DNA from: Pirellula staleyi DSM 6068
Lineage (GTDB): Bacteria; Planctomycetota; Planctomycetia; Pirellulales; Pirellulaceae
NCBI GenBank assembly: GCA_945875845.1
Contig: CAMCMB010000022.1
Location: 1 to 64,000 of the forward strand
Direction: 5' to 3'
Length of the DNA: 64,000 nt
Under the pieces are notes generated by a model. That model was not told where the DNA came from. It ran no database searches and saw nothing but the letters and a program-made list of their open reading frames with translations. A program made the position numbers and the translations under genes. Shown piece after piece: positions 1 to 64,000 of the stretch; positions within the stretch are counted from its first letter, which is position 1, and each line of letters opens with the position of its first letter.

Positions 1-443
1 AAAAGCTTGACTGCGAACGGCACGGCGGAGCGTGCCTGCTACTTTTGTCGGCTCTGTCCTGATACCACACATGAAAGTGTCGTGTCCCCATGTTTCTCCG
101 CCCCTCGCTCACCGGCTTGTTGCTTTAGTGAAGTCGTCATTGGGTAAGGGCGTTATGACGGACTTCCAAGTCCGTCAATGGGGTATTCGGCGGACTTGGA
201 AGTCCGTCGTACCATTAAATCAACAAGCCGTCACTCTTCGGGTTGTGATAGGACTGAAGCTTGGTGATTTGCTGAATTTCGGTGCCGCCCTGATGAAGGA
301 TGGGATCACGCGCACCATTCATGGAGAGCTCTGATTCTATCTCTGTGTCTCCGTGCCTCTGTGAGAACCAAACCAGAGCGAACTAGGGGATGCACGCGAG
401 CGGCGCTAAGGCGCAAAGATCAGGCTTGTATAATGCCACTTGG
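1..443. repeat. Gene-free left edge with a palindromic element
   Basis: No convincing gene. Positions 113-230 form a nested inverted repeat. The outer arms are cggcttgttg (113-122) and caacaagccg (221-230). Inside are two oppositely oriented copies of an element reading 'gacggacttccaagtccgtc' (158-177 and 191-208). A shorter relative, with the same ends and the same 'gtaccattaaatcaac' segment, lies at 38085-38133, so this is an interspersed element and not a local accident. The rest of the stretch shows nothing I recognise. Confidence 0.6.
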
Positions 444-1091
444 CTATTGGCTTGAAAACGCCTCGGGTGGGATGCCGGCCGTGATGCACTCGCTTGCTTT
501 GATAAGTCCTCGAGACCAAAGGGTCCGCTCGACGAACACTTTTAAAAGCGTTTCCAGTAGACTTTGTACTTCAATCGAATCCAGTACACCGAGTGCTCGC
601 GCGATCGCTTCCAAGGTGCAGAGATTGTGTTCGGAGGACTGCTTGCGCAAGAAATACTCCGAGGGCTTACCGGGTTCTAGCTTGACATGCCGGATATTCG
701 CAAACAAAGGTTCGCGTCGGATGAATCGAGTCGTCTGTCTCCAGCTTGCGTCCGGTACGATTAAATTCAATGGCCTCGCCAAACTGTTGGCGAACTCACG
801 CGTTAGAACGGTTGCGTGAGGGCTCGGGAACAAAAGCAACGACGTTTCCCCTTCCTGCGAGAGTCCTTCGAGGGACATACGTTCATGTTGCCGACCTCGA
901 ATTCGGATTTCGCTGTTTGAGAGTGCCTTGGCAGCGAGTTTCGCGGTGTTGGAGGTTAACACTTCCTCGCACGTATGCATGAGGATCACGACGCGAGTTT
1001 TGGTCTCGATTTCGGGGATACAATCGCAAAAACAGAGCGGCTTGCGGATTTCGCATCCAGGACATCGGCGAGGCGAAATGGAGGCGCGCAT
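444..1091 (-). CDS. DTW-domain tRNA-uridine aminocarboxypropyltransferase
   Basis: About 215 residues. The N-terminus carries the cysteine cluster of the family (CPGCEIRKPLCFCDCIP, roughly residues 10-26). The C-terminal half holds PDASWRQT, the variant of the D-T-W signature, followed by a downstream LCTLEAIARAL helix. DTW proteins (TapT/Tua type) transfer the 3-amino-3-carboxypropyl group of S-adenosylmethionine onto uridine in tRNA in the cytoplasm. I chose the ATG at 1091. A GTG at 1127 would add 12 residues with no domain content. The gene is single, convergent with nothing on its left, and separated from the DUF1501 gene by a repeat-bearing spacer. Confidence 0.85.
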   Translation of the reverse strand: MRASISPRRCPGCEIRKPLCFCDCIPEIETKTRVVILMHTCEEVLTSNTAKLAAKALSNSEIRIRGRQHERMSLEGLSQEGETSLLLFPSPHATVLTREFANSLARPLNLIVPDASWRQTTRFIRREPLFANIRHVKLEPGKPSEYFLRKQSSEHNLCTLEAIARALGVLDSIEVQSLLETLLKVFVERTLWSRGLIKASECITAGIPPEAFSSQ

Positions 1092-1425
1092 GGTTATGTA
1101 TTTTTCTTCGGTGGGTGGCTTGGACACATCGTTGGATGGAGACCCCCCAATCAGCTCGTCTGGTTGGTGAATAGATTGATAGCGGGTCTCCTTTTTTCAG
1201 CAGAACAGCCCATTGTAGCTTGGGACCATTGTCCCGAGCTACAATGGGACGCTCGTACGGGACAGATGGTCCCCGCCTACCTTTACGCAAACTCGCCCCT
1301 TTACGCAAACACGCCGAAAGCTGCCGATTTATCTGAAATGGCTTGCAATTTCTGCAGTCACTTCGTACGTTAAAACTCCTTCTCATCCACACCCCCCTTC
1401 GAGAGCGACTTAACCTGAGGTTTGC
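1092..1425. repeat. Spacer with hairpin element and short direct repeat
   Basis: No gene seen. Positions 1209-1248 form a near-perfect inverted repeat with outer arms cccattgtagct and agctacaatggg. At about 1280-1315 a unit of 18 bases (cctttacgcaaactcgcc) is repeated once with one change. The spacer lies between the divergent DTW and DUF1501 genes, so promoters for both should be here, but I see no clear -35/-10 pair. Confidence 0.5.
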
Positions 1426-2898
1426 ATGAGAGTCCAACAACAGCCGAGATGCAACGCATGGAATCATAGCAGCCAGCATGCATTTCAATATCTCAATGCT
1501 CTGAACGAAGAGGGGATCGTCGTTCGGTCCCGGCGCAACATGCTCAAAGCGAGCATGCAAGGCATTGCGGGCCTGTCGATCCCTTTGCTCCTCAAGGCGA
1601 ATAGCGATGCAGTTGCCAGCGGCACGGGAAGTCGCAGGAAAAAAAGTGTGATTCTGTTGTGGATGACGGGAGGCCCAAGCCAGATTGATACATGGGATCC
1701 AAAACCCGACCGGCCGCTCACCAATCGTGGTCCATTTGGCACCATCCCGACCAAGTTGCCAGGCGTTCGCATTTGCGAGCACTTGCCGAAGCAGGCCGCC
1801 ATCCTGGATCGGTTCACGATTATTCGATCGGTGAATGCGAAATTCAGCAATCATGAACCGAACATGGTTTTTCAAACAGCCAATCTGGAGGCGGAACCTC
1901 GCTCGAACCCGGAAGCCAAGCATTATCCAGCCATCGCATCCATTGTCGCCAAGGAACATGGTGCGAACCATCCAGCTATGCCACCTTACGTCGGCTTCTA
2001 TCGTTCGCCGAGCCACATCGCGTTCGGTGGAGATCTAGGGCAGCAGTTTGATCCGATGCAGGGCAACTTGGCTGCCAAGTTGCCAGTCTATGATCTTGTT
2101 GGCAACGACACGGGAAAAAATAGTTCTGGAGACCTGTTCCAACTTTCGAAGGGCCTTAGTCACGACCGCGTTCTCGATCGCCGCCAACTGCTCACGGACT
2201 TAGATCAGTTTCGCCGCGAAATTGACATCAGCGGTTCGATGGGTGCTGCCGATATCTTCCAGCAAAAAGCCGTCGACATGCTTCTCGGTCAACAAGCCCG
2301 CGAAGCTTTTGATTTGTCGCTGGAACCCGAAGTGAATCGCGAACGCTATGGAAATCATTTGTGGTGCCAGCAAGCTTTGCTTGCGCGTCGGCTTGTGGAG
2401 TCCGGCGTTGCCTTCGTTTCGATCGACCTCAGTTATCACACCGCGAGCGGAACGTGGGATAATCATGGGGATAATGTTCCACCCTATGGCGGAATCTCGC
2501 GAGGGCTCAAACCGCTGCTTCCGTTGTTCGATCATCTGCTAACCACGTTGGTTCTCGACCTCGAAGAACGAGGCCGTCTCGATGACGTACTGATCATCGC
2601 GATGGGTGAGTTTGGTAGGACTCCGATGATGGGGACCCAAGGTAGCAGCGACGGACGCGACCACTGGCCCCAAGTCATGTCGATGGCAATGGCCGGTGGT
2701 GGACTTAATCATGCACAAGTGATCGGTGCGACCCATGCCGACGGTGGCACGATCAAAGAGCGCCCCATATCTCCGGGCGATCTCGCAGCCACGATCTATC
2801 GATACTTTGATGTACCGGTCACCGGGCAATATCTTGACCGACGTGGGCGTCCTCGCAATTTCGTCGACCAAGGCGAGCCGATCGCGGAATTGTTTTAG
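1426..2898 (+). CDS. DUF1501 family exported protein (solitary)
   Basis: 490 residues. Residues 34-57 look like a twin-arginine type export signal (RSRRNMLKAS followed by a hydrophobic stretch). The DUF1501 core follows: GGPSQIDTWDPKPD at about 82-95, then GEFGRTP and GRDHWPQ near the end. DUF1501 belongs to the alkaline phosphatase/sulfatase-like fold, but no activity has been shown. In planctomycetes it usually sits beside a PSCyt1-DUF1549-DUF1553 gene. Here the partner is absent. The N-terminal 33 residues before the signal are unusually long, so the true start may lie further in at a non-ATG codon. It is convergent with the BMC operon. Confidence 0.9.
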   Translation: MRVQQQPRCNAWNHSSQHAFQYLNALNEEGIVVRSRRNMLKASMQGIAGLSIPLLLKANSDAVASGTGSRRKKSVILLWMTGGPSQIDTWDPKPDRPLTNRGPFGTIPTKLPGVRICEHLPKQAAILDRFTIIRSVNAKFSNHEPNMVFQTANLEAEPRSNPEAKHYPAIASIVAKEHGANHPAMPPYVGFYRSPSHIAFGGDLGQQFDPMQGNLAAKLPVYDLVGNDTGKNSSGDLFQLSKGLSHDRVLDRRQLLTDLDQFRREIDISGSMGAADIFQQKAVDMLLGQQAREAFDLSLEPEVNRERYGNHLWCQQALLARRLVESGVAFVSIDLSYHTASGTWDNHGDNVPPYGGISRGLKPLLPLFDHLLTTLVLDLEERGRLDDVLIIAMGEFGRTPMMGTQGSSDGRDHWPQVMSMAMAGGGLNHAQVIGATHADGGTIKERPISPGDLAATIYRYFDVPVTGQYLDRRGRPRNFVDQGEPIAELF

Positions 2899-2941
2899 TG
2901 CTTGTCCGACGAAGTTGCACGACGTTCCGCCGTAGTGATTC

Positions 2942-2962
2942 GTGCGACGCGGAGCGTCGCAC
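2942..2962. terminator. Candidate bidirectional terminator hairpin
   Basis: A perfect 9-bp stem (gtgcgacgc / gcgtcgcac) with a 3-base loop lies in the 66-bp gap between the convergent DUF1501 gene and the dehydrogenase that ends the BMC operon. There is no T-tract on either side, so it is not a textbook intrinsic terminator. Position and stem strength suggest a shared stop or 3' end stabiliser. Confidence 0.5.
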
Positions 2963-2964
2963 AA

Positions 2965-3906
2965 CTAAGCACCGACTCGCTTCATGACAGCATCCAAGGT
3001 CGGTTTGATCGCTGCCGCACTTGCTTTAAGCCCTTGCATTTCTTTGGGCCAGAGGTCGATCTCGATGCGTTGTGCCGCGCCGCAACGCCCTACCACCGTT
3101 GGTACCGAAATCGCCACGTCGCGAATGCCATAGCATGCACCATCCTGGATCGTGCTCACCGGCAAAATGCGATTCTGATCCAATACAATCGAATGAATTA
3201 CGTCTCGAATCGCGATTCCAACTGCGAAGCCTGCGCCACCCTTCTTCGAAATACACTCTGCGCCGGATCCCTTGGTCCTTGCAAAGATTTTATCGGCAAT
3301 TGTGTTGTTCCAGCCCGGGTATTTGTCCAATGGCAATGACCCGATGGTGGCGCTCGACCAAATCGGCACCATGCTGTCCCCGTGTTCACCCAAGATGATT
3401 CCACGCGTTTGCGTTGGCGCAGTCCCGAGCTGTTCGGCAATCAACGAACAAAAACGGATCGTATCCAACTGCGTCCCCAGTCCTAAAACCTGAGTTGCTG
3501 GCAGTCCAAGTTTCTTGGCCGCAACGAACGTTAAGATATCGACAGGGTTGGATACCACCAGGACCTTGGCCGTTGGCTTCACTCCCGCCTTCTTGACTTC
3601 CTCGAGGATCCCATTGAAAAGATCGGTATTGCGATTGATAAGATCCAATCGGGATTCATCCGGCTTACGGCGCAATCCAGCCGTGATGCAAATGATATCG
3701 GACGACGGGATGTGTTCGTAACTCCCCGAAGTGACGCGTTGATCGGCAACGCTGGGACTGCCATGCATGATGTCCAAGGCGTGACCGGCGGCTGCGTTCG
3801 CGTTCAAGTCAAGCAACGCGATCTCGCGGACGACACCTCCGCATTGCAGTGCAAAGCCTGCACACGAACCTACTAACCCACCACCGCCGATTATGCTGAC
3901 TTTCAT
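2965..3906 (-). CDS. BMC-associated malate/lactate dehydrogenase family protein
   Basis: 313 residues. The N-terminus is a Rossmann NAD site (SIIGGGGLVGSCAG), and the catalytic-histidine motif GEHGDS is at about residue 175. In the substrate loop (GLRRKPDESRLDLINRN) an arginine stands where malate dehydrogenases have arginine and lactate dehydrogenases have glutamine. In the PVM microcompartment a dehydrogenase of this family is thought to recycle NAD+/NADH by reducing lactaldehyde or a related compound. It is the last gene of the BMC operon, 58 bp after the aldolase. I see no clear encapsulation helix apart from a weakly amphipathic C-terminus. Family assignment is firm; the substrate is not. 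Confidence 0.85.
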   Translation of the reverse strand: MKVSIIGGGGLVGSCAGFALQCGGVVREIALLDLNANAAAGHALDIMHGSPSVADQRVTSGSYEHIPSSDIICITAGLRRKPDESRLDLINRNTDLFNGILEEVKKAGVKPTAKVLVVSNPVDILTFVAAKKLGLPATQVLGLGTQLDTIRFCSLIAEQLGTAPTQTRGIILGEHGDSMVPIWSSATIGSLPLDKYPGWNNTIADKIFARTKGSGAECISKKGGAGFAVGIAIRDVIHSIVLDQNRILPVSTIQDGACYGIRDVAISVPTVVGRCGAAQRIEIDLWPKEMQGLKASAAAIKPTLDAVMKRVGA

Positions 3907-3964
3907 TTGAACTCTGCTCTATCTTGATTCGAAATGTTGATTACCTATCGTCACACAACTAGAC

Positions 3965-4918
3965 TTAGCCTTGCAACTGCTTCATCACTTGTGCCGTGAT
4001 GAGCTTGATCAGTTGCTCTTGATCGATTCCCGCCAGCCCCTCAGCCGACGACGGACTTGCCGACGACGGACTTGCCGACGACGGACTTGCCGATGACTTA
4101 AGCACCGGTGCAATGCCTGCCATCGACTGACTCACGGATTGTTCGACTTGGTTTGAAGCGGGCATCGCTGGCGGTGCAGGGAAAGCTCGTCGTTGAACGC
4201 CCGACTCTTTCCATGAACTACGGAAGATATCGTTGGCGCACACGTCGCAGTTTTTGTACTCCTCAGTGTTGCGAGGATCCGACCAGCCCCAATTTTGTTT
4301 CAACGTCAGAAGTTCGCGCTCTTCGTTCTCTGAAAAGTACGAAATGTTGCCAAGCTGACGAGCAAGCATCAGCATGCGGCAATAGGCATCGAGGATCTCT
4401 GTCCACCAAAACGCTTGCTCGACATCGAGACCGTAGCTGACGGTTCCATGGTTCGCCAAAATAATAACGTTGGTTTTGTCCACAAAAGGCAAAATCGTTT
4501 CCGCGAAGGCTTTTCCACCCGGTGTTTCATAACGTGTGATCGGTACATCGCCGAGGAATACTTCCACTTCAGGCAGTACGCACTGTGGGATTGGCTCACG
4601 TGCGATTGCAAAAGCAGTGGCATGCGGCGGATGGCAATGCACCACGCTCTTGATGTCGGCCCGCTTCTTATAGATCTCGAGGTGCAACAAGGCTTCGCTG
4701 GATCGCTTTTTGATTCCCGATGTCTGCTTACCATTCATGTCCATTGTGCAAATGTCCTCGGTCTTGAGGAAACCTTTGCTATGCATGGTCGGAGTGCAGA
4801 GCACTTCGTTGTCGCTGATGCGAACCGTGATGTTGCCATCGTTGGCGGCTGCGAAACCTTTGTTGTAAAGGCGACGGCCGATTTCACAGATGTCTTGCTT
4901 GATCTTGTGTGGGTTCAT
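3965..4918 (-). CDS. BMC class II aldolase (fuculose/rhamnulose-phosphate type) with C-terminal encapsulation peptide
   Basis: 317 residues. The class II aldolase/adducin fold shows the zinc-ligand motif VHCHPPHATAFA, a glutamate in LPEVEVFLGD and NHGTVSYG. In the PVM locus this enzyme is expected to cleave L-fuculose- and L-rhamnulose-1-phosphate into dihydroxyacetone phosphate and L-lactaldehyde. After the catalytic domain comes a low-complexity linker with three exact PSSAS units encoded by a 15-bp tandem repeat (about 4036-4092). A short amphipathic helix (DQEQLIKLITAQVMKQLQ) then ends the protein, a typical encapsulation peptide that targets cargo to the shell. The start is the ATG at 4918. 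Confidence 0.9.
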   Translation of the reverse strand: MNPHKIKQDICEIGRRLYNKGFAAANDGNITVRISDNEVLCTPTMHSKGFLKTEDICTMDMNGKQTSGIKKRSSEALLHLEIYKKRADIKSVVHCHPPHATAFAIAREPIPQCVLPEVEVFLGDVPITRYETPGGKAFAETILPFVDKTNVIILANHGTVSYGLDVEQAFWWTEILDAYCRMLMLARQLGNISYFSENEERELLTLKQNWGWSDPRNTEEYKNCDVCANDIFRSSWKESGVQRRAFPAPPAMPASNQVEQSVSQSMAGIAPVLKSSASPSSASPSSASPSSAEGLAGIDQEQLIKLITAQVMKQLQG

Positions 4919-4977
4919 GAGTGGTTGGTTGTAGAGTGTAAGGTGTTAGGTGGTAGGTGGTAGGCGTTAGCTTTTGG

Positions 4978-5037
4978 GTGGGATAGGCTTCCAGCCTGTC
5001 TTTTTCAGAGTCACGACAGGCTGGAAGCCTATCCCAC
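4978..5037. repeat. Perfect 23-bp inverted repeat inside the BMC operon
   Basis: The arms 4978-5000 and 5015-5037 are exact inverted copies (23 bp) around a 14-base loop. It lies directly after the BMC-P stop codon and before the aldolase, in transcribed sequence. An identical 23-base arm occurs at 47170-47192, where it abuts a truncated XylR-like gene. It is preceded (about 4941-4970) by an imperfect ggtggtaggt repeat. A hairpin here could protect the upstream shell mRNA or reduce read-through into the enzyme genes; that role is inference. Confidence 0.85.
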
Positions 5038-5038
5038 T

Positions 5039-5323
5039 TTAGTTTTTCGGTATGTTTAGTTCATCGATGATGGCTGCGTTGTACGCGTCGACGGGTTTCA
5101 GACTCGGGCGAAAGGGCTGAGCCGCTTCGCCGCCATCGCTGACCGCAATGATCGAGCCATCCGATGCTCCGAGGTCGTCCCATACGACGACGAGATCGGG
5201 CTCGGCGGAAGGTCGCCCCAGTAATTTCTCACCGTACGCCTCAGCCGTCTTCAGACTGCAGCCAACAAACGTTGGGTGAACGCGGCTGAGCGTGACTCTC
5301 CCGTTGACTTGATACAGTTGCAT
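5039..5323 (-). CDS. BMC-P pentameric shell vertex protein (EutN/CcmL family), copy 1
   Basis: 94 residues, the full length of a single-domain EutN/CcmL protein. It starts MQLYQVNGRVTLSRVHP and has the conserved region VVWDDLGASDGSIIAVSDGG, where pentamer proteins carry the D-x-x-G-A-G-x-G loop. The loop is less canonical than in the other two BMC-P genes of this operon (LGASDG in place of LGAGxG). Pentamers cap the vertices of the icosahedral shell. It lies between the unknown BMC protein and the hairpin at 4978-5037. Confidence 0.9.
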   Translation of the reverse strand: MQLYQVNGRVTLSRVHPTFVGCSLKTAEAYGEKLLGRPSAEPDLVVVWDDLGASDGSIIAVSDGGEAAQPFRPSLKPVDAYNAAIIDELNIPKN

Positions 5324-5341
5324 GGTTCGATTTGCTCTCGA

Positions 5342-6016
5342 TCAAGAGTGGTTTTGAAGGTGTTGGAAAAAGCGTCGGGCAACGTTGCAGGCCGCTGGAA
5401 CGTTCCAGGACTTCGTTGACAGTACTAAAACGTTTACGGGGACTTCTCGAAGCACTTCGTCTAGGTCCGACCAATGAGCGATGACCGCGGGACGCACTCG
5501 GTCGTCCCGGGCTGCTTGCCAACAGGCTGAGTGCGGCGATTGGACAATCGCGACTCCTGCTTGATGGCCAGAACGCAATTTCTCTGCAATCGTTCGCATG
5601 GCGGTGGCGTCGTCCGCTGACTTTTCGATCACCGAAGCTTGTTTCGAGCAAAGTTGCTTAGAGATCGATGGCATCCAAGTTGCCGAGCCAACAACAACCA
5701 AGCGTTGCGGTCGCGCCAAAGCAGCAGGAACAGGGCTAGCACTGTATTTTTCGCTGCGTGCACCGCGGACCAACTCGACGCGCAACTCTCGGCAATAGTC
5801 TTTGGCGGCAGGTGTTAAGATGGCAGCCGTCCCCACCTCCAGGACTTGGATTCCGACCAGTCGATTCTTGAGCGACTGAAGGCTGATCACTTGGTCCGTA
5901 AGGCTAAGTCGGTTGGATTGGACTACCCTTTCGCCATTGGATTGCGCACCGATCGCGGTCAAGGTGCTGAGCACCCGACGAACGATGGCTTCAATTTCGG
6001 TGGCGGTTGGTGACAT
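5342..6016 (-). CDS. Conserved-looking BMC operon protein of unknown function, with N-terminal encapsulation-like helix
   Basis: About 224 residues from the ATG at 6016. The open frame extends upstream to 6100, but that part is made of heptanucleotide repeats and is probably not translated. The first residues (TATEIEAIVRRVLSTLTA) form an amphipathic helix like the encapsulation peptides on PduP and PduL of the same operon. A segment VGTAAILTPAAKDYCREL resembles wording seen in other microcompartment accessory proteins. The C-terminal part (AHWSDLDEVLREVPVNVLVL) looks like a Rossmann-type beta-alpha unit. I do not recognise an enzyme family. Its position among cargo and shell genes suggests a luminal or assembly role. 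Confidence 0.7.
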   Translation of the reverse strand: MSPTATEIEAIVRRVLSTLTAIGAQSNGERVVQSNRLSLTDQVISLQSLKNRLVGIQVLEVGTAAILTPAAKDYCRELRVELVRGARSEKYSASPVPAALARPQRLVVVGSATWMPSISKQLCSKQASVIEKSADDATAMRTIAEKLRSGHQAGVAIVQSPHSACWQAARDDRVRPAVIAHWSDLDEVLREVPVNVLVLSTKSWNVPAACNVARRFFQHLQNHS

Positions 6017-6020
6017 GGGG

Positions 6021-6122
6021 GAAGTTGGAAGTTGGAAGTTGGAAATCTGAAATCTGAAATTTGAAATTTGAAATTTGAAGCTGGAATCCTTTTCCCTCAA
6101 GCCTCAAGCCTCACGCCTCACG
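6021..6122. repeat. Two heptanucleotide repeat arrays
   Basis: Ten successive 7-base units start at 6021 (gaagttg three times, gaaatct twice, gaaattt three times, gaagctg, gaatcct). After a short gap come four units of cctcaag/cctcacg (6095-6122), which overlap the last codons of the next BMC-P gene. The second motif reads ttgaggc on the other strand and recurs as (tgaggct)n at 24287-24314, immediately upstream of mch. Regular 7-base periodicity with drift between unit types suggests slippage-generated spacer DNA. Confidence 0.8.
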
Positions 6123-6388
6123 CCTGCGATATCATCGACTAGGCCTAGGACGGCCCAGCGGATGGGACTGTTTTCGACGCCAAATATTTCCTTTACGGCT
6201 CCGCCATCGCTGGTCAGCATGACGGTTTCGCCTGCGCCTGCACCTAGGTGATCGACCGCCAAGAGCGGCGGACCGTCCGGCGATTTGGCATCGGACAGCA
6301 TGGGCTGACACACCAACAGCTTGAGGTTATCAAGCGTCCGGTGTTTAACCGTCGATGTTACATTTCCAAGTACGAGAGCTATTTGCAT
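6104..6388 (-). CDS. BMC-P pentameric shell vertex protein, copy 2
   Basis: 94 residues, EutN/CcmL family, beginning MQIALVLGNVTSTVKH and carrying the canonical loop AVDHLGAGAGETVMLTSDGG. The C-terminal residues (AGVRREA) are encoded by the heptad repeat at 6095-6122, so the natural C-terminus may have been altered by that repeat. It sits 13 bp after the aldehyde dehydrogenase stop. Three pentamer genes in one operon is the arrangement known for PVM microcompartments. Confidence 0.93.
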   Translation of the reverse strand: MQIALVLGNVTSTVKHRTLDNLKLLVCQPMLSDAKSPDGPPLLAVDHLGAGAGETVMLTSDGGAVKEIFGVENSPIRWAVLGLVDDIAGVRREA

Positions 6389-6401
6389 GTATCTTTGGTT
6401 T

Positions 6402-7862
6402 CTACAGGTGGCTGATGCCGCCGAGTACGTGCAGATCTTCGATCAGGGAGCAGCGTCGTTCTCGGGTGAATGTAAGTGGTGTCGTAACCCCTTCGCCGGT
6501 TGGACCCGCGATCGAGAACGACAGGTAACCTTCACCTCCAAGACCGAGCGAGGCCATACACGGTCCGTTCTTTACGAACAAGGTGGTGTCCATGAGACGC
6601 CCCATCTTGGTCATGTTCCGAACGTTGCGTGAATGAATGATACTCGTGTGGCGGTATCCATGTTCGGCTTGCTGTGCCAGTCGAACCGCTTCGTCGAAGT
6701 CGCGGCAACGAACGAAAGGAACAAACGGCATCATTTGTTCGGTTTGAACAAATGGGTGATCGGAAGTCGTTTCGCCAAAGACCAACTCGACTTTAGGGTC
6801 GATTGTGCGGCCTGCGGCGGCTGCGAGTTTCACTGCGTCTTGACCCAAAAGCTCTTTCTTGGCCCCGTAGTGTTTGTCTGCTCCTTCGCCTACGACTTGC
6901 AATGCAGCCTGGGTCAGTCGGTCGATTTCGCTGGCGTTGAGTCGGACCGCACCCGCTCGTTCCATAGCGGACATCATTGCGTCGAAGACACTCGCAACCA
7001 CGAAGACTTCCTTTTCTGCGATACAGAGCAGATTGTTGTCGTAGGCAGCACCTTGGATGATGCAGCGGGCAGCATGGTCAAGGTCGGCGGTTTCGTCGAC
7101 GACCACAGGCGGATTACCGGGACCGGCTACCACGGCGCGTTTGCCGCTGTTGAGGGCCGCTCTGGCAACCGCAGGACCGCCGGTCACACAAATGAGTGCA
7201 ACGCTGCGGTGCTTGAAGAGTTGCTGGGCGGTTTCCAAAGTCGGTTCGCAAATGAGAGAGATCAAATTGTCGATTCCGAGGTCCGCATGGATGGCTTGAT
7301 TAAACCGTCGAACTCCTTCGGCGGCAACTCTGCGTCCACTTGGGTGTGGGTTGACGACCACTGTGTTACCGCCAGCGATCATACTGACTGCATTGCCTGT
7401 AATGGTTGGGAGCGAGTGGGTCACAGGAGTGATTGCTCCGATGACACCAAACGGTGCATGTTCGATGACGGCCAAGCCGTAATCACCGCTGAAGCATTCC
7501 GTTTTGAGGAACTCGACGCCAGGCGTTCGTTCGCCGAGCGTCTTGAGTTTGGCGATCTTGTGCTCGAGTCGACCGATCTTGGTCTCTTCCATTTCCATCG
7601 TGCCGAGTTCGACACAATTCTCGATCGAGATGCGACGGATATGGTCGATGATTTTCTTGCGGTCCGAGATCGGGCGTTCTCGCAGATGTTCGAAGGCGGT
7701 GCGAGCAGATCGCACGGCGTCCTCGACGTTGCTGAAGAGCCCGAAACGGCCCAGGGCCAGACTGTTCGTTGTGGAGGAACTCGGTGCCGCTGTTTGCTTG
7801 CCGCGAACTTCGCTGAGCACTTGTTCGACGACCGAGCGAATAAGATTTTCGTTGATTTGCAT
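6402..7862 (-). CDS. pduP: CoA-acylating aldehyde dehydrogenase of the microcompartment (PduP-like)
   Basis: 486 residues. An N-terminal amphipathic encapsulation helix (NENLIRSVVEQVLSEVRG) is followed by a serine-rich linker and then the aldehyde dehydrogenase domain. The catalytic cysteine lies in AAYDNNLLCIAEKEV, the form typical of PduP/EutE enzymes, and GPGNPPVVV and the C-terminal GPCMASLGLGGEG segments fit the same group. It would convert lactaldehyde (or propionaldehyde) plus CoA and NAD+ to the acyl-CoA inside the shell. It is flanked on both sides by BMC-P genes. Confidence 0.93.
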   Translation of the reverse strand: MQINENLIRSVVEQVLSEVRGKQTAAPSSSTTNSLALGRFGLFSNVEDAVRSARTAFEHLRERPISDRKKIIDHIRRISIENCVELGTMEMEETKIGRLEHKIAKLKTLGERTPGVEFLKTECFSGDYGLAVIEHAPFGVIGAITPVTHSLPTITGNAVSMIAGGNTVVVNPHPSGRRVAAEGVRRFNQAIHADLGIDNLISLICEPTLETAQQLFKHRSVALICVTGGPAVARAALNSGKRAVVAGPGNPPVVVDETADLDHAARCIIQGAAYDNNLLCIAEKEVFVVASVFDAMMSAMERAGAVRLNASEIDRLTQAALQVVGEGADKHYGAKKELLGQDAVKLAAAAGRTIDPKVELVFGETTSDHPFVQTEQMMPFVPFVRCRDFDEAVRLAQQAEHGYRHTSIIHSRNVRNMTKMGRLMDTTLFVKNGPCMASLGLGGEGYLSFSIAGPTGEGVTTPLTFTRERRCSLIEDLHVLGGISHL

Positions 7863-7880
7863 TGGTGTTCTACGTGTTCG

Positions 7881-8189
7881 TTATTGGCGCTTGTAGACGT
7901 TGTTTTTTTCGATGTGCACCGTGTCGACGATGCCGATAATGACGCAATCGATGGGCAGTTTGTTTGTCTCGGGGGTGAACCGAGCACTGCTCCCCTGCGT
8001 GATCAAGACCATGTCGCCGACCCCGGCGCCGAGAGTATCCACGGCGATAAAAGTGCGGCCTGTCGTGATTAACTCGGAACGCTTCTTCGGTTCCAAACGA
8101 AAGGGCTCTACGACGAGCAGCTTTTGGCCGATCATCGTGTCCACCTTTTGTGTGGAGACAATGGCTCCGGTAACTTTTGCAACGAACAT
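7881..8189 (-). CDS. BMC-P pentameric shell vertex protein, copy 3
   Basis: 102 residues, EutN/CcmL family. It starts MFVAKVTGAIVSTQKV and holds AVDTLGAGVGDMVLITQGSS, the conserved pentamer loop, then a C-terminal CVIIGIVDTVHIEKNN strand. This is the most canonical of the three pentamer proteins here and the longest. It lies 18 bp upstream of pduP and 57 bp downstream of the acetate kinase stop. Confidence 0.95.
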   Translation of the reverse strand: MFVAKVTGAIVSTQKVDTMIGQKLLVVEPFRLEPKKRSELITTGRTFIAVDTLGAGVGDMVLITQGSSARFTPETNKLPIDCVIIGIVDTVHIEKNNVYKRQ

Positions 8190-8246
8190 GGGTCTGTCTC
8201 TTGTGTTGACTCCGGCCTTGCCGGCTAAACGTGGCGGTTGGGCCTA

Positions 8247-9440
8247 TTAAACATTGGACTTTTGGATTGCGGCGACCGTTTGGCGGGCCACCACTAATTC
8301 CTCATTCGTTGGTACGATCCAAATCTGAACCTTACCCTCTGAGTCATCGATTCTTCGCTCCGATCCGCGAACTTTGTTGCTCGATTCGGAAAGGCGGATT
8401 CCCAAGTCATCCAGTCCTTCACAAACCGCGGTGCGAACGCGTGCGCCGTTTTCGCCGATCCCACCCGTGAAGACGAGTGCATCGACTCCACCGAGAGCCA
8501 TGAGCATGCCACCTATCTGACGACGGATTTCTGCCACATACACATCCAGTGCCAATTTTGCGTCGGCGTTACCTGCATCTGCCGCTTGTTCCAGATCGCG
8601 AATGTCTCCTGAGAGTCCATTCGATAAACCGAGCAAGCCTGCTTGCGTGGACAAATGATGTAGCATTTTTTCCAGCGTCATGCCTGTGTGCTCCATCATC
8701 AATGGCAAACTGTAGGGATCCAAATCTCCGACACGGTTGTTTTGAGGCAAACCGGTTTGAGGACTCATTCCCATGGTGGTTGCCATGCTCTTGCCGTCAC
8801 GAATTGCGCATAACGACGAGCTGCCCCCGAGGTGGCACGAGATGATTCGAGCGTCTGATCGCCCGAGCAGCTCCGCCATCCGTCCTCCGATGAAGCGATG
8901 TGACGCGCCATGAAATCCCCATTTGCGAATCGGCAATGCGTTGGCAATGCTGGCGGGTAGGGCATAGCGTTTCCAAGCTTCGGGAATCGATTGATGGAAA
9001 TCGGTTTCAAACGCAGCGACCAAAGGTATCTGCGACATTCCAGCCAACTGCTTCATGGCAGCCATGTAGGGTGGATTGTGGGCCGGTGCGACGGAGTTCA
9101 TTTCATCCATGGCTGCCAAGACATGTTCATCAATGCGTTGCACTCCGGACAACCGTCCGCCGTGAACCGCCTTGAAACCGATCGCGCTGATCTCCGACGC
9201 ATCCTTGATACAACCATGGGTTGGATCCGTGAGCTGAGAGATGCAGGCTTCGACTGCAACACCATGAACAGGAATCGATTGGGTCATCTCACCGCGGTAT
9301 TCGCCGATTTCGACGAAACAGCGACTTTCCGAAGAGCCGATGCGTTCCACACCGCCTCGGGCGAGCTGTCGCTCGTCGGACATGTCAAACAATCGATACT
9401 TGAAACTGGTTGAGCCTAGGTTGGCAACGAGAACCTTCAT
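8247..9440 (-). CDS. ackA: Acetate/propionate-type kinase
   Basis: 397 residues from the ATG at 9440; the open frame runs further upstream into the BMC-H gene but only this start gives the family N-terminus (VLVANLGSTSFKYRLFD). Other family motifs are VHGGR, WGFHGASHRFIGGRMAEL, GGSSSLCAIRDGKSMATTMG and VFTGGIGENGA. It would use the acyl phosphate made by PduL to phosphorylate ADP, giving lactate (or propionate/acetate) and ATP. It has no visible encapsulation helix, so it may act outside the shell. It follows the second BMC-H gene by 28 bp. Confidence 0.93.
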   Translation of the reverse strand: MKVLVANLGSTSFKYRLFDMSDERQLARGGVERIGSSESRCFVEIGEYRGEMTQSIPVHGVAVEACISQLTDPTHGCIKDASEISAIGFKAVHGGRLSGVQRIDEHVLAAMDEMNSVAPAHNPPYMAAMKQLAGMSQIPLVAAFETDFHQSIPEAWKRYALPASIANALPIRKWGFHGASHRFIGGRMAELLGRSDARIISCHLGGSSSLCAIRDGKSMATTMGMSPQTGLPQNNRVGDLDPYSLPLMMEHTGMTLEKMLHHLSTQAGLLGLSNGLSGDIRDLEQAADAGNADAKLALDVYVAEIRRQIGGMLMALGGVDALVFTGGIGENGARVRTAVCEGLDDLGIRLSESSNKVRGSERRIDDSEGKVQIWIVPTNEELVVARQTVAAIQKSNV

Positions 9441-9468
9441 GGTCTGTGTGTCACTCCGTTGGAAGGGA

Positions 9469-9738
9469 TTACTTAAAGAACGCTGCGGTGAGACCTTCAG
9501 CAGGTCGTGCGATGACATGGCTGCTAACCAACTCACCCACTTGGGAAGCGGCTGCTGCACCCGCTTCGACGGCTGCGCGAACGCTGCCGACATCGCCACT
9601 GACCATGGTTGTGACATAAGCGCCGCCGATATCGACTCGCTTTACGATTTCGACGTTGGCAGCTTTGGCCATCGCGTCGGTCGCTTCAATCAATGCCAAG
9701 AGGCCTTTGGTTTCAATCAATCCTATTGCGTTTTGCAT
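9469..9738 (-). CDS. BMC-H hexameric shell protein, copy 2
   Basis: 89 residues, one BMC domain. It starts NAIGLIETKGLLALIEATDA and has the pore region VDIGGAYVTTMVSGDVGSV followed by the AAVEAGAAAA helix. Hexamers tile the facets of the shell and their central pores pass substrates. It differs from the other BMC-H in the pore loop (VDIGGAY here, KVGSGLV there), so the two may form pores of different character. It lies 45 bp after the first BMC-H. Confidence 0.96.
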   Translation of the reverse strand: MQNAIGLIETKGLLALIEATDAMAKAANVEIVKRVDIGGAYVTTMVSGDVGSVRAAVEAGAAAASQVGELVSSHVIARPAEGLTAAFFK

Positions 9739-9783
9739 GTTGTCTAAACTCTTGTTTGTAGATGGAAATGGGTGGGTGTGGGA

Positions 9784-10086
9784 TTACTCAGCCGAGGACG
9801 ATGGGGCGTTGACTCTGAGGACCTTGTTCAAGTCATCGTGAGGTCGCGCAATCACTTGAACGCTCATGACTTGTCCGATTCGTCCGGCGGCAGCAGCACC
9901 AGCGTCGGTGGCAGCTTTCACAGCCGCAACGTCACCGCTGACAAATGCCGAGACCAAACCGCTGCCAACTTTGTCCCAACCGAGGAACTTGACGTTGGCC
10001 GCCTTCATCATCGCGTCGACAGCTTCGATCAAGGCTACAAAGCCTTTGGTCTCGATCATGCCGAGCGCTTCATTCACTTTTGCCAT
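9784..10086 (-). CDS. BMC-H hexameric shell protein, copy 1
   Basis: About 100 residues, one BMC domain ([21 protein letters not shown], pore loop around [17 protein letters not shown]) with a short serine-rich C-terminal tail. The ATG at 10086 is preceded by GGAG at the right distance; a TTG five codons earlier would put the ribosome site inside the gene, so I reject it. The strong ribosome site and the hairpin just upstream fit a need for high shell output. Confidence 0.96.
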
Positions 10087-10140
10087 AAAACTTTTCTCCA
10101 AAATAAAAGGAAACTAAGGGTGTAAAACGTGGTTTGTTGT

Positions 10141-10195
10141 GTGGCGTGAGCTTCTAGCTTGCATTTTTACCTCGCAAGCTGGAAGCTTACGCCAC
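10141..10195. repeat. Imperfect 22-bp inverted repeat upstream of the BMC-H genes
   Basis: The arms 10141-10162 (gtggcgtgagcttctagctt...) and 10174-10195 pair with two mismatches around an 11-base loop. It occupies the gap between pduL and the first BMC-H gene and would be transcribed in the operon mRNA. It could be a processing or stabilising element that separates the regulator/PduL part from the abundant shell mRNA; this is inference. Confidence 0.75.
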
Positions 10196-10215
10196 TTATT
10201 CATCTACCGCTCGCC

Positions 10216-10932
10216 TCAGTGCTCATGGCACTTGCAAGGTTGTTGTTTCTTGAGTTCGATTGCGGTGGCTCGGTCGAGATCGCAAGCGTTCCCCTCATCG
10301 GTATCGATGTGCACTTCAAGTTTCGCCGCCGCGTCTTCGCGAACCAACAAGTCTTCGAAGGTGACGGAGCATTGATGCGACTTGACGCTCAACGTCATGA
10401 AATCGCCATTCTTCACTCCGTAGAACGCACAATCCTTCGGGTTGATATGAACGTGACGTGCGGCCCGAATGACTCCTTGAGTTAATTCGACGGCACCCGC
10501 AGGGCCGACAAGGACGCAACCGGGCGTCCCTGCAATGTCGCCGCTGTGACGAACCGGAGCCTCGATTCCAAGCGAGATGGCATCGGTATAGGCAAGTTCG
10601 ACTTGGCTGGCTTTCCGCGTTGGGCCTAGCACTCGAACATTGGGGAGCATGCGCCGCCGCGGCCCCACAATCATGACGGTTTCAGCGGCCGCAAAGAAGC
10701 CATCTTGATAAAGCCCCTTCTCGGGGGTCAATTTTTTGCCCGGGCCGAAGAGCTTTTCGACATGTTCGTCGGTGAGGTGAATGTGACGAGCCGAAATGCT
10801 CACAACCAGATTGGGTTTGTAAGGTTCCGAGCCGTTGCTCAAGGAGGATGAGCCCGCTAAAGCGCGTGTGATAGCGGATCGCACCAGCGATTCGATGGCC
10901 TTGGGATCTAAATTTTGGATTGCGGTAGTCAC
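10216..10932 (-). CDS. pduL: PduL-type phosphotransacylase of the microcompartment
   Basis: 238 residues. An N-terminal encapsulation-like helix ([17 protein letters not shown]) is followed by the two PduL beta-barrel halves. These contain the zinc-ligand histidine motifs [17 protein letters not shown] and [16 protein letters not shown] and the segment [17 protein letters not shown]. It swaps CoA for phosphate on the acyl-CoA made by PduP, regenerating CoA inside the shell. The start is a GTG that overlaps the deoR stop codon (GTGA). The extreme C-terminus [11 protein letters not shown] is rich in cysteine and histidine, which is not part of the usual fold. Confidence 0.93.
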
Positions 10933-11786
10933 GATACGTGCTCGGGTGAAGTGGTTTCGATGCTATTTTCGGACTCGTGCCCACTCTCTTGTTCGGAGAG
11001 TGCAGCCGAGGAGAGAAGCAATTGGACATTGGCTTGGTCGATGTAATCTCGCCAGGACTTGGATAGCTCGTCATCGACGACAAGAGTGTGAACGTTGGAC
11101 CAATCGCAGAGTCGAGCTAGGCTCGATCTGCCAAATTTCGAACTGTCGGCCACAATGATGGTCCGGTCAGCGCATTGCATCATGGCTCGCTCGGTTTCGA
11201 CGAGAAGCATGTTGCTGTTGTAAAAACCTTTGGCATTCACACCTGCCACGCTCAAAAACGCTTTTTGAACATTGAGCGACTGTAACATTTGGTTCGAATA
11301 ACTACCGAGCGTCACGCCGGTGCGGTTGTGCAAGGCACCTCCGAGCAAGACCAAGTCGACGGAATCGCTGGACGAAAACAGATTCGCGACGGGGAGTGAA
11401 TTGGTAACGATTTGGAGCGGACGACCGACGAGCTGTCGCGCAAGTTCGTAAGTCGTACTACCGCCATCGAGCAAAAGAGTGTCGTGGTCTTCGATGAGAC
11501 TCGCTGCCGCCATCGCGATGAGGCGCTTCTTTTCCCAATGACCAGGGTTCTTTTTGGATTCAAACTGCTTGACGCTGGTGGTGGGTCCGGTGGAAAAAAC
11601 GCCACCGTGCGTTCGCTTGGCTTCGCCGGTTTCCTCAAGGGCTTCTAAGTCGCGGCGAATGGTCGATTCGCTGACCTCCATCGCTTCACGCAGGTCTGGA
11701 ATCGACACGAAGCCATGTTCGCGAATCATTTCGCGCAGTTTGGCTCGTCGAACGACCGACCCGTTGAGCTGATTGGTTGGAATCAT
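10929..11786 (-). CDS. DeoR-family regulator of the BMC operon
   Basis: 285 residues. The N-terminal winged helix reads [19 protein letters not shown] then [14 protein letters not shown], the DeoR pattern. The C-terminal DeoRC sensor domain includes [16 protein letters not shown] and [12 protein letters not shown], an ISOCOT-type fold that binds phosphorylated sugars. It is the first gene of the BMC operon and overlaps pduL by four bases, so it probably represses its own operon and responds to a sugar phosphate such as fuculose- or rhamnulose-phosphate. Three palindromic sites upstream are candidate operators. Confidence 0.92.
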
Positions 11787-11795
11787 GAAAAGGAT

Positions 11796-11936
11796 GAGAG
11801 AATTCTTTCACACGCGGGATGACTACAGTTGAGTATGACCGAAGAAAACACGAGTTTCAACGGCATGTCGCCGATTTGTGGAAAGATTTAATCTTTAGGT
11901 GACTGGAAATGACGATTTCCGAGAAAGAATTCATTC
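11796..11936. promoter_or_regulatory. Three candidate DeoR operator palindromes
   Basis: Upstream of deoR lie 11796-11809 (gagagaattctttc), 11882-11896 (aaagatttaatcttt) and 11923-11936 (gaaagaattcattc). The first and third are each one base away from the palindrome GAAAGAATTCTTTC. The second has perfect 7-bp arms around one base with the same AAAGA/TCTTT ends. The first lies only 10 bp before the deoR start codon. Three related palindromes in 140 bp before a DeoR-controlled operon suggest cooperative operator sites; binding is untested. Confidence 0.5.
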
Positions 11937-12188
11937 ATCGCCAGGAAAACCGGAAGAAAAGTGGCATGGCACGAGCGTCCCGTTCGTGACTCGATGGGCG
12001 AGACGCCCATGCCACTTGCGAAGACGCCCAATGCCAGTTGCGAATACCACGCTGCCGCGGCGGCGTGTTCATCTTAACCCGCACTGCCGCCGAGCACCCT
12101 CCCGTCCATTCCAGCACCGAGCCCTCACGCTTCGGGTTGTGAAAATCAGGAACTCTTCGTCCATCGTCGAAATTCGTCTCAAGAGCTC
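11937..12188. repeat. Spacer with hairpin element between the BMC and ABC operons
   Basis: No gene seen. Positions 11961-12016 contain facing arms built on gtggcatgg and ccatgccac, with an inner palindrome atgggcgagacgcccat (11994-12010). This is one of several interspersed hairpin families in the window. The remaining sequence up to the promoter region at 12189 has no recognisable element. Confidence 0.5.
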
Positions 12189-12228
12189 TTGACTCGCAAG
12201 CACGACAGTGTACTATTTAACTAGTTAA
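12189..12228 (+). promoter_or_regulatory. Promoter and operator of the GntR-ABC operon
   Basis: TTGACT (12189-12194) and TACTAT (12211-12216) are spaced 16 bp, a plausible housekeeping promoter. Immediately downstream is a perfect 12-bp palindrome, ttaactagttaa (12217-12228), at the expected transcription start and about 37 bp before the GntR start codon. A palindrome there fits autorepression by the YtrA-type GntR regulator. Confidence 0.55.
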
Positions 12229-12265
12229 CCAACACGGAAGACGTTTTGACGAGGTCTTTAACATC

Positions 12266-12700
12266 ATGTTCTTTTCGATTGACCCCAACAACGGGGTGGC
12301 GATTTACGAGCAAATCGTTCGCCAAGTCAAATTCGCAATCGCCGAAGGGACGTTGCTGCCAGGCCAGTTGCTGCCCAGCGTTCGCATCCTAAGTCAGCGT
12401 CTGACCATCAACCCGAATACGATTGCTCGCGCTTTTCAGCAATTGCAAGTGGATGGAGCGATCGAGTCTCTGCGAGGTCGAGGGCTGGTCGTTTGCGAAA
12501 ATGCGACCGAGTCATGTCGCGTTGCTCGCCGCAGCATTCTCGAAGATCGCCTCAAAGCGGTCCTCACCGAAGCCCTTCACGGCGGACTTACCGCCAAGGA
12601 CCTTCGCAAAATTGTGCTTCATCAAATCGAACAACTCGACGGTACAGTAGCTACGGTCGCCTCTTCAGACTCCAACAACACAGAACAGGTGGGATCATGA
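12266..12700 (+). CDS. GntR-family regulator, YtrA subfamily
   Basis: 144 residues. The winged helix-turn-helix is typical of GntR (IYEQIVRQVKFAIAEGTL, LPSVRILSQRLTINPNTIAR, LRGRGLVV). The C-terminal part is only about 60 residues and lacks a ligand domain, as in the YtrA group, whose members control neighbouring ABC transporter genes. It overlaps the ATP-binding gene by ATGA and probably represses this operon through the palindrome at 12217-12228. Confidence 0.9.
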   Translation: MFFSIDPNNGVAIYEQIVRQVKFAIAEGTLLPGQLLPSVRILSQRLTINPNTIARAFQQLQVDGAIESLRGRGLVVCENATESCRVARRSILEDRLKAVLTEALHGGLTAKDLRKIVLHQIEQLDGTVATVASSDSNNTEQVGS

Positions 12701-13683
12701 ACCACGTAATTTCGGCCAAGGGATTGGAAATGCATTTCCCCGGTTGCGATGCGCTCCAAGGAGTCGATCTCAACATCAAGCAAGGGACGGTGTTCGCTTT
12801 GCTGGGCGAAAACGGGGCGGGCAAGACAACACTCATTCGTATCTTGATGGGTTACCAAAAGGCGTCCGCTGGATCATGCAGCGTTCTGGGACTTGATCCC
12901 GTTCGCGATGAACTTGAGATCCGGCGTCGCGTTGGCTATGTCTCGGATGCTCCGGCTCTCTACGATTGGATGCAGGTCGGCGAGATTGGTTGGTTCGCTT
13001 CGGCATTCTATCCGGACGGATTTATGGACAAATACCGCGAAGCGATCGAACGGTACGAGTTGCCGCAAAGTCGCAAAATCAGACATCTCAGCAAAGGCCA
13101 GCGAGCCAAAGTCGCACTTGCGCTCGCGTTGGCCCACGACCCCGAGTTGCTGATCCTCGACGAACCAACCTCGGGATTGGATCCCTTGGTTCGTCGCGAG
13201 TTTTTAGAAAGCATGATCGAGAGAGCTGCGACCGGCAGAACCGTGTTTCTCTCCAGCCATCAAATCGCCGAAGTCGAACGTGTGGCGGACGAAATCGCAG
13301 TTCTGCATGCAGGCAAATTCCGAATCGTGGATTCGCTCAGCGAGTTGCGAGACTCGGTTCACAAGATCACCGTCAGCCTATCGGATCCGTTGATCAGCCT
13401 GCCTCAAATCGAAGGACCAACCGAGTTGCTCAGCGAAGAAACAGAGGGACGGCAACGACGATTTGTCGTTCGCGGGGATGCGCAGCAAGTCCTGAAACTC
13501 TGGGAAGGACGGACCGGCGTGCACCAAATTCAAGCTCGGGCTGCGACGCTCGATGAGCTATTCGTGGCTTGCACGCGTGGAATTCCAAGCAAGCTTGAAT
13601 CCGACGGGAAGCAATCTACGGGTGACACAGCCACGGGTGACACAGCCACGGGTGACACAGCTACGGAGCGACAAGCATCATGA
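12697..13683 (+). CDS. ABC transporter ATP-binding protein
   Basis: 328 residues from the ATG at 12697, which overlaps the regulator stop. Walker A is GENGAGKTTLIRIL. The signature motif is degenerate (HLSKGQRAKVALALALAHDP) but complete, and Walker B is LLILDEPTSGLDP, followed by the H-loop SSHQIAEVE. A C-terminal regulatory part ends in a tail with three GDTAT units, produced by a 15-bp tandem repeat at about 13619-13663. It pairs with the permease that follows. The substrate is unknown; the YtrA-linked systems known elsewhere respond to cell-envelope stress. Confidence 0.92.
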   Translation: MNHVISAKGLEMHFPGCDALQGVDLNIKQGTVFALLGENGAGKTTLIRILMGYQKASAGSCSVLGLDPVRDELEIRRRVGYVSDAPALYDWMQVGEIGWFASAFYPDGFMDKYREAIERYELPQSRKIRHLSKGQRAKVALALALAHDPELLILDEPTSGLDPLVRREFLESMIERAATGRTVFLSSHQIAEVERVADEIAVLHAGKFRIVDSLSELRDSVHKITVSLSDPLISLPQIEGPTELLSEETEGRQRRFVVRGDAQQVLKLWEGRTGVHQIQARAATLDELFVACTRGIPSKLESDGKQSTGDTATGDTATGDTATERQAS

Positions 13684-16097
13684 GCAACACATCGCCCAAT
13701 ATCATGTTGCACCTACTCCGCAAAGAGTCGCGGCAGCTCGTGCCGCTCATCGCGATCCTTGCGTCGCTCGCCCTCGTGTTTCAATTCTTGGGACTTATCA
13801 ACGGTGAGATTTCGAATCGACTTGGTGAAGTGGCACTGCTGGGCATGCCGAGTCTTTTCGCAGTCGGTGCGGGCGCGCTGCTCGTAGGACAAGAGAAGGA
13901 TCAACGCACCATCCAATGGTTGCAATCGATGCCCATTCCCAAGGCGCAGGTGGTGCGATCGAAACTGTTGGCGGCACTGCTGAGTCTTGTCGTGGTGTGG
14001 ATAGTGAGTTTAGTTCTGTACGCAATGTTTCTGCCTTTGCGAAATCACTCGATGGATTCGCAGTCTTTCGGGGATTCTCCGAACGCGTTCAACTGGCCAT
14101 TGAACACGTTGTTTCTGTTGCTGAGCGGATTGGGTTTGGCATGGCGATTCAAGTCTTCCTTTACCAGTCTCTTTGCGATCATTCCGTTGGCGATGCTACC
14201 ATGGTTCATTTCGGAATCGCTGGCCTTTGCGGTTCGCGTTTTCACCGACGCAAGGCTTGAGCCTAACTCGGGCGAGTTGGCTTTGTTAAACGCAGGTTGC
14301 TTGACAATTGGGGCAATTGTGGTCACCGTCGTTGGCTGGAGAGAGGGACTGCGATTCTTGCAAGCGACTCCGGCTCCAATCGCAGCGAAGTCATTGCTCG
14401 GCACACTTGCGAGTCCGGTCAGAACGGTCGACTGGACCGCACGAACACCGTCCGCTCAGGGGCAGGTATTGGTTCGCCAGTTTTCGAAACAAAATCGAGT
14501 GGAACTGCTCAGCGTATTTGCAATCATAATCGTTTCGATCGCACTGGGTTGTTATGCAAGTTACATGGAGTGGTGGCAACCATCGCGTGGACCCAACGGT
14601 TCGCTCATCCTTTCGATCTTCGCGGCAGCCCTTGCGACCAGCTACATGGGAGTGATTAGTTTTCAAGGCGATCAGTTGCAGAATCGCATACGGTTTCTGG
14701 CAGACCGAGGAGTCCCACCGGGGCTTGTGTGGCGGACAAGGCACGCGGTCCCCATTGCGATGCTCGTGACAAGCGGGTTATTGGTGTTTGCTTTGGTTGC
14801 GATTGCACCATTACAACGATCGAACCATCCAGGGCAAGGACTTGTTGGGAAGGGATTGGTCGCTTCCCTGGCATGCTTTGCATTCATGGCATTGTCAATT
14901 CTCATCTATTCCTGTTCGCAGTGGGTAGGACAACTGATTCGCAGCCCGATCGTGGCTGCGATCGTCGCACCTGCGTTTGTGGGGGTGATGGGCATGTACT
15001 GGTACTTCGCGTTCTTACAACTCGATGCGTCCATTTGGTTGCTGGTTCTTTCGGGCGTGATACCCCTGGTTGCAACGTGGGCCATGATGAAGCGTTGGAT
15101 GAACGGCGGGAGCATCGTGGGTTATCTCGCGAGGCAGGGTACCTTTTTACTCGCATGCCTGACGATTCCAGCGATTTCATTTTTCTATGGGCTGGCAATG
15201 CAACCTAGTATGCCCGCAGCACTTCGCGACGAACTTGAATCGATCGCAATCCAGTCGGGAGCACCGCTCAATCCTCTCAAGATCAAGCCACAGTCAACTC
15301 GCTCGACCTTTTCGAACACGAACACGGATACGGATGACCGCGATAAAAAAGTGCCTTCGATGCGTGAAGAGCAAGCGCGTGTTCACAATCGGATAGCAAC
15401 CCAACTCGAACAAGGTGCCAGACTTGACTACTGGACATACCGACAGTTGCTTGATGACTTACTTTTCGAACGGACACTTGTGGAAAGCGATCCAACTCCG
15501 GAAACGCAAGCCAGATTTCGCAAGTTCTTCGAACTTGCGATGAAGGGTGCTGAGTCGATGAGGCGGAGTGTGGAATTGTTCGATCAAGAGCACGCAGATG
15601 CAGCCGAGGTAGAATTGTTGCGTCAATTGCAGAAGCCCGATGCCGAAAAGATACTGGGCCGCGATCGCTACCTACATGCATTGCGTATCCTAGCCGACAC
15701 CAGTGGACGCGACGAGGCTCGACGGAGAGCCGTTGCGGTCAACTGGGCTCGTCTCGGACGGTCATCCAAATCAAAAGACGGGTTCGATGACTACGAATTG
15801 CCCTACGGCAGAGCTTTTTCGTTGAGTAGGAGTTTTCTGTCGCATCGATTGATGGGCGTCAAAGTTGCACATCTTCTTGCGATCCTGGACGCCAAGGATG
15901 AGGCCGCCGTCGATTCCGCACGAGCGGTTGTCTTAGCCGACTGGAAACGTTCACCCAAACCTGCTGAACCTCTTTTTCAAGAGACCATGCAATATGTGCG
16001 ATCCATTTTCTCGGTGCCCGGCTCGCTTTGGCGCGGACGCTGGGAACAACAAGCCGTCGATTTGCTGAAATCCGTCCGTGAGGGAAAAAATGAATAA
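13680..16097 (+). CDS. ABC-2 type permease with long soluble C-terminal region
   Basis: 805 residues, overlapping the ATP-binding gene by ATGA. Residues 1 to about 525 contain numerous hydrophobic segments arranged as two similar membrane halves (each with a run of about five to six segments), as if two ABC-2 permeases were fused. The last 270 residues are hydrophilic and helical (for example REEQARVHNRIATQLEQGAR) with no domain I recognise. Most ABC-2 permeases are 250-400 residues, so this one may supply the whole membrane part alone, with an added cytoplasmic or periplasmic module. Confidence 0.82.
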   Translation: MSNTSPNIMLHLLRKESRQLVPLIAILASLALVFQFLGLINGEISNRLGEVALLGMPSLFAVGAGALLVGQEKDQRTIQWLQSMPIPKAQVVRSKLLAALLSLVVVWIVSLVLYAMFLPLRNHSMDSQSFGDSPNAFNWPLNTLFLLLSGLGLAWRFKSSFTSLFAIIPLAMLPWFISESLAFAVRVFTDARLEPNSGELALLNAGCLTIGAIVVTVVGWREGLRFLQATPAPIAAKSLLGTLASPVRTVDWTARTPSAQGQVLVRQFSKQNRVELLSVFAIIIVSIALGCYASYMEWWQPSRGPNGSLILSIFAAALATSYMGVISFQGDQLQNRIRFLADRGVPPGLVWRTRHAVPIAMLVTSGLLVFALVAIAPLQRSNHPGQGLVGKGLVASLACFAFMALSILIYSCSQWVGQLIRSPIVAAIVAPAFVGVMGMYWYFAFLQLDASIWLLVLSGVIPLVATWAMMKRWMNGGSIVGYLARQGTFLLACLTIPAISFFYGLAMQPSMPAALRDELESIAIQSGAPLNPLKIKPQSTRSTFSNTNTDTDDRDKKVPSMREEQARVHNRIATQLEQGARLDYWTYRQLLDDLLFERTLVESDPTPETQARFRKFFELAMKGAESMRRSVELFDQEHADAAEVELLRQLQKPDAEKILGRDRYLHALRILADTSGRDEARRRAVAVNWARLGRSSKSKDGFDDYELPYGRAFSLSRSFLSHRLMGVKVAHLLAILDAKDEAAVDSARAVVLADWKRSPKPAEPLFQETMQYVRSIFSVPGSLWRGRWEQQAVDLLKSVREGKNE

Positions 16098-17358
16098 CAA
16101 ATCCAACTCATTTTCAAATCGCAATTCAGCCTGGTATTTCCGCTTTTCAACATGGGCAGGATTGTCCGGTTTGATGCTGGTCGCGATCGTATCGACGTTC
16201 GCATGGCGCGAGATTGCAGCAGCTCGCGAGCTAAACGAAGAGAGTAGTCGCGACCGACAAGCTGGACGCCCAGTCGACAGAGAGTCGCTGGCCGCTTGGT
16301 ATCGTTCGCAGACATCGACCGAGGGGACGGTTGAGTGGAGCGAGATTCTAACACTTGCTTCCAGCCAATTCATCTCAAATCGCATGCAGCTCTTTCAGAA
16401 GGAATCAATAGATCCCCCGTTTCCTGTGGGGTCGCAGGAATACTATGACCACTTAAAGGATTTTCTACGGGAGGTACAGCCTCTGATCGAACGCATTCGA
16501 GCCGTTGGGACTCTCAAAAAGCCAGTTTGGATTCCGATTCAATTCGATGAGTACTGGAATCGATTTTACGCATCGCGTTCCGTTCTCCAGCTCCTGTCTT
16601 TGGAATTCGAATCCGCAGTTCATGAACGGGACTCGTCCCGAGCCATTCAGAGCCTGGGAACCATGCGAGATTCCATTGCCGCCTTCGACTGGTATTTGGG
16701 TTCAATATCGACTCATCTCTCGATTGGTCATCGACACACGCTCTATTACTCGATTACGAAGACGCTTGAAGTCGACCTTTGGGACGAAGCACAACTTGTG
16801 TCATTGAAAGAGATGATTCGGCCTTTGGATTTGAACGCAGTGTGGCAAAAAATATTGGATGTGGAAGGTAGCCAACTCACATCAGATTCACCGCGAGGCT
16901 TGGTGGATTTCGTACCGCTCCCAAGTTTGAAGAAGCAAATGTTCGATCAACTCCAACAATCGCGCAGTCTCGTCAAGGATGGATACCGGGGTTTAAGGGG
17001 ACTTTGGAAACGACACTCTACAGATTCGGCAACAGGGTATTGGTGGTCCAATCAGCAATTCATGTTTGGTGAAATGGCACAAGTTTTTTTGCGACTTGAG
17101 GATCATCGTCGGTTGACGATGGCGGCCATAGAGCTCAAACGCTTTTCGCTCGAAAAAAAGCGATTGCCAACGGACCTTCGCGAGCTAGACCAGTTTGCTC
17201 AAGGGGGCGTTGAGCTTGAAACGTGCGAGGGCATACGATTTGGTTATGAAATCGATAATGATGCGAAAGCAGCAGCATTGTGGTTTCGATTCGACGAAAA
17301 GACATGGGGGCCGAGTCCATTGACGGGCCACAGTTCTTCCGTGACCATAAGTCTGTGA
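16090..17358 (+). CDS. Membrane-anchored protein of unknown function in the ABC operon
   Basis: 422 residues from the ATG at 16090, which overlaps the permease stop by 8 bases and follows AGGG. One N-terminal membrane segment (AGLSGLMLVAIVSTFAW) precedes a long hydrophilic, helix-rich region with no motif that I recognise. A short stretch near the end (ELKRFSLEKKRLPTDLREL) resembles the pattern in planctomycete proteins found beside such transporters. Tight coupling to the permease suggests it works with it, perhaps as an extracytoplasmic partner. Confidence 0.75.
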   Translation: MNNKSNSFSNRNSAWYFRFSTWAGLSGLMLVAIVSTFAWREIAAARELNEESSRDRQAGRPVDRESLAAWYRSQTSTEGTVEWSEILTLASSQFISNRMQLFQKESIDPPFPVGSQEYYDHLKDFLREVQPLIERIRAVGTLKKPVWIPIQFDEYWNRFYASRSVLQLLSLEFESAVHERDSSRAIQSLGTMRDSIAAFDWYLGSISTHLSIGHRHTLYYSITKTLEVDLWDEAQLVSLKEMIRPLDLNAVWQKILDVEGSQLTSDSPRGLVDFVPLPSLKKQMFDQLQQSRSLVKDGYRGLRGLWKRHSTDSATGYWWSNQQFMFGEMAQVFLRLEDHRRLTMAAIELKRFSLEKKRLPTDLRELDQFAQGGVELETCEGIRFGYEIDNDAKAAALWFRFDEKTWGPSPLTGHSSSVTISL

Positions 17359-17375
17359 CAAGACGGTCGTCGGAT

Positions 17376-17690
17376 GTTGCCAGGATCGCGACAAATGCCG
17401 TCGCTTTGCGACTCGTCGTATTACCGAAACCTCTCCTGGGGTTGCGTTCGCTTTCGCTCACTTCACCCCAGGCTATCCAATGCCGTCGCTTTGCGACTAA
17501 ACCATTCGATGCGACTCTGCGACGCAACCTCAAGTCGCAACCCTGAGTCGCAACCCTGAGTCGCAACCCTGAGTCGCAAAGCGACGGCATGAGATAGCCA
17601 CGGGTAAGGTGGCGACAGCCACCGCAACCCGTGGACCGCGTGCCCAAGATACCCTCCGAGTCGCAAAGCGACGGCATTTGTTGGCCCCCT
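17376..17690. repeat. Cluster of gagtcgcaa / gccgtcgctttgcgac repeats
   Basis: The 520-bp gap between the ABC operon and the PSCyt1 gene holds copies of one element in both orientations. It appears as atgccgtcgctttgcgact (about 17396-17415 and 17479-17499) and as gagtcgcaaagcgacggcat (about 17570-17590 and 17658-17678). Between them is a run of three gagtcgcaaccct units (about 17541-17579). The unit is itself partly palindromic. The spacing is irregular, so this is not a CRISPR array. No gene is seen in the gap. Confidence 0.8.
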
Positions 17691-17878
17691 ATGATCTGGC
17701 CTTTGAATCAGCCTCGCGAGGGAGAATCAAACGCACTTCTCGGCCCAGCAGAATTTGTATTTTCGACCGCAATTACAGGGACACGGTGCGTAACGACAGG
17801 CAGACGGTCTCTCACAGAGACTATACTATATTCTCCCCATTGCTTGGTACACACTCCCACCTCGTCCGAGAATGTTCA

Positions 17879-20746
17879 ATGAATCTCCTCTCCAAAACCG
17901 GCTATGCACACATGGGTTTTTGCCTTCTGGTTTGGGCTATGGCAAGCGCTTCGACGTATGCTGAGGTTGACTTCAACCGTCAAATCCGACCCATTCTGAC
18001 GGAATACTGTTTTCACTGCCACGGCCCCGATTCCACGAAACGCAGCGGTGATCTAAGACTCGACTTGGAAAGCGAAGCCAAGAAGTCCGCAATCGCCGAC
18101 GTGTCAGCCGATAGTGAACTCATTCATCGAATCCATTCCTCGGACCCAGACGCTATCATGCCCCCTCCGGCGACGGGCAAAGTCTTGAACGCAATTCAAA
18201 AAGAACTCTTGCGGAAATGGATTGACGAAGGTGCAAAGTACTCGGGTCACTGGGCATTTCAACCGATTGGACACTCCGACAAACTCTTAGATGCACTACC
18301 TAAACTCGACGCAAGCAACGCATTGCCCATCGATCGCTTTCTTCAGCAAAAGTTAACTGCGTCTAACCTGGCTTACTCCGACCAAGTAAGTCCGACCCAG
18401 TTTATTCGACGCGCCACGTTCGATTTGACGGGCTTGCCGCCAACCTGGGAGGAAGTGGAAGCGTTCGTCAATGACAGCTCGGACCAAAGGAACGAACGCC
18501 TGATCGATCGGCTGTTGGAGTCCCCTCGCTACGGCGAACGATGGGGGCGCCATTGGCTGGACATTGCTCGCTACGCAGATACTCACGGCGGTGCCGCCAT
18601 CGGTTTTACAACCTTTCCCTTTTCTTACACTTATCGCGACTATGTTATTCGGTCCGTCAACCAAGACTTGCCGATGGATCGTTTCCTAGTGGAACAAATC
18701 GCAGCCGACCAGCTTGGACTTGCGGAAACCGACCCCGCTCTTGCCGCCTTGGGATTCTTGACGGTTGGAATGCAATTTCGCAACTACCACGACACGATCG
18801 ATGATCAAATCGATGTCATAACGCGTGGCCTCATGGGCCTAACAGTCACGTGTGCGCGTTGCCACGACCACAAATTCGACGACATCCCCACCTCGGACTA
18901 TTACGCACTCTATGCCACCATCGCGCCGAGCAAGCCCCCTGCGCAGTTACCCCCGATCGGAAACGGCGCAGACGAAAAGGCACACGAAAAGTATCAACGC
19001 GAGTTCAAGGAATTGACTGCCAAACTCCAGCATTTTGTGCGCGACCAAAGTGAAGTCCTGCGTGGACGATTGCGCATGCAGGTCGGCATGTATCTAACCG
19101 AAATTGCAAAAGGAACACCCGAGCAAGACCTCTCAACGCAATTCCTGTCGTACCGGACTGATGATATTCGGCCATCGATCTTCAATCGTTGGAAGAGCTA
19201 TTTGGAATCGCTACCCAAAGAGGATCCTGTCTTTGGTCCATGGATCGAAATGAAGTCTTGGGGAATGATCCCTTTGGAGGATTTTCAAAAGCGACGTGAC
19301 GAATTCATGACTCGGCTGGCCAGTGAACTGGGCGCGGATAGCAAGACTCCGGAGAAACTGCATGCACTGCGAGGCGAACCGCCCAAGTGGAATCCGTTCG
19401 TTTTGAAGGCACTTGCCGAATCGAAACCCAATTCGCTCCACGAGGTCGCAAGCGTCTACGGAAAAGTATTTGCAGACCAACAGCGTCTTTGGTTGCAATC
19501 ATTGCTCGAATCGTCCAGTGAAGCAGCCGCAGATGGCAAGCTGTTGCCAGACGATCATGCTCAGCATCAAGTCATCAACAGTCCGTCGCATCGCCAACTT
19601 CGCACCCATCTCTATTCTCCGGAAACGCCATGCGATGTCTCGGACGAAGAGGCCATGCGTCTTACCAACCGCACGATCAGCGATTTGATTAGTGGCAAGC
19701 GTGGGGCTATCCACCAATTGAATCTTTCGTCGCCCGGCTCACCCCCTCGTGCCATGGTCGTTCTCGAAGATCCAAAGCCTGCTGAGGTCAATATCTTTCT
19801 TCGAGGAAACCCACTTGCCCGTGGCGCACCGGTTCAACCGAGATTTCTATCAGCTCTTTCGGGCCAGCAATCCCCGGTTTTCGAAGATGGAAAACGCCGA
19901 TTGGGACTGGCTCGTTCTGTCAGTGCCGATACCAATCCGTTGACCTCCCGTGTGCTTGTGAATTGGGTTTGGCAGAATCACTTTGGGCTAGGTTTGGTTC
20001 GAACGCCGGACGATTTTGGTACGCGTGGCCAACCGCCGACGCATCCTGAGTTGCTGGACTACTTGGCTGACGCGTTTCGCAATAATGGCTGGTCCTTGAA
20101 ATGGCTTCATAGGCAAATCATGTTGAGCCAAGCCTACCGGCAAGGAGCTGTTGAAAACGAACACAATCGTCAGCTAGATCCCGAGAACCAATGGCTTTGG
20201 CGGATGCCTCGACGCAGGCTTGATTTTGAATCGATGCGAGATGCGATGTTGGCTGTCAGCCAGGAGCTTGATGCAACGATGGGAGGCAGGCCAGTCGATT
20301 TGAACCAATCCCCTGCAATCCCTCGGCGGAGCGTGTACGGATTTGTGAATCGCGACATCATCGCGAACTTGATGAGTACCTTTGACGCAGCCAATCCGAA
20401 CGCGTGTACGGCCAAACGGCCGGAAACGACCGTGCCGCAGCAGACGCTCTTTGCATTGAACTCGGATTTCATTCAAGATCGAGCGACACGAGTTTCGTCG
20501 CTGACCAAGCAAATGAATCTGCCGACCGACGAAGAGCGCATTGTGGCGTTGGTTCGTAAGGTCCTCAGCCGATCGCCCACGACATTCGAAGTGGATCGAG
20601 CAAAGCATTTTCTTAACGCTGCCAACGGTGCCGCTGCCAACGGTGCCGCTACGAATACGGACGGATCTCCAATCGATCCGGAGGGACGATGGACTCAGTT
20701 GGCTCATGCCTTGTTGGCTTCGAACGAATTCCTATTTTTGGACTAA
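17879..20746 (+). CDS. PSCyt1-DUF1549-DUF1553 exported protein, copy 1
   Basis: 955 residues from the ATG at 17879, which starts a signal peptide (GFCLLVWAMASASTYA). The planctomycete cytochrome c domain follows at about 30-90 with a heme motif CFHCHG. DUF1549 begins at PIDRFLQQKL and includes RRATFDLTGLPPTWEE and a second heme-type motif, CARCHDHKFD. DUF1553 starts at NPLTSRVLVNWVW. These proteins are extracytoplasmic and have no proven function. A GAAANGAAT repeat near the C-terminus comes from a local tandem duplication. The gene is four bases from the DUF1501 partner. Confidence 0.93.
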   Translation: MNLLSKTGYAHMGFCLLVWAMASASTYAEVDFNRQIRPILTEYCFHCHGPDSTKRSGDLRLDLESEAKKSAIADVSADSELIHRIHSSDPDAIMPPPATGKVLNAIQKELLRKWIDEGAKYSGHWAFQPIGHSDKLLDALPKLDASNALPIDRFLQQKLTASNLAYSDQVSPTQFIRRATFDLTGLPPTWEEVEAFVNDSSDQRNERLIDRLLESPRYGERWGRHWLDIARYADTHGGAAIGFTTFPFSYTYRDYVIRSVNQDLPMDRFLVEQIAADQLGLAETDPALAALGFLTVGMQFRNYHDTIDDQIDVITRGLMGLTVTCARCHDHKFDDIPTSDYYALYATIAPSKPPAQLPPIGNGADEKAHEKYQREFKELTAKLQHFVRDQSEVLRGRLRMQVGMYLTEIAKGTPEQDLSTQFLSYRTDDIRPSIFNRWKSYLESLPKEDPVFGPWIEMKSWGMIPLEDFQKRRDEFMTRLASELGADSKTPEKLHALRGEPPKWNPFVLKALAESKPNSLHEVASVYGKVFADQQRLWLQSLLESSSEAAADGKLLPDDHAQHQVINSPSHRQLRTHLYSPETPCDVSDEEAMRLTNRTISDLISGKRGAIHQLNLSSPGSPPRAMVVLEDPKPAEVNIFLRGNPLARGAPVQPRFLSALSGQQSPVFEDGKRRLGLARSVSADTNPLTSRVLVNWVWQNHFGLGLVRTPDDFGTRGQPPTHPELLDYLADAFRNNGWSLKWLHRQIMLSQAYRQGAVENEHNRQLDPENQWLWRMPRRRLDFESMRDAMLAVSQELDATMGGRPVDLNQSPAIPRRSVYGFVNRDIIANLMSTFDAANPNACTAKRPETTVPQQTLFALNSDFIQDRATRVSSLTKQMNLPTDEERIVALVRKVLSRSPTTFEVDRAKHFLNAANGAAANGAATNTDGSPIDPEGRWTQLAHALLASNEFLFLD

Positions 20747-20750
20747 GGTA

Positions 20751-22154
20751 ATGAACGCGATGAACCAAAATCGACGGCATTGGATGCGACAATGTGGAAT
20801 GGGATTCGGCGGCCTAGCCTTCGCCGATCTGGTTTCGTCCTCGGTCTCTGCATCTGGCAACCGTGGAGCGTTGGAGACTCATTTCCCAGGCAAGGCGAAA
20901 CACATCATTCATGTGTTTCTCAATGGCGGGGTGTCTCAAGTTGACACCTTTGATCCCAAGCCCGAGTTGACTCGTCGAGCTGGGCAGATGCTCCCCTTTG
21001 AGAATCTGCAAACCGAGCGCAAGACAGGTGTGGCCCTGCCATCTCCCTTCGCATTCGAGAAGCATGGAGAAAGCGGAATCCCAGTCAGTGACTTGTTTCC
21101 ACACTTATCCAAGTGTGTCGACGAGATGACCGTCATTCGATCGATGCATGCGGAATTACCCAGTCATGAAATGTCGCTGATGCTGATGAATACCGGGGAT
21201 CAGCGTTTGGTTCGGCCCAGTTTAGGCTCATGGCTGACCTGGGGAATGGGGACGGTCAACGAAAACTTGCCCGCATTTGTTGCACTGTGTCCCGGTGGTA
21301 TGCCCGTCGGGGGTGCTGGCAATTGGCGGTCCGCATTTCTACCCGGTGTCTATCAAGGTGCACGCGTCGATACCTCCAATCCCGATCCCACTAAGCTGAT
21401 TGACTTTCTTCAAAACAAACGCCTGTCCGTTCGAGACCAGTCCAAACAGTTCGAATTTTTGCAACAGCTCAATGCAGAGCATCTTGCCGATCGGCCAGGA
21501 GAAGCAGCCATCGAATCGAGGATCCATTCCTTTGAGCTTGCCTTTCGCATGCAAACCGAAGCGAGCGATGCGTTTGATATTTCCAAGGAACCGGAACATA
21601 TCCTCAAACTTTACGGAGAAGGCCCTCAAAATCGACAACTCCTTATGGCAAGAAGACTGATTGAGCGAGGAGTGCGATTCGTTCAAACATGGCATGGTGA
21701 CTCGCAGCCTTGGGACAGTCATTCCAACATCAAAGACGAGCATCGCAAAGTTGCGAACCAATGCGATCAGGGACTTGCTGCGTTGATCATCGACCTAAAG
21801 CAACGCGGACTGCTCGATGAGACTCTCATTTTGTGTTCGGGGGAGTTTGGTCGCACTCCCTCGGTTGAGATGGGGCAAGATGGGACCGGGGCCAGTCAAG
21901 GCCGAGATCACAATCATTGGGGTTTTTCGCTTTGGATGGCAGGCGGTGGGATTAAGAAGGGAACCGTGTACGGGGCAACAGACGATTTTGGATTTCGCGC
22001 CGTGGAGAACCCTGTATCCGTTCACGATCTGCACGCGACGATCCTGCATCTGATGGGGTACGACCATCAACGCATGACGTATCGATACGCTGGCCGCGAC
22101 TTCCGGTTAACGGATGTGCATGGACAAGTGATTCACCCTATCCTGCAAGCCTAA
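20751..22154 (+). CDS. DUF1501 family exported protein, partner of PSCyt1 copy 1
   Basis: 467 residues from the ATG at 20751. A short export signal (HWMRQCGMGFGGLAFADL, not a perfect twin-arginine motif) is followed by GGVSQVDTFDPKPEL near residue 60, CSGEFGRTPS and [17 protein letters not shown]. The first motif has V where most members have P (GGPS). It is encoded four bases after the PSCyt1 gene, so the two are co-translated, as is usual for this pair. Confidence 0.93.
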   Translation: MNAMNQNRRHWMRQCGMGFGGLAFADLVSSSVSASGNRGALETHFPGKAKHIIHVFLNGGVSQVDTFDPKPELTRRAGQMLPFENLQTERKTGVALPSPFAFEKHGESGIPVSDLFPHLSKCVDEMTVIRSMHAELPSHEMSLMLMNTGDQRLVRPSLGSWLTWGMGTVNENLPAFVALCPGGMPVGGAGNWRSAFLPGVYQGARVDTSNPDPTKLIDFLQNKRLSVRDQSKQFEFLQQLNAEHLADRPGEAAIESRIHSFELAFRMQTEASDAFDISKEPEHILKLYGEGPQNRQLLMARRLIERGVRFVQTWHGDSQPWDSHSNIKDEHRKVANQCDQGLAALIIDLKQRGLLDETLILCSGEFGRTPSVEMGQDGTGASQGRDHNHWGFSLWMAGGGIKKGTVYGATDDFGFRAVENPVSVHDLHATILHLMGYDHQRMTYRYAGRDFRLTDVHGQVIHPILQA

Positions 22155-22410
22155 GCCTGTGAGACGTAGGCGCTTGCTTCATGGCTTTTTGAATGCCCTT
22201 GGGTTTACCCCAGGGGCACTCACTTTCGGTTCGAACCAATGTTTTCGTAGCGGAGCGGCGCGAGCCGCCCGGTGAATATCCAAGTGATTTGACTACGGTC
22301 ACCGGACAGCTTGCGCTGTTCCGCTACAAAGTGAATGCCCTTGGGTTTACCCCAGGGGATCGTTACCTTCATGCTAGGGCGAAGGTCAGGGGAGCAAGAT
22401 CAAAAGTTGT
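22155..22410. repeat. Spacer with duplicated element and hairpin
   Basis: The 26-base sequence gaatgcccttgggtttaccc... occurs at 22191-22216 and 22333-22358 in the same orientation; its core ccttgggtttaccccaggg is itself near-palindromic. Between the copies, 22247-22327 is a long imperfect hairpin with gtagcgga and tccgctac ends. The sequence follows the DUF1501 stop and precedes the end of the convergent ATP-grasp gene, so it may also help terminate both transcripts. Confidence 0.7.
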
Positions 22411-23331
22411 TTAGAACCTATCGTGCAAACGATTCAAAACGAGCTGGGCCATGTCGACGTTCAACGCTGCGGCGGTTGCTCGCCAGCCAGGTACTGCATT
22501 GACTTCCAGCAGTACATTTCGACCGTCTTTTGTAGGCAAAATATCGACACCGATCATCCAACCTTGTATCGCTTTACACGCTCGAAATGCGATCGAAATT
22601 TGTTCGAACGTCGGCTCGTGCGGCACGGCTTGCCCGCCTCGGGCTACGTTCGAACGCCAATCGCCGTGATTCTCGCGCCGAACGCAAAACAACTCATCGC
22701 CAACGACGAGCAATCGTAGATCGTAGCCCTGGCTTTCCAAGAACTCTTGAATGTAGATGACCGATTGCAACTGTTCCAAAGTGCTAAACACACGCCAAGC
22801 CATATCGGCATCGGTCACACGAACAATCCCGCGACCTTCGCCTCCAAAGATCGGTTTTACGATGCAATCGCGGCCAAGCATTTCGAACGCAAGCAACGCA
22901 TCTTCCCGGGTCTGGCAGCAAATCGTTCGCGGTGTTTCGATTCCGCTTTGACGAGCAATGTCTAGGGTTAACCATTTATCAATGGCGATCTCTAGACAAC
23001 GGGGTGGATTGAGAACTTGCACTCCTGCCGACTGAGCCACATGCAACGCATTCATGCGAAATACAATTTGTTCGATCGAACCGAGAGGCATGGTTCGAAC
23101 GAGGACCGCGTCGTAGTCCGACAACTTGGTTGATTCTGGTTTAGTCGACTCATCCGTTGACTGAGTCCAACTATTCGCGTGAGGCGTTTGAGTCTGCTGC
23201 GACCAAACACTGAGCTTGGCAAAGGAAAGCGAATCGATCGACGTCGCCCGATGCGCTGGCAATGCTTGGGCAGCGCGTTGCAAGTCCCGCATGTACCAAC
23301 CCGTTGGCGAACCCAGTACCCCGACTCGCAT
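22411..23331 (-). CDS. RimK-like ATP-grasp ligase linked to methanopterin C1 metabolism
   Basis: 306 residues. The ATP-grasp core is seen in CIVKPIFGGEGRGIVRV and the metal-binding end in VLLEVNAVPGWRATAAAL. It starts at an ATG sharing one base with the mch stop (TGATG), so it is translationally coupled to mch. RimK-like ligases are recurrent members of bacterial tetrahydromethanopterin clusters and are thought to attach glutamate or a similar group to the cofactor. That role here is inferred from the neighbour, and the exact substrate is unknown. Confidence 0.85.
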   Translation of the reverse strand: MRVGVLGSPTGWYMRDLQRAAQALPAHRATSIDSLSFAKLSVWSQQTQTPHANSWTQSTDESTKPESTKLSDYDAVLVRTMPLGSIEQIVFRMNALHVAQSAGVQVLNPPRCLEIAIDKWLTLDIARQSGIETPRTICCQTREDALLAFEMLGRDCIVKPIFGGEGRGIVRVTDADMAWRVFSTLEQLQSVIYIQEFLESQGYDLRLLVVGDELFCVRRENHGDWRSNVARGGQAVPHEPTFEQISIAFRACKAIQGWMIGVDILPTKDGRNVLLEVNAVPGWRATAAALNVDMAQLVLNRLHDRF

Positions 23332-24281
23332 CAAGTAAGCTCACCGAAGGACTCAGAGAGCACATCCGGTCGGAAGGAGCCAAATCGAAATGAGCTTCCG
23401 GATTTGAGGTTAACGATGGTAATCATGGCTGGACTAAAAAGCCCTGGGTCGACTTTGTAAAAATCGTATTCGTAGCGTTTGAACGTTTGAGCAAAGGGAA
23501 CCCCATAGTCGCGCGATGCATTGCTGGGCACCTTAGGTCCGAGTTCGCGAATTTGGTCGTCTTCGGCATGGACCCAGAGCGTCACATGTCCACCGTACAA
23601 GATCGCATCGTTCGTGCGGCCAATGCCTTGAACGAACTCGATGGCAGGCGGTGGCAAGGGAGCTGTGCCATATCCGGACACAATTGAATGGAGGTCGAAA
23701 CCTAATTCGAAGAGTTTGTGCATTGACGTTTCGACGGACCGGGCAACCACTTGAATCGTACCCGCGATCGATCGCGTCGGGGCGACGCACAAAACAACGC
23801 CGCGAACATCGACACCGCATTCGGAAGCAATCAGTTCGCAAATGGATTCGTCCGGCAATCGGTCGCATTCCAGAACACCCACCGCACGTTCGCTCGAGTC
23901 GCTGATGTTAAGACTTTTTAGAACGTGTTCCTTGCCTCGTTTGGCTCGCATGGGCCCCGAACCCATCGCAAAGAACTTGTCCTTTGCGACAGGCCAGCCC
24001 GCGTATTGGGAAGCCATACAAGCGTGAACCGGGTCATCGGTCGTCACTTGAACAAGTGCCCAGGGTCCCAAAGAATAGTCGGCGGGATGAATCGTGATTT
24101 TAGCCCGATCCGACATGCAGATTCGAGCTAAATTTTGACCCGCCAAAATTCCGCCGGGCGTTTGAACGCCGAAGTCAAGCACGGTCGCCCCATTGGCAAG
24201 CCTATGTTCGACGATCCGCCAAGCGGAGGCGTGTCCGATGGCGGACTTGCATAATGCAAAGGCTTGGTCGTTGAGTTGCAT
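23331..24281 (-). CDS. mch: Methenyltetrahydromethanopterin cyclohydrolase
   Basis: 316 residues from the ATG at 24281. Family features include FGVQTPGGILAGQNLARICM, AMGSGPMRAKRGKEHVL, the segment GVVLCVAPTRSIAGTIQVVA and SGYGTAPLPPP. The enzyme interconverts methenyl- and formyl-tetrahydromethanopterin in the cytoplasm, in the C1 transfer pathway used for formaldehyde oxidation. Planctomycetes are among the few bacteria with these genes. The upstream spacer is made of heptad repeats and a perfect hairpin, so the promoter is probably beyond them. Confidence 0.95.
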   Translation of the reverse strand: MQLNDQAFALCKSAIGHASAWRIVEHRLANGATVLDFGVQTPGGILAGQNLARICMSDRAKITIHPADYSLGPWALVQVTTDDPVHACMASQYAGWPVAKDKFFAMGSGPMRAKRGKEHVLKSLNISDSSERAVGVLECDRLPDESICELIASECGVDVRGVVLCVAPTRSIAGTIQVVARSVETSMHKLFELGFDLHSIVSGYGTAPLPPPAIEFVQGIGRTNDAILYGGHVTLWVHAEDDQIRELGPKVPSNASRDYGVPFAQTFKRYEYDFYKVDPGLFSPAMITIVNLKSGSSFRFGSFRPDVLSESFGELT

Positions 24282-24286
24282 TTTTA

Positions 24287-24376
24287 TGAGGCTTGAGGCT
24301 TGAGGCTTGAGGCAGGGAGGGTGAGGCTCCTGCCGAACCTGAGACACCAAGGTTCGGCAGGAGCCTCACCCTCCCT
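24287..24376. repeat. Heptad repeat followed by perfect 26-bp hairpin element
   Basis: Four tandem 7-base units (tgaggct x3, tgaggca) at 24287-24314 run directly into an exact inverted repeat with 26-bp arms, 24314-24339 and 24351-24376, around an 11-base loop. Relatives of the hairpin arm occur at 31771-31829 (hairpin) and 31704-31718 (partial), where they interrupt the drmC-like remnant. A further exact duplication (taaagcattacgcg) lies at 24515-24528 and 24529-24542. Confidence 0.85.
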
Positions 24377-24593
24377 ATCAAAGAATGAGTTGGGCGATAG
24401 TATAGTTGTTTTCAGCACTTCGGCCAGTTGCTCATGCGAAGCGTGATGACTACATCTCTAGGATGGGCGAGGATAAGAGCGGGTTTGGCCGCAGCCTCAT
24501 AAGCGGTATACTGTTAAAGCATTACGCGTAAAGCATTACGCGCTCCCATTGCCGTCACGACCTTACCCTTTACCCCTTTTCACTGCGGACTCC

Positions 24594-25178
24594 ATGCAAA
24601 AGCGAATTCTGTTTCTTGTTGGCGATTTCGTCGAAGACTACGAAATCATGGTCCCATTCCAGATGCTGCTCATGATTGGGCACGAATGCCATGCGGTATG
24701 CCCGGACAAAAAGTCAGGCGAAACGATCATGACCGCCATCCATGATTTCGAAGGCCACCAAACCTACAGTGAAAAGCCAGGTCACCGTTTTCGGATCAAC
24801 GCGGATTTCGCAACCATCGATCCAACGAGCTACGATGCTTTGGTAATTCCAGGCGGGCGTGCGCCTGAGTATTTACGACTGAATGAACGTGTTCTCGAAG
24901 TCGTTCGTCATTTCGCAATCACCAATAAGCCCATTGCAGCCATTTGCCATGGACCGCAGATTCTAGCGGCCGCAGGTGTGCTGACCAGCAAACACTGTAG
25001 CTGTTATCCGGCCGTTCGTTATGAAGTAACGAGCACGGGCGGATCGTACGTTGAGCCTGCTCCAAGTATGGATTCAGCCCATACCGATGGGAATTTGGTG
25101 ACCGCGCCCGCTTGGCCGGCACATCCAGCGTGGATTGCTCAGTTTGCACGTTTGCTTGGTTCCAAGATTGAGGCGTAG
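24594..25178 (+). CDS. DJ-1/PfpI family protein
   Basis: 194 residues from the ATG at 24594. The flavodoxin-like DJ-1/PfpI fold is shown by [14 protein letters not shown] at the start, [12 protein letters not shown] in the middle and the nucleophile-elbow cysteine in [14 protein letters not shown]. Members are glyoxalases/deglycases, peptidases or hydrolases; sequence alone does not tell which. It is five bases from recQ, on the same strand, suggesting one transcript. Confidence 0.9.
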
Positions 25179-25183
25179 ACACG

Positions 25184-26701
25184 TTGAATCCGAGTTTAGA
25201 GTCCGAATCGCTTGGTGTCCTGAGACGGCGGTTCGGTTATGAGCAGTTTCGATCGACACAGCAACAGATCATTAACCGAACCCTGGCAGGTGGAGATAGT
25301 TTGGTCATCATGCCAACCGGTGGCGGTAAGTCGCTGTGCTTCCAAATTCCTGCTTTGGTGATTGCTCAACGTTACTTGCACCAACCGCCGAGAGAGCGCA
25401 TGCGTCCGCCATTGACGTTGGTGCTATCACCCTTGATCGCACTGATGAAAGACCAAGTGGACGCGTTGCAGGCCAAAGGGATCGAGGCGACCTTCGTCAA
25501 TTCATCCTTGGACCGCGACGAGCGAACCCGACGCTATCGGCAAATCGCGGAGGGTAACTATTCACTTCTGTACGTTACACCTGAGCGGTTTCGCAAAGAA
25601 GAGTTTGTCGCGGTGCTTCAAAAGCGCGAAATCAAACTGCTTGCGGTGGATGAGGCGCATTGCATCAGCGAATGGGGACACGACTTTCGACCGGACTACA
25701 CGCGCGTAGGTGATTTCCGAAAGGAGCTTGGCTCGCCGACGACCATTGCATTGACTGCCACCGCCACGCGCGATGTTCAAATCGACATTCTTCGCCAATT
25801 GAATATTCCAGCATTTGGCAATGAGATCGGTCAGTGCCAATTGTTTCATGAAGGGATCCAACGCCCCAATCTGGCGTTGAGCGTGCAGGAGGTTTGGGGG
25901 CTCGACGAAAAAGTTCAACTGGTTCAACAAGTCGTTGAGCGTTGGCCTAACGAAAGCGGCATTGTTTACTTCACCTTGATTCGCTCGTTGGAGGAAATGA
26001 GCGAGCGACTGCGCAAGCTGGGTATTGAGCATGTGTGTTATCACGGCGACTTGTCACGCAACGATCGACGGCGGATCCAAAATGGTTTCATGCAGAACCG
26101 TTGCCCACTCGTGCTAGCCACCAACGCTTTTGGAATGGGGATCGACAAGGAAGACATTCGCTACGTGTTGCACGCAGAAGTACCGGGTTCGATGGAGTCG
26201 TACTATCAAGAAATTGGACGAGCTGGTCGGGATGGGTTGCCATCCGAATGCACGCTGATGTACGATCAACGGGACCTCAATACGCAAGTTGAGTTTTTGC
26301 GGTGGAGCAATCCCGACGCGGATTTCTACGAACGGACTTACGATTTACTGCTTCACGATGTCGATTCGGTAAGGGCGTTTGGGATGGAGTGGTTGCGAGA
26401 GCGGTTATGCGATCGTCAGAAGCGAGATCGGCGATTGGAGACGGTGTTGGCAATGCTGCAGCGTTTTGGTGTGATCGAGGATGAAATGGATTTAACCCAA
26501 ATGGAAATTCAAGGCTCCTTGCCGAGCACTTTGGCAGATCAAGCAGACAGGGCGGACAAACTATTGCGAGATCAAAAGAAGCTCTACGCATTGGTGGAAT
26601 ACTCTAAGTCCGAAGATCCGCGAGCGTACATCCATGAATATTTCTCGGCGGCAACTACGCAGTCCGTGGCCGCGCCTATCGTGGAGTCCGACGTACTATG
26701 A
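25184..26701 (+). CDS. RecQ-family ATP-dependent DNA helicase, short form
   Basis: 505 residues, starting at TTG (no upstream ATG fits). Helicase motifs are complete: STQQQIINRTLAGG, MPTGGGKS (Walker A), LAVDEAHCISEWGHDFRPDY (DEAH with the RecQ aromatic loop), TATATRDV, and YQEIGRAGRDGLPSECTL (motif VI). The C-terminal zinc subdomain is degenerate: the expected four cysteines are missing from the segment before AYIHEYFSAATT, and there is no winged-helix or HRDC domain. It is thus a core helicase only. It overlaps the acyltransferase gene by ATGA. Confidence 0.92.
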   Translation: MNPSLESESLGVLRRRFGYEQFRSTQQQIINRTLAGGDSLVIMPTGGGKSLCFQIPALVIAQRYLHQPPRERMRPPLTLVLSPLIALMKDQVDALQAKGIEATFVNSSLDRDERTRRYRQIAEGNYSLLYVTPERFRKEEFVAVLQKREIKLLAVDEAHCISEWGHDFRPDYTRVGDFRKELGSPTTIALTATATRDVQIDILRQLNIPAFGNEIGQCQLFHEGIQRPNLALSVQEVWGLDEKVQLVQQVVERWPNESGIVYFTLIRSLEEMSERLRKLGIEHVCYHGDLSRNDRRRIQNGFMQNRCPLVLATNAFGMGIDKEDIRYVLHAEVPGSMESYYQEIGRAGRDGLPSECTLMYDQRDLNTQVEFLRWSNPDADFYERTYDLLLHDVDSVRAFGMEWLRERLCDRQKRDRRLETVLAMLQRFGVIEDEMDLTQMEIQGSLPSTLADQADRADKLLRDQKKLYALVEYSKSEDPRAYIHEYFSAATTQSVAAPIVESDVL

Positions 26702-27510
26702 CGCGCAACCATCAAGCCGTATTGCCGGTTTCGAAGAAATGGCTAGTGGATGGCTTCTGCGGCTTCTCTCGTCGCATGGTGGCGAAGCAGTTCATGTCTT
26801 TTGGAATTCAGACCGAATTGCTGGATTGGAAAGCCATCGACGACGACACACCCATCGTGGTATTCACCAATCATGCGAGTTGGTGGGATCCGATCAGTGC
26901 GATGTTGATTCGAAAAAAATACTTCCCCAATCGAATTTTCTATGCACCCATCGATTCGGAAGCGTTAGAGAATTACCGGATCATGGCCAAACTAGGTTTC
27001 TATGGCCTACCGCTGAAGACAACCGCAGGCGCTGCGGAGTTTTTAGCGACTACCAAATTGATTTTAAAATCGAAAAATGCTTCCGTTTGGATAACACCCG
27101 AGGGGCAATTTACGGATGTGCGCGACCATTCGCAACCATTTATGCCGGGCCTAGCCCATTTGGCCTCCAGGGTACCAGGTGTGGCATTTCTCCCGATGGC
27201 GCTCGAGTATGCATTTTGGGATGAGAGTCGCCCACAGCTCTTTGCGAGGTTTGGTGCAGCCATTCGACAACCCGAACCGCGATCCGACGGCAGTGGGTTT
27301 GACAAGTCCGAATGGAGCGAGCTGTTAACATCCCGTTTACGACAAACTCAAGGCGAGCTAGCACAGAGTGTGATCGCGAGAGATGGAACTCGATTCGATT
27401 ATCTCATTGCTAGTCGCCCAACGAGGCTCGGCTGGTACGACTACTTTCGTAGCTGGTCGGCGCGGCTTCGAGCCAAGCCATTTGACCCACGACACTCAGT
27501 GCGAAAATAA
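26698..27510 (+). CDS. PlsC-type lysophospholipid acyltransferase
   Basis: 270 residues. The acyltransferase motif I is NHASWWDP (H-x4-D), motif II/III features include APIDSEALENY and ITPEGQFTD, matching the EGT-type block. It would acylate a lysophosphatidate or related lipid at the membrane. There is no clear membrane anchor, so it may be peripheral. Its start overlaps the recQ stop. It is convergent with the Wzz-like gene with only 10 bases between stops. Confidence 0.85.
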   Translation: MTRNHQAVLPVSKKWLVDGFCGFSRRMVAKQFMSFGIQTELLDWKAIDDDTPIVVFTNHASWWDPISAMLIRKKYFPNRIFYAPIDSEALENYRIMAKLGFYGLPLKTTAGAAEFLATTKLILKSKNASVWITPEGQFTDVRDHSQPFMPGLAHLASRVPGVAFLPMALEYAFWDESRPQLFARFGAAIRQPEPRSDGSGFDKSEWSELLTSRLRQTQGELAQSVIARDGTRFDYLIASRPTRLGWYDYFRSWSARLRAKPFDPRHSVRK

Positions 27511-27520
27511 GCAGCCATCA

Positions 27521-29803
27521 TCAAGTCACGATGGAACGCAACCACTTTGGCATCGAATCCTCTACCTTGTTGAGGACGACTCCTACAACGCATCTATTAG
27601 CAGCTTCCAAGCGTCGAACAACCCGTTGCAACTCGATAGTCTCCGTAACGCCCGATTCAACCACTAAAACGATTAGATGTAAATCTCGCGTGATGGCCAT
27701 CGCGTGATCCAGGCGCCCCGCTGGCGGAAGGTCGACAATGATTAAATCATAATCGTGCTGAAAATCCAGCAAGCGCGACGAGTCTATTCGGTCTCCTTTT
27801 TCAAGGTATCCGCTCACGAAGTTGATAGGCTCTCGCGTTGTCGTCGGCACATAGCCTTCGGGGTTGGAATGAGCGCTTTTCAATTCCGATTCCTTACGAG
27901 ATCCGTCTGAGCCAAAGGCGCGTGAAACAGTTTTGTCTCTCAAGTCTGCGTCGATCAAAGTCGTTCGAAGTCCACAATCTTCACTTGCCGTTAATGCAAG
28001 GGCGGCTGCTATGGTGCTTGCTCCGCAACCGTCCCGAACGCTTAAGACACCCAACGTTCGACCCCGAATACCTGAACTGGCAGCGTGACATCGCGAAAAC
28101 AGGACGTCCGACAGAATCGATTTGAAGACGTCGCGAAGTCGACTGTTACGAGAATCTCGCACAAAACTGGACCAGTTCGAGGTTCCGTGACGGAATGGAA
28201 TACTCATCAAAACGGGAGCTCCCAACGCCGATTCGACGTGCGCCGCCGTTCTCAACCGGCCGGATGTCATTTCTCGAAGAAAGGCCAAGCCAAAACCGGA
28301 AAAAAGTCCGAGCGACACGATTCCGGTTGCGAGCATCTTTTTATTGGGGGTAGTCGCTCGTTCCACAAAGGTTGCGCCCTGAAAAACGTTTACATTGAAA
28401 ATTTGCTTCATTTGGAGCTGCTCCAGCATGCGAGACTGCTCTAATTTCTCACTCAAAGAGAGGAAACTGCTCTTGCGAACTGCGATTTCCCGATCCAGTT
28501 GTTGGATTTGCAGTTCCTGTTCAAGCAGTTTCTTGCTCTGGTCGTCAAGGTCCCGCCGCTGCTCTTCCATTGCGGTGATCGCGGAACGAAGCCCAACGAC
28601 GAGCGTCTCTTGTTTTTGCACCTCTTCGATGAGTCGTAGCCTGACGGGATTGGGCGTTGGACTTGGGTCGATGCGCTGGGTCTTCGATTCTTTGAGAATA
28701 GATTGAGCACCGTCGATCTGCTCGCGGACTTGCATCAACTTTACGTGACTGCCCGTGTATTTCGCGGCAAATTCTTTTTCCTTGAGCACCAACTCATCAA
28801 GCCGCTGTTTTATTCCAACCAAGTTGGCATCGGATGGTTCGATTTCGTTCGCAATGATCTCGTCGACCGCATCGGCAAGCCGTCCATTCAAATCTCGTAT
28901 CTCCGACAAAGCTTGCTTCAGTTGCGATCGAGCACTGTCGAGTTCAGCATCGACATCAGCCAACTGGGCCGTTAGTCGTTGACGGTTATCGTCAATCGAA
29001 CCAATTTTGTTTTCCTGTAAAAAATTGCTTCGATTATCTACAAGACCGTTCAGTTGCTTCTCTGCGCTCTCTACATGAGCCGAGAAAAAATCTTGCGAAC
29101 CCGATGTGGGCGATACCTTAAGGTAAATGTCTATGAAATTTTTAGTGCAACTCTTGACCAAGGCCTGTGCCATCTGAGGCGTCTTGGCTTCTCCACGAAC
29201 CGTGATGACGGTGGATTTCTTGGGTGAATGGATTTGAACCGTCTTTTGGACCTTCATGATGGCCCTTTCGCGATCGCTGATAGTGTCGCGAACACTTAAC
29301 AACCCCATGCTAACGTCAAGCCAAAAACGACCGGTATCCTTTGCAAAGGTTGAATATCGGTGACCGAAAGAACTCGGGGTGGTCGGCGCAGTCGGCAGGG
29401 TGCCGGATAAAATCGCCTCTTCCCCTAGTTCGTCCACGACCAATTCGGAAACCGCACGACTACCTAAAACCTCAAGTACCGAGTTGATTCCTTCTTCCTG
29501 AGTCTTTGGAAGCATTAGCGTTTCGCCGGTGGTCGCAGTGGGATCTAAGCCAACACTCTCCCGTGCTACCAAAATCAACATTTTCGCTTCCGACTCGTAG
29601 GTGCGAGACCAAAAAAGAATCGCCAGCCAGGAAACCAAAATCGAAGCGAGAAGCGATCCAAGAATAAGTCGCTTTTGGATAAACGGGATCTCAAAATAAG
29701 AAGCGAACCCAGCTCGCCCTAGAGTCCCAAGCCCCTTTCCTTGACCAACTAGTGGACCGTTTGCAATTTGATCATCCGGTGCGTTCATGAAGCAATCGCG
29801 CAT
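27521..29803 (-). CDS. Wzz/GumC-like chain-length protein fused to a BY-kinase-like domain with abnormal P-loop
   Basis: About 760 residues; the start is uncertain (ATG at 29803 or 29788). An N-terminal membrane segment (LILGSLLASILVSWLAILFW) is followed by the Wzz periplasmic domain, a long coiled-coil region (about 230-480), and a second membrane segment (MLATGIVSLGLFSGFGLAFL). The cytoplasmic ATPase domain has an intact Walker A' (TTLIDADLRDK) and Walker B (DLIIVDLPP), but the P-loop reads DGCGAST, with alanine in place of the lysine. There is no tyrosine-rich tail. It probably controls polysaccharide chain length without normal kinase activity. No other polysaccharide genes adjoin. Confidence 0.85.
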   Translation of the reverse strand: MRDCFMNAPDDQIANGPLVGQGKGLGTLGRAGFASYFEIPFIQKRLILGSLLASILVSWLAILFWSRTYESEAKMLILVARESVGLDPTATTGETLMLPKTQEEGINSVLEVLGSRAVSELVVDELGEEAILSGTLPTAPTTPSSFGHRYSTFAKDTGRFWLDVSMGLLSVRDTISDRERAIMKVQKTVQIHSPKKSTVITVRGEAKTPQMAQALVKSCTKNFIDIYLKVSPTSGSQDFFSAHVESAEKQLNGLVDNRSNFLQENKIGSIDDNRQRLTAQLADVDAELDSARSQLKQALSEIRDLNGRLADAVDEIIANEIEPSDANLVGIKQRLDELVLKEKEFAAKYTGSHVKLMQVREQIDGAQSILKESKTQRIDPSPTPNPVRLRLIEEVQKQETLVVGLRSAITAMEEQRRDLDDQSKKLLEQELQIQQLDREIAVRKSSFLSLSEKLEQSRMLEQLQMKQIFNVNVFQGATFVERATTPNKKMLATGIVSLGLFSGFGLAFLREMTSGRLRTAAHVESALGAPVLMSIPFRHGTSNWSSFVRDSRNSRLRDVFKSILSDVLFSRCHAASSGIRGRTLGVLSVRDGCGASTIAAALALTASEDCGLRTTLIDADLRDKTVSRAFGSDGSRKESELKSAHSNPEGYVPTTTREPINFVSGYLEKGDRIDSSRLLDFQHDYDLIIVDLPPAGRLDHAMAITRDLHLIVLVVESGVTETIELQRVVRRLEAANRCVVGVVLNKVEDSMPKWLRSIVT

Positions 29804-30902
29804 GCAATTCAATGTTAACGGTCGAAGACAACAATTGTCTTTATGGTGGAGCGGGGCCCTAGAACAAGGACTTATCTATCGTAATTAAAGGGTTTTACGT
29901 AAGCAATCGATACGATTCCCAATTGCCGAACTGGACCGCAAACTTCCATTGAGACAAGTAGGAAGATTCCCCAGCGAAAAGGTGTCTATCTGGCTGAAAC
30001 CCGAGGAAATTCGCGAAAAGACAGGGGACGGTACTTGGTTTGCACTGAATGGCGATGCTCAACGCCCTTGAAAGTGGCTCAACCGATGCACTGTCAGCAT
30101 TGAGACGCTTCCATAATTTCACAATAAGGTTCCATAATTTCACAATAAGGAAAGAATACGAATGGCATCCAAAACAAAAAACCCCTCCGTTTGGCCCCTT
30201 CAGGGCAATGCGCACCTTTTTTCATGACGACCCAGGGCGGCGCTTCGCTCTGCCCTGGGCTAGGTTCTGTAAGCCCGTTGGGCTATCAAACCCATTAGCC
30301 CTGCGGGCTATCGCATACCCGGCCCTGCGGGCTATCGCATACCTGGCCCTGCGGGCTATCGCATACCTGGCCCTGCGGGCTCGGAGATAATTTGGATTGG
30401 CTTTTGCAATTCGCCCCGCATGGGGCAGCAACAGCCTAGCCCAGGGCAGAGCGCAGCGACGGTACGTCGCGAAGCGCCGCCCTGGGTAATGGTGAAACTC
30501 GCTAACGTTGCCCTGAAGGGGCCGAACAAAGGACTCGCGGCAACAATGGATGGTCCGTTTGGCCCCTTCAGGGCAATGCGCACCTTTTTTCATGACGACC
30601 CAGGGCGGCGCTTCGCTCTGCCCCATAGGCATCAACTTAAGGATCGGTATAGGAAAAAAGCGGAAGTTCCTTCAGAATTGGTGTTCGCAAAAACATTTCA
30701 ACTCTGGAAGAAGGAACTTCCGCATGGACATCTTAACACGGGCAGCGAATGCCTTGAAGCTCCAAACAGAGTTTGATCTTCGAAGCGGTGCGCTGCGAAG
30801 CGTGCAACTGGAACAGGGACGGGCTCCTGATGGCGCTTCGGATCGCCAGCAGATCGTGCAAACGGTCGGCTAAGCCCGGATTGTTTTGACGTCATAAGCT
30901 GT
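29804..30902. repeat. 1.1 kb repeat block
   Basis: Contents in order: a 21-bp tandem duplication (30109-30129 and 30130-30150); a 70-bp segment at 30186-30255 repeated exactly at 30554-30623; three 24-bp units (ctatcgcataccnggccctgcggg) at 30308-30379; an inverted partner of the 70-mer centre (cgaagcgccgccctgg, about 30470-30486), so the block can fold as a large cruciform; and a 14-bp inverted repeat (30660-30673 / 30710-30723). No intact gene is visible except the short frame at 30724. The open frames running through the repeats are translations of repeat DNA. Confidence 0.85.
30724..30873 (+). pseudogene. Short frame, possible gene remnant
   Basis: 49 codons starting MDILTRAANALKLQTEFDLR, preceded by an AAGGA ribosome site that is part of the hairpin at 30660-30723. 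It ends with ASDRQQIVQTVG. I do not recognise it with confidence. The position ahead of drmB/drmC-like remnants and the general character (helical, ending in a SDRQ-type segment) would fit the start of a DrmC-like protein, but that is a guess. Confidence 0.25.
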
Positions 30903-31322
30903 ATGAAAATGATTGGAACCGAGGAGATCATCGAACCGAGGCTGCTCCTGAAATTAAAGGAACACCTCAATCTAGATAATCTGCGGTTGTACGCCCCACC
31001 CAGGGATGGTGGCGATATCACCGAAGTCTTGGTGCGATGCGAATGCGGACAAACGCGTTTACTTAGCGAAGCCGTGGAATCGGGCGGCTACCAAAAAGCC
31101 GGAGCGTTAGGCCTATGCGATGGTAGCCAACCCTGGCTTGGCCCCTTCGCAAGAGCCCGGTGCGAATAACCAAGTAAGTTTCTCATTCGGACGGCCAGCA
31201 ATGCGTATTTCCCAAAGAAATTGAGCGTTATCTCATTGCCCCCGCGAAACGAGTCCGTCACGGAAGCAGTTGACACGGCTTGGATGTTCTTGGAAAAACC
31301 ACGGAAACGGCATCCCGGTTGA
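30903..31322 (+). pseudogene. Remnant resembling DISARM drmB (DUF1998)
   Basis: One reading frame with a single in-frame TAA at 31167-31169. Before the stop: VRCECGQTRLLSEAVESGG, then GALGLCDGSQPWLGPFARARC, a zinc-ribbon pattern of the DrmB/DUF1998 type. After the stop, in the same frame, comes KFLIRTASNAYFPKKLSV, the best-conserved block of that family, then SLPPRNESVTEAVDTAW. A full DrmB is around 600 residues; about 140 codons remain, so both ends are missing as well as the internal stop. The family call is from memory of the conserved blocks. The frame after 31280 shifts to another register. Confidence 0.65.
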
Positions 31323-31439
31323 AGCCAGACGAACTCAGGACTCTCATTGCATGCGAACAAGAACAAGGGGACGACCGGCCCGATGGTGATTTCTACGCAA
31401 GAGTTTTGCCGCGAGCCATTTGGGACGCAAGTTGGATGA

Positions 31440-31772
31440 ACTGTGTATCAAGGCAAGGATATCTTTGCGGCGCTCGCAAATCGGATGGAAGCCCTTCCTG
31501 AACTGAACGTTCGGATGTACCTCAACATCGACCGACCACATGGGGACAGCTCGCCGTCGGAACTTTTGTTGGCCAAGTTTCAGAAGCGGTTTCGCGAGAA
31601 CCAGTGGCCGGAGAACATGCGGTTACCAGAAGTGTTTTACGACCCGCGTCCGCTGGCAGACGACGATGCCAGTAAGTCAGCATGTCTCCACGCCAAGGAA
31701 GCCTGGGAGGGTGAGGCTACGCCTCTAAACATGTTTTCCTCGACTTTGCCCAATCCATTCCTTGCTTGGTAG
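31440..31772 (+). pseudogene. Remnant resembling DISARM drmC (phospholipase D-like)
   Basis: In frame: VYQGKDIFAALANRMEALPE, NVRMYLNIDRPHGD, FRENQWPENMRLPEVFYDPR, then SACLHAK, where the first half of an HKD (phospholipase D) motif would lie. Immediately after HAK the sequence changes to a copy of the gggagggtgaggct hairpin element (31704 onward) and the frame runs into it before stopping at 31772. So the second half of the enzyme, including the rest of the HKD motif, is lost. It follows the drmB-like remnant on the same strand, as in DISARM operons. Confidence 0.65.
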
Positions 31773-32106
31773 GGTGAGGCTCCTGCCGAACCATTGCGTC
31801 GTAAGCTCGGCAGGAGCCTCGCCCTCCCATGGGTTTCCAATGCATTCGACATTGCAAAGATGTTTAGAGCGGTGGGGGTAGAGCCCTGACATGGTAGTCT
31901 TCGGTTCAGTGGTTTGTTTACGCTTCTGAAACGCAGCTAGACATTGATTCACGATCAAAAAACCAATCAAAACATCTCTGGCTGCAGGCCTACAGTCAGG
32001 TCGTACGGTTTTGACGCGGATGTCGGATGAAGGTGCTGGAGCAAAGCGTGAAGAATGTCACAACCAGGAGTCTTTGAAAAAAATCTCATCGGCTGAATTG
32101 GAGCGA
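31773..32106. repeat. Spacer with hairpin of the 24314-24376 family
   Basis: The arms 31771-31792 and 31804-31829 make an imperfect copy of the hairpin found before mch. From 32011 to 32106 a plus-strand frame reads KREECHNQESLKKISSAEL and continues as antisense of the DUF1501 gene. I do not recognise it; it may be the tip of another eroded gene. Nothing else is seen. Confidence 0.55.
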
Positions 32107-33516
32107 TTACGAGATCAAGTCTTTGATAAGGGTGCCACCGAACTGGCTGAGTTGCTTGAAGCGGCCGGCATGATAAAAGGTAAGCTTGTTGTCGTCGAGG
32201 CCGAGAAGTCGCAGCAGCGTAACATGGAAATCGCGGATGTGGGCTTTGCCTTCGACAGCGGCCATTCCAAGTTCATCGGTGGCACCAATCGTATGACCCG
32301 CGTTGCAACCGCCACCGGCAAGCCAGATTGTCATCGCATTTGGGTTATGATCGCGACCATAGGCCGTGCCGCCGCGCACACCGTTGTCAGGCGTGCGTCC
32401 AAACTCGCCGCACCAGACGAGGAGCGTGCTTTCGAGCAAACCTCGTTGCTTGAGATCCGTAATGAGCGCGGCGATGGGTTGATCGACGCCGCGCACGAGA
32501 TTGCCGTGGGCGCGCTCGATGTAGTCATGACTATCCCATGAGCCGTTGTAGAGCTGCACGAAGCGGACACCTTTCTCGACCAGTTTGCGTGCCAACAAGC
32601 ATTTACGACCGAAGGAATCGGTCGCGTCGTTGCCGATGCCGTAGAACTCCTTGGTCTTCGCATCTTCCTTCGAGATGTCGAGTGTCTCGGGGACCTGCAT
32701 TTGCATGCGAAAGGCTAGTTCGTAATTCTCCATACGCGCAGCGAGTTCGTCATGGCCGGGATGCTTTGCTGCGTGCTCGGTGTTCAGTTTCGCAATCAGG
32801 TCGAGATTCTTGCGTTGACGCGCAGTGCTCACTCCAGGCGGTGGTGTGAGATCGAGAATGGGCGAACCTTTCGCGCGGAGCGGCGTGCCTTGGAATTTCG
32901 CGGGCAAGTAGCCGTTGCTCCAATTTGCGGCACCTCCTTGCGGATAGCTGACTTCGGGCAACACGATAAAGCCGGGCAGGTCTTGATTGATTGAGCCGAG
33001 GCCATAGTTCACCCATGCGCCGATTCCGGGATCACCGCCGAAGCGGTTGCCGCAGTTCATCTGATACATGGCGGTTGGATGATTGACGCTGTCCACCGTG
33101 CAACCGCGAAAGAAACAAATGTCATCTGCGACTTTGGCAAGATGCGTCCAGTTCTCCGCCATGTCCGCACCGCTTTGGCCGGCCTTAATGAACTGAAACG
33201 GGCTTTGCACATAGTAGCGTTTGCCACCCTGCATGGCTGAAATCTGCTGTCCTTCGCGAACGAATTCCTTAAGGTGCATTTTTTCTAGCATCGGCTTCGG
33301 ATCGAACGTATCGATGTGCGATGGGCCCCCTTCCATCATAAGGAAGATAACGTTCTTCGCCTTCGTTTCAGGGACGTCGCTAGCGTTCGATGCAAGCGGA
33401 AACTTCTTAGCTTCCTCAGCGAGCAAAGAACTAAATGCGACGCTGCCGAGGCTTGCCCCCAGACCGTAGATGAACTCGCGGCGATCGTAACGACTTTTCA
33501 TATTGTTTGCAGTCAT
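32107..33516 (-). CDS. DUF1501 family exported protein, copy 3
   Basis: 469 residues. An N-terminal export signal of twin-arginine character (YDRREFIYGLGASLGSVAFS) is followed by MEGGPSHIDTFDPKP at about 62-76, WCGEFGRTPDNG and GRDHNPNAMTIWLAGGG. It follows its PSCyt1 partner by 20 bases. Together the two genes sit between the plus-strand drmB/C-like remnants and the minus-strand chimeric frames, so the pair is probably an insertion or rearranged segment. Codon third positions look more GC-rich than in the 1-30 kb part. Confidence 0.92.
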   Translation of the reverse strand: MTANNMKSRYDRREFIYGLGASLGSVAFSSLLAEEAKKFPLASNASDVPETKAKNVIFLMMEGGPSHIDTFDPKPMLEKMHLKEFVREGQQISAMQGGKRYYVQSPFQFIKAGQSGADMAENWTHLAKVADDICFFRGCTVDSVNHPTAMYQMNCGNRFGGDPGIGAWVNYGLGSINQDLPGFIVLPEVSYPQGGAANWSNGYLPAKFQGTPLRAKGSPILDLTPPPGVSTARQRKNLDLIAKLNTEHAAKHPGHDELAARMENYELAFRMQMQVPETLDISKEDAKTKEFYGIGNDATDSFGRKCLLARKLVEKGVRFVQLYNGSWDSHDYIERAHGNLVRGVDQPIAALITDLKQRGLLESTLLVWCGEFGRTPDNGVRGGTAYGRDHNPNAMTIWLAGGGCNAGHTIGATDELGMAAVEGKAHIRDFHVTLLRLLGLDDNKLTFYHAGRFKQLSQFGGTLIKDLIS

Positions 33517-33536
33517 AATTGAAAATGCTTACCGGG

Positions 33537-36404
33537 TTAATAAACATACGCGAACTCGTTGGCGTTGAGCATGACGAGGCAAACATCGGCCAGGGCACGG
33601 GTGCGCACATCGACATCGACGGGTTGAAGGTCGGGGACGAAATCCGCGTAGGCGTGCAGCTTTTCGTTGAAGGAAAACTTCTCACCGGTATTTTCCTCCA
33701 CGGCGTCTCGGCGCACTTCGAGCAGCGGTTTGGACGGTGCAGGCGCTGCTTGGACGAGCGGAATTGTATCCCGCCAGTGGGCGAGGCAGTCACGCTTTTC
33801 CTCCGCGCTCGGCGCACGCGAATACACTAGGGCGAAGAGCCGCTCGATGGCCCTTTCATCCTCGGGCGCTTCCTTGAGCACGCGATGGGCAAGAGCAAGG
33901 GCGCGGGATTGCGTGCTCTGGCCATTGAACAAGCTAAAGACTTGTGGCGTGACGGTGCTGGCCTCGCGCCGCTCGCAGGAGAAGTCCGGAGCCGGCGCAT
34001 TGAAAACCTCCAGCATCGGGTCTGTGAGGCCGCGCAGTTTCAGGGCGTAGAGTGAGCGTCGGTGGCGCTGATCAGGCTTGGGATTGGGCACCCAGGCGGA
34101 GGCAAAGGTGCCCATGACCTGGCGCGGCTGCAGGGCGGCTTCTTGGTTGATCTCAGGCCGGTTCGGGATGCCTCCGAGGGTGCGGTTCAGTTCGCCCGTG
34201 GCGGCGAGCATGGCATCCCGCAGCTCTTCCGCGCTGAGGCGGCGCGGCTGAAAGACGGCGTAGCTGGTGCCGAGGGCGTCTTTCTCCCGCAGGGTCTTCA
34301 AATCAGGATGCGTGGCGCCGCAGCGATAGGCCTCCGAGGTCATGATGATGCGGTGCAGTGCCTTGAAGCTCCATCCGCTCTCCACAAACTTCGCCGCGAG
34401 CCAGTCCAGCAGTTCGGGGTGAGTGGGCTTTTTGCCGGTGCTGCCGAAGTTGTTCGGATTCCCCGCGAGCGGCTGGCCGAAGTGCCACATCCACACGCGA
34501 TTCACAATGGCCCTCGTGGTCAGAGGGTTGTCCGAGCTGGCGACCCACTCGGCGAAAGCTTTGCGACGGCCTTCGATGGTGTCGGGGATGGGCGTCTTTT
34601 GCACGGAGCCGAGAACGCTGAGCACTCCGGGCTTGACCTTGGTGCCGGAGGCAAAGGGATCGCCACCGGTGAGGATGCAGGTCTCTTCCAGTTCGCCCGC
34701 GCTCATCCGGTCGGCGGGCATGCGCAGCGGGGCAAAGACGGTTTTGTATTGCCGGGTGCGACCGCCATAGACCGCGAGAGCATAGGGTTCATAGCGATCC
34801 AGTTCCCACCGGAGCCGCTCCAAGCCTTTTCGCGCCACCCGTTCCATGCCGAACTGTTCAGGCGTGAAACCGACCAGTTTCGGGGGGAAGTCGCCTTCCG
34901 GCACCCCGGCGTTGGTGAGCGCATTTCGTGCGGCGAGGAACAGATCCGAATACTTGCCGAGTTTCTTGGCAAGTTTCAGGGTGGCGCCTTGCTTGGGAGT
35001 CGCGGGATTTCGTGCGGCCTCGACGGCGGCATTCCACTTGGTCGGGTCCTTGTCGTTGTCCTTGAACCAAAGCGTGGCGTTTTTCAGCAATACGGCGTCC
35101 AGCTTCGTGAGGACGGACTCATGCTCCGCCAAGCTCTTTTCCAGATAGACGCGCTCTTCGAAGCCCTGCGTGTTCTCTATCGGAAGAAAAGGAGCGGCCC
35201 GTTCCGAGAGCTGGGTCGTCGCAAACACCGCCTGAATCGAGTAGTAATCATGCGTGGGCACCGGATCGAACTTGTGGTCGTGACAGCGGGCGCACTGCAG
35301 CGAATGCGCAAGGAAGGTCTCTCCCACGCTGTTGGTCACATCATCGAGGAAACGCTGGCGGGCGATCTTCTCGACCTCCATACCGGTCAGCTCCCAAGGC
35401 CCCGTTCGGAGGAATCCCGTGGCGATGATCTTCTCAGGGTCGTTTGGGTCGATCTCGTCCCCGGCAATCTGCTCTTTGATGAATTGATCATAGGGCTTGT
35501 CGCCATTGAAGGCGCGTACGACGTAATCGCGATAGCGCCAGGCATTCCCACGCTCGTAGTCATTCGAGAAGCCCGATGAATCGGCGTAGCGGGTGATGTC
35601 CAGCCAGTGCTGCGCCATGCGCTCGCCATAATGCGAAGAGTCGAGCAGGCGGTCGATGAGTGCCTTCACCGCCGCGTTCGCATTCATCGAGTAATCGAGC
35701 CCGAACGCAGCGACCTCTTCCGGCGTCGGCGGTAGTCCAGTGAGGTCAAACGAGGCGCGGCGGATGAACGTGCGGGCATCGGCGTCGGGCGCTGGCTCAA
35801 TCCCGGCAGGCATCTTCGCCGTGATGAGAATATCCACAGGATGTTCGCCCGGCGGATTGCGGATTTCGGGCCGCTTCACTGGTGCATAGCCCCAGAGCGC
35901 CTCCGGCTTGTATTTCCGGTTCGCCCACTCGGGCGACAGTGCGCCGGTCGTCTTCACGGCGATGCCATCTTCGGCGGACCACTTGTCTTCGTTGGCTTTG
36001 GCGATTTCCTTTTGCCGAGCCATATCCGGCCACGGTGCGCCGCCTGCGATCCAGTCCTTGAGCCAGCCGAGTTGGTCGGCATAAAGCGTGTCCGCCTCCT
36101 TTGGCGGCATGGCTTCCCAGTCCTCGTGCGTTCGGGTCGCGGCGAGGTAAAGCGGACTTTCCTCCGGCTTGCCCGGCACGAGAGAAGGCTCGCCACTTTC
36201 GCCACCCTTTAACGCGGCAGCACGAGATCGTAGGTCGAGATCTCCTTTGACCATCGATTCGTCATTGCCGTGGCATGCGAGACACTTCTCATGAAGGAGC
36301 GGTACGATTCGGCGCACGAAGAGTTGCTCTGTTTTGTCATCCGCCGCTAGTGAAGAAGCGGTGATGAGCAACAGAAGAACAGGAACGGAGATTGGCGTTT
36401 TCAT
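33537..36404 (-). CDS. PSCyt1-DUF1549-DUF1553 exported protein, copy 2
   Basis: 955 residues. A signal peptide (ISVPVLLLLITASSLAADD) leads to the cytochrome-type motif CLACHG at about residue 41. DUF1549 contains RRASFDLTGLPPTPEEVA and CARCHDHKFDPVPTHDYY. DUF1553 begins NPLTTRAIVNRVWMWHFGQP. The function is unproven. The sequence is visibly GC-richer than the PSCyt1 genes at 17.9 and 43.6 kb, suggesting a different origin, perhaps verrucomicrobial. It is first in a two-gene unit with DUF1501. Confidence 0.93.
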   Translation of the reverse strand: MKTPISVPVLLLLITASSLAADDKTEQLFVRRIVPLLHEKCLACHGNDESMVKGDLDLRSRAAALKGGESGEPSLVPGKPEESPLYLAATRTHEDWEAMPPKEADTLYADQLGWLKDWIAGGAPWPDMARQKEIAKANEDKWSAEDGIAVKTTGALSPEWANRKYKPEALWGYAPVKRPEIRNPPGEHPVDILITAKMPAGIEPAPDADARTFIRRASFDLTGLPPTPEEVAAFGLDYSMNANAAVKALIDRLLDSSHYGERMAQHWLDITRYADSSGFSNDYERGNAWRYRDYVVRAFNGDKPYDQFIKEQIAGDEIDPNDPEKIIATGFLRTGPWELTGMEVEKIARQRFLDDVTNSVGETFLAHSLQCARCHDHKFDPVPTHDYYSIQAVFATTQLSERAAPFLPIENTQGFEERVYLEKSLAEHESVLTKLDAVLLKNATLWFKDNDKDPTKWNAAVEAARNPATPKQGATLKLAKKLGKYSDLFLAARNALTNAGVPEGDFPPKLVGFTPEQFGMERVARKGLERLRWELDRYEPYALAVYGGRTRQYKTVFAPLRMPADRMSAGELEETCILTGGDPFASGTKVKPGVLSVLGSVQKTPIPDTIEGRRKAFAEWVASSDNPLTTRAIVNRVWMWHFGQPLAGNPNNFGSTGKKPTHPELLDWLAAKFVESGWSFKALHRIIMTSEAYRCGATHPDLKTLREKDALGTSYAVFQPRRLSAEELRDAMLAATGELNRTLGGIPNRPEINQEAALQPRQVMGTFASAWVPNPKPDQRHRRSLYALKLRGLTDPMLEVFNAPAPDFSCERREASTVTPQVFSLFNGQSTQSRALALAHRVLKEAPEDERAIERLFALVYSRAPSAEEKRDCLAHWRDTIPLVQAAPAPSKPLLEVRRDAVEENTGEKFSFNEKLHAYADFVPDLQPVDVDVRTRALADVCLVMLNANEFAYVY

Positions 36405-36437
36405 TCGGTTGGCTCCATGGGGGCAGGGTTCACAGCT

Positions 36438-36905
36438 TCACCGCAAGCAGTGACGCACACATCGAAGGCTCTTTTTTCCACCCAGGAAAGCGTGTGGAGC
36501 CTGTGGGATCAAGGTCAGGTTGGTGGCGATGCCAAGCGCCTTGAGATCGCGACGTGGTTCCTTGGCATGGGTGCTTTCATGATCGCCATCACCCGACATG
36601 AAGGCGAGCGCTTGGGCCAGCGGCGTCGTGACGTAGCCGTTGGAGAAAAGAACGCCGCCCGCCGCAAACGCGTCGAGGTGCGGCTTCGGGATTTCCTTCC
36701 CGCCGTAGCAACCGGCTTCACCATAGCCTAAGTCGTCGGCGACGATGAAAAGGATGTTGGGTTTCCTTCTCGGCGCTTCCTCGCCGTGAAGCGCGTCCAG
36801 TGGCGCGAGCAGCAAGGCTGCGAGCAGCAGGGCTGCGACGAGGGGGGCTGCGAGGAGGGGGCGACAGAAAAATTGAATACAGAAAGACAGTGTCGTGGGA
36901 TTCAT
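36438..36905 (-). pseudogene. Chimeric remnant: sulfatase N-terminus joined to esterase C-terminus
   Basis: 155 codons from the ATG at 36905 with a signal peptide (LVAALLLAALLLAPLDALHG). The first sulfatase block is intact (KPNILFIVADDLGYGEAG, then DAFAAGGVLFSNGYVTTP), but the sequence jumps where the C-x-P-S-R active-site motif should come. After about 25 unclear residues it continues with LGIATNLTLIPQAPHAFLG, the catalytic-histidine end of an alpha/beta-hydrolase esterase. Just beyond, a run of six A's marks a frameshift: another frame continues with FDVCVTACGEAVNPAP. The product cannot be a working sulfatase or esterase. Confidence 0.8.
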
Positions 36906-36925
36906 CGGTAGTGCGGTGACGGTGT

Positions 36926-37648
36926 TCACTTCTTGGAAAACTCAGGTTTGATCGCCGGTGCTTCTTCCCTGGGAAGGTGGCGACGAAGAGACTCGATGTC
37001 GGGGCGTTGGGCGGGGTCGGCGGCAAGGTTGGTCCATTCGTTCGGGTCGACGTTGTGATTGTACAGTTCCGGCGTTAGTCGGTCTTCTTCGCGAAGGGCT
37101 GTGATGTCTTGCTCGATCAACTCGTCAGGCTTTTTCGCGATTGCCGTTCGTTCGAACAGCAAGTGCCCGATCTTGTGTCGCAGGGTGCGCACGCTCCAGC
37201 GTTCGACACGGCAAAGTTCGGCGTAGAATTCGCGATTTAGCCCTTTTTCCAATGTTATTAGCTCGACGAAATGGCTCCAGCTCAATTGTCGCGACAGGGT
37301 CGCGACAATCTCCAACTCCGGAAAGACCTCGGCAAACCGCAGCATTTGGAAGAGATTCCGACGACCGAATCCCCTACCGTACTCCTCCGTCAATTGTGCA
37401 GACAGTGTCTGCACAATCTCCTTTCCGTACTCTGCCTGCTCATTTTGAAGCACATCCGAGCGAATACGCTGGCCGATCTGCCAATACATTACGACCAACG
37501 TTGAATTGACAGCACGTGCGGTTTGCTCGCGAGCAGATTCGATCAGGCCTCGAATATCGCCCAGCAACGCCGAAACGTTGAAAACGCTTTGATTCGGCCC
37601 CTTCGATTGCTCAGTCAAATCCGTCGTCTTCGATTTCTTTTTACTCAT
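36926..37648 (-). CDS. Chimeric frame: DUF1016 N-terminal domain joined to a sulfatase C-terminal tail
   Basis: 240 residues. Residues 1 to about 190 match the DUF1016/YhcG N-terminal domain (VVMYWQIGQRIRSDV, GFGRRNLFQMLRFAEVFPE, LSWSHFVELI, REFYAELCRVERWSVRTL). At LREEDRLTPEL, where the PDDEXK-type C-terminal domain should begin, the sequence becomes YNHNVDPNEWTNLAADP, the characteristic end of iduronate-sulfatase-like enzymes. The nuclease domain is absent, so any DNA-processing role is doubtful. The stop lies just before the sulfatase-start remnant. Confidence 0.8.
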   Translation of the reverse strand: MSKKKSKTTDLTEQSKGPNQSVFNVSALLGDIRGLIESAREQTARAVNSTLVVMYWQIGQRIRSDVLQNEQAEYGKEIVQTLSAQLTEEYGRGFGRRNLFQMLRFAEVFPELEIVATLSRQLSWSHFVELITLEKGLNREFYAELCRVERWSVRTLRHKIGHLLFERTAIAKKPDELIEQDITALREEDRLTPELYNHNVDPNEWTNLAADPAQRPDIESLRRHLPREEAPAIKPEFSKK

Positions 37649-37681
37649 CTAATCCCCTAATCCCCGATCCCAACTTCGTTG

Positions 37682-37951
37682 CTATGAGAAGCCATTTTTG
37701 GCTAGTCCGGACCATTGTTCGCCGGTGAATGGGTCGGCATCGATTTCGCGTTCCCAGAGCACTTCCAGCGGTTGCCCCTGTGCGTCGTCTTCGATGCAAG
37801 AGAGCCGAACGAGCGTGCTATCGGATTTTCGCCGCGACCGAACGACTTCCTCTACCAGGCAGAACCGCTGCCGAACTCGCACTATTTCGCCGGACGATGG
37901 TATTGAAACGCCCAATAGGCCGGGCATCTCGTTTTCGACTTGTAAATCCAT
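37682..37951 (-). pseudogene. Remnant resembling the start of DISARM drmD (SNF2-like helicase)
   Basis: 89 codons from the ATG at 37951 (a GTG at 38035 would add 28). It reads SGEIVRVRQRFCLVEEVV, then LVRLSCIEDDAQGQPLEVLW and EREIDADPFTGEQWSGLA before a stop. The block 'LVRLSC-DDDAQG-PLEVLWE' is the N-terminal hallmark I associate with DrmD, the helicase of class 1 DISARM; a full protein has around 1000 residues. It lies about 6 kb from the drmB/C-like remnants and on the other strand. Confidence 0.55.
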
Positions 37952-38084
37952 AGCGGTGGCAGGTGCGTGTTGAGTTGGGCATGTGGGCGGTCTTTCTAGG
38001 GTATTCACGTGCTCACGTTTGACCGCAGGTTTCACGATTCTACATCAATTGCTACCTTTTGAGCGGAGGCACACACAACCCTAG

Positions 38085-38133
38085 CGGCTTGTTGAGTTAG
38101 TGAAGTCCGTCGTACCATTAAATCAACAGCCCG
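38085..38133. repeat. Short form of the left-edge palindromic element
   Basis: The sequence begins cggcttgttgagttagtgaa and ends accattaaatcaacagcccg, matching both ends of the element at 113-230 but with the internal part deleted. It lies in the 340-bp gap between the drmD-like remnant and the Uma2 gene, which has no other visible feature. Confidence 0.7.
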
Positions 38134-38292
38134 TGATAGCGAAACCGGAAGTTTTCTCGTCTTCATATTTTTTCGGCAAGATGTTCTTTGGCAACCTAAG
38201 CTTGAACTGCTTGCCACCAATCAACTAGAATGCACCAGGAAGGGTCAATGTCGCGAGGGTGGCAGCAAGTCAATGTTCTTAGGTAGGCAGTT

Positions 38293-38853
38293 ATGAGTAC
38301 TATCGCCAAGCTTAGTGGAAGTGATTTCGACCGCATGGTCTTGCGGGGAGCTTTTGTCGATCTTGCGCCCATAAAGGTGGAGTTGATTTACGGGGAGCTT
38401 CGCTTTATGAATCCAGCAGGTCCGGTGCATGAAGGTGAGATTCAGTTCTTAATGGAGTGGTCCATTCTGCACACGAGTCGGCAAGAGATTATGGTCCGAG
38501 TGCAGTCCAGTATCAATTGCGGCGAGCACCGTCCTGAACCAGACCTTGTATGGTCACGAAGGATGCCAGCCAAGCGAGTACGTCCGACGCATGCAGACGT
38601 GCTCCTATTGATCGAGGTCTCTGATTCCAGCACGGATCATGATTTGGGAGAAAAAGCCAGGCTATATGCCGAGCATGACATACAGGAGTATTGGGTCGTC
38701 GATGTCCAGGCCGAACAAGTTCACGTTCACCGAACGCCGAGTCAAGGAAAGTACCAATCGATCCAGTCGTTTCACAAATCCGCCTTGATCAGTCCTCTCT
38801 GCCAGCCAGCCGCGACGCTACCGCTTGCTGAATTATTCGACCTCGATTCATAA
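38293..38853 (+). CDS. Uma2-family (DUF820) PD-(D/E)XK endonuclease
   Basis: 186 residues. The nuclease core is complete: VELIYGELRFMNPAGPVHEG near residue 36, RPEPDLVWSRR, LLLIEVSDSSTDHDLGEKARLYAEHDIQEYWVVD (quoted here in shortened sense: the E-V-S-D and the following K, then the EYWVVD strand). Uma2 genes are numerous in planctomycetes and cyanobacteria and their cellular role is not established. It is a single gene, divergent from the drmD-like remnant. Confidence 0.88.
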   Translation: MSTIAKLSGSDFDRMVLRGAFVDLAPIKVELIYGELRFMNPAGPVHEGEIQFLMEWSILHTSRQEIMVRVQSSINCGEHRPEPDLVWSRRMPAKRVRPTHADVLLLIEVSDSSTDHDLGEKARLYAEHDIQEYWVVDVQAEQVHVHRTPSQGKYQSIQSFHKSALISPLCQPAATLPLAELFDLDS

Positions 38854-39084
38854 GCGGGGATTGTGTTTGGCTAACCTGAAGCTCATGGTCAAAAGTCGAG
38901 ATGAGTTGCGAGGAAGATGTTCAGAGAATTTTAGCAACCAGACACGACGCGTTACCGGTGAAGACTCGACTCCGTTGGCTGTGGTCGTGAGAATGCTTGC
39001 ATGGCCCAGCATTCCGCGGCGTGGTGAATCATCAGGCAAGCTGACGCGTTGTAAGCGATCGCCGCGAACCTCGGGTAGTTACGA

Positions 39085-40506
39085 CTAACTTAAAAAATCT
39101 TGGACGACTTCGCCGTGGACATCGGTGAGTCGGAAGTCGCGACCTTGAAAACGGTATGTGAGCTTGCGATGATCGATGCCAAGCAGGTGAAGTATCGTTG
39201 CTTGTAGATCATGAACATGGACTGGTTTCGATACGATGTTGTAACTGTGCTCGTCGGTCTCGCCGAAGACCAATCCCGGCTTTACTCCACCGCCTGCCAT
39301 CCACAGGCTAAAGCAACGGGGATGATGATCGCGGCCATAGTTATCGCGTGTAAGTTGCCCTTGGCTGTAAATCGTCCGCCCAAACTCGCCACCCCAGACG
39401 ACCAGGGTGTCGTCAAGTAATCCACATCGCTCAAGATCCTGAATGAGGGCCGCAGACGCCTGGTCGGTGTCGCTGCACTGACCTCGAATCTGTTTTGGCA
39501 GATAACCGTGTTGATCCCAGCCCATATGGTATAGCTGAACAAAGCGGACTCCGCGTTCTACAAGACGACGAGCCAGTAGGCAATTCGATGCGAACGTTCC
39601 TCGAATCTTCGCCTGAGGCCCGTAGGCATCGATGGTGGCTGCCGTCTCGTTCGAAAAATCGAGTAACTCAGGAACCGCAGTCTGCATCCGATACGCAAGC
39701 TCATATTGTTCGATGCGAGTCGCAATCTCGGGGTCCTGATAACTGCTGAACTTATGCTGATTCAACGACTTCAGGTCGTCCAACATGTTACGACGAAGCG
39801 TCGCATCCACCCCGGGCGGATTCGAAAGATAGGCAACGGGATCGGCATTGCTAAGAAATTTAACCCCCTGATATTGCGATGGCAGAAAACCGCTTCCCCA
39901 CAATCGGTCGTACAGAGGCTGGCAATTGGGTCGTCCACTACCGCGTGAAAGCATAACCACAAACGCGGGAAGATTTTGGTTTTCACTCCCCAAGCCATAA
40001 GACATCCAAGCACCGATGCTTGGTCGCCCTGGCTGTTGTGAGCCTGTTTGAACGAAGGTGACCGCTGGATCGTGATTAATCGCTTCCGTGTGCATCGATC
40101 GAATGATGCAGAGTTTATCAACGATCTTCGATGTGTGAGGCAAGAGTTCACTGATCCAGGCCCCGGACTGTCCATGCTGTGCGAACTTAAAGAGCGATGG
40201 CGCAATAGGGAAGCGACTCTGCCCCGACGTCATCGTCGTGAACCGTTGGCCATTGCGGACCGATTCAGGCAAGTCTTGATCGTAGAACTTGGCCATCGCA
40301 GGTTTGTAGTCGAACATGTCCATTTGCGATGGACCACCCGATTGAAATAAATAGATAACTCGCTTCGCCTTCGGTGGAACATCGGGCGGGCGAGCCAACG
40401 AGGCTGATTGGCCGCTGGCAAGTGACTCGTCTGCCGCTAGCAACGAGTTCAATGCTACGAATCCTAATCCGGCAGAGCCATGTGCAAAAAAATGCCGTCG
40501 TTGCAT
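39085..40506 (-). CDS. DUF1501 family exported protein, copy 4
   Basis: 473 residues. The N-terminus ([20 protein letters not shown]) is a weak twin-arginine type signal. The core has [18 protein letters not shown] at about 55-72, [13 protein letters not shown], and [17 protein letters not shown]. The first motif has DYKP in place of DPKP. It lies six bases after its PSCyt1 partner. Confidence 0.93.
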
Positions 40507-40512
40507 CGAAAT

Positions 40513-43500
40513 CTATTCCTTAGTGAGCGTCTCATCGAGATTGAGGATCAGCGATACGAGTGTCGTGCGTGCTGCCAATTCAATGGCATCCAGCCCTGCA
40601 TCGACCGGAGATTCTCCGACATGAATTAGCTCTTGGGCTGCGGTCGGCAAACGCTGAAAATGAGCGCGATAGTTTATCAGTGAGCCTTGCAGTTGTTGGT
40701 TCTCTGCCGCGTCTGGAGACCGAGCCAGAATTCTGCGAAAGATCCATTGCGTGACATCTGCATCGGATTCGAATTGGCTTGATAGACCCATCGATTGGCT
40801 AGCCAGGGCACGAGCCGTCTCGACGTACGTTGGGTCGTTGAGCATCGTGAGTGCTTGAAGGGGCGTGTTGGTGAGGCGTCGCTTGACACTACAGACTTCG
40901 CGATCAGCGGTGTCAAAAATCATCATCGATGGGGGCGGAACTGCTCGCTTCCAATAGGTGTAAATGCTTCGGCGGTAGAGGCTTGAGCCAGTGTCCTGAC
41001 GATAGCGAGTCGTGTTACTGTTGATTCCCGCCACGCCTTCCCAAAGCCCTGCTGGCTGATAGGGTTTGACGGGTGGACCACCGAGCGCGGGTACCAAAAG
41101 GCCACTGACGGACAATGCCTGATCGCGAAGCAAATGGGCTGCGAGACGAAAACGTGGGCCGCGAGAAAGCCAGCGATTCTCAGGGTCAAGCTCAAGGGCA
41201 CGTGGGTTGGTTTTCGACGACTGTCGATAGGTCTCGCTTAGGACCATCAATCGCTGCATGGCCTTCACATCCCAATTCGAATCGATGAATTCTGATGCCA
41301 GCCAGTCGAGCAGCTCTGGATGGCTTGGCCACTCGCCTTGAGTACCAAAATCTTCAGTCGTCTTCACTAAACCTGTCCCAAAGTACATTTGCCAGTAGCG
41401 ATTCACAGCTACTCTCGCCGTCAAAGGGTGATTGCGATCGACGATCCAACGAGCTAGATCCAGCCGATTGAGCAATCTGTTTTTCTCAATCTCAGGCAAA
41501 CTAGTCTCAGGCAAGCTAGCAGGAGTCGACGCGACAACACGTTCCCCCGGTTTGTCATAGGCTCCTCGCAGATGGATGAATGTCTGGCGCGGCGTGTCGA
41601 GCTCTTTCATCACCATGATGTTCACAGTTGATCGTTCGAGCAATTCCTTTTCATGCTGCTCTGCCTGTTCCCGTTTCAATCGCAAGGTCTTGAGAAGCGT
41701 ATCTGTCGACAAACGTAGGAATGCATCGACAAGTTGCTGCTGTTGCTCGGCCGTCCGATGGCCCGGTAAGACGCGAACTGCTTCGACCAGCGAACTCGGA
41801 AACCAATCGTCAGATTCAAGCACCGGTTGATCACCCGAACTCAAAGCAAAGCGGAAGCGACCGATGATCGATTGCTCTTCCTTCGCTTCGTAACGAAGTC
41901 GAAGTGTCAGGTAACTTCCGGGTTTGCCCTCGATGCTTTGATCAAGCAAAAACAGGGCGCGATGTTGATTTGCCGGCAAGTTCGGATCCGTCGACCACCC
42001 CGTATTCGTATTCTGATCCAAACAGCCTGCGACGCTCCAAGACAATCTCGATGAAGCGGCGGTGGCTGAGCGTATTTCAAGTTTCCTGGCAGCCTGGTCT
42101 CGTTCGTTGAGTTCAACTTCGAAACCGGACAAGACAAAACTCCCATCAAAGCTGCGGGCAAACGCCGCTTGGTTGAGCGATTCGTGCGGCAGAGCCTCCA
42201 ATCGAATCGCTCGCGTCCAACCCGATTCGATCGGAATACGAATCGATTGAACATCATTGAGAGGGTTGTCACCGTGTACTAAGACCGAACGATCGGCAAG
42301 CACCGTAAAGTTCATTTTGTTGGCGGACATCAGCTCCGTGGGCTCAGGAACGATCCAAAGCGTATCGGACATGGCTGTATCCAAGATTGCAGAGACTCGT
42401 TCTTCCCAGGCCAAACGATCTTGCCGCAGTTCGTCCGCGCGCTCCGCAAGGCGATTTCGAAGCTCAGCAACCCGCACTCGCTGTCTTGCAAGTTCCGCGT
42501 CCAGGCCGGGAACACTGACCGTCATCTGGGGAGTCGGGCTGGGACCAACGCCGTCGACTCCCTTCTCGTCGATGCTATTAAAGAACGCGAACAGTTGGAA
42601 GTATTCTTTCTGCGTGATCGGATCAAACTTATGATCGTGACATCGAGCACACCCGACGGTCAAACCAAGCCAAACAGTAGCTGTGGTGTCAAGACGATCC
42701 GCAGCGTATTCGGCGAGATACTCTTCCTCGATCGAGCCTGCCTCGGCGTTGATTCGATGATTGCGATGGAAGCCCGTTGCGATACGTTGCAAATCGTTGG
42801 CGTTAGGCAGCAGGTCACCCGCCAACTGCTCGATGGTGAACTGATCGAACGGCATATTTTGGTTGATCGCGTTCACGACCCAATCTCGCCAAGGCCACAT
42901 CGATCGATGGTTGTCTTTTTGATAGCCGTGCGTATCCGCATAACGCGCTGCATCCAGCCATGGCAATGCCATGCGTTCGCCGAAGTGTGGCGACTGTAAC
43001 AGACGATCGACTACCTTTTCGTAAGCTTTGTCCGATTTGTCACTCAGGAAGTTATCTACTTCCTCAAGAGTTGGCGGTAAACCGGTAAGATCAAGCGTAA
43101 CTCGACGAATCAGCGTCGTCCGATCCGCTTCGGGCGATGGCTTGAGTCCCTGCTCGTCGAGTTTCTCAAGAATAAAGGCATCGATAGGATTTGGGCTTGG
43201 ACTTTTGCCGGGCTGGGTTCTTTTGGGGGCGATCCAAGACCAGTGCTTTTCAAATGCTGCCCCTTCGACGACCCAACGTTTCAGAAGTTCTTTGTCCTTG
43301 GTTGACAGAGCCTTGTTGGAATCGGGTGGAGGCATTACGACGTCGGGAGCGACGGAGAGAATTCGCTCGATCAACAAGCTCTCATCCAGTGAGCCTGGAA
43401 CGACAACGTGATTTGCGCGTTGGCCCTCTTCTGTATCCAGTCGCATTTCGGCTTTGCGATTCGCGTTGTCCTGGCCATGGCAAAAAAAGCAGTTATTAGA

Positions 43501-43614
43501 AAGTATCGGTCGTATATCGCGATTGAAGGAAATGCGAGTCGGCTCATCCGCGCGATTGGGTAGCTGCAAACCTGATACGGCAATCAGTGCGATGATTACA
43601 AATCGGACTTTCAT
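40513..43614 (-). CDS. PSCyt1-DUF1549-DUF1553 exported protein, copy 3 (long form)
   Basis: 1033 residues. The signal peptide (VIIALIAVSGLQLPNRA) is followed by CFFCHG (PSCyt1), RRVTLDLTGLPPTLEEVDNF (DUF1549), CARCHDHKFDPITQKEYF and, after an extra roughly 240-residue insert, DUF1553 (HPLTARVAVNRYWQMYFG). The insert contains a beta-rich stretch (RLSWSVAGCLDQNTNTGWST) that looks like a discoidin/F5-8 type carbohydrate-binding module, often found in this position in long-form proteins. The other two copies lack it. Confidence 0.92.
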   Translation of the reverse strand: MKVRFVIIALIAVSGLQLPNRADEPTRISFNRDIRPILSNNCFFCHGQDNANRKAEMRLDTEEGQRANHVVVPGSLDESLLIERILSVAPDVVMPPPDSNKALSTKDKELLKRWVVEGAAFEKHWSWIAPKRTQPGKSPSPNPIDAFILEKLDEQGLKPSPEADRTTLIRRVTLDLTGLPPTLEEVDNFLSDKSDKAYEKVVDRLLQSPHFGERMALPWLDAARYADTHGYQKDNHRSMWPWRDWVVNAINQNMPFDQFTIEQLAGDLLPNANDLQRIATGFHRNHRINAEAGSIEEEYLAEYAADRLDTTATVWLGLTVGCARCHDHKFDPITQKEYFQLFAFFNSIDEKGVDGVGPSPTPQMTVSVPGLDAELARQRVRVAELRNRLAERADELRQDRLAWEERVSAILDTAMSDTLWIVPEPTELMSANKMNFTVLADRSVLVHGDNPLNDVQSIRIPIESGWTRAIRLEALPHESLNQAAFARSFDGSFVLSGFEVELNERDQAARKLEIRSATAASSRLSWSVAGCLDQNTNTGWSTDPNLPANQHRALFLLDQSIEGKPGSYLTLRLRYEAKEEQSIIGRFRFALSSGDQPVLESDDWFPSSLVEAVRVLPGHRTAEQQQQLVDAFLRLSTDTLLKTLRLKREQAEQHEKELLERSTVNIMVMKELDTPRQTFIHLRGAYDKPGERVVASTPASLPETSLPEIEKNRLLNRLDLARWIVDRNHPLTARVAVNRYWQMYFGTGLVKTTEDFGTQGEWPSHPELLDWLASEFIDSNWDVKAMQRLMVLSETYRQSSKTNPRALELDPENRWLSRGPRFRLAAHLLRDQALSVSGLLVPALGGPPVKPYQPAGLWEGVAGINSNTTRYRQDTGSSLYRRSIYTYWKRAVPPPSMMIFDTADREVCSVKRRLTNTPLQALTMLNDPTYVETARALASQSMGLSSQFESDADVTQWIFRRILARSPDAAENQQLQGSLINYRAHFQRLPTAAQELIHVGESPVDAGLDAIELAARTTLVSLILNLDETLTKE

Positions 43615-43868
43615 ACCAATTCAATCTGCATAAGGTTCAACAACGTAACAGGCAGCCTTGGTCTAGCGAGGCCATCCTTTTTGTAGAACACCCTTTCCGG
43701 GGCGCCCAAGAGGTCTTTTGTTTTGGGATGGCCTGAAAAGGCCGTCCTGCGAAGTCGCGATGTCAATCGTGTGTCATCGCTCCTGAACAGGTGTAGCATT
43801 GTGGCGTGCAGTGTAGCCTGCGACGCGAGTTGAAGGGCGGTGAGGATGAAGTGGAGCAGGGGTTTCAT
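43611..43868 (-). other. Short frame with signal-peptide-like start, doubtful gene
   Basis: 85 codons. The first 22 residues (KPLLHFILTALQLASQATLH) look like a signal peptide. The rest is derived from sequence with palindromic character (for example aaaaggcc / ggcctttt types around 43670-43760) and has no recognisable fold. It overlaps the PSCyt1 start by ATGA, which would allow coupling, but that may be chance. I think it is the start of a lost exported-protein gene now fused to repeat DNA. Confidence 0.3.
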
Positions 43869-43906
43869 TGGTTTGACGTCTTAGATTTAGCGCACTTGTA
43901 CGGACT

Positions 43907-44836
43907 TCAAATCGTAACTTCGCGGAGACACTTTTCAACGTATTGGCGAGATTGATTGATCGCGACAGTGATCTCTGCAGCCGTTGGCAAGATCGGAACA
44001 CCCCGTGGGGTTGGGTGCATGAAGATTTCTACGTAGCCTTTGAAGCCAATGTCGCTAAGCGCCTTCACGATGAGCCGATAGTCGAGACTGCCGAGGCCGG
44101 GGAGTTGCTGCATTTCGATCTCCTTGCTCGTCTTCTTCATCATCCCCTCGGAGTGCTCCTGGAAGTAGATAAACGGCATCTGCTTCGCACCCAGATCGCG
44201 AATGAGCTTTGGAATTTCGTCGGGCCAACGGAAAAGGTGATGTGGCGCGAAGGCAATGCCAAGATTGGATGAACGGTTGAAGTCCGCGAAATAGCGTAAC
44301 GAGTCAGGGTGATAGATCGCTTGCCCGACGTGATTCTCGATCGCGATGATCACCCCTAGCTCCTCCGCCTTTGCTACGTGCGGCTTCATATCCTCTAGGA
44401 ATTTCTTCACTGCTTCTTTCGCCGCTACCCCCTCGGGATCCTTCGGCCCGGTGCTGCCGCAGAGCACCATTCTACCGCCGTGTTTCTTGACCCATGCCAT
44501 TTCCTCCTGCAGTTTCAACGGCCCGAGCGGATAGCGAGTGCTCACACCGAGCTTTACACCGAATTTCTTCATCATCGCCGCGAACGCGTCATCGCCCATC
44601 TCAGCTATCTGCTCGCGCTGATTGCCATGCACCTTACACCAAATGTCGATCGCCTCGCAGCCACTCTTCGTCACCTCAGGCAAAATCTCTTCGAGCGGCA
44701 TCTCTCCATACAACGCGGAGGAAAGGACATAGCGGAGCTTGAAGGGCTCAGAGGCGGCGAACGCGCTAGCAGGAGCGGTTAGTGCGGGAGCTGCACTTGC
44801 CGCTGCGAGTGACTGGAGAAATGTTCTGCGTTTCAT
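43907..44836 (-). CDS. Exported sugar phosphate isomerase/epimerase-like TIM-barrel protein
   Basis: 309 residues. A twin-arginine-type signal (KRRTFLQSLAAASAAPALTA) precedes an AP-endonuclease-2-like TIM barrel: EILPEVTKSGCEAIDIWC, VIIAIENHVGQAIYHPDSL, FAPHHLFRWPDEIPKLIRDL, YVEIFMHPTPRG. This family (PF01261) includes xylose isomerase-like epimerases and many exported planctomycete proteins with no known substrate. It belongs to a run of minus-strand genes that includes the PfpI-like remnant and the oxidoreductase. Confidence 0.88.
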   Translation of the reverse strand: MKRRTFLQSLAAASAAPALTAPASAFAASEPFKLRYVLSSALYGEMPLEEILPEVTKSGCEAIDIWCKVHGNQREQIAEMGDDAFAAMMKKFGVKLGVSTRYPLGPLKLQEEMAWVKKHGGRMVLCGSTGPKDPEGVAAKEAVKKFLEDMKPHVAKAEELGVIIAIENHVGQAIYHPDSLRYFADFNRSSNLGIAFAPHHLFRWPDEIPKLIRDLGAKQMPFIYFQEHSEGMMKKTSKEIEMQQLPGLGSLDYRLIVKALSDIGFKGYVEIFMHPTPRGVPILPTAAEITVAINQSRQYVEKCLREVTI

Positions 44837-44869
44837 AGGAAGCGTGCTTTTCTAGGGCTAGAGATTCAG

Positions 44870-44925
44870 GTAGCGGAATTCGCAAGAATTCCAGGCTCAT
44901 CAGGAATTCTGGCGAATTCCACTAC
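44870..44925. repeat. Hairpin element of the ggaattctggcgaatt family
   Basis: The arms 44870-44892 (gtagcggaattcgcaagaattcc) and 44903-44925 (ggaattctggcgaattccac + tac) are inverted copies with few mismatches. Related copies are at 47216-47278 (two direct units) and 60988-61053 (inverted). It lies just beyond the cut end of the PfpI-like gene. Confidence 0.85.
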
Positions 44926-44948
44926 GTTTGACTCGTTTGAAGAGGCGT

Positions 44949-45362
44949 TCACGAGCAAGCTCCGTTGAGCACCTCAGGAGCCCGTCCACCACTGAAGAAG
45001 ATGCCGATATACTCTTCCGGCTGGATGTCCTTGAAGGCAATATCGGCGTTGATCGAATAGCCTTCCCATTCGTTGGTAATCGTCCAACCTGGTTTCACTT
45101 CGTGAAGAACCATTTGATAAAGTCGCTTCTCGGGAGCCGTAACAACCGGTTGGAATCCCGCTTCGATCAATCGATAGTAGGGGTAAAGTGAATCGAAAGT
45201 CTCAGTCGCGTCACCAACCACAATAAGAACTTTTGATTTCGGCACTCTGATTTCTTCTTCTTTCTTATCTGGGGTACCATCTGCCGACAACGGTTGACGA
45301 TTCGCAGCCATCAACGCGATCGATCCCGTTGCGGTGCTGGTAAGAAAATGTCGGCGGTCCAT
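44949..45362 (-). pseudogene. Truncated exported DJ-1/PfpI-like gene
   Basis: 137 codons. It begins with a twin-arginine-type signal (MDRRHFLTSTATGSIALMAA), then SKVLIVVGDATETFDSLYPY and finally IGIFFSGGRAPEVL. The family continues for about 80 residues after GGRAPE, including the nucleophile cysteine. Here the frame ends within four codons, close to the hairpin at 44870-44925. The intact family member at 24594-25178 shows what is missing. It is likely non-functional. Confidence 0.85.
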
Positions 45363-45411
45363 AAGTTAATGTTTTGAGTGATAGGATGTTCAGAGGCGGG
45401 ATAGAGATTAG

Positions 45412-46734
45412 TTATACAGTCTCAAAGCCCTTGCGTTGCTCACGTTTTAGCCAAGTGTTTGCTTCTTTGTCGTCGACGAACGCTTCGTGGATCGGATCCC
45501 ATTTCAGCGGACGACCTAAACGCATCGAGATATTTGCAAGGTGACAGGTGCTGACGCTGCGATGTTGACTTTCGACATCCGAGACAGGCGTGCGGCGCGT
45601 CTCGACACAATCGAAAAAATTTCCCATATGATTGACAATGGAATCGAGCTTCCCGGCTCGCGGCGGTCGCTCCAGGTTGTCGTAGTCGTAGACCTTCCAA
45701 TCTTCACGATTCAATGGATTCGTTTTTAGCGCCTCGACAGGTGCTCCGGTTATCTTGCCTCGATTCACGAACATTCGACCGGCATCGCCAGTAAACAGAA
45801 TGCCGTTGTCGCCGGTGTCACCGACGGACATCATCACGCCATTGGCATACTTATAAGTGACGTTGAAATCGATCGCGACGTTGTACCCTTTGGCGACAGT
45901 TGGCATTTTTGCCGCTGCGTTGATTTCGATTGGCGCGGAATCGATCGCCCACTGTGCGATATCAATATGATGAGCTCCCCAATCGGTCATTTGGCCGCCG
46001 GAGTACTCATACCACCAGCGAAATGTGTAGTGCGACCGTTCCTCGATATACGGAACATCGGGCGTCTGACCCTGCCATAAGTTCCAATTCAAATGGGTGG
46101 GGGGAGTTCGCGGCACAAACGAACCACTGGTTGCGTTCTTACCAAGCACCACCTCGACGTTTTGCAATCGGCCGATTCGACCAGCTCGGACCATCTCAAC
46201 AGCCTGCCGAAATCGATCATCGCTGCGCTGCCAGGAACCGACTTGCACCACACGTCCGGTTTCTTTCACGACCTGGGTTAGCAGCTTACCCTCATCAATG
46301 GTCAGCGTCAGTGGCTTTTCACAGTAGACATCTTTACCGGCACGGCATGCGTCGATCACCATCTTGGTGTGCCAATGATCGGGACTGCCAATCGTGACGA
46401 CATCGACATCTTTGCGAGCGATCAACTCGCGGTAGTCTTCGCTGCTGTATGGGGTACTTCCAAAGGCCGCCTTCGCCTGATCTCGGACATGGCGATCCAC
46501 ATCGCAGACGGCAACGATATCACCGTACAATTGCGCCTTATTCGCAATCACACTCCCCTGATAACGCAATCCGATCGCACCAATGCCCATACGTTCGACC
46601 TTGTGACGAGGCTTTTGCTGTCCCAGAGCCGTTTGTGGCGATGAGAAAACTCCTGAAAGCGAGTTCCCCAGCAGCGAGCCGCCCGCCAGCGTCGAAGCGA
46701 TGAAGCCTCTTCGAGAAAGCGATGAATTCGACAT
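45412..46734 (-). CDS. Exported Gfo/Idh/MocA-family oxidoreductase
   Basis: 440 residues. A twin-arginine-type signal (SSLSRRGFIASTLAGGSLLG) is followed by a Rossmann fold (MGIGAIGLRYQGSVIANK), then SPDHWHTKMVIDACRAGKDV and YCEKPLTLTIDEGK, the family's catalytic lysine block, and GGQMTDWGAHHIDIAQWAI. Members oxidise or reduce sugars and sugar-like compounds with NAD(P); exported ones are abundant in planctomycetes. It is divergent from a truncated XylR-like regulator that may once have controlled it. Confidence 0.92.
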   Translation of the reverse strand: MSNSSLSRRGFIASTLAGGSLLGNSLSGVFSSPQTALGQQKPRHKVERMGIGAIGLRYQGSVIANKAQLYGDIVAVCDVDRHVRDQAKAAFGSTPYSSEDYRELIARKDVDVVTIGSPDHWHTKMVIDACRAGKDVYCEKPLTLTIDEGKLLTQVVKETGRVVQVGSWQRSDDRFRQAVEMVRAGRIGRLQNVEVVLGKNATSGSFVPRTPPTHLNWNLWQGQTPDVPYIEERSHYTFRWWYEYSGGQMTDWGAHHIDIAQWAIDSAPIEINAAAKMPTVAKGYNVAIDFNVTYKYANGVMMSVGDTGDNGILFTGDAGRMFVNRGKITGAPVEALKTNPLNREDWKVYDYDNLERPPRAGKLDSIVNHMGNFFDCVETRRTPVSDVESQHRSVSTCHLANISMRLGRPLKWDPIHEAFVDDKEANTWLKREQRKGFETV

Positions 46735-46863
46735 GTTGAGCTCCTAAGTGAATACCAGACTGAACGTTACAATACTTTACCACCAAAGAGATTCATTCAC
46801 ATTCCGTATTTGCGTAATTCGGTTACACTATATTGTCATCCATGATTCACTTGGAATTCGCCA

Positions 46864-47211
46864 ATGCGTCGCATTGCTCTCCTGATTGAAACCTCACGCA
46901 CTTACGGTCGTGACCTGCTGCGCGGTGTAAAACGCTATGCGCATGAGCATGGGCCGTGGTCGTCGTTTGTGGAGATTAGAGACCTGGAAACCATGCCACC
47001 GGTTTGGCTGAGAAACTGGGACGGCGATGGAATCCTGACTCGATCGGGCAGCGCTGCGATCGCTGCGTCTGTTAAAAGTGCGGGTGTTCCTGCTGTCGAA
47101 TTGCGATCGACGCGACGCGGTTCCACTTTCCCATTTGCTCTGCACACCATGTCGGCCGCACAGCAATATGACAGGCTGGAAGCCTATCCCACGCTTCATC
47201 ACGTTCGTTAG
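46864..47211 (+). pseudogene. Truncated XylR-like (LacI-type sensor + AraC) regulator
   Basis: 115 codons, starting IALLIETSRTYGRDLLRGVK and continuing HEHGPWSSFVEIRDLETMPP and WLRNWDGDGILTRS, the N-terminus of XylR-like regulators. The intact-looking homolog at 63131 has the same layout (ALLIETSRGHGRQIIEGVAR). After about 95 codons the sequence becomes the 23-base hairpin arm (47170-47192), also present inside the BMC operon, and then two gaattctggc elements. The rest of the sensor and the AraC DNA-binding domain are gone. Confidence 0.85.
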
Positions 47212-47215
47212 CCAA

Positions 47216-47278
47216 GGGAATTCTGGCAAATCCCACTACCAAAACTACGCAAACAGGAATTCTGGCGAATCCCACTAC
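47216..47278. repeat. Two direct units of the ggaattctggcgaatcc element
   Basis: The units lie at 47216-47239 (gggaattctggcaaatccca + ctac) and 47256-47278 (aggaattctggcgaatccca + cta). Unlike the copies at 44870 and 60988 they are in the same orientation. They directly follow the 23-base arm that ends the truncated XylR-like gene, so two repeat families are nested here. Confidence 0.8.
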
Positions 47279-47452
47279 GATAACTCAAAATGGCAACGCG
47301 TAAATTGGCATGATGCGTGCGATGATGGGCATTTTGAACATCAAGATCAGCTCGAGCGGCTCCGTTGGGATAAGTGTTGCGACGCTGGCCAATTGGGTCG
47401 AACTCTACCAACGGCGCGAGCAGAAGCGTGGTGAAGAGAACAAGAATTCGTT

Positions 47453-47672
47453 TCATGGTTTGATCTCCAAACTACTCACCGGGATCACGGCGAGTTCGTT
47501 ATAGATGTGTTCTTTGTCGGTGTAGCCGACCGCTCACCTGCGGCAGTTCGGCAGCTCTCGGGAGCGGAGTGTTCGCGTCCCACAGGGGTTCGTCGGCGCG
47601 AAGTGTGCCCGCAGCACCGAGCGCGGCCAGAGTCAGAATCAGAATCAGCAGGAGTGCGGTTGGTTTGTTCAT
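47453..47672 (-). pseudogene. Collapsed sialidase-like gene (start and end joined)
   Basis: From the ATG at 47672 the frame gives a signal peptide almost identical to that of the sialidase-like gene at 50878 (shared MNKPTALLL ... AAGTLRADEP), then LWDANTPLPRAAELPQ, a typical mature start of planctomycete sialidases. The frame then breaks. In another register the sequence ends EHIYNELAVIPVSSLEIKP, a typical sialidase C-terminus, whose stop overlaps the next ATG at 47456. So nearly all of the middle was deleted. The frame from 47456 (MKRILVLFTTLLLAPL, then unrelated sequence) looks like another lost exported gene. Confidence 0.75.
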
Positions 47673-47771
47673 GGTGGCGTAAGCTGACTGGAAGGAAACC
47701 GGATTTTGCTGGGGTTGGGTCGGGTGGGGGTTGTTGAATTCTTAGGAATTCAGAGTTCTAAAGAATCAACT

Positions 47772-49523
47772 TTAGTCGTTGTTCAGGTTGTCGAACCAGA
47801 AGCTGTAGAGGTCCGCATTCTGCACGGAGAAGCGGATCTTGACGGACTTGCCCGCCAGTCCGGAGAGATCGGTCACGCCCTGCCATTGCAGTTTGGTGCG
47901 CACCGAGTCCGCCTTAACCGCGACCGATTTCGCCAGTGTGTATCCGGGGATGACTGTATCGGTGGCGGGGTCGAGCAGTTCCGCCTTGAGCGTGCCGGTC
48001 TTGGCGTTGGCATTCACGAAGAGTGACGTGCCGTTCACCGGGAGCGACTTGGTCACCACTTCGCCCGCCGTGGCACCGGCGCGCAGCGAGGCGAAGCCGT
48101 CCAAACGCAGGCGGGCGAGATGGATGGCGATGGACGGCTCTTTCTCGCATTCCGCCGGGGTGAGGCCGGCAGCCGCGTAGTTGTAATCGAGCCCCTGGAT
48201 CTTGTCCTTGTCCCACGTCGGATCCAGCGACCACCACATGTGATGGGGGAACCGGTAGCCGGTGTAGTAGAAGACCAGTTGATCGCCCAAGATGATGGGC
48301 GACAGCATCTGGATCATGCCGTGGTCGGTCTTCTGCGTGTCGGACAGCGGCGATAAATCGCAGAACGGGTTGCCCGTGTGCTTGTTCCACGCGGCCAGGT
48401 CCCGGCTGGAAACCAGATACGGAAACTGCCAGCCGTCCTGATTGTTGGGAGCCGTTTTACCAACGCCCCAGATCATGCCGGTTTGCAGCAGCCGCGTCGG
48501 CAGGCCGAGGAACATGTCATGATACCGGAACATGGGAAAATGGTAGACGTCCGCCGTATAGGCCTTGCTTTTCAGGGTGGTGGGCTGGTCGTAGAGGAGC
48601 TTGCGGATTGCCGGGTTCGCCTTGTAGGCGGCGATCTGCGCCGCCGCCTGGGTCTGATCGGATTTGCTGCCGTAAGCGGCCAGTTTCGGCGCTGTCCAGG
48701 TAACGAAATCCGAGCTGGTCCGCAGCCAGGCGATCCGGCCGGCGCCTGTAGCGTAATCCGCCGGCATGGTAGCCCCGGCCTGGGACGGATGCAATTTGAC
48801 CGTGGCCCAGAATTGACCGGTGACCGGATCCTGGCCGAGGCGGTATTCGTCTCCTGACGTAATCACGTCCTTACCTTCGCGAGTCCAGGTCTTGCCGTCC
48901 GGAGAAATCAGCCGGATCAGGCCTCCGTCGGTGGGGATGCCGCCCACCGGGTCGAGCCCTTTAGCTACAAGGACCAACCCTTTGTAGCGCCGGTTGGGGT
49001 TCGTTTCAAAGGAGTCACGTATCGCGACGATTCGATGGTGCGGCGCGTTCGCCTGCGTATAGGGCGAGGCCGGCAGCAGCATGATATTGTTGTTCTTGTT
49101 GCCGCCCCATGTGACAAGCCCGAGGTTCGGCTTGACCCAGTTCACGCCGTCGGTGGATTCGGCGTAGAGCGGCAGGCCTTCCTTGCCGCCTTGATACCAG
49201 AGCTGCCACTTGGACAATTCCGGGTTCCACGCCGGCGGCGACCATACTTGTGCGTGGGAGGCGTAGGGATACCATCCTACCGGCCGGACCCAGCCAGTCG
49301 TCTCCCAGAGCTTATCCGGCACAATGACCGGCGCAGGGTCCTTGACCGGCTGGTGATAGACCCGGCTCAGGCCGGTCATGCTCTGGATGTGGTAATCGTC
49401 GAGGAACAGCCGCCGCGTCGGTTCGCCTGCCTCACACATGCTCGAAACCTCCAGGGTGAGCACGATTGCCGCAACAAGTGTCCACAAACGCGTGGATCGC
49501 CGGGGGGAATGTCGCATCATCAT
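47772..49523 (-). CDS. Secreted glycosidase-like beta-propeller protein
   Basis: About 583 residues. AGGAG is followed by three successive ATG codons (49523, 49520, 49517). The signal peptide is RRSTRLWTLVAAIVLTLEVS and is nearly the same as that of the large sialidase at 57714. The mature part starts RRLFLDDYHIQSMTGLSRVY and has repeated W-x-x-W/F-type blades (STDGVNWVKPNLGL, SPDGKTWTREGKDV), resembling the five-bladed propellers of GH32/GH43-type proteins. A C-terminal beta domain (VKIRFSVQNADLYSFWF) follows. The substrate is unknown. It is in the GC-rich block. Confidence 0.8.
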   Translation of the reverse strand: MMMRHSPRRSTRLWTLVAAIVLTLEVSSMCEAGEPTRRLFLDDYHIQSMTGLSRVYHQPVKDPAPVIVPDKLWETTGWVRPVGWYPYASHAQVWSPPAWNPELSKWQLWYQGGKEGLPLYAESTDGVNWVKPNLGLVTWGGNKNNNIMLLPASPYTQANAPHHRIVAIRDSFETNPNRRYKGLVLVAKGLDPVGGIPTDGGLIRLISPDGKTWTREGKDVITSGDEYRLGQDPVTGQFWATVKLHPSQAGATMPADYATGAGRIAWLRTSSDFVTWTAPKLAAYGSKSDQTQAAAQIAAYKANPAIRKLLYDQPTTLKSKAYTADVYHFPMFRYHDMFLGLPTRLLQTGMIWGVGKTAPNNQDGWQFPYLVSSRDLAAWNKHTGNPFCDLSPLSDTQKTDHGMIQMLSPIILGDQLVFYYTGYRFPHHMWWSLDPTWDKDKIQGLDYNYAAAGLTPAECEKEPSIAIHLARLRLDGFASLRAGATAGEVVTKSLPVNGTSLFVNANAKTGTLKAELLDPATDTVIPGYTLAKSVAVKADSVRTKLQWQGVTDLSGLAGKSVKIRFSVQNADLYSFWFDNLNND

Positions 49524-49627
49524 GGTTCTCCTGCAGCTAGGAAATTGCTTTTGAGTGTGCCGGGGCGAGTTGGCCCTGAACGTGGCGTGGAGACGGGGTG
49601 TGAGGGGGCTGACGGTCATCCTTCGAT

Positions 49628-50878
49628 TCATTTTTTGCCCGGCAGCAGAAATGCCGCACGCTCGCGGAAATTCTTCACCCGGTGAAAGGTCGTCAAGTCG
49701 TTGTCGTGCTGGTTGCGCCCGGCGCGTGAGGTGCGGGCCACCACCAGCAGGTCGTCGCCATCAATCAGCAAACCGCAGTATTGGGAGGCCTGTCGGACCT
49801 CGGGCCAGACCACGATGTAGCCGGCGGGCAGCCAGTTGAGCGCGTCGAAGCTGCAATAGAGCGCGAGGATGCGGCGCTCATGGCCGGCGGGTAACTTGTA
49901 GTTCGGGTTCTTTGATAGTTGCGCGTTCCAGGCCGGGTCCTGGTCCTGGGTGCGGGTCGGCAGGTTGGCGTTCATCCAGTAGAGGCCGCCGACGGGATCG
50001 TGCACGATGTTAAACTGGGACTGCGCGCCGGGCAGCGCGTGGAACTGGCGGAAGCGGTAGTCGAGCTTTTTGCCGTCGTCCTTCAAATCGCAGATGACGC
50101 CGATTCCGACACTGTCGCGCTCGGCGATCAGGTAGCGCCAACTGAGCTGCAGCCGCCCGTTGACCTCGACCACGTTGCCTTCGAGGATGGCTCCACCGCT
50201 TTTTCCTGGACGGCTCATGGATGGAGGCAACTCGGGCATGGGCAGCGGTGCGGAGATGCGCCACGAGGCGGGCTTGAGCAGATCTTTCAACAGATCGCCC
50301 GCGATGACATAGGTATTGCCTGGTTTCTTCCACCCGCTGCCTCCTCCATCGTCCATGCACCAGTAGAACTGTCCGTTGCGAATGACGTAGGAACTGGCCG
50401 TGTTGACATAGGGACCTTGAAACAGCGTCACCGGGGCCGTCCATGTCTGCCCGTCATCGTCGGAGCGGATGATCTTCAGGCCGGAGTCTGGAGGATTGTT
50501 AACATACTTTCCGAAGCCGAGGAAATACAGCGCCTTGCCGTGCGAGAACAGCGTCCCGTGGGTAGCATCGCTTTCCCCCGGCAATCGTTTCCAGCTTGCG
50601 CCACCGTCATCACTGCGGAAGAACAGAAGCGTCTTCACTGCGCCTCGCGGTTTGCCGCGGATATTCAACGGCACCGAGCAGAGCAATGCGCCGTCGGATG
50701 TTCTGGCCAAGGACGGCGCACCGCTGTAGATGTAGCCCGATTCCATGGGAATCCCGGCGTGGTGGTCGAAGACCACCGTGTAGTCCGCACCGAGCGTGGG
50801 TTCGTCGGCGCGAAGTGTGCCCGCAGCAGCGAGCGCGGCCAGAGTTAGAGTCAGCAGGAGTGCGGTTGGTTTGTTCAT
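49628..50878 (-). CDS. Exported sialidase-like (BNR-repeat) protein
   Basis: 416 residues. A signal peptide (NKPTALLLTLTLAALAAAG) is followed by a six-bladed propeller with Asp-box-like repeats: RSDDGGASWKRLP, RSDDDGQTWTAP, and a late YCSFDALNWLPAG. Sialidase-fold proteins of planctomycetes have rarely been tested and may act on other glycans. The start overlaps an RraA-like remnant by ATGA. Its last blade (LNWLPAGYIVVWPEVRQ) is repeated as a fragment at about 57820-57870. Confidence 0.88.
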   Translation of the reverse strand: MNKPTALLLTLTLAALAAAGTLRADEPTLGADYTVVFDHHAGIPMESGYIYSGAPSLARTSDGALLCSVPLNIRGKPRGAVKTLLFFRSDDGGASWKRLPGESDATHGTLFSHGKALYFLGFGKYVNNPPDSGLKIIRSDDDGQTWTAPVTLFQGPYVNTASSYVIRNGQFYWCMDDGGGSGWKKPGNTYVIAGDLLKDLLKPASWRISAPLPMPELPPSMSRPGKSGGAILEGNVVEVNGRLQLSWRYLIAERDSVGIGVICDLKDDGKKLDYRFRQFHALPGAQSQFNIVHDPVGGLYWMNANLPTRTQDQDPAWNAQLSKNPNYKLPAGHERRILALYCSFDALNWLPAGYIVVWPEVRQASQYCGLLIDGDDLLVVARTSRAGRNQHDNDLTTFHRVKNFRERAAFLLPGKK

Positions 50879-51144
50879 GGTGTCTTAAGCAGGTGGTTTG
50901 TCGGAGAGATCTGAGACGGGGGTTTTGTCGACAATGTGTCGCAACGTGATAGCGGCTTTTTCCTGGGCTGTGAAGGTTCTGCGCGCTCGGGCAGCGCCTC
51001 GGGCATGAAGTCGCGCGTCTCCTCGAGATTGAAGCCGTCGTGCGCCGCGTGTTGTTTGGTGATTTGCTCCCAGCCGTTGTAAATGGTGGGCGTGTTCCAG
51101 CGTTGGAGTTCGAGCAGGTCGGTGTCGGTCAGTGGATGGCTCAT
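50875..51144 (-). pseudogene. Truncated RraA-like gene
   Basis: 89 codons. The first 50 or so (LLELQRWNTPTIYNGWEQI, HDGFNLEETRDFMPE) match the start of planctomycete RraA-family proteins (dimethylmenaquinone methyltransferase-like fold; some members are aldolases). After that the frame changes to proline/serine-rich residues with no fold and stops. A full protein has about 220-300 residues. It overlaps its neighbours on both sides by ATGA, which shows it was once a coupled member of this sialidase operon. Confidence 0.75.
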
Positions 51145-52577
51145 GGGCGCGTATAGTTGAGTAGTGTGGGTGGTTCAGAAAACCACGGCTCGTCCACAAC
51201 GAGGTGTTTGATCACGCGGCGGTCGCAATCGTAGGCGATGTGGATCTTCCCATCGCTCGTGCGCAGGACGGCGGTGTAGCCGTAGGGGCCGGGGCCAGTC
51301 TCAAGGTCGCGGCGGATGGGCCACGTCTTGCCGGCGTCGCGCGAGAGGAAGACGGAAACGGGCGTGCGCTTCTTGCCGTCGGGATTCGCGGCGAGCACGA
51401 GCGCGCCGCCGGGCAGCGCTGCGAAATCGGAACGCGTTGACGGATTCGCGAGCGGCGTTTTTTCCAGCGCGGCCCACGTCTGGCCGCCGTCGGACGAAGT
51501 CGAGCGCCAGAGCTTCGCGTCGCGGCCGCGCGGGCGGAAAAGGGCGACGAGCGAACCGTCGGAGAGTTGCTGCGCGGTCGGCTGAATGTTGCCGGGCGTG
51601 GAAAGAATCTCCGCGGTTTCCGTCCACGTTTTCCCGTCGTCGGTGCTGCGGTAGAAAAGCGAAGTCCAGCCGCGCTTCGGGTCCGGGTGTTCGCTCTCGC
51701 GGTTCGCGGGGAGGAGCAGCGTACCGTCGGCGAGGCGGATCGGTTTCAGCGCGAAGATCGTGCCGGTCGGGTGCGTGAACTTCGGCTCGGGTATCCGCTG
51801 CTCGGTGCTCCACGTAGCGCCGCCGTCGCGCGAGGTGCGGAAGCACGGACGCGCATGCTCGAAGTTCCGCTCGCCGTCGATGTTCGAGTAGAAGCACGTC
51901 AGCGCGCCGTCTTTGCGGACGTGCAGCACGGGGTTCGCGCGCGAGATGCCGTCGTCGCCGCCGATGATGCGGCGGGGCTTTTCCCACTCGCGCGCGCCGC
52001 GCGGCAGCCGCGTGAAGTAGATCGCCGTGTCGTCGGAAAGCTCATATTTGCCCGCGTAGAAAACGCAGAGTAGATCGCCGTTCGGTGCTTCGGCAAGACA
52101 CGGGATGCCTTCGTGACCGCTGCCCGGTGTGTGCGCGGAGATGAGACGCTCCTCGCGCGCCTTGGCCCGCGGCGGATACTCCGCGTCGTCGCGCATCGTG
52201 AGCCACACGGGTTCCGAATCGGTCGCCGCGCCGGTGTCGTCAGTCGCGCGGGCGATGAGGGAAAAGCGCGCGCGGGCGAAGACGTCGCGCGGCTTCACCT
52301 CGGCGTTCCACGGCGCGGCGGTCGCTTCGCCCACGCGCAGAGCGTGCGACCAGACGAAGAACTGCACCTTCACGATGCGCCGCCCGGCGTCCGCCTGCGC
52401 ATCAGCGGTAGCCGTAAAAGGCGCGTCCGCTTTCAACTCCGCGCCATCGGCGGGCGCGGTGACGCGCACGGTCGGCGAGGCAAGAGCGGTGGTGGCGGCG
52501 AAGGCGAGGCACGCGAGGCAGGCGAGGCAGGCGAGGCAGCGCACGGGGTATTCTATGATCAGGAGATTGAATTTCAT
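51141..52577 (-). CDS. Exported sialidase-like protein with N-terminal Ig-like domain
   Basis: 478 residues from the ATG at 52577. The signal peptide contains a tandem CLACLACLACLAF encoded by a 9-bp repeat (about 52507-52543). An Ig-like domain (VRVTAPADGAELKADAPFTA) covers roughly residues 37-125. The propeller follows with Asp-boxes (RTSRDGGATWSTEQ, RSTDDGKTWTETAE, STSSDGGQTWAALE, LSRDAGKTWPIRR). The gene is strikingly GC-rich compared with the 1-30 kb part, so it was probably acquired. It ends overlapping the RraA-like remnant. Confidence 0.9.
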   Translation of the reverse strand: MKFNLLIIEYPVRCLACLACLACLAFAATTALASPTVRVTAPADGAELKADAPFTATADAQADAGRRIVKVQFFVWSHALRVGEATAAPWNAEVKPRDVFARARFSLIARATDDTGAATDSEPVWLTMRDDAEYPPRAKAREERLISAHTPGSGHEGIPCLAEAPNGDLLCVFYAGKYELSDDTAIYFTRLPRGAREWEKPRRIIGGDDGISRANPVLHVRKDGALTCFYSNIDGERNFEHARPCFRTSRDGGATWSTEQRIPEPKFTHPTGTIFALKPIRLADGTLLLPANRESEHPDPKRGWTSLFYRSTDDGKTWTETAEILSTPGNIQPTAQQLSDGSLVALFRPRGRDAKLWRSTSSDGGQTWAALEKTPLANPSTRSDFAALPGGALVLAANPDGKKRTPVSVFLSRDAGKTWPIRRDLETGPGPYGYTAVLRTSDGKIHIAYDCDRRVIKHLVVDEPWFSEPPTLLNYTRP

Positions 52578-52692
52578 CGGGATGTCGTTCTCAAAGCAGG
52601 ACTCAATTGCTGCTAGGAATTTGCTTTCGCGTCCGCCGCACCGGAAACGGTCAGAACGAGGATCGGCGACGGGGAGTGAGGGGGTATGATTG

Positions 52693-53430
52693 TTAGTTCT
52701 CATGGCGGGTGATGTCCTTGTTGGTTTGAACAATCGTGCGGAAGGCATCGCGGATGAGGGCCAGATCGGACTGCACAGCGATGTGGGTGAAACCCTGCGT
52801 CAACCGGTGTGGCAGTTCAGAAGGGTCGCGGACGAGGATGCCGGCGGCTTTGCCGACGGCGCGGGCGGCTGCTACCACGCGGCTCAAAAACGCCTCGAAG
52901 TCCTCGGCCGAGCACGGATTCCGGTGTGTGAGGTCGTGCTGCAAGTCCGCGGGGCCGACGAAGAGAACGCCGATGCCATCAACGCGCGCTATGCTGGGAA
53001 CCTCGTTCACTGCCTCGCGAGTCTCGATCTGGGCGATCAGCAGCGGCGCGGGTGTGCTTTCCGGAACGCGGAGCCCGTAATCATGCGCTCGCACGGTGCG
53101 GGAAAACCCGCGCCGGCCTCGGGGCGGGTAGTGCGCGGCTTGAACGATGGCCTCGGCCTCGGCGGCGGAGTTGACGTGCGGCACCATGATGCCGGACGCA
53201 CCCCAGTCGAGCACGCGGGCGATGAGATCAGCATGCGGAGCGCCGACGCGCACAATCCCGTGGGTGCCGCTGCCTCGCAGAGCCCGTAATTGGTCGGGCA
53301 AGGTGGCCTCGGACGCGCTGCCGTGTTCCAGGTCGAGCAACACCCAGTCGAAACCGCACAGCGCCGCGAGTTCCGTGATGGCAGGTGAACCGAGGGAAAG
53401 CCACGTTCCAAGGCGAAGTGCAGATGTCAT
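52693..53430 (-). CDS. HpcH/HpaI-family aldolase (2-keto-3-deoxy sugar acid type)
   Basis: 245 residues. The TIM-barrel class II (metal-dependent) aldolase motifs are present: GFDWVLLDLEHG near residue 26, GIMVPHVNSAAEAEAIVQAA, an R-G-x-R-G-x-S-R equivalent in PPRGRRGFSRTVRA, AQIETREAVN with the metal-ligand glutamate, and VLFVGPADLQHDL. Relatives split 2-keto-3-deoxy-L-rhamnonate, 2-keto-3-deoxyglucarate or 4-hydroxy-2-oxo acids to pyruvate. It overlaps the phosphotransferase gene by ATGA, which places it in a sugar-use operon with the transporter. Confidence 0.92.
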   Translation of the reverse strand: MTSALRLGTWLSLGSPAITELAALCGFDWVLLDLEHGSASEATLPDQLRALRGSGTHGIVRVGAPHADLIARVLDWGASGIMVPHVNSAAEAEAIVQAAHYPPRGRRGFSRTVRAHDYGLRVPESTPAPLLIAQIETREAVNEVPSIARVDGIGVLFVGPADLQHDLTHRNPCSAEDFEAFLSRVVAAARAVGKAAGILVRDPSELPHRLTQGFTHIAVQSDLALIRDAFRTIVQTNKDITRHEN

Positions 53431-54491
53431 AAGTCGTCCAGTCCTGTGTTTGTGCGAAGACCGTTCAGCGCGAGCCGGATTCGGTCCTGGGTAAACCGCC
53501 GCAGGTCCGCCCCGGTGCTGCCGCTGCCGATGAGAAAGAAGCCGCTGTCCCGTTCAAAGTAGCCGGCACCGACGCGGATGACTGCCTTGACGATCATGTT
53601 GCGGAGCAGGTGCAGCCAGAAGCGGCGGCGATGTTCAGCGGGCAACGGGCGGACACTTGCATAGCCCTCGAATGCACGGCGAAGAAATGCGGCATCGTGA
53701 AAGCAAGCGAGAAGCGAAAGGTCGTCCAGCGGATCACCGCTAATGGCATCGTCGAAATCGATGAAGGCGGCGATATCCTGCGGGGTGCCGAGGATGTTCC
53801 AGAGCGCGAGGTCCTTGTGGACGAGGCAGCCGCGCTCGAACGCCAGGAGGCTGTGGTGGTTATCGATTTCGGCGGCAATCTCGCAGCGGATCCCCGCTGA
53901 CAGGAATCCTCGCTGCGCGAGGAAGGCGAGATGCTCATCGAGGCGCAGGTGATAGTAATCGGCGTAGGTCGGGCGATAGCCGCGCAGCACGGCATCCAGC
54001 ACCCCGAATCCCTCCAGCGTGATGGCCTGCCACTTCGCCACCGCCTGACCGATGACGAAAGCGATGTGCGCGGTGTCGAGGACGCCTTGCTTGAACCAAT
54101 GATTCAGATCGGGAGCCGCGATCCGCTCCAGCGCTTGCCAGGCGAAGGCTACCCGGCTGCGCGAGGCGTCGCAGCCGAACACCCGCGGCGTCGGCACGCC
54201 TGCCGCACTCACTCGATCGATCAAAGCCGACTCCACGACCAGATGCGCGTCGTTTTCGGCGCCGTTCTCCACGCGGACGAAAAGCAGCTCTCCATCCACT
54301 TCGGCATTCCACGTGAGATGATTCCCCTGACCGGCTCCGGGGCTAAGAACGACGTTTTTCGTTTCAAAGTGCCTCTGCAGCTCTTTTTCGAGTTGGCAAA
54401 CAAGATTCGCATCCGCCTCGCCACGCGGCTGCGTGCCGTGAAAAGCCGCCGGGCGGTCGCATTTCCAGTAGTAGATGTCGCGGCGGCTCAT
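53427..54491 (-). CDS. Aminoglycoside-phosphotransferase-fold (APH) family protein
   Basis: 354 residues from the ATG at 54491, which overlaps the transporter stop (ATGA); another ATG lies six bases upstream. The kinase-like motifs are clear: CLVHKDLALWNIL (the catalytic H-x-D-x4-N block) and AAFIDFDDAISGDPLDDLSL (metal-binding D). A nucleotide loop is seen as SPGAGQGNHLTWNA. APH-fold enzymes phosphorylate small alcohols and sugars such as choline, 5-methylthioribose or homoserine, as well as antibiotics. The neighbours suggest a sugar or sugar-acid substrate. There is no specific hint of drug resistance. Confidence 0.85.
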   Translation of the reverse strand: MSRRDIYYWKCDRPAAFHGTQPRGEADANLVCQLEKELQRHFETKNVVLSPGAGQGNHLTWNAEVDGELLFVRVENGAENDAHLVVESALIDRVSAAGVPTPRVFGCDASRSRVAFAWQALERIAAPDLNHWFKQGVLDTAHIAFVIGQAVAKWQAITLEGFGVLDAVLRGYRPTYADYYHLRLDEHLAFLAQRGFLSAGIRCEIAAEIDNHHSLLAFERGCLVHKDLALWNILGTPQDIAAFIDFDDAISGDPLDDLSLLACFHDAAFLRRAFEGYASVRPLPAEHRRRFWLHLLRNMIVKAVIRVGAGYFERDSGFFLIGSGSTGADLRRFTQDRIRLALNGLRTNTGLDDL

Positions 54492-55420
54492 GCGCATGGT
54501 GGACGACGCTTCCAAATGGCTGCGGCGATGCCGCCTAGGATGTTTTGCATCACACCGCTGAAAACACCCGCCGCGGCGGCGAGCGGCATGCTGGCGAAGT
54601 GCAGGCGTGCGAGCGAGGCCGCCATGCCGCCATTTTGCATGCCCACTTCGATACTGACTGTGCGGGCGACGGACTCCGGATAGCGCAGCACTTTTGGGAT
54701 GAGATAGCCAATGCCAAAGCCAATGACGTGCAACACCAGCGCCGCGAGAGCCAACACTCCGAAGTTCTTCGCGATGGCCTCGGCGCTCGCTGCGACGATG
54801 CCGCCGGTGACGCACACAAACGCAACCACCGCGATGGTCGGTCCCGCTGCCCCGATGCGATCCGCCGTGCGCGGCAGTTTCCACCGGATGAGCACGCCGA
54901 GCATCACGGGCGCGATGGTGAGTTGCAGTGCGGAGAGGCAGAGACCCCACACATCCACCGGCACATAGGCGCCCGCGAGGGCCTTGGTCCACATCGGCGT
55001 GAAAAAGAAGGCGAGAAGCGTGGAGAAGAGCGTGAGCACGACCGAAAGCGCCACGTTCGCGCGGGCGAGGTAGGAAATCATGTTCGACGCCATGCCGCCG
55101 GGGCAGCTCGCCACGAGGATGATTCCGACGGCGAGTCCGGGCTCCAAATGCAACATCTTCGCTATGGCCCAACCCGCGAGCGGCATGATCGTGTATTGCG
55201 CGATGAGGCCCAGCGCGACACTCCCAGGCATGCGGCCGACCGCTTTGAAGTCATCCACGCTCAGCGTGAGCCCCATGCCGAGCATCGAGGCCGCGAGCGA
55301 CCAAAACACCCAGTCCGAATTGAACCATAGCATCACCGGCGGCTTGAAAAACGCGATCACGGCCAGCGTGACGAGCCACACGGGATACAGATTGTTGAAC
55401 CAGTCGAAGAAGCGTTTCAT
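54488..55420 (-). CDS. Bile acid:sodium symporter (BASS)-type transporter
   Basis: 310 residues from the ATG at 55420, with about nine to ten hydrophobic segments. Family features are WVFWSLAASMLGMGLTLSVDDF near residue 35, AVGIILVASCPGGMASNMIS (the conserved CPGG-x-x-SN block) and a C-terminal SIEVGMQNGGMAASLARLHF. BASS proteins move organic acids such as bile acids, pyruvate or pantoate with sodium across the inner membrane. With the HpcH/HpaI aldolase and kinase-like protein it probably takes up an acid derived from the sugars released by the sialidase-like enzymes. Confidence 0.92.
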   Translation of the reverse strand: MKRFFDWFNNLYPVWLVTLAVIAFFKPPVMLWFNSDWVFWSLAASMLGMGLTLSVDDFKAVGRMPGSVALGLIAQYTIMPLAGWAIAKMLHLEPGLAVGIILVASCPGGMASNMISYLARANVALSVVLTLFSTLLAFFFTPMWTKALAGAYVPVDVWGLCLSALQLTIAPVMLGVLIRWKLPRTADRIGAAGPTIAVVAFVCVTGGIVAASAEAIAKNFGVLALAALVLHVIGFGIGYLIPKVLRYPESVARTVSIEVGMQNGGMAASLARLHFASMPLAAAAGVFSGVMQNILGGIAAAIWKRRPPCA

Positions 55421-55428
55421 GAGCGTGC

Positions 55429-57714
55429 TCAGGGAAGAGGAGGCAGTTTCGCCGAGTAATGCACGGCACGGCGGCGGTTGTCGTCGAACGCGAAGTGGAG
55501 CCACTGCTTGTCGGCGCTCACGAATCCGTCGGGGTAATTCATGCGGCCCTTCGGCCCGTCGCAGCTCTCGGCCTGCAGCACGCGCTGGTAGGGCCACGTC
55601 TTCATGCCGTCGAAGCTGATCCAGAGCGCCATCGGGCTACGATGCTTGCTGTTGGGATTGTGCAAAATGGCGACGGTGTCGCCGCCGAGATTATAAAGCG
55701 TGGTCTTGCTGCCGGGATTCGGGATGGGCGTGGTGCTGGCAAACTCCGGCCAGGTCTTGCCGCCGTCGTTTGACTCCGCTTTGAACAGAAGCCCGCCGAG
55801 CCCGTCGGCGCGGATGACCATCGTGATACGACCATCGGGATGCTCGAAGAGATCGTTCTCGGCCCAGCCGAAGTAGCGGTCGTTCGGCGTGAGGCGGATG
55901 TTGCCGTGCTCGGTCCATGTCTTGCCACCGTCGCTGCTGATGAGCACACCGTTGCGTGGATTGGTGAAAGCGCGGTCGAGCGGCGTCTTGTGCTGCTCGT
56001 CATCGGGGCCGATGTAGTGCTGGAAGGGAATCATGATGCGGCCGTCTTTGCAGACGATGTGCTTGCGAATAAAGGTGCGCTCCTTGAGCCGGCCCGGCAC
56101 TTCCTGGGGCTTGCTCCACGTCTTGAAGGAGTCGTCGCTGGTGAGGAACCACGATCGCCAGTCATTCGCCCAGTGCTTCGAGTGCGTGGAAAAAAAAAGC
56201 GTGCTGCGCTGGCCAAGGATCATGAGCTCGGTCGGACCCTGGCCGATGGTTTTGCCCTCGCGGGGGAAGCCGACATCGAATCGCTCCAGCGGTGTCCATG
56301 TTTTGCCTTGGTCGGTGCTGCGCGTGATGCCTGTGTAGTTGAGCGGGCTCGGTTCGGTGTCGCCGCCGGCGAGCATGAAAAGAATCCACGAACCGTCGGG
56401 CAGCTCGCGCAGTGTGGTGTCGCAGACCATCTTGTTCGGTGTGACGCCATCGTAGGGGATGCTCCTGAAGTCCTGCTTCGCGTCCTCGATGCCTTGCGCG
56501 GTCCACTTCGGATCGGGTGTGATCGGCATGGGCAGATGGGGCGCGAGCGCCTTGTTCGCGAGCATCCGCAGCTTGGCGTCCTTGGAAATGATTTTGCCTG
56601 CGAGGATATCTTCCTCGCGGAACTTCGCCATCAGGATTTCCGCATCCGTGTGGCGGTTTCGATCATAGAGAATGTGGATGAGGCCGTCGGGCGACTCGAA
56701 ACCATCGGGATACGAAACATCGGCGCGTTCATCGAGCAGCAGACCCTTGCTCCACGATTTGCCTTCGTCGTCCGAAAGAAAAGCCGTCATGCTCGAGCGG
56801 CGCGGCAGCCGCACATTCACCGGGCCGTTCTTCACGAGCAAAATGCGGCCTGATTTCAGTCGGCGCAGGAAGAAGCGGGCGCTCACATTCTGCACCGTCG
56901 CCGCCTGCTTCGGTTTGCTCCAGGTCTTGCCGCCATCGCTCGAAAAGCTCTCGTGCGGCTGGCCCGAAGTGCGGGCCAGCATCCAGAGGCGGCCATCGTT
57001 CAGTTCGACCGTCATGTGCTCGTCGAACTGCCACATTGGGAACTGCACGCTGCCGCGTTCCGTCCACGACGCGCCTTCGTCGGTCGAGGCAAACACGCGA
57101 GCCGTCTTCCGGTGCCAGTCGGACACTGGCAACAGCCATGCGCCATCCTTGAGCACGGTCGGCTTGTTCAGCGTACAGCCCTCCTCAAACATAACGGGCG
57201 TGCTCCACGCAGGATCCGCCGCGTCGGGATCATCGCATCGCATGAACCAGTTCGTGATGCGCTTCTGCGGATCGCCGAGCTGCTGGTCAAAGAAGAGCCA
57301 CAAGCGTCCCTTCGGATCGGTCCACAGGTTCCCCACCAGCGCGCCGCTGAGCTGCTGCGAAGCGTCAGAGCGTGCGCCGACCGCCAGCCGCGGCTTCGAC
57401 CAAGTCGCGCCATCGTTGTCGCTCGTCGCGAGCAGGAAATACCCATCTGGCTTGTCGCCCGTGCCTGTCCAGCAACCCCAGATGCGCCCCTTTGGCGTGC
57501 GATCCATTCCGATGATCATTGCGCCGGGACGCGCATCGTCCTGAAACTTCGCGCCGGGATTCGTGATGACCGACGGCGCCATTCCATCCTCTTTCCGAAG
57601 CTGCCGCGTCGTTTCGCCTGCTTCACACATGCTCGGAACCGCCAGGGTGAGCACGATTGTCGCTACAAGTGTCCACAAACGCCTGGATCGCCGGGGGGAT
57701 TGTCTCATCTTCAT
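55429..57714 (-). CDS. Large exported protein with two tandem sialidase-like propellers
   Basis: 761 residues from the ATG at 57714, which has AGGAG six bases upstream. The signal peptide (RRSRRLWTLVATIVLTLAVP) is nearly that of the gene at 49523. Propeller 1 spans about 40-390 (TSDNDGATWSKPRL, ASTDEGASWTERG, SSDGGKTWSKPKQ, LSDDEGKSWSKGLL). Propeller 2 spans about 420-760 (RSTDQGKTWTPLER, SSDGGKTWTEHGN, SNDGGKTWPEFAS). Each looks complete, so this is a fusion of two enzymes in one chain. The gene is eight bases upstream of the transporter gene, suggesting one operon: degrade, import, metabolise. Confidence 0.9.
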   Translation of the reverse strand: MKMRQSPRRSRRLWTLVATIVLTLAVPSMCEAGETTRQLRKEDGMAPSVITNPGAKFQDDARPGAMIIGMDRTPKGRIWGCWTGTGDKPDGYFLLATSDNDGATWSKPRLAVGARSDASQQLSGALVGNLWTDPKGRLWLFFDQQLGDPQKRITNWFMRCDDPDAADPAWSTPVMFEEGCTLNKPTVLKDGAWLLPVSDWHRKTARVFASTDEGASWTERGSVQFPMWQFDEHMTVELNDGRLWMLARTSGQPHESFSSDGGKTWSKPKQAATVQNVSARFFLRRLKSGRILLVKNGPVNVRLPRRSSMTAFLSDDEGKSWSKGLLLDERADVSYPDGFESPDGLIHILYDRNRHTDAEILMAKFREEDILAGKIISKDAKLRMLANKALAPHLPMPITPDPKWTAQGIEDAKQDFRSIPYDGVTPNKMVCDTTLRELPDGSWILFMLAGGDTEPSPLNYTGITRSTDQGKTWTPLERFDVGFPREGKTIGQGPTELMILGQRSTLFFSTHSKHWANDWRSWFLTSDDSFKTWSKPQEVPGRLKERTFIRKHIVCKDGRIMIPFQHYIGPDDEQHKTPLDRAFTNPRNGVLISSDGGKTWTEHGNIRLTPNDRYFGWAENDLFEHPDGRITMVIRADGLGGLLFKAESNDGGKTWPEFASTTPIPNPGSKTTLYNLGGDTVAILHNPNSKHRSPMALWISFDGMKTWPYQRVLQAESCDGPKGRMNYPDGFVSADKQWLHFAFDDNRRRAVHYSAKLPPLP

Positions 57715-58088
57715 GCTTTCTCCTTGTTGGTGTTGGTAGTTTCCTAAGTTCATTGGCCGAACCAGAATCTGTAGAGGTCCGCATTCTGCATGGAGAACCG
57801 GATCTTGACAGGCCTGTCGGACTCGGGCCAGACCACGATGTAGCCGGCGGGCAGCCAGTGGAGCGCGCGGTAGTTGGCTGAATATTGCAGAAAACGAATT
57901 AAGCGCAATGACTCGCCAATGCCTACATTCTCGTCGCTTCGGTACAATCGACGCAAGTCGAGCGGAAACAAAGGCATGGGAGAATTCGACCAATACTCGG
58001 CAACGTGGTGTCGACTGGCAATTCAAGGTCGCAGATGCAAGGATAAAACTCCGATCCCTCTACCCCAAAATTAAAGTTGGACAGAGGA
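57715..58088 (-). pseudogene. Spacer with chimeric tail fragment of sialidase and propeller genes
   Basis: About 57750-57875 on the minus strand reads LHWLPAGYIVVWPESDRP, close to the last blade of the sialidase at 49628-50878, joined directly to VKIRFSMQNADLYRFWFGQ, close to the very end of the propeller protein at 47772. The DNA match to each parent is visible over 40-50 bases. So this is a recombinant scrap of two genes that are neighbours in the intact block. The rest of the gap has no gene. Confidence 0.8.
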
Positions 58089-59108
58089 CTAGCCTTGCAT
58101 GATGAATACTTCGCATTTGGGTAGCTTGGTCTTGAGTTCCTTGACGGCCTTCTCTCCTCCTTTGAATTGTTTGCCCATTAGTTTCACCTCTTTCAGATTG
58201 GGGAGATTTGCTAGCGGAGTCAAGTCGTATCCATCGACCCCTGTGCTTCCTAGCATGAGCGACTCCAGCGCGGGCATACCGTCGAAGTTTCCCAATCCGC
58301 CGTCCGTAATTCCCTTGCATCCGTCCAATGAAAGTTGCTTGAGTTTAGGCAAACGCAGTTGTTTTAGGCCCTCGTTCGTTATTGTCCCATAATTGAACTC
58401 GGCCCATTCCAAATTGCTCAATGTGTTGAGAGTTGCCGTTGATTCGTCGTTGATGTCTGCCGAATTGAGATGCAGGTATTCTAGCTGCGACATTCCTTTG
58501 AACACCTCAATTCCTTTCGGACCCAATGGAGTACGAAACGCCACTAATTTCTTTAGTTGCTTTAGCTGCGAAATTGCCGAGATCTCTTTGATTGGCAAAT
58601 CTTGACAATGCAGTTCGAGTTCTACGAGACGTTGCAAAGCGGATAAATTTTTCATGCCGTCAGCGGTAACGACTCTGCTAAACACCACCAAACGCTTCAG
58701 TGGTGACGACGCGAGATGCGTCAGCCCCAAGCCAACCACACTGGTATGGGCCAAGGTGACATCTTCTAACGAAGTGGAACCAGCCAAGTTTTCAAGCGCT
58801 GCGTCGTCGATCGGAACTCGAACTATGTCCAGCAATTTCAGCTGGGGAACTACACCCTGCAAGGACTTTATTCCTTGGCTAGTCACTTGCGAACACTCCT
58901 GAAGCCTCAACTCCTTTAGCTGGCTGTTTTTCGCGACTTCATGAAGGTGGGAATCGGTTACATTTCTGCCGACCAAAGTCGCTGAAGCAACTTGCCCGGC
59001 AGCATTTTTTTCCAAGCGGATATCGGCAGAAGGCCTTGGTCCTTCGCAGCCACCAGCAACTGCAATAGCAGTCAAACAAAGTGGCCAGTAGCATGTCTTC
59101 GCATACAT
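58089..59108 (-). CDS. Leucine-rich-repeat lipoprotein
   Basis: 339 residues. A lipoprotein signal (LCLTAIAVAGGCEG, cysteine near 21) is followed by about nine leucine-rich repeats of 22-25 residues, for example LKELRLQECSQVTSQGIKSL, LEYLHLNSADINDESTATL and LKQLSLDGCKGITDGGLGNF. The pattern with 'ITDGGL'/'VTSQGI' is the F-box-like LRR subtype common in planctomycetes, probably for extracytoplasmic protein binding. Its start shares one base with the preceding stop (TAATG), so it is coupled to the transthyretin-like gene. Confidence 0.9.
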   Translation of the reverse strand: MYAKTCYWPLCLTAIAVAGGCEGPRPSADIRLEKNAAGQVASATLVGRNVTDSHLHEVAKNSQLKELRLQECSQVTSQGIKSLQGVVPQLKLLDIVRVPIDDAALENLAGSTSLEDVTLAHTSVVGLGLTHLASSPLKRLVVFSRVVTADGMKNLSALQRLVELELHCQDLPIKEISAISQLKQLKKLVAFRTPLGPKGIEVFKGMSQLEYLHLNSADINDESTATLNTLSNLEWAEFNYGTITNEGLKQLRLPKLKQLSLDGCKGITDGGLGNFDGMPALESLMLGSTGVDGYDLTPLANLPNLKEVKLMGKQFKGGEKAVKELKTKLPKCEVFIMQG

Positions 59109-59548
59109 TATTTTTTCCCCTTCTTCTTGGATTCGAGGCTAAAATCGGCGGTGTTAGAACCCGATTTAACTTCGAACGTAAAGTCATGAAAGGGTAATGA
59201 AGCATTGCCCAGTTCTTGAGGGGTCGCCACGTCACTTGAGCTTTCGAAGCCTTTCGAGATAACGACCTTATGTTCGCCCACCAACGCACCTCTGGTCTGA
59301 TCAATCACTAGGCTGAGACTGTACTTGCCATTGCTATCGGTTACGCCAGAAGACGAAGGCGATTCACCATCTGATACATTGATCGGCGTAAAGTCTACCG
59401 AAGCGTTCGGCAGTGGTTTCCCATCGAGTGTGATCGTCCCCGTCACTTGGCCCTCTTGGAATTTACCGCCGCACCCCAGGCTCGTGAGCAATACCATAAC
59501 TGACATGAGCAACGGATGATAATTCCTAGATCCGGTTCGGGACTGCAT
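59108..59548 (-). CDS. Lipoprotein with transthyretin/carboxypeptidase-regulatory-like domain
   Basis: 146 residues. The lipobox is LLTSLGCGG. The fold is recognisable from GQVTGTITLDGKPLPNASVD, GVTDSNGKYSLSL and GALVGEHKVVISK, the beta-sandwich seen in many short planctomycete lipoproteins coded next to DUF1559 genes. Its role is not known. It ends in a lysine-rich tail. Confidence 0.88.
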   Translation of the reverse strand: MQSRTGSRNYHPLLMSVMVLLTSLGCGGKFQEGQVTGTITLDGKPLPNASVDFTPINVSDGESPSSSGVTDSNGKYSLSLVIDQTRGALVGEHKVVISKGFESSSDVATPQELGNASLPFHDFTFEVKSGSNTADFSLESKKKGKK

Positions 59549-59706
59549 TTAATGGGCTCTCTTTCCTGATTAAAAATTGGGGTTGATGGTTTTTGAAGCG
59601 TATCGAAAGTCGAAGGCGGACAAAGTCCTAAATCGCAACACTCGCCGAGCAGCGAACAGAACGTTGCTCTGCGAGAAAAGCTATTTTCAGCCAATAATTG
59701 CGCCGA

Positions 59707-60768
59707 CTATTCCAGGTTGGCGATAACCTCGCCACCGCTGATGGTAGCCATGGCTGGAAGCACTCCCATTACTGTTGGCGGAGTCGCATTACTAGCTGGT
59801 GAAACTCCCAGATCCACGTTTGAACTGATCGCGCGAACTGATCCATCAGCAAATGCCCACTGTAGTACACCCGAGTGCATGCTGCCCCAACCGCGTTTGC
59901 ACGGATTGTCTCCTCCCGGTCCATTGGTACCGCAGCGGTTGTAATCCGCGATTAAGTGACGAGGCTGTCCTACTGTAACAGTGGATTGGGCATACGAAGT
60001 GTACGAATAGCCCCAGAAGGTTCGTCTGCGTGGAACTGTGATCGTGCTGTACTCTCCTATCACCATCGTGTTCGAAGTTCCATCGGTTATTCCGCCAATC
60101 TTGGTTTGAGTTGCACCGTGAACCGCACCCCCTGTAGCAGTAAAGCCTCCATGAGATCCACCAACCGTGAACAAAACTCCTCGGTTGGCTGTGTGCCATG
60201 CGTGTGGCCCGTTCGAGTCCATATACGCAATGCCGCGATATCCTGCACCGCTCACAGCACGATAGGAACTTGTTCGATAATTTTTGTCGCTGCCGGGGCC
60301 GGTGGCTGGCCTCTCGATCAAGCCAGCTCCAGGATCAGATGGGCAGTTGTAGGACGGAATCAATGTCTCTACTACGGGGCCATTGACATCGGTAGCCGGA
60401 CGCGGTGTAGCTGCCGGCGCCCGGCCAGGCAGTGAGTCATTAAATAACGCAAAGTCGTATTGATTATAAAGGTTCGTCTGTTCGATGAATGGAAGTATAG
60501 ACAATGCCCAATTACTTGCGCTTGGTGTCCCGCAACAACCACCAGGCATAACAGCACCTGCCGGGAAGGTCTTGTAAGACGATTCATAGTTGTGCAACGC
60601 CAAGCCCATCTGCTTGAGGTTGTTGCTGCATTGCATGCGTCGCGCCGCTTCCCGAGCTGCTTGCACAGCAGGTAGCAGTAACCCAACAAGGATGCCGATG
60701 ATCGCAATCACGACCAACAACTCGACCAACGTAAACCCTCGATTGGGTCGCACTGTAACTTGTTTCAT
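59707..60768 (-). CDS. DUF1559 prepilin-like exported protein
   Basis: 353 residues. It begins with a type IV prepilin signal, GFTLVELLVVIAIIGILVGL, followed by LPAVQAAREAARRMQCSNNL and KQMGLALHNYESSYKTFPAG, the invariable DUF1559 start. The C-terminal part contains the family's GVLQWAFADGSVRAISSNVD block. Planctomycetes have tens to hundreds of such genes; they are thought to be processed like pseudopilins, with unknown function. It is first in the three-gene set with the transthyretin-like and LRR lipoproteins. Confidence 0.95.
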   Translation of the reverse strand: MKQVTVRPNRGFTLVELLVVIAIIGILVGLLLPAVQAAREAARRMQCSNNLKQMGLALHNYESSYKTFPAGAVMPGGCCGTPSASNWALSILPFIEQTNLYNQYDFALFNDSLPGRAPAATPRPATDVNGPVVETLIPSYNCPSDPGAGLIERPATGPGSDKNYRTSSYRAVSGAGYRGIAYMDSNGPHAWHTANRGVLFTVGGSHGGFTATGGAVHGATQTKIGGITDGTSNTMVIGEYSTITVPRRRTFWGYSYTSYAQSTVTVGQPRHLIADYNRCGTNGPGGDNPCKRGWGSMHSGVLQWAFADGSVRAISSNVDLGVSPASNATPPTVMGVLPAMATISGGEVIANLE

Positions 60769-61058
60769 TTTCTAACTCCGGAGAAGATCTGAAAGAAGCG
60801 AAAAACTAAGGCGTGATGCACGAACTAAATTGCGTGAACCTAACGATTTTGCACCTGAGTGAGCCCGAGGCCAATGATGCCAATACGTTTTTGGTCGGTA
60901 GAGTTCATATCCAATTTAATGTTATTTTGCACAATCAGTGAACAGCATGCGATTGATGCCAATTGACTTGCGAAAACTGCCAAAGTAGTAGTGGGATTCG
61001 CCAGAATTCTCTAATGGACTCCAATGGATAGGAATTCTGGCGAATCCCCCTATCGCCA
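60769..61058. repeat. Spacer with hairpin of the ggaattctggcgaatcc family
   Basis: The arms 60988-61009 (gtagtgggattcgccagaattc) and 61031-61053 (ggaattctggcgaatccccc + tat) face each other around a 21-base loop. This is the third member of the family at 44870 and 47216. It lies just after the AraC regulator stop. The promoter of the DUF1559 unit should also be in this gap, but I see no clear elements. Confidence 0.7.
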
Positions 61059-61904
61059 TTAACCTCGCCCGCTTGCTCGAAATGTCGATGGGGTGCTCTT
61101 AGTGTTTCGTCGGAACCATTGACTAAAATAGGCTTCACTGGAGAAGTCCAGCCGCCAAGCAACTTCCTTGATAGATAGCCGTTCGTCAGCCAACAGGAGT
61201 TTCGCTTGATCCAGTCGTGTACGGCGCAGAAACTCGTGCAGGCTTTCATGCTGAGTCGCTCTGAACGACAATCTCAAACCAGAATAGCTAACATGCGCGA
61301 TCCTCGCCAATTCGGCTGCACGCCATGCTCGTGCAGGATCGGAAAGCACCGCGTCCATAACTCTGGAAACTGCCTTCGGGATATCTTGATGCTCTGTCGC
61401 AAGCACTTGACGCATAGCGAGCAAGCGACCGAGCAGTTGAGTCAGCGTCTCATGTACTTTCCACTCGTAGCCGGCTGGGCGTCGCATTATGAGTTGCAAC
61501 AACCGTTGTTGAGCCGTTTCGAAAAAGTGAAAGTCGGTTGAACCGGCAAAGTGAAATTCGCCGACCCCACACAACGTCTCCAACCAAGCATCCAGCCCTG
61601 GTCCGGAGAAACGCACACCAATCGTCTCCAACCGCTGCCCCGATAGCGGCTCATAAGTGCGAGGTTGCCGCGTATCGACTAACCAGCAACGCGGCCCGGT
61701 GCTCAGCTCCCATCGCTGACCCGACTGCAACAACACGCCGCTTCCAGCAACAACGAAAAAAAGAAAGACACCAGACTTATCAGGTTTAGGATGAACCTCT
61801 GGCTCATCGCGCCATGCTCGCCCTACGGAAAAGAGATGCCACAATAATCGTCTAGCAACAGGCGATGGTTCAATTTGACGGAGTTGAACAAATGAGATTG
61901 TCAT
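61059..61904 (-). CDS. AraC-family transcriptional regulator
   Basis: 281 residues from the ATG at 61904, overlapping the preceding gene by ATGA. The N-terminal half is a cupin-like sensor (SGVFLFFVVAGSGVLLQSG, WLVDTRQPRTYEPLSG). The C-terminal half has the two AraC helix-turn-helix units (ELARIAHVSYSGLRLSFRAT and IKEVAWRLDFSSEAYFSQWF). Coupling to the propeller gene implies it regulates the local glycan-use genes in response to a sugar. Confidence 0.92.
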   Translation of the reverse strand: MTISFVQLRQIEPSPVARRLLWHLFSVGRAWRDEPEVHPKPDKSGVFLFFVVAGSGVLLQSGQRWELSTGPRCWLVDTRQPRTYEPLSGQRLETIGVRFSGPGLDAWLETLCGVGEFHFAGSTDFHFFETAQQRLLQLIMRRPAGYEWKVHETLTQLLGRLLAMRQVLATEHQDIPKAVSRVMDAVLSDPARAWRAAELARIAHVSYSGLRLSFRATQHESLHEFLRRTRLDQAKLLLADERLSIKEVAWRLDFSSEAYFSQWFRRNTKSTPSTFRASGRG

Positions 61905-62932
61905 AGACCACCAAGTACAGCGGGAACGAGCCAACAGCGCGCATTGCTTCTTCCATACAAAACCAAGGTGCAGTTGGGCACAAAGGGTTTTGTTTCACCG
62001 ACAATCCATGCATTGCCGTCTCGGCTGGTGGTGAAATGATAGTTTCCTCCGTCATTACGGCAGATCGCCATCCAACTACCGTCCGGCAAACGGTTTATGG
62101 CTGATTCGCTGAGCTGCTGCGACTGTGGTTCTTTGTAATGGGCGATGATCTCGAAAGTCACGAAGTCATCGTGCAACACGGCGAGAGCGTTTTGTTTGCC
62201 AGGAAAATTGTTAAGCGCTACGTAGTTCCGACCATCGAACTCCTTGAACGAATCAAAGATATACAGGCTATGGTTTATCGGCGGCTTCGTGAAACCCTGA
62301 GCCGCTGCATCGGCATGGAAATGGCGAGGTTGCATATCGAAGATACCTGCCGCCGTCTTGAGATTTGCTTTGTGGATACTCTCCTCAAAGGTCTGCGTAC
62401 GGAGATCGAAGTCGCGATACCAAGTCTGTTCGTGCTCCGACTTACTGCAAAAGTAGGTCCGCAGCGTCTGCTCGTCCTTCCGAATGATGCGCGGCACGAA
62501 GACCTGCGACTTAGGCAGGGTGACGTTCGCAAACGCCTGGCCTGCTCTTGCCATCGGGATGGTCTTTTCCACTCCTAGCGTCTTCAAGTTCACCACCGTC
62601 AACACGCAATACATCGCCGCGCCGGCGCCGTGCCCTAGTGCGACATCGTTGTCGTGCTCGACGATGTAGGCTCGCTCCCCGACGCACACAAACTCCGCAT
62701 CGTGCGCCCCATTCACCTTTGGCGCGGTGACTTTGACGAGCCGTCTCATCACTTTATCTCCCGCCAGCGCGGCATCCCATCCAGTGGGTAAGAGACTGGT
62801 CTGTCGCGCAACGTTCCTGACTTGCTCGACAAGTGGGTCGGCCTCGCTAAGCTTGACCGCAGTGTCTTGCACACTCAGCAATGCCCACGGAAAAAGTAAC
62901 ACGACACTGAGGATGGCGAGCATTCTTTTCAT
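61901..62932 (-). CDS. Exported propeller (sialidase-like) protein, C-terminus possibly cut
   Basis: 343 residues from the ATG at 62932. The signal peptide is KRMLAILSVVLLFPWALLSV. The rest is a beta-propeller with few clear Asp-boxes, the best near RLPDGSWMAICRNDGGNYHF and TTSRDGNAWIVGE. After FVPNCTLVLYGRSNARC the frame ends within about ten residues, while such proteins usually carry two more blades at this point, so it may be truncated by a frameshift. It is the first gene of a unit with the AraC regulator and is divergent from the XylR-like gene. Confidence 0.7.
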   Translation of the reverse strand: MKRMLAILSVVLLFPWALLSVQDTAVKLSEADPLVEQVRNVARQTSLLPTGWDAALAGDKVMRRLVKVTAPKVNGAHDAEFVCVGERAYIVEHDNDVALGHGAGAAMYCVLTVVNLKTLGVEKTIPMARAGQAFANVTLPKSQVFVPRIIRKDEQTLRTYFCSKSEHEQTWYRDFDLRTQTFEESIHKANLKTAAGIFDMQPRHFHADAAAQGFTKPPINHSLYIFDSFKEFDGRNYVALNNFPGKQNALAVLHDDFVTFEIIAHYKEPQSQQLSESAINRLPDGSWMAICRNDGGNYHFTTSRDGNAWIVGETKPFVPNCTLVLYGRSNARCWLVPAVLGGL

Positions 62933-63130
62933 AGTTCTCAACTGTGCCTTTAACTTTGGTGGTGATAGGGACTATCTCATTCAGACATCCTTACCAAAGA
63001 ATTACTTGATTATGGCCATATTGGGTGTTAAACTCCATTGCCAAGAATCTTCAAAGTATTGCGTAACTTTGTCAAATAGCGATTTTAAGAACTGACACCC
63101 CATGGAAGGTTCGTGACACGATGAAACGCT

Positions 63131-64000
63131 ATGAGTAACCGACCTCACGTAGCCCTCTTGATCGAAACATCGCGTGGACATGGGCGACAAATCATCGAAG
63201 GTGTTGCTCGATACGCAGCCGAACATGGCTCGTGGTTGCTCCGTCTTGAACCGCGGAATATCGACGATCGACCGCCCCGTTGGCTGAGAACTTGGCAAGG
63301 TGATGGAATCATCGTTCGCTGCGATACGCCCCAGATGGCACGAGCAGTATTGGAAACGAGGATTCCCGTGATCGATGTGCGTGGCGGAGTACCCGAAGCA
63401 GGACTGCCGCTGGTAGGAGTCGATAACGCGCCGGTCGTTGAAGCAGCTTTCGAACACTTTCGCCAACGCGGCTTTCGCCATTTCGCCTGGTGTGAGTTCT
63501 TTCGTAAACCGCGAGTCTGGATCGACTGGCGGCGGGAGCGATTTCAGCAACTGGTCACTGAAGCCGGTTCAACCTGCAACGTCTTTCGGACCAAGCAAAA
63601 TCCGCGAGCCAGGTGGCGAAGCACTACCTCATCACCGAAGGATATGCAGGAATTGATCGAGTGGTTAAATAGTTTGCCACGACCCATCGCGATTCTTGCA
63701 TGTGACGACGAACAAGCACACTTGGTTCTCGACGTCGCACTGACGCTGGGCCTACGTGTTCCGGAAGACGCCGCAGTGATGGGAATCGATAATGATGAAG
63801 TCTTCTGCCGCATTTCCAATCCGCCGCTGAGCAGCGTGGACGTCAATGCAGTCGCCGTCGGATACAAGGCGGCTGAAGTTCTTGCCAGACGGATGCAGGG
63901 ACGCCGTGTTGCTAGGCGCACCATGATGCCACCTCGTGGTGTGGTGACACGGCTGTCAACGGACATGATCGCCGTCGACGACCCGGAAGCCGCGGCTGCC
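63131..64000 (+). CDS. XylR-like regulator (LacI-type sensor, AraC domain expected), cut by window end
   Basis: 290 codons with no stop before the edge. It starts ALLIETSRGHGRQIIEGVAR, then GSWLLRLEPRNIDDRPPRWL and LVGVDNAPVVEAAFEHFRQR and VMGIDNDEVFCRISNPPLSS, the periplasmic-binding-protein-like sensor of E. coli XylR and its planctomycete relatives. In XylR an AraC-type domain follows the sensor; here it would lie beyond 64000. Such genes are usually divergent from the carbohydrate genes they control, here the propeller-AraC unit. The truncated copy at 46864 has the same start. Confidence 0.9.
   Translation, partial: MSNRPHVALLIETSRGHGRQIIEGVARYAAEHGSWLLRLEPRNIDDRPPRWLRTWQGDGIIVRCDTPQMARAVLETRIPVIDVRGGVPEAGLPLVGVDNAPVVEAAFEHFRQRGFRHFAWCEFFRKPRVWIDWRRERFQQLVTEAGSTCNVFRTKQNPRARWRSTTSSPKDMQELIEWLNSLPRPIAILACDDEQAHLVLDVALTLGLRVPEDAAVMGIDNDEVFCRISNPPLSSVDVNAVAVGYKAAEVLARRMQGRRVARRTMMPPRGVVTRLSTDMIAVDDPEAAAA

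Follow-up and report, generated by a model that had tools for sequence, protein, structure and literature searches.

The window (the whole 64,000-nucleotide stretch of DNA analysed here) holds two short neighbouring pieces that had been taken, in a sequence-only reading, for the drmB- and drmC-like fossil of a DISARM-like anti-phage locus. Are these pieces what is left of such an operon, how was it taken apart, and how long ago? DISARM systems share a drmA–drmB–drmC core, to which class 1 adds drmD and drmMI and class 2 drmE and drmMII. Six-frame translation of positions 30600–31980 located both pieces on the plus strand, side by side at 30903–31769, and all motifs named in the sequence-only reading were in frame. 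An 88-codon frame opens with the ATG at 30903, takes in a cysteine-rich block and closes with a TAA at 31167–31169, the in-frame stop noted before; beyond it, the same frame stays readable to 31319 and carries IRTASNAYFP. The drmC frame (31440–31769) contains RPHGD, LPEVFYDPR and LHAK, all within 31440–31697, and the drmC piece ends directly past LHAK, where a repeat adjoins.

Profile searches gave the partial matches that had been predicted for both proteins. For DrmC, PADLOC matched the last frame with E = 2.9e-28 over model positions 128–208 of 267. The other three remnant frames had no PADLOC match, its DrmB models missing the drmB pieces. With NCBIfam, the first two frames matched DrmB_fam (E 2.6e-6 and 8.5e-7) and the last frame DISARM DrmC (E 7.1e-6), in all cases below the curated cut-off, as expected because only pieces of the proteins are present. 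Read across the stop, the DrmB part scored 67.8 bits against a DrmB_fam cut-off of 240, over model positions 183–281 of 604, which marks it as homologous but partial. A third drmB piece, in frame 31274–31498, had no match in PADLOC or NCBIfam and was placed only by DNA comparison and tblastn. Pfam gave solely a chance-level DUF1266 match (E 0.18) on the remnant frames.

With the drmC piece as query, three loci were found in genome contigs, among them L013 of the MAG Pirellula sp. Tobar2m-G36. This same-genus locus has unbroken drmA, drmB and drmC genes (Table 1) and is also present in the same-genus genome G016. Ahead of drmABC, L013 has a DUF1016/YhcG gene, itself with an in-frame stop at codon 86 (679–681). 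Between this gene and drmA lies a DUF6932 protein (L013 1651–2052) that matches PADLOC PDC-M63A. No methylase was seen near L013 drmABC, either by tblastn with three methylases of the genus or with Pfam and PADLOC on the neighbours. The parent of the remnant may thus have been a drmABC cluster that lacked a methylase and was accompanied by a DUF1016 gene. Chance resemblance is ruled out by the profile matches together with the DNA identity of 90–97% to an unbroken locus. Mis-called general PLD or zinc-ribbon proteins are likewise ruled out, since the operon matched by the DNA contains a full DrmA as well.

Table 1. Pieces of the drmABC remnant, associated features in the window, and the unbroken genes of L013 (window positions unless L013 is named).
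Feature	Position	Strand	Evidence
Block 1, just upstream of drmA	30873–30920	+	91.7% to L013 2371–2418; drmA start at L013 2424
Block 2, drmB residues ~47–79	30920–31016	+	95.9% to L013 5943–6039; tblastn
Block 3, drmB residues ~181–275	31009–31294	+	96.9% to L013 6341–6626; NCBIfam DrmB_fam
Block 4, drmB residues ~315–366, shifted frame	31297–31441	+	90.3% to L013 6744–6888; tblastn
Block 5, drmC residues ~122–207	31441–31697	+	96.1% to L013 7999–8255; PADLOC DrmC
Part of high-copy repeat, abuts 3' end of drmC piece	31701–31780	+	at least 40 further genome matches
DUF1016/YhcG nuclease gene, N-terminal half	36929–37648	-	94% DNA identity to L013 388–1004
drmA, unbroken	L013 2424–5810		1,128 aa; PADLOC DrmA, 3e-293
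drmB, unbroken	L013 5803–7638		611 aa; PADLOC DrmB, 1.1e-77
drmC, unbroken	L013 7635–8435		266 aa; PADLOC DrmC, 3.3e-89

Aligned with L013 by blastn, the remnant falls into five collinear blocks, which retain 825 of 5,885 bp. The blocks follow the drmA–drmB–drmC order of L013, so that the DISARM order read from the sequence holds, while two genes side by side are replaced by a single operon with internal deletions. From the diagonal offsets, there are four such deletions of 3,525, 309, 115 and 1,111 bp, which precede blocks 2, 3, 4 and 5, respectively. Block 3 carries the cysteine block, IRTASNAYFP and the TAA, at which position the unbroken relative has a sense codon. All of drmA is lost, as are some 70% of drmB, with the MrfA-type zinc-binding (MZB) domain found at residues 476–575 of L013 DrmB, and about two thirds of drmC, i.e., its first part and everything beyond HxK. 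The three drmB pieces together make up 180 of 611 residues by tblastn; for drmC, tblastn reaches residue 207, and the start at residue 122 follows from the coordinates. Blocks 1 and 4, the four deletions and the half DUF1016 gene had not been recognized before, block 1 being a piece of only 48 bases.

Read by eye from the printed junctions, junctions 1 and 4 overlap by about 1 base each and junction 2 shows 5–8 bp of microhomology; junction 3 has no overlap and a few non-matching bases. These overlaps fit short-homology (illegitimate) deletions, by which the operon would have been cut down. Deletions 1 and 2 put drmB in frame with the ATG at 30903, which lies upstream of drmA in L013; deletions 3 and 4 alter the frame. 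Block 5 ends just past HxK, which belongs to the PLD active-site motif, and next to part of a high-copy repeat, in agreement with the earlier proposal that a repeat element cut drmC after its HKD start. Among the 40 candidates scored out of 156, this repeat, or part of it, matched the genome at 40 more places, so that its matches number at least that many.

Collinearity with an unbroken operon, together with four deletions, one stop and a 3' truncation, characterizes the remnant as a pseudogene. We are confident that it is a dead DISARM-type drmA–drmB–drmC operon, of a kind that another genome of the genus still has unbroken, and it is most likely without function. In a working parent, the DrmAB helicase complex would load on incoming phage DNA and block the phage, assisted by the PLD nuclease DrmC; an action of DrmAB on phage DNA and an accessory role of DrmC are described in PMC9142583. 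The remnant resembles DISARM in that its DrmB and DrmC pieces follow the order of the operon, and L013 has full DrmA, DrmB and DrmC. Unlike DISARM, both drmB and drmC are partial in the remnant; blastn and tblastn against L013 revealed no drmA coding sequence in it, and three methylases from DISARM loci of the genus had no tblastn match in the window. Because DrmA and a methylase were sought in this way and not found, we class the remnant as a DISARM-type drmABC operon turned pseudogene and not as a DISARM member. Even L013, with no methyltransferase seen beside drmABC, would fail the five-gene type definitions of PADLOC as given in PMC9252829.

The kind of object is known. Defence pseudogenes noted with PADLOC may be remnants that could inform on past arsenals (PMC9252829), and the locus described here is, like these, the inactivated remnant of a defence system; it differs in that its pieces are small and each deletion can be placed against an unbroken relative. 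Incomplete DISARM gene sets were reported from cyanobacterial MAGs (PMC9716671). A preprint on YprA-family helicases treats DISARM as a branch in which helicase and DUF1998 are consistently found in separate genes, and DUF1016 as a term is absent from its main text (PMC12458937). In the portions of the literature searched, we found no description of a DISARM locus reduced in such fashion. Its interest lies in how clearly the deletions can be resolved and in the breakage of two loci in the same genome, as described below.

For the age of the break, we compared 248 codons with L013 in four blocks, after excluding block 1, the initial bases of block 3 and those flanking junctions 3 and 4. There were 27 synonymous and 5 non-synonymous differences, the stop among the latter, corresponding to pN/pS = 0.055 by simple counting. 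The 85 drmC codons compared contained 10 synonymous differences and no non-synonymous one. With L014 as outgroup, two of the five non-synonymous changes are assigned to the fossil branch, one to that of L013 and the remaining two to neither. A fossil branch that was neutral over its whole length would give 30–68 non-synonymous changes for its 9–20 synonymous ones, and the Poisson probability of five or fewer is then at most 1.6e-8. The same crude ratio between L013 and L014 over these codons is 0.22, for a far more diverged pair. Since there are too few non-synonymous changes for a neutral branch, the break apparently is recent relative to the divergence from the L013/G016 copy; an old fossil is ruled out on the same grounds. 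Purifying selection would have held on the locus until shortly before the break. If the locus moved horizontally, its divergence from the copy in G016 need not equal the species split.

The same genome contains another DISARM locus on contig C30, where, as in L013, a DUF1016/PDC-S02 gene is followed by drmA, drmB and drmC. It belongs to a divergent lineage, with DrmB 58% and DrmC 41% identical to L013. Its drmB and drmC are full length, with pN/pS of 0.07 for DrmB and 0.29 for DrmC against the L050 locus of genome G010. We nevertheless dropped the idea of an intact backup, because drmA is broken and of DrmMI only a C-terminal piece was seen. This drmA is split over two frames and lacks the counterpart of L013 residues 418–547; compared with the unbroken drmA of L050, it shows a frame change and a 389-bp gap holding the GGGKT Walker A segment. 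Upstream, PADLOC found the DrmMI C-terminal piece (model 808–1005 of 1015) in a frame that also matches a DrmD-labelled model and several type IIG models, and tblastn of the genus methylases against the 19-kb C30 piece gave C-terminal stretches only. With the Walker A segment lost, C30, the only other DISARM locus found in the genome, looks broken too. No DrmA profile match occurs outside C30 in the 99.95% complete assembly. As assembled, and in this one assembly, neither DISARM locus looks able to work. Two separate MmeI/DrmMI-like C-terminal or recognition-domain pieces lie upstream of drmABC in the C30 locus (L016 6164–7246 and 8952–9287), and likewise two MmeI/DrmMI-like pieces in L014 (975–1175 and 1796–2278); they might be either methylase remnants or separate recognition-domain genes.

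About 6 kb from the drmBC remnant, on the opposite strand, the window contains the N-terminal half of a DUF1016 gene (PADLOC PDC-S02, 9.2e-75; Pfam DUF1016_N, 1.2e-47). A 46-aa tail is fused to it in frame and matches the C-termini of ~470–580-aa frames in 7 of 20 genomes, its own genome counted; we take these proteins to be sulfatases. Over 194 codons, the half gene differs from L013 by 13 synonymous and 16 non-synonymous changes. From this ratio of 0.37 and the in-frame stop in L013's own copy, the DUF1016 gene seems to have been under relaxed constraint for a longer time in at least one of the two lines. A sulfatase N-terminus (36441–36941, minus strand; Pfam Sulfatase model 1–50 of 301, E 2.3e-7), continued by other sequence, adjoins the half DUF1016 gene, and the two together look like a second decay zone. 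The lost defence island proposed earlier is shown only in part, the losses here being a single locus and a neighbouring half gene.

The DNA of the remnant was found in 3 of 60 relatives searched: its own genome (G000), G016 and, as a 125-base match of 70%, G033. The DrmB profile matched in 7 of 27 genus genomes, again with its own counted, giving eight matches above the cut-off and one below (E up to 0.001), which is the remnant. The left flank (27521–30200) has short matches only, in 2 of the 26 other genus genomes. On the right flank, the DUF1501 and PSCyt genes have orthologues in G014, G016, G021 and others. Past the DUF1501 gene, no further similarity was found in the compared stretches of G014, G016 and G021 (9–14 kb, one orientation), so that the site is a variable boundary. 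When the G016 locus is compared with contig C61 of G000, synteny on the comparable side does not start before L013 11693, and nothing of drmABC lies within the 20 kb of C61 that were compared. Other DNA common to G000 and G016 has ~71–97% identity, with the remnant blocks toward the upper end.

No genome was found with unbroken DISARM at the site of the remnant, so that decay in place and arrival in broken form are not separable. That the pieces came already broken by horizontal transfer, for example on what was left of an island, without ever having worked in this lineage, seems to us rather unlikely, although several observations would suit it: the left flank has two short matches only among the 26 genus genomes besides its own, the half DUF1016 gene is found 6 kb off in reversed orientation, and the relative's locus sits beside DNA whose counterpart here (C61) is without DISARM. 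The identity of the blocks to G016 would also suit a transfer after the species split, but some shared non-defence DNA is equally close (97% over 3.4 kb, 93% over 4.6 kb and 92% in the DUF1501 gene), and identity hence does not decide between descent and transfer. The 3.4 kb at 97% to G016 are at 54567–57926, in surroundings poorly common to both genomes.

For a dead operon to be an artefact, the true genome would have to contain unbroken drmABC here, of which the assembler lost pieces. The assembly indeed comprises 149 contigs with 3.55% estimated contamination, and the junctions are known from it alone. Yet an assembler error does not usually take the form of four separate deletions plus a stop codon and a 3' truncation at a repeat, DrmA profiles match only C30, and the blocks, being 3–10% off G016, do not stem from cross-contaminating G016 reads; we therefore consider an artefact highly improbable. 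Hardly any weight remains for the idea that the leftover frames, 88 aa from the ATG at 30903 and 109 aa at 31443–31772, are expressed and reused as small proteins. Deletions 1 and 2 do leave an open frame from the ATG through the cysteine block, and the drmC codons compared are free of amino-acid changes; a recent break, however, accounts equally well for the absent changes, the DrmC frame is without the rest of the PLD active site, and the remnant is, for the DrmB profile, the sole match below cut-off among the 27 genus genomes.

Defence systems are known to turn over fast, and their loss is mostly visible as absence only. Here, with an unbroken same-genus copy, a shredded copy and a second locus without its helicase motif, the loss of a dead DISARM-type operon can be read base by base. 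The remaining codons of the shredded copy still look selected. Taken together, this suggests that decay proceeds here by successive deletions that outpace point mutation, leaving remnants too small for ordinary annotation. The remnant is a concrete place to ask about the cost of DISARM to its host. We may speculate, and tentatively at that, that DISARM-type systems are actively selected against in this planctomycete lineage, since deletion has broken both of the divergent drmABC loci of one genome, in at least one case recently when measured against the divergence from an unbroken copy, and the in-frame stop in the relative's DUF1016 gene points in the same direction. If so, defence turnover would leave behind a series of decay stages that can be read.

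A 49-aa frame (30724–30870, plus strand) immediately precedes the remnant and looks, we assume, like a transposase piece; it has no relative in the 26 other genus genomes, and 30601–30870 gave no Pfam match. An inverted repeat was seen by eye around 30659–30725, and short repeats at 30182–30630 recur near drmABC in L013. Copies of a ~105-base repeat at 31871–31974 are, among the 12 candidates scored per genome, 86–92% identical in G014 and G016 and ~78–90% in the own genome. Reverse-transcriptase-like genes occur upstream of drmA in two genus genomes, directly in L051 (8510–10075, minus strand) and one frame away, with a Pfam score below cut-off, in L050 (51–1361).
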